Shown in pieces: positions 1 to 7,015 of a stretch of 7,015 nt of DNA. Location of the stretch: the NCBI GenBank assembly GCA_016188625.1, contig JACPHL010000207.1:1-7015 (forward strand), written 5' to 3'. Below the pieces are notes generated by a model. The model did no database searches, had not been told where the DNA came from, and saw only the letters and a program-made list of their open reading frames with translations. Origin of the DNA: Candidatus Rokuibacteriota bacterium. Lineage in GTDB: Bacteria; Methylomirabilota; Methylomirabilia; Rokubacteriales; JACPHL01. Position 1 is the stretch's first letter; each line of letters opens with the position of its first letter. A program made the position numbers and the translations under genes.

Positions 1-376
1 CCCCCTGCTGCCCGGTGAAGAAGACCGTCACGGTCACGCTGGTGCACGCGGTGCAGGGGCAGGGGGTGCAGGCAGTGGGCGGAGAGTAGCTCCCGCCGGG
101 GTTGTAGGTCGCCACGGCCACCTGGCGGGTGAAGCCGGGGTAGCCCGAGACGGCCGCCGCGCTCCCCCCGGTGTCCAGGGTGGAGAGGGTGCCGTAGGGG
201 GTGCGCTTGGCCTGCTCGACCACCTCCAGGGCCAGGCCGGTGGCGACCGTCTGCAGCCCCCCGCCGGTGACCCCGTACATCGAGAGCGGGAAGGAGGCGG
301 CCAGCCCGATCAGGGCGATGGCCAGGAGCAGCATGGCGACCATCAGCTCGACCAGGGTGACCCCGCGCTCGCCCAT
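1..376 (-). CDS. PilV-like type IV minor pilin, N-terminal part (3' end beyond window)
   Basis: The visible 125 residues begin MGERG followed by VTLVE, a class III prepilin leader: a five-residue basic leader, Gly at -1, a hydrophobic +1 residue and Glu at +5. A hydrophobic helix follows (about residues 6-28, LMVAMLLLAIALIGLAA). This is what a prepilin peptidase cleaves and N-methylates, and the stretch resembles PilV-type minor pilins, which help initiate and tip the pilus. The start ATG (376-374) has a GGGGAGGAG Shine-Dalgarno about 6 bases upstream and lies 20 bases after the stop of the pseudopilin gene, so the two are probably co-transcribed from the sigma-54 promoter. Residues 103-111 hold an unusual Cys-x2-Cys-x-Cys-x2-Cys cluster. 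The C-terminal part is missing because the window ends. PilV is inferred from the N-terminal pattern and gene order; another minor pilin class is possible. Confidence 0.85.
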   Translation of the reverse strand, partial: MGERGVTLVELMVAMLLLAIALIGLAASFPLSMYGVTGGGLQTVATGLALEVVEQAKRTPYGTLSTLDTGGSAAAVSGYPGFTRQVAVATYNPGGSYSPPTACTPCPCTACTSVTVTVFFTGQQG

Positions 377-396
377 CGCGCGACTCCTCCCCGTCC

Positions 397-843
397 TCAG
401 CACGGCGGGCTCGCCAGCTGGACCCCCCCGGCCGCGGTCACGGTCAGGATCACCGAGCAGGCCGATGGGTCCGTGATGTTGATGGTGACCGTCCCGGCCG
501 TGGTGGTGCCGATCGGGTTGAAGGTGAAGGTCTGGCTCGCGTCGGAGACCGTCGCGCCCTGAGAGAGGGTCACCGGCCCCTCGACCGAGGTCCCGCCGCA
601 GGAGGTCTCCCAGATCTGGTACTGGTTGTTGGCGGGAAAGCTGATGCAGTGGTTCACCGCCCGGGTGATGGCGAGCTGGCGGGTCTGCCGGATCGCCATC
701 GCCATCTCCTCGCTCGCCCCCTTGGTCTTCGTCACCGCGAGGATGTTCCCCATGGTGGGGAGGAAGGCGACGGCGAGGATCGCCAGGATGACCAGGATGA
801 TGCTGACCTCGACCATGGTCAGGCCGGCCTCGCTCCTGCGCAT
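397..843 (-). CDS. FimT/GspH-type minor pseudopilin
   Basis: A 148-residue protein with a seven-residue leader MRRSEAG, processing after Gly7, and mature N-terminus LTMVE with Glu at +5. A hydrophobic helix of about 22 residues follows, then a Thr/Val-rich beta domain. The C-terminal pattern (FTFNPIG, then a VTINIT strand, then a TAAGGVQL end) fits the GspH/FimT family of minor pilins, which prime type IV pilus or type II secretion pseudopilus assembly in the inner membrane. Cysteines at 66, 82, 129 and 148 could form two disulphides. The longest open frame starts at 933, but those extra residues fall inside the leader RNA. I chose ATG 843 because the prepilin leader begins there. GTG 849 is a rival, as the AGGGAG Shine-Dalgarno (861-856) is 12 bases from ATG 843 and 6 from GTG 849. 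It is the first gene after the riboswitch and sigma-54 promoter. Confidence 0.88.
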   Translation of the reverse strand: MRRSEAGLTMVEVSIILVILAILAVAFLPTMGNILAVTKTKGASEEMAMAIRQTRQLAITRAVNHCISFPANNQYQIWETSCGGTSVEGPVTLSQGATVSDASQTFTFNPIGTTTAGTVTINITDPSACSVILTVTAAGGVQLASPPC

Positions 844-854
844 CGTCACCACAC

Positions 855-910
855 CCTCCCTAGCCCTCGATCCGGGGGCGCGGCACGGGTCGGGCGCGAG
901 GCTGGGGAGG
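855..910 (-). promoter_or_regulatory. Shine-Dalgarno-sequestering hairpin in pilin mRNA leader
   Basis: Inverted repeat in the RNA of the minus strand. The 5' arm (910-897) carries CCUCCC, AGCC and UCG; the 3' arm (869-855) carries CGA, GGCU and GGGAGG. This gives 13 base pairs with one mismatch and one bulged G, closing a 27-base loop. The 3' arm contains the Shine-Dalgarno of the pseudopilin gene, so the hairpin should block ribosome binding. It lies downstream of the c-di-GMP aptamer and is the likely translational output of the switch. The pairing is seen in the sequence; the regulatory role is inferred. Confidence 0.6.
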
Positions 911-919
911 CCGGGGGTG

Positions 920-943
920 GGGGGAAACCGCAAGGTCGCCCCC
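920..943 (-). promoter_or_regulatory. Alternative hairpin overlapping riboswitch P1 (expression platform)
   Basis: In the minus-strand RNA, GGGGG (943-939) pairs with CCCCC (924-920). A small inner stem ACC/GGU closes a UUGC loop, with a 2x2 internal loop between the stems. The GGGGG arm is shared with the 3' strand of the aptamer's closing helix P1 (947-940), so the two structures exclude each other. No run of U follows, so it is not a standard intrinsic terminator. It more likely acts as the ligand-free alternative fold. Confidence 0.5.
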
Positions 944-1029
944 TCTCTTCGGCAGCCCGGCCGTCAGCTCCGCTGACCCGTGACTTTGCGCCGCCGCGTC
1001 GCCGCGGGTTCGCCCTTGTCGGAAAGGGG
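940..1029 (-). promoter_or_regulatory. Cyclic di-GMP-I (GEMM-I) riboswitch aptamer
   Basis: The minus-strand RNA matches the GEMM-I/c-di-GMP-I consensus along its length. P1 is 1029-1022 paired with 947-940 (eight pairs, one G-U). The GGGCGAACC core is at 1015-1007. P2 is CCGCG/CGCGG capped by a GCGA (GNRA) tetraloop. The hallmark GGCGCAAAG is at 992-984. P3 is GUCAGC/GCUGAC (977-972 with 968-963) with a GG bulge that could be the tetraloop receptor, and the 3' end is GGGCUGCCGAAG. By alignment to the Vibrio cholerae Vc2 aptamer, the base stacked between the ligand's guanines is A987. The base contacting one guanine (Vc2 G20) is G1014, and the C pairing with the other lies in GCC (953-951). 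G rather than A at the G20 position favours c-di-GMP over cGAMP, though this is not absolute for the family. It lies in the leader of a pilin operon, a common place for the class. Confidence 0.92.
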
Positions 1030-1102
1030 CCCTGGACGTCTCGATCGGCCATCACTCTGCTCCTCCCCCCGGGCCGCTGTCAAGGGAAATCACGCTGTTC
1101 CG

Positions 1103-1118
1103 AGCAAAAAATATGCCA
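1103..1118 (-). promoter_or_regulatory. Sigma-54 (-24/-12) promoter of the minor-pilin operon
   Basis: The minus strand reads TGGCATATTTTTTGCT. Against the consensus TGGCAC-N5-TTGCW it differs only by T for C at the sixth base, with the exact spacing of ten bases between the GG and GC pairs. Transcription should start near 1092, about 60 bases before the aptamer. Sigma-54 promoters with PilS/PilR-type control are well known for pilin genes. The A/T-rich spacer stands out in this G+C-rich DNA. Confidence 0.85.
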
Positions 1119-1162
1119 GTCACCGGCCGCGCGGTTAGGGTGGATGTCTCCTTACACTGTGC

Positions 1163-1179
1163 GAAGCCGTGGAGGCTTC
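1163..1179 (-). repeat. Short perfect inverted repeat between activator region and promoter
   Basis: GAAGCC and GGCTTC (1163-1168 and 1174-1179) flank a 5-base spacer. It could form a hairpin at the end of read-through from the diguanylate cyclase gene, or be a protein site between the activator region and the sigma-54 promoter. No U tract follows on the minus strand, so a terminator call is not supported. Confidence 0.35.
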
Positions 1180-1214
1180 CAGGGGTGCTCGACCCGGCGC
1201 GGATCACGGCCCGC

Positions 1215-1251
1215 TTGACAATTCTCGCCCCCGCACTGACAGAATTTGTCA
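1215..1251 (-). promoter_or_regulatory. Candidate enhancer-binding-protein site (TGTCA repeats)
   Basis: On the minus strand, TGACA-N5-TGTCA (1251-1237) is a perfect inverted repeat. A further TGTCA (1220-1216) follows in direct orientation exactly 21 bases from the previous TGTCA, two helical turns. The block sits about 125-160 bases upstream of the predicted start near 1092, a usual distance for sigma-54 activators. TGTC-containing half-sites have been described for PilR, but the activator here is not identified. Confidence 0.5.
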
Positions 1252-1269
1252 CCCTTCGGACCTCGGGCC

Positions 1270-1284
1270 GCTCCCGGCAGGAGC
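1270..1284 (-). terminator. Weak terminator-like hairpin after the diguanylate cyclase gene
   Basis: GCUCC and GGAGC (1284-1280 and 1274-1270) form a 5-bp stem with a UGCCG loop starting right after the stop codon of the GGDEF gene. No U tract follows, so it may be only an mRNA 3' end structure, or mean nothing. Confidence 0.25.
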
Positions 1285-2340
1285 TCACGCCTCGACCTTC
1301 CGGGCGAAGGCCGTGACCCGGTTCTTCCCGCCCTGCTTGGACTGGTAGAGGGCCGCGTCGGCGGCCCTGAAGATCTCCTCGTGGGTCTTCGCGTCCTCGG
1401 GGAAGGCCGCCAGGCCGACGCTCACCGTGACGGGGGTGCCGTTATCTGGGGCCTTGATGGAGGCGGCGACCCCACGCCGGAGCCGCTCCGCGAAGAGGGT
1501 GGCGTCGTACTTCGTGGTCTCGGGGAGGATCACGGCGAACTCCTCGCCGCCCACCCGGCACGGGACGTCGCCCTCCCGGGAGACCGAGCGGAGCAGGCGC
1601 CCGAGCTGCTGCAGGACGGCGTCCCCCTGCTGGTGCCCGTAGCGGTCGTTGTAGAACTTGAAGCTGTCGATGTCCACGATCATCAGGCTGAAGGTGTGGC
1701 CGAAGCGCGAGGACCGGTTCAGCTCCTCCCGGAGCCGTATGTCGAAGTGGCGCCGGTTCCCCACCTCGGTCAGCTCGTCGGTGAGGGACATCTCCCGGAG
1801 CCGGACGTTGGCGCTCCGGAGCTCCTCGTTGATGCCCTCGAACCGGGAGCCGTACTCCTGGACCTGGGCGGCCTGCTGCTGGAGCGTGGCGAGGACCTTC
1901 CCGAAATCCCGCATGAGGGCCCCGACCTCGTCCGCGCGGCCCACGGCGAAGAGGGCCTCCAGGCCCTCCGGGAGGGCCGGCCCGGCCTGGGCGTTCTGGC
2001 CCACCGGGGCGGGACCCTCGGCCCGCGCGACCCCGGTGAGGGACTCGGAGGCGTGCCGGGCCACGGAGACGACGCCCTTGATGATGTCCAGGCAGATGTA
2101 GAGCCCGATCGCCTCGAGGACCGTCAGGACGAACACCACCGTCAGGAAGAAGCCCCGCCCCTTGGGGTAGATGATCTGATGCGTCACCTCCGGGATGAGG
2201 AGGGGGAGGCCGAGGTAGACGACGAAGAGCAGGGGCAGAAGCCCGGCGATGGCGAAGCCCAGGAAGAACTTCGCCCGGATCCCCTGCCCCCGCAGGGCGA
2301 CCTCGGGACCGACCCCTTTGACGGCGTCTCGCGGGCTCAT
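1285..2340 (-). CDS. Membrane-anchored GGDEF diguanylate cyclase
   Basis: A 351-residue protein that should make c-di-GMP from two GTP. Two hydrophobic segments (about residues 24-50 and 63-89) anchor it in the inner membrane. A linker and a probable coiled coil (about 143-187) lead to the GGDEF domain (about 187-347). The active-site motif is GGEEF at 264-268, preceded by the metal-binding DID at 223-225 and by NDRYGHQQGD. The allosteric inhibition site RxxD (REGD, 255-258) is intact, so product feedback is expected. The upstream open frame continues into the peptidase gene in another frame, so I chose ATG 2340, whose ATGA overlaps the pilD stop. There is no strong Shine-Dalgarno, which suggests translational coupling. 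It is the last gene of the set, just upstream of the c-di-GMP-regulated pilin promoter. No sensory domain other than the membrane region is recognisable. Confidence 0.93.
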   Translation of the reverse strand: MSPRDAVKGVGPEVALRGQGIRAKFFLGFAIAGLLPLLFVVYLGLPLLIPEVTHQIIYPKGRGFFLTVVFVLTVLEAIGLYICLDIIKGVVSVARHASESLTGVARAEGPAPVGQNAQAGPALPEGLEALFAVGRADEVGALMRDFGKVLATLQQQAAQVQEYGSRFEGINEELRSANVRLREMSLTDELTEVGNRRHFDIRLREELNRSSRFGHTFSLMIVDIDSFKFYNDRYGHQQGDAVLQQLGRLLRSVSREGDVPCRVGGEEFAVILPETTKYDATLFAERLRRGVAASIKAPDNGTPVTVSVGLAAFPEDAKTHEEIFRAADAALYQSKQGGKNRVTAFARKVEA

Positions 2341-3110
2341 CCCAGGTACCAGGCCAGGAGCGGCTCGCCCCCGAGGGCCGCCACGAGCCCGCCCAGGGCG
2401 AGGAACGGGCCGAAGGGCACGGGGTCCTTCCGCCCCTTCCGCCCGAGGAGTAACAGCAGCACCCCGGTTACCCCGCCCGCCAGGACCCCCGCGAAGATCG
2501 CCACCAGCACGAGCTGCCACCCCAGGAAGGCCCCGAGCATCGCGGCCAGCTTGACGTCGCCCCCGCCCATCCCCCCGCGGCTCGCCAGGGCGATGAGGTA
2601 GAAGATCCCGCCGGCCAGGAGGCAGCCGAGGAGCCCCCCGAGCAGCCCGCGGATCGAGGGGTAGAGCTGCATCGCCAGCCCCACCACGATCCCCGGGAGG
2701 GTGATCCGGTCGGGGATCAGGAGGGTCTCGAGATCGATGAAGGTCACCGCGATCAGGACGAGGCCGAGGAGGAACGCCCGCAGCCCCTCCCAGGTCGGCC
2801 CGAGCTGCCAGAGGACGAGCAGCCCGAGCCCCACGGCCAGGGCCTCGACCAGGGGGTACCGCCACGAGATCGGCCCCCGGCAGGCCCGGCAGCGGCCGCG
2901 GAGGACGGCGAAGGAGACGAGGGGGATGTTGTCGTAGAAGCGGATCGCCGCGCCGCAGCCCGGGCAGTGGGAGGGCGGCGAGACGACGCTCTCCCCGCGC
3001 GGCAGGCGCGAGGTGCAGACGTTCAGGAAGCTGCCGAGCGCCGCGGCCAGGGCGATGGCCAGCGGCCAGGCCACCACCGGGGAGAGCCCGCCGGGATACA
3101 CCGCCGTCAC
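2337..3110 (-). CDS. pilD: Type IV prepilin peptidase / N-methyltransferase
   Basis: A 257-residue polytopic inner-membrane aspartyl protease that cleaves prepilin leaders and N-methylates the new N-terminus. The N-terminal cytoplasmic domain carries the two zinc-type Cys pairs CPGC (49/52) and CRAC (74/77). The catalytic aspartates are D126 in FIDLETLLIPD and D185 in GGGDVKL, the usual TFPP/PilD signature. About seven further hydrophobic segments follow or alternate with these motifs, and the length is normal for the family. The start is GTG 3110, which overlaps the TGA of the preceding gene (GTGA); GGAGG at 3122-3118 lies 7 bases upstream. Its substrates surely include the prepilins encoded on both sides, all with G|xTxVE-type sites. 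Its overlap with a diguanylate cyclase gene ties pilin maturation to c-di-GMP enzymes in one transcript. The symbol gspO/pilD is interchangeable here. Confidence 0.95.
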   Translation of the reverse strand: MTAVYPGGLSPVVAWPLAIALAAALGSFLNVCTSRLPRGESVVSPPSHCPGCGAAIRFYDNIPLVSFAVLRGRCRACRGPISWRYPLVEALAVGLGLLVLWQLGPTWEGLRAFLLGLVLIAVTFIDLETLLIPDRITLPGIVVGLAMQLYPSIRGLLGGLLGCLLAGGIFYLIALASRGGMGGGDVKLAAMLGAFLGWQLVLVAIFAGVLAGGVTGVLLLLLGRKGRKDPVPFGPFLALGGLVAALGGEPLLAWYLG

Positions 3111-3403
3111 TCCGCCCCCTCCTCGGTCCGGGCCCGGGCGAGGTCGGCCAGGAGCTGCCGCCAGCGCCCTCGCTCCCGGACCGCCGCGAACCCCTCCGCC
3201 CCGAGCAATCGCTCCACATCCTCGCGGGAGACGCCGGTCTCGGCCTCGCCCACCGTCAGGATGAGGCGGTCGAGGACCGGGTAGCGGTCGAACACCCGGA
3301 TCGCGGCCGCCAGGGCGAGCGCCCTCGGCTCGACCGCCAGCTGGCGCGCGGTCACCCAGAGGTCCCGGCCCTGGAGGGTGACGGCCTCGATCGCGCTGCT
3401 CAC
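3107..3403 (-). CDS. Small unknown protein between HD-GYP and pilD
   Basis: A 98-residue protein that I do not recognise. It begins MSSAIEAVTLQGRDLW, looks alpha/beta with a predicted strand (LDRLILTVGE, about 44-53), and ends in a charged helical tail. The segment GVSREDVERLLG (about 57-68) could be a helix that packs or binds a partner. There is no signal peptide or membrane segment, so it is probably cytoplasmic. It starts at GTG 3403 inside the HD-GYP stop (GTGA) with a good GGAGG (3415-3411) 7 bases upstream, and its own stop overlaps the pilD start. Overlaps on both sides, the Shine-Dalgarno and normal codon use make it a real gene, likely working with its neighbours. Confidence 0.75.
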   Translation of the reverse strand: MSSAIEAVTLQGRDLWVTARQLAVEPRALALAAAIRVFDRYPVLDRLILTVGEAETGVSREDVERLLGAEGFAAVRERGRWRQLLADLARARTEEGAE

Positions 3404-4569
3404 GCCGACGCCTCCAGGGGCGCCTCGGCCCGGAGGGTGCGCACCATCCGCTCGACCACGGCCACGAGGCGCGGATCGAAGGCCTTCCCGGCCTCGTCGC
3501 GGAGATAGCCGCAGACGGCCTCAGCCGGGAGCGCCTTCTTGTACGCCCGGCGCGAGGTCATGGCGTCGAAGACGTCGGCGAGGCAGGCCAGGCGGCTGAC
3601 CGGGTGCTGGAGCCAGTCCCCGCGGACGAAGGGGTAGCCCTTGCCGTCGAACCGCATGTGGTGCTCGAAGGCCACGATCATCGGGAGCCGGTTCGCCCCG
3701 GGCATGCGGCTCAGGAGGTCGGCCCCCAGGATCGGGTGTCGCCGCATCGCCCGCCACTCACCCTCGTCGAGGAGGTCGGGCTTGCGGATGACCTCCAGGG
3801 GCACGGCGATCTTGCCCAGGTCGTGGAGCATGCCGCCCATCCCCACCTCCCGCAGGGAGTCCTGCGGGAGCCCCAGCAGGGCGCCGAGGCCGATGGAGAT
3901 CACGGCGACGTTCACGGAGTGGTAGAGCGTGTACTCGTCGTAGGACTTGATGCTCGCCAGGCGCAGCACGAGGCCCGGGGTGGCGAGGATCTGCTCCAGC
4001 AGGGTCGAGGTGAGGGTCCGGAGCGTGGTGAACTGCTCCATGGTCAACGGCTCGCGGTTGCGGATGCTCGCCTCGATCTCGCGCAGCGCCTCGATGGAGC
4101 CGTAGTAGGCGCGGCGCGCCACGACCTCGCCGCTCTCCCGCTGGGGCTCCACCGGGGAACCCAGGGCCACGTGGGCGAGGCGCCTCCGGGCCAGCCAGCC
4201 CGCGGGGTCTGGCCCGATCCCCCCCGTGAAGGCGTCGAACACGCCGTCGATCTCCCGCTCCTCCAGCCCCGGCTGGAAGGTGACGGTGCCGATCCCGCGC
4301 TCGGTCTGACAGACGTCGAGGAACTGGCGGTAGACCAGGCTCTCCCGCGGGAGGATGCGATCGTTGGCGATGAGCAGGTCCCCGAGGAAGCGGTAGGTGA
4401 GCTTCCCGTGGGCGTCCAGGAAGGTCGCGAGCGCCCGGTAGAGGACCTCCTTGGCCCTCCGCGTCTGCGGGTGGTTGGCCTGGTAAAGGCCGGCCGTGCG
4501 CACCAGGCCGGTCAGGTGCGTGAAGATGAGCCGCATCTGCTCCACGGAGGTCACGGCGCTATCCGTCAT
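3400..4569 (-). CDS. HD-GYP domain c-di-GMP phosphodiesterase
   Basis: The C-terminal half (about residues 200-380) is an HD-GYP domain that hydrolyses c-di-GMP. It has YHSVNVA (metal His), the HD pair in MLHDLGK, HHMRFDGKGYP (the HH and GxGYP signature) and LADVFDAMTS; all expected metal and signature residues are present. The N-terminal half (about 10-120) has no standard receiver domain and instead resembles the N-terminus of the neighbouring HEAT protein. ATG 4575 gives 391 residues, but GAGGG (4580-4576) abuts that codon and lies 6 bases from ATG 4569. I therefore chose 4569 (389 residues, starting MTDSAV). The start overlaps the end of the HEAT gene, and the stop overlaps the next GTG. 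No membrane segment is seen. It opposes the diguanylate cyclase encoded three genes downstream. Confidence 0.94.
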   Translation of the reverse strand: MTDSAVTSVEQMRLIFTHLTGLVRTAGLYQANHPQTRRAKEVLYRALATFLDAHGKLTYRFLGDLLIANDRILPRESLVYRQFLDVCQTERGIGTVTFQPGLEEREIDGVFDAFTGGIGPDPAGWLARRRLAHVALGSPVEPQRESGEVVARRAYYGSIEALREIEASIRNREPLTMEQFTTLRTLTSTLLEQILATPGLVLRLASIKSYDEYTLYHSVNVAVISIGLGALLGLPQDSLREVGMGGMLHDLGKIAVPLEVIRKPDLLDEGEWRAMRRHPILGADLLSRMPGANRLPMIVAFEHHMRFDGKGYPFVRGDWLQHPVSRLACLADVFDAMTSRRAYKKALPAEAVCGYLRDEAGKAFDPRLVAVVERMVRTLRAEAPLEASA

Positions 4570-6594
4570 CGCCATCCCTCATGGCGCCGGCCATGGCGTG
4601 CCGCGAGGCGCGGAGGGCCTCGGCCGCCATGTCGCGGATGCGCTTCTCGACCCGATTCCAGAACCAGACGCGGCGGCTGGCCAGCTCGGAGAGCGCCCTG
4701 CGCGCCTCCGGCGTCCCGATCGCTGCCAGGGCGTTGATCGCCTCGTGTCTGATCGCCAGGTCGTCCGGGGCCCCGAGCCCCGGCCGGGTGACCAGGCCGT
4801 GCAAGGCCGCCACCGCCTCCTCGTCCTGGAGGGCGCCCAGCGCCCGCACGGCCGCGCCGCGTACCGTGGGGTCAGGGTCGTCGAGGCACCGGATGAGGGG
4901 CGTGACGGCCATGCGCCCGCCGATCACGCCGAGGGCGCGGACGGCCTCCAGCCGGACCCGGGGGTGGGGATGGTCGAGGACGTTGACCACCGACAGGAAG
5001 GTCGATTCGTCGCCGATCTTGCCGAGGATGCTGACCACGTTCCGCACCACGTACCAGCGCGACTCCGTGAGGCGGGGCAGCAGGGCCGGGACGACCGACG
5101 GGCCCACCGTCGCCAGCACCTGGCACAGCCGGGCGCGCACGCGCCGGTCGCCCTCCTCCGCGAGGACCGCCGAGAACTCGTCCGCCCCCTCCCGCCCGAC
5201 GGCCCGGAGGTACTCCGCGGCCAGGGCCATCTGCTGGGTCTCGGTGCGCCGACGGAGGATGCCCGCCACGAGCTCATCTGCTGGGTCTCGGCCCGCCGGC
5301 GGAGGATGCCCGCCACGAGCGAGACGTGGGTGCGGCCGGCCATCCGCCGCATGAAGAGGGCGTAGCGCCGCGGGTGGTCCCGCATCCAGCCCGTCCCGAG
5401 CTGGGTGGTGGTGGACAGGTTCTTCAGCACGTTCACGGCCAGGTCGAGCCGGCCGCGCGCGAGGGCCTCGCCCATGATCTCCTCGAGGGCGTCCACGGCG
5501 AAGGCGGGGTACTCGTCGCCGTCCACCCGGAAGATCAGGGCCAGCAGGATGTCCGCGCTCCGCTCGAGGAGGACGTCGGGGTGGCACGCGGCCAGGATCT
5601 CCTTGCGGAGCTCCACGAAGAGGGGGTCGTCGTGGGCCAGCTCCTCGGCCGGGCCGGGCGCGAGCCCCGGCTGCTGCCGCCGCTCGAGGGCCGCGGTGAC
5701 GGCCTCCAGCAGCCGCTGGCGCTTGCCCGCCTCCACCGGGAACTCGAGGAGCTCGCCGGTGAGCGACATGAACAGGTCGGCGGGCACGAGCTTGGCGATC
5801 CTGCCCATCTCGTCCTCGGTCGCCTGCGCCAGGAGGTTGAACGCGACCACGTCGCTCGCCGCGAGCGGGACGAGCCAGTTGGTCAGGAACGGCCGCAGGA
5901 TCGCGGCCGGGAGGTTCAGCACGGCCTCCGTCACCGTGCGGAGGCGGACATCCCGATCGCCCGCCCCGCCGGCCATCGTCCCGAGCAACTGCACCGCCGG
6001 GTAGAGGACGTCCACGCGGCCGTCGTCGGTGAGCGAGTGGAACCAGCCCAGGAGCCGATCCCGATCGTAGGAGAGCGCGCCGAAGTGCTCCTCGGTCCGC
6101 TCCAGGATCGCGTGGACGAGCCTGTCCAGCTCGTCCTCCTCCGGCCGGGCCTCCTCGGCCTCGACCCCCGCCCCTCCGGTCGGCTCGCGGACGGTGATGT
6201 GGACGACCTTCCGCCGCCCGAGGAGGGCGGAGGCCCCGGCCACCGAGTCGAAGCTCTCGGCGGGCTGGTTGAGGAGGTCGAGGAAGGCCTCCAGCTCCCA
6301 GTCCTCCACCGAGGGGTCGATGGAGAACTCGACGATGCCGCGGGCCTCGAGGTCGAACCGAAACGCCTCGAGGGTCGCCTCGAGCATCAGGACCTCCTCC
6401 CCGGCCCAGTGGAAGCGGTCCTTCCCCACCCGGATCGGGAAGGTCATCCCCTCCTGGAAGAAGCCGTCGAGGGATCGGTGGAGCCGCCGGACCCAGGCCG
6501 TGGCCATCTCGCTGCCGGGCGGGTAGAGGCTGAGGGACTTCTTGGCCGCGATCAGGGCCTTCAAGAAGAGGACCAGGATCTGCTGATTGCCCAT
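4559..6594 (-). CDS. HEAT-repeat protein, frame broken by a 47-bp tandem duplication
   Basis: Read from ATG 6594, the protein begins MGNQQILVLFLKALIAAKK. Its first 110 residues match the pattern of the HD-GYP protein's N-terminus (LYPPG, then FF-x2-G, AGEEVL, RGIVEF). A long helical middle follows to residue 440 (AETQQM). There the frame shifts inside a tandem duplication (5228-5321), and the shifted frame stops at 4924 (556 residues). The true continuation, from ALAAEYLRAVG to the TAG at 4559, lies in another frame and holds 4-5 HEAT repeats (units around WYVVRNVVSILGKIGD, PRVRLEAVRALGVIG, PTVRGAAVRALGAL, AIRHEAINALAAIG). Removing one 47-bp copy gives exactly 1,989 bases, a 662-residue protein. 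HEAT repeats are protein-binding scaffolds, so a role with the HD-GYP enzyme is likely but unproven. Both halves stay open with no decay, which argues against an old pseudogene. The Shine-Dalgarno before 6594 is weak. Confidence 0.85.
5228..5321 (-). repeat. 47-bp imperfect tandem duplication causing a frameshift
   Basis: Copies at 5228-5274 and 5275-5321 are adjacent and identical at 43 of 47 positions. Each encodes LVAGILRRR-x-ETQQM in its own frame (x is Thr or Ala), and two of the three internal codon differences are silent. Because 47 is not a multiple of three, the second copy shifts the HEAT gene out of frame. Confidence 0.95.
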
Positions 6595-6613
6595 GCCCTA
6601 TCCGACTCCGCCC

Positions 6614-6718
6614 GCCGAGGCCCCGCCGTCAGCCCGCCCGGCGGATGGCCCTCGGCGCGCGGGACGCTCACCGTCTCCAGGGCGCGCCGAGAATCCACAC
6701 CACGCCGGGGGCCTCGGC
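6614..6718 (-). promoter_or_regulatory. Highly self-complementary leader before the HEAT/HD-GYP operon
   Basis: Nested inverted repeats in the minus-strand RNA. The outer arms GCCGAGGCCCC and GGGGCCUCGGC (6718-6708 with 6624-6614) make 11 perfect pairs. The inner arms CUCGGCGCGC and GCGCGCCGAG (6691-6682 with 6660-6651) make 10 perfect pairs. A GACG/CGUC hairpin (6675-6672 with 6666-6663) lies inside. An alternative 7-bp CCCGGCG/CGCCGGG pairing (6709-6703 with 6643-6637) can extend it. It ends about 20 bases before ATG 6594. It matches no riboswitch class that I recognise; high G+C makes pairing easier by chance. Confidence 0.45.
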
Positions 6719-6731
6719 TTGAGGACCCTTC

Positions 6732-6765
6732 ATTTTAGCAGGAGACTGCCCGGCGCTTAAAGCGC
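6732..6765 (-). promoter_or_regulatory. Candidate promoter with overlapping palindrome
   Basis: TAAAAT (6737-6732) resembles a -10 box (5 of 6). Seventeen bases upstream is TTAAGC, a poor -35 match (3 of 6), which lies inside the palindrome GCGCTT-A-AAGCGC (6753-6765). A repressor or activator could bind there. It is the only A/T-rich patch in the gap before the HEAT gene, and is weakly supported. Confidence 0.3.
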
Positions 6766-6789
6766 GAAATCGGTGTCCGGCCGCCCGCT

Positions 6790-6831
6790 GGCATCCCCCG
6801 GCGGCGGTTCCCGACCCCTTCCCGGGGTGCC
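6790..6831 (-). terminator. Terminator-like hairpin after the upstream pilin gene
   Basis: Starting 10 bases after the pilin stop, GGCACCCCGG (6831-6822) can pair with CCGGGG and UGCC (6801-6796 and 6793-6790), giving 10 pairs with a 2-base bulge and a 20-base loop. It lacks a U tract, so it may rely on Rho or only protect the mRNA end. Confidence 0.35.
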
Positions 6832-6840
6832 CTGGCTAAG

Positions 6841-7015
6841 CTAGCACAGGTCGGCATCGTTGACCGCCAGGGTGATCCTGCCGTTGGTGGCGTCGTAGGT
6901 GTAGTCGCCGCTGGGACACTGGAAGATCGGGGGGCTCGGATTGACCAGGCCGTTGAGGAGGCCCTTGCCGGGCGGGAAGTTCCCGTCGTGCTTGCCGTAG
7001 TAGATGGCGGCGGCC
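6841..7015 (-). CDS. C-terminal tail of a type IV pilin or pseudopilin (5' end beyond window)
   Basis: The last 57 codons of a gene entering from the right, ending with TAG at 6843-6841. The peptide contains AAIYYGKHDGNFPP, matching the region after the long N-terminal helix in PilA/GspG-type pilins where an alpha helix meets a G-x-FP turn. It then has a beta-rich end with cysteines at visible positions 33 and 57, which could form the D-region disulphide loop typical of type IVa pilins. The prepilin leader and hydrophobic helix are outside the window, so major pilin versus pseudopilin cannot be settled. Its likely maturation enzyme is the PilD encoded about 3.7 kb downstream. Confidence 0.78.
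   Translation of the reverse strand, partial: AAAIYYGKHDGNFPPGKGLLNGLVNPSPPIFQCPSGDYTYDATNGRITLAVNDADLC

Follow-up and report, generated by a model that had tools for sequence, protein, structure and literature searches.

The locus described here raises the question of whether a type IV pilus locus may carry its own c-di-GMP enzymes and, at the same time, have its minor-pilin operon governed by a c-di-GMP-I riboswitch. Judging from the sequence features recognised, we regard the chances of such an arrangement operating here as about even. If the wiring is real, the production, removal, sensing and output of c-di-GMP would lie together within about 4 kb as a small network, providing a convenient natural case for the local action of c-di-GMP enzymes on a neighbouring target, and the minor pilins of an uncultured lineage would join the type IV pilus genes known to be under riboswitch control.

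Organisation of the locus

The window, by which we mean the whole stretch of DNA analysed, is an entire contig of 7015 bp from a fragmented assembly (2.6 Mb, 84% complete). Its relatives place it among uncultured genomes of one taxonomic order, and on GC content, gene content and the shape of the class we judge it to be Rokubacteria-like. The genes of interest are all encoded on the (-) strand, as are all features given below, and read 5' to 3' on that strand they specify a pilin C-terminus, a HEAT-repeat protein, an HD-GYP protein, a 98-aa protein, PilD and a GGEEF diguanylate cyclase (DGC), which are followed by a gap, the aptamer, FimT and PilV. Overlaps of 4 nt are seen at three junctions, namely HD-GYP/98-aa, 98-aa/PilD and PilD/DGC. 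A preliminary description of this DNA had placed the enzymes, the aptamer and the pilin output within about 4 kb, with HD-GYP and GGDEF genes around pilD in overlapping genes. Both statements were borne out by the positions of genes, domains and motifs, the 98-aa gene lying between HD-GYP and pilD, and its remark that each component comes from a known family also holds, as all the parts are familiar in kind.

The aptamer and the FimT/PilV minor pilins form a unit that is separate from, and downstream of, the enzyme operon. The gap of 261 bp between the DGC gene and the aptamer contains one weak terminator-like site, a candidate intrinsic terminator for the end of the enzyme operon (1108..1127; GCCGGTGACTGGC then T6), although about one such site is expected by chance in the window. 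A candidate -35 element of the minor-pilin unit (TTGACA, 1082..1087) was picked out by eye, is absent from the promoter-scan output and is likewise weak. A chimeric contig was also considered and is disfavoured, as the stop/start overlaps and a common 98-aa gene link the two halves and the right half is repeated in a genome of another family (G003).

PilD and the pilins

PilD (2337..3110) shows both A24 domains in Pfam (A24_N 8e-32, Peptidase_A24 1e-20), and the two catalytic aspartates, in IDLETLLIPD and GGGDVKL, as well as the paired cysteines can be read from its sequence. The FimT/GspH-type minor pilin (397..843; GspH E 4e-7) carries the prepilin signal AG/LTMVE and has an orthologue in G003 positioned after the DGC. 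It is followed by a PilV-like minor pilin (2..403; N_methyl E 5e-6), cut by the contig end, which shares 49% identity with the G003 gene that follows fimT. At the other end of the contig, a similarly truncated gene (6841..7014; frame AAAIYYGKHDGNFPPG...NDADLC and stop) encodes a type IV pilin C-terminus, which shares 53% identity over 57 aa (E 5e-14) with a G003 pilin located about 9 kb upstream of pilD.

Predicted enzymes of c-di-GMP metabolism and their neighbours

The active-site motifs of both enzymes had been described as intact, and alignments with solved structures confirm this. The membrane-anchored diguanylate cyclase (1285..2340; GGDEF E 3e-45), aligned with solved GGDEF domains including that of WspR, was found to keep the GGEEF motif, the Asn and Asp that contact guanine and the inhibitory RxxD site. 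Hypr GGDEF enzymes, which make cGAMP, have Ser at a signature position (PMC6456294). The window's cyclase has Asp at this position, with GGEEF, and not Ser or Thr with GGDE(F/Y), and by this rule its product is predicted to be c-di-GMP rather than cGAMP. The cyclase beside pilD in G003 (L177 9989-10957) keeps GGEEF and has Asn (GN) in place of the canonical Asp (GD) at the base-recognition site, so that its choice of substrate may differ from the canonical one.

The HD-GYP protein (3400..4569, alternative start 4575; HD_5 E 1e-18) is a putative c-di-GMP phosphodiesterase, and its Met at 4569 is kept across the orthologue alignment. Compared with 4mcw, the HD pair, the HH pair, the mid-chain His, the late Asp and GYP are all kept, whereas the Glu found in 4mcw four residues ahead of the first His is missing. 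The orthologues vary: in those of the f2 genomes the Gly that follows Asp in DGxGYP is missing, and the window's protein is the most canonical copy among the six aligned. The G003 orthologue (L176 9091-10293), which lies apart from pilD, lacks two ligand histidines, one of them the second of the HH motif, and is probably inactive.

Ahead of the HD-GYP gene lies the gene for the HEAT-repeat protein (4559..6594; HEAT_2 E 3e-30), whose reading frame is interrupted at 5228-5320 by a near-duplication: a stretch of 46 bp recurs at a spacing of 47 bp with 93% identity and splits the gene into two frames. Since the orthologues, found immediately ahead of the HD-GYP gene, are unbroken single ORFs of about 680 aa, the repeat must stem either from a fault of assembly or from a duplication of recent date. 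The 98-aa protein (3107..3403) has no Pfam match, yet it is conserved, with homologues in relatives; it gave a confident small alpha/beta model (pLDDT 83), which found no match in the PDB at E<=0.001.

The aptamer and its leader

As had been claimed, the minor-pilin unit bears a c-di-GMP-I (GEMM-I) riboswitch aptamer (948..1024; RF01051, 53.7 bits, E 1e-8), which is the only RF01051 match in the 2.6-Mb assembly. It has diverged somewhat, nearly all relatives scoring between 61 and 83 bits, and this raises the alternative of a decaying aptamer, or of one with another ligand (for instance cGAMP), and of a fimT-pilV leader over which c-di-GMP has no control. In comparison with 23 aptamers of the same taxonomic order, the outer P2 pair at the base of the helix is broken by a C.C mismatch and the J1/2 A, invariant in those relatives, is G in the window, both of which speak for this alternative. 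On the other side, the score is well over the curated cut-off of 35 bits, and the fold can be traced through 19 of the 20 pairs checked, P2, P3 and the short two-pair helix all being present. One P2 pair is preserved by a double compensatory change (C-G to G-C), another pair altered from C-G to U-G still forms, and the J1/2 change itself occurs in a relative scoring 71 bits (L237).

The pocket bases are G, A (J2/3) and C (J1/3) at columns 11, 38 and 79 of the aptamer alignment, which we take to be G20, A47 and C92 of Vc2. Presumably the A14 contact of GEMM-Ib, the position of the G20A mutant and the G20 site are one and the same. The G20 site is a selectivity factor (PMC9262584), and a cGAMP-selective aptamer has A in the J1/2 contact (A14; PMC6274999). 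The A that would mark a GEMM-Ib (cGAMP) aptamer in place of G20 was not found; the window's aptamer has G, which points to specificity for c-di-GMP rather than cGAMP. With this base, and with Asp and GGEEF in the neighbouring cyclase, cGAMP sensing was set aside, and sensing of c-di-GMP by this aptamer is likely.

A terminator or an anti-ribosome-site switch was sought in the leader by terminator scan and folding, and neither was found: no intrinsic terminator follows the aptamer and no T-run terminator occurs in the fimT leader, while in the folding model the exposure of the ribosome site did not shift between locked and free aptamer (0.38 vs 0.40). The leader was not more stable than shuffled sequences (z -0.75). 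This want of a recognisable expression platform again suits the alternative of a decaying or differently specific aptamer, which, with G at the site of selectivity and no Hypr-type GGDEF among the two GGDEF proteins of the assembly, we nevertheless consider quite unlikely. Under the preferred reading of a c-di-GMP-responsive leader, the missing intrinsic terminator makes control of fimT-pilV at translation or through Rho most likely.

Conservation of the arrangement among relatives

The order HEAT/HD-GYP/small protein/pilD/GGDEF/riboswitch/FimT had been put forward as one to look for in related genomes. The complete arrangement was absent from all other genomes searched, and the part that could be recovered, in G003 only and without the riboswitch, is 98-aa-PilD-DGC-FimT-PilV. 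In this genome pilins come first and these five genes later, as in the window, with a DGC-fimT spacing of about 35 bp and no aptamer between. Although pilD often adjoins fimT-like pilins in the taxonomic order, among 70 pilD loci of the class (window included; some cut by contig ends) a GGDEF gene is adjacent to pilD only in the window and G003, and an HD-GYP gene only in the window. Because of the latter, conservation lends no support to a specific coupling.

HEAT/HD-GYP is a conserved pair in six relatives. It lies on a different contig from pilD in five of them (G003, G001, G011, G015 and G052) and stands apart in the sixth (G040), where pilD was not found. Homologues of the 98-aa protein follow HD-GYP in five f2 genomes and stand ahead of pilD in G003, so the gene belongs to both halves of the window's arrangement, a hint that the joined order could be the ancestral one. 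Two histories are the simplest: either the genes were joined in the ancestor and each family has since broken the order in its own way, or a fusion took place in the lineage of the window. The trio HEAT/HD-GYP/98-aa is itself conserved in the taxonomic order, without pilD (L174 8233-9712, L171 8453-9930, L172 8343-9807).

No c-di-GMP-I aptamer was detected by cmscan in 27 pilD loci from relatives, nor on the contig of the pilD match in 39 relatives. Conversely, with the window as positive control, none of the 64 aptamer loci of relatives had GGDEF, HD-GYP or pilD in the flanks examined, which for 35 of them covered the downstream side only and were in some cases short. Most of these aptamers stand ahead of genes for secreted proteins or regulators; two (L009, L027) lie in front of PilA-like pilins, a placement that speaks for the proposed circuit.

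Such observations are what one would expect of a neighbourhood without private wiring, in which c-di-GMP genes and riboswitch were gathered independently, each answers to the whole-cell pool and proximity confers no special coupling: the order is not conserved, HEAT/HD-GYP being apart from pilD in relatives and G003 being without the riboswitch, and GEMM-I aptamers of relatives stand before many unrelated genes. Against it, the sole riboswitch of the assembly lies 261 bp from one of its two GGDEF genes, for which the rough chance is about 0.3% (a post hoc estimate), and the two halves share the 98-aa gene. We therefore treat independent gathering as a serious alternative, though one that falls short of being probable. 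The scan of a genome collection with the cyclase returned generic GGDEF domains only, without pilD, FimT or the 98-aa protein in their flanks, and no description of a locus with this arrangement was found in the literature searched. On present evidence, with one genome of the window's own family in the set compared, the arrangement appears to be lineage-specific, an unusual combination of familiar parts.

Some features of the taxonomic order were noted alongside. Up to eight c-di-GMP-I riboswitches occur per genome, and one secreted family (motif GILDASWTAPTTNxDGSPLTDLASYRVYY) follows many of them (L003, L010, L014, L024, L229, L237, L239, L243, L251). In many genomes a different cyclase, about 320 aa long, is encoded at a distance of about 0.6 kb from an HD-GYP gene, the two forming a recurrent writer-eraser pair (G012:C116, G017:C193, G032:C181, G056:C45 and others).

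Comparison with known systems

The window's aptamer resembles RF01051 GEMM-I riboswitches in its fold, pocket bases and location in the leader of a surface-structure operon, and differs from them in the broken P2 pair, the changed J1/2 base, the lack of a recognisable platform and the adjacent DGC gene. In Geobacter, GEMM-Ib riboswitches precede pilus (pilMNOP) and cytochrome genes and sense cGAMP made by the Hypr GGDEF enzyme GacA (PMC6456294). Here too a cyclic-dinucleotide riboswitch is found at type IV pilus genes; however, the selectivity site of the window's aptamer is occupied by G, and the cyclase encoded beside it is a canonical GGEEF enzyme. Similarly, a c-di-GMP-II riboswitch of C. 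difficile controls a type IV pilin operon (PMC11477304), which is again a c-di-GMP riboswitch at a pilus operon, although the aptamer there is of class II and the operon is the main pilus operon, whereas the window combines class I with minor pilins. The pilD-fimT loci of the same taxonomic order share with the window pilD beside minor pilins and pilins upstream, but they are without a DGC (except in G003), without HD-GYP and, in those scanned, without a riboswitch.

The proposed circuit and the c-di-GMP network of the genome

Minor pilins prime pilus assembly in known systems. In the circuit that we propose, the membrane GGEEF cyclase would synthesise c-di-GMP and the HD-GYP protein would hydrolyse it, with inputs perhaps arriving via the N-terminal domain of the latter, its HEAT partner or the 98-aa protein. 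The fimT-pilV leader would read the pool and set the amount of these priming pilins, while PilD, the pilin-processing enzyme, would be made together with the c-di-GMP enzymes. The sequence itself shows the parts, their intact motifs, the gene overlaps and the fold and pocket bases of the aptamer, whereas we infer the enzyme activities, ligand binding, on/off direction and wiring. The local feedback suggested by the preliminary description did not stand up, as the riboswitch is downstream of and outside the enzyme operon. In the available sequence, which ends inside pilV, no gene for c-di-GMP synthesis or breakdown lies under the riboswitch, and the circuit is accordingly drawn as feed-forward. 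Closed feedback was rejected on these anatomical grounds, the sole visible feedback element being the RxxD inhibitory site of the DGC.

The recovered genome has two GGDEF proteins, four HD-GYP-like matches and one GEMM-I aptamer, and no EAL protein was found in the assembly. The second GGDEF protein has an AGDEF motif. With only two GGDEF proteins recovered, the local enzymes would probably be a main contributor to the c-di-GMP pool. To call the circuit self-contained was too strong, since that second GGDEF protein and other HD-GYPs are encoded elsewhere in the genome. Nevertheless, because the locus holds one of the two GGDEF proteins, one of the four HD-GYP-like matches and the sole GEMM-I aptamer of a genome in which no EAL was found, a functional link between local enzymes and riboswitch is plausible, and it is unlikely that co-location in so small a network is pure accident. 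A complete dedicated module of membrane cyclase, HD-GYP phosphodiesterase and riboswitch within one pilus locus, in which c-di-GMP under local control would set minor-pilin output and so pilus number, possibly in an ancestral order since broken up in relatives, goes further and seems to us improbable. The best reading is that of a compact, lineage-specific c-di-GMP input to the type IV pilus. Possible other readers of c-di-GMP in the assembly comprise two PilZ and four MshEN matches, and at another locus of the same genome (L260 4683-5654 and 6107 onward) an HD-GYP response regulator stands beside MshEN-domain and PilT-like ATPases and a PilZ protein.
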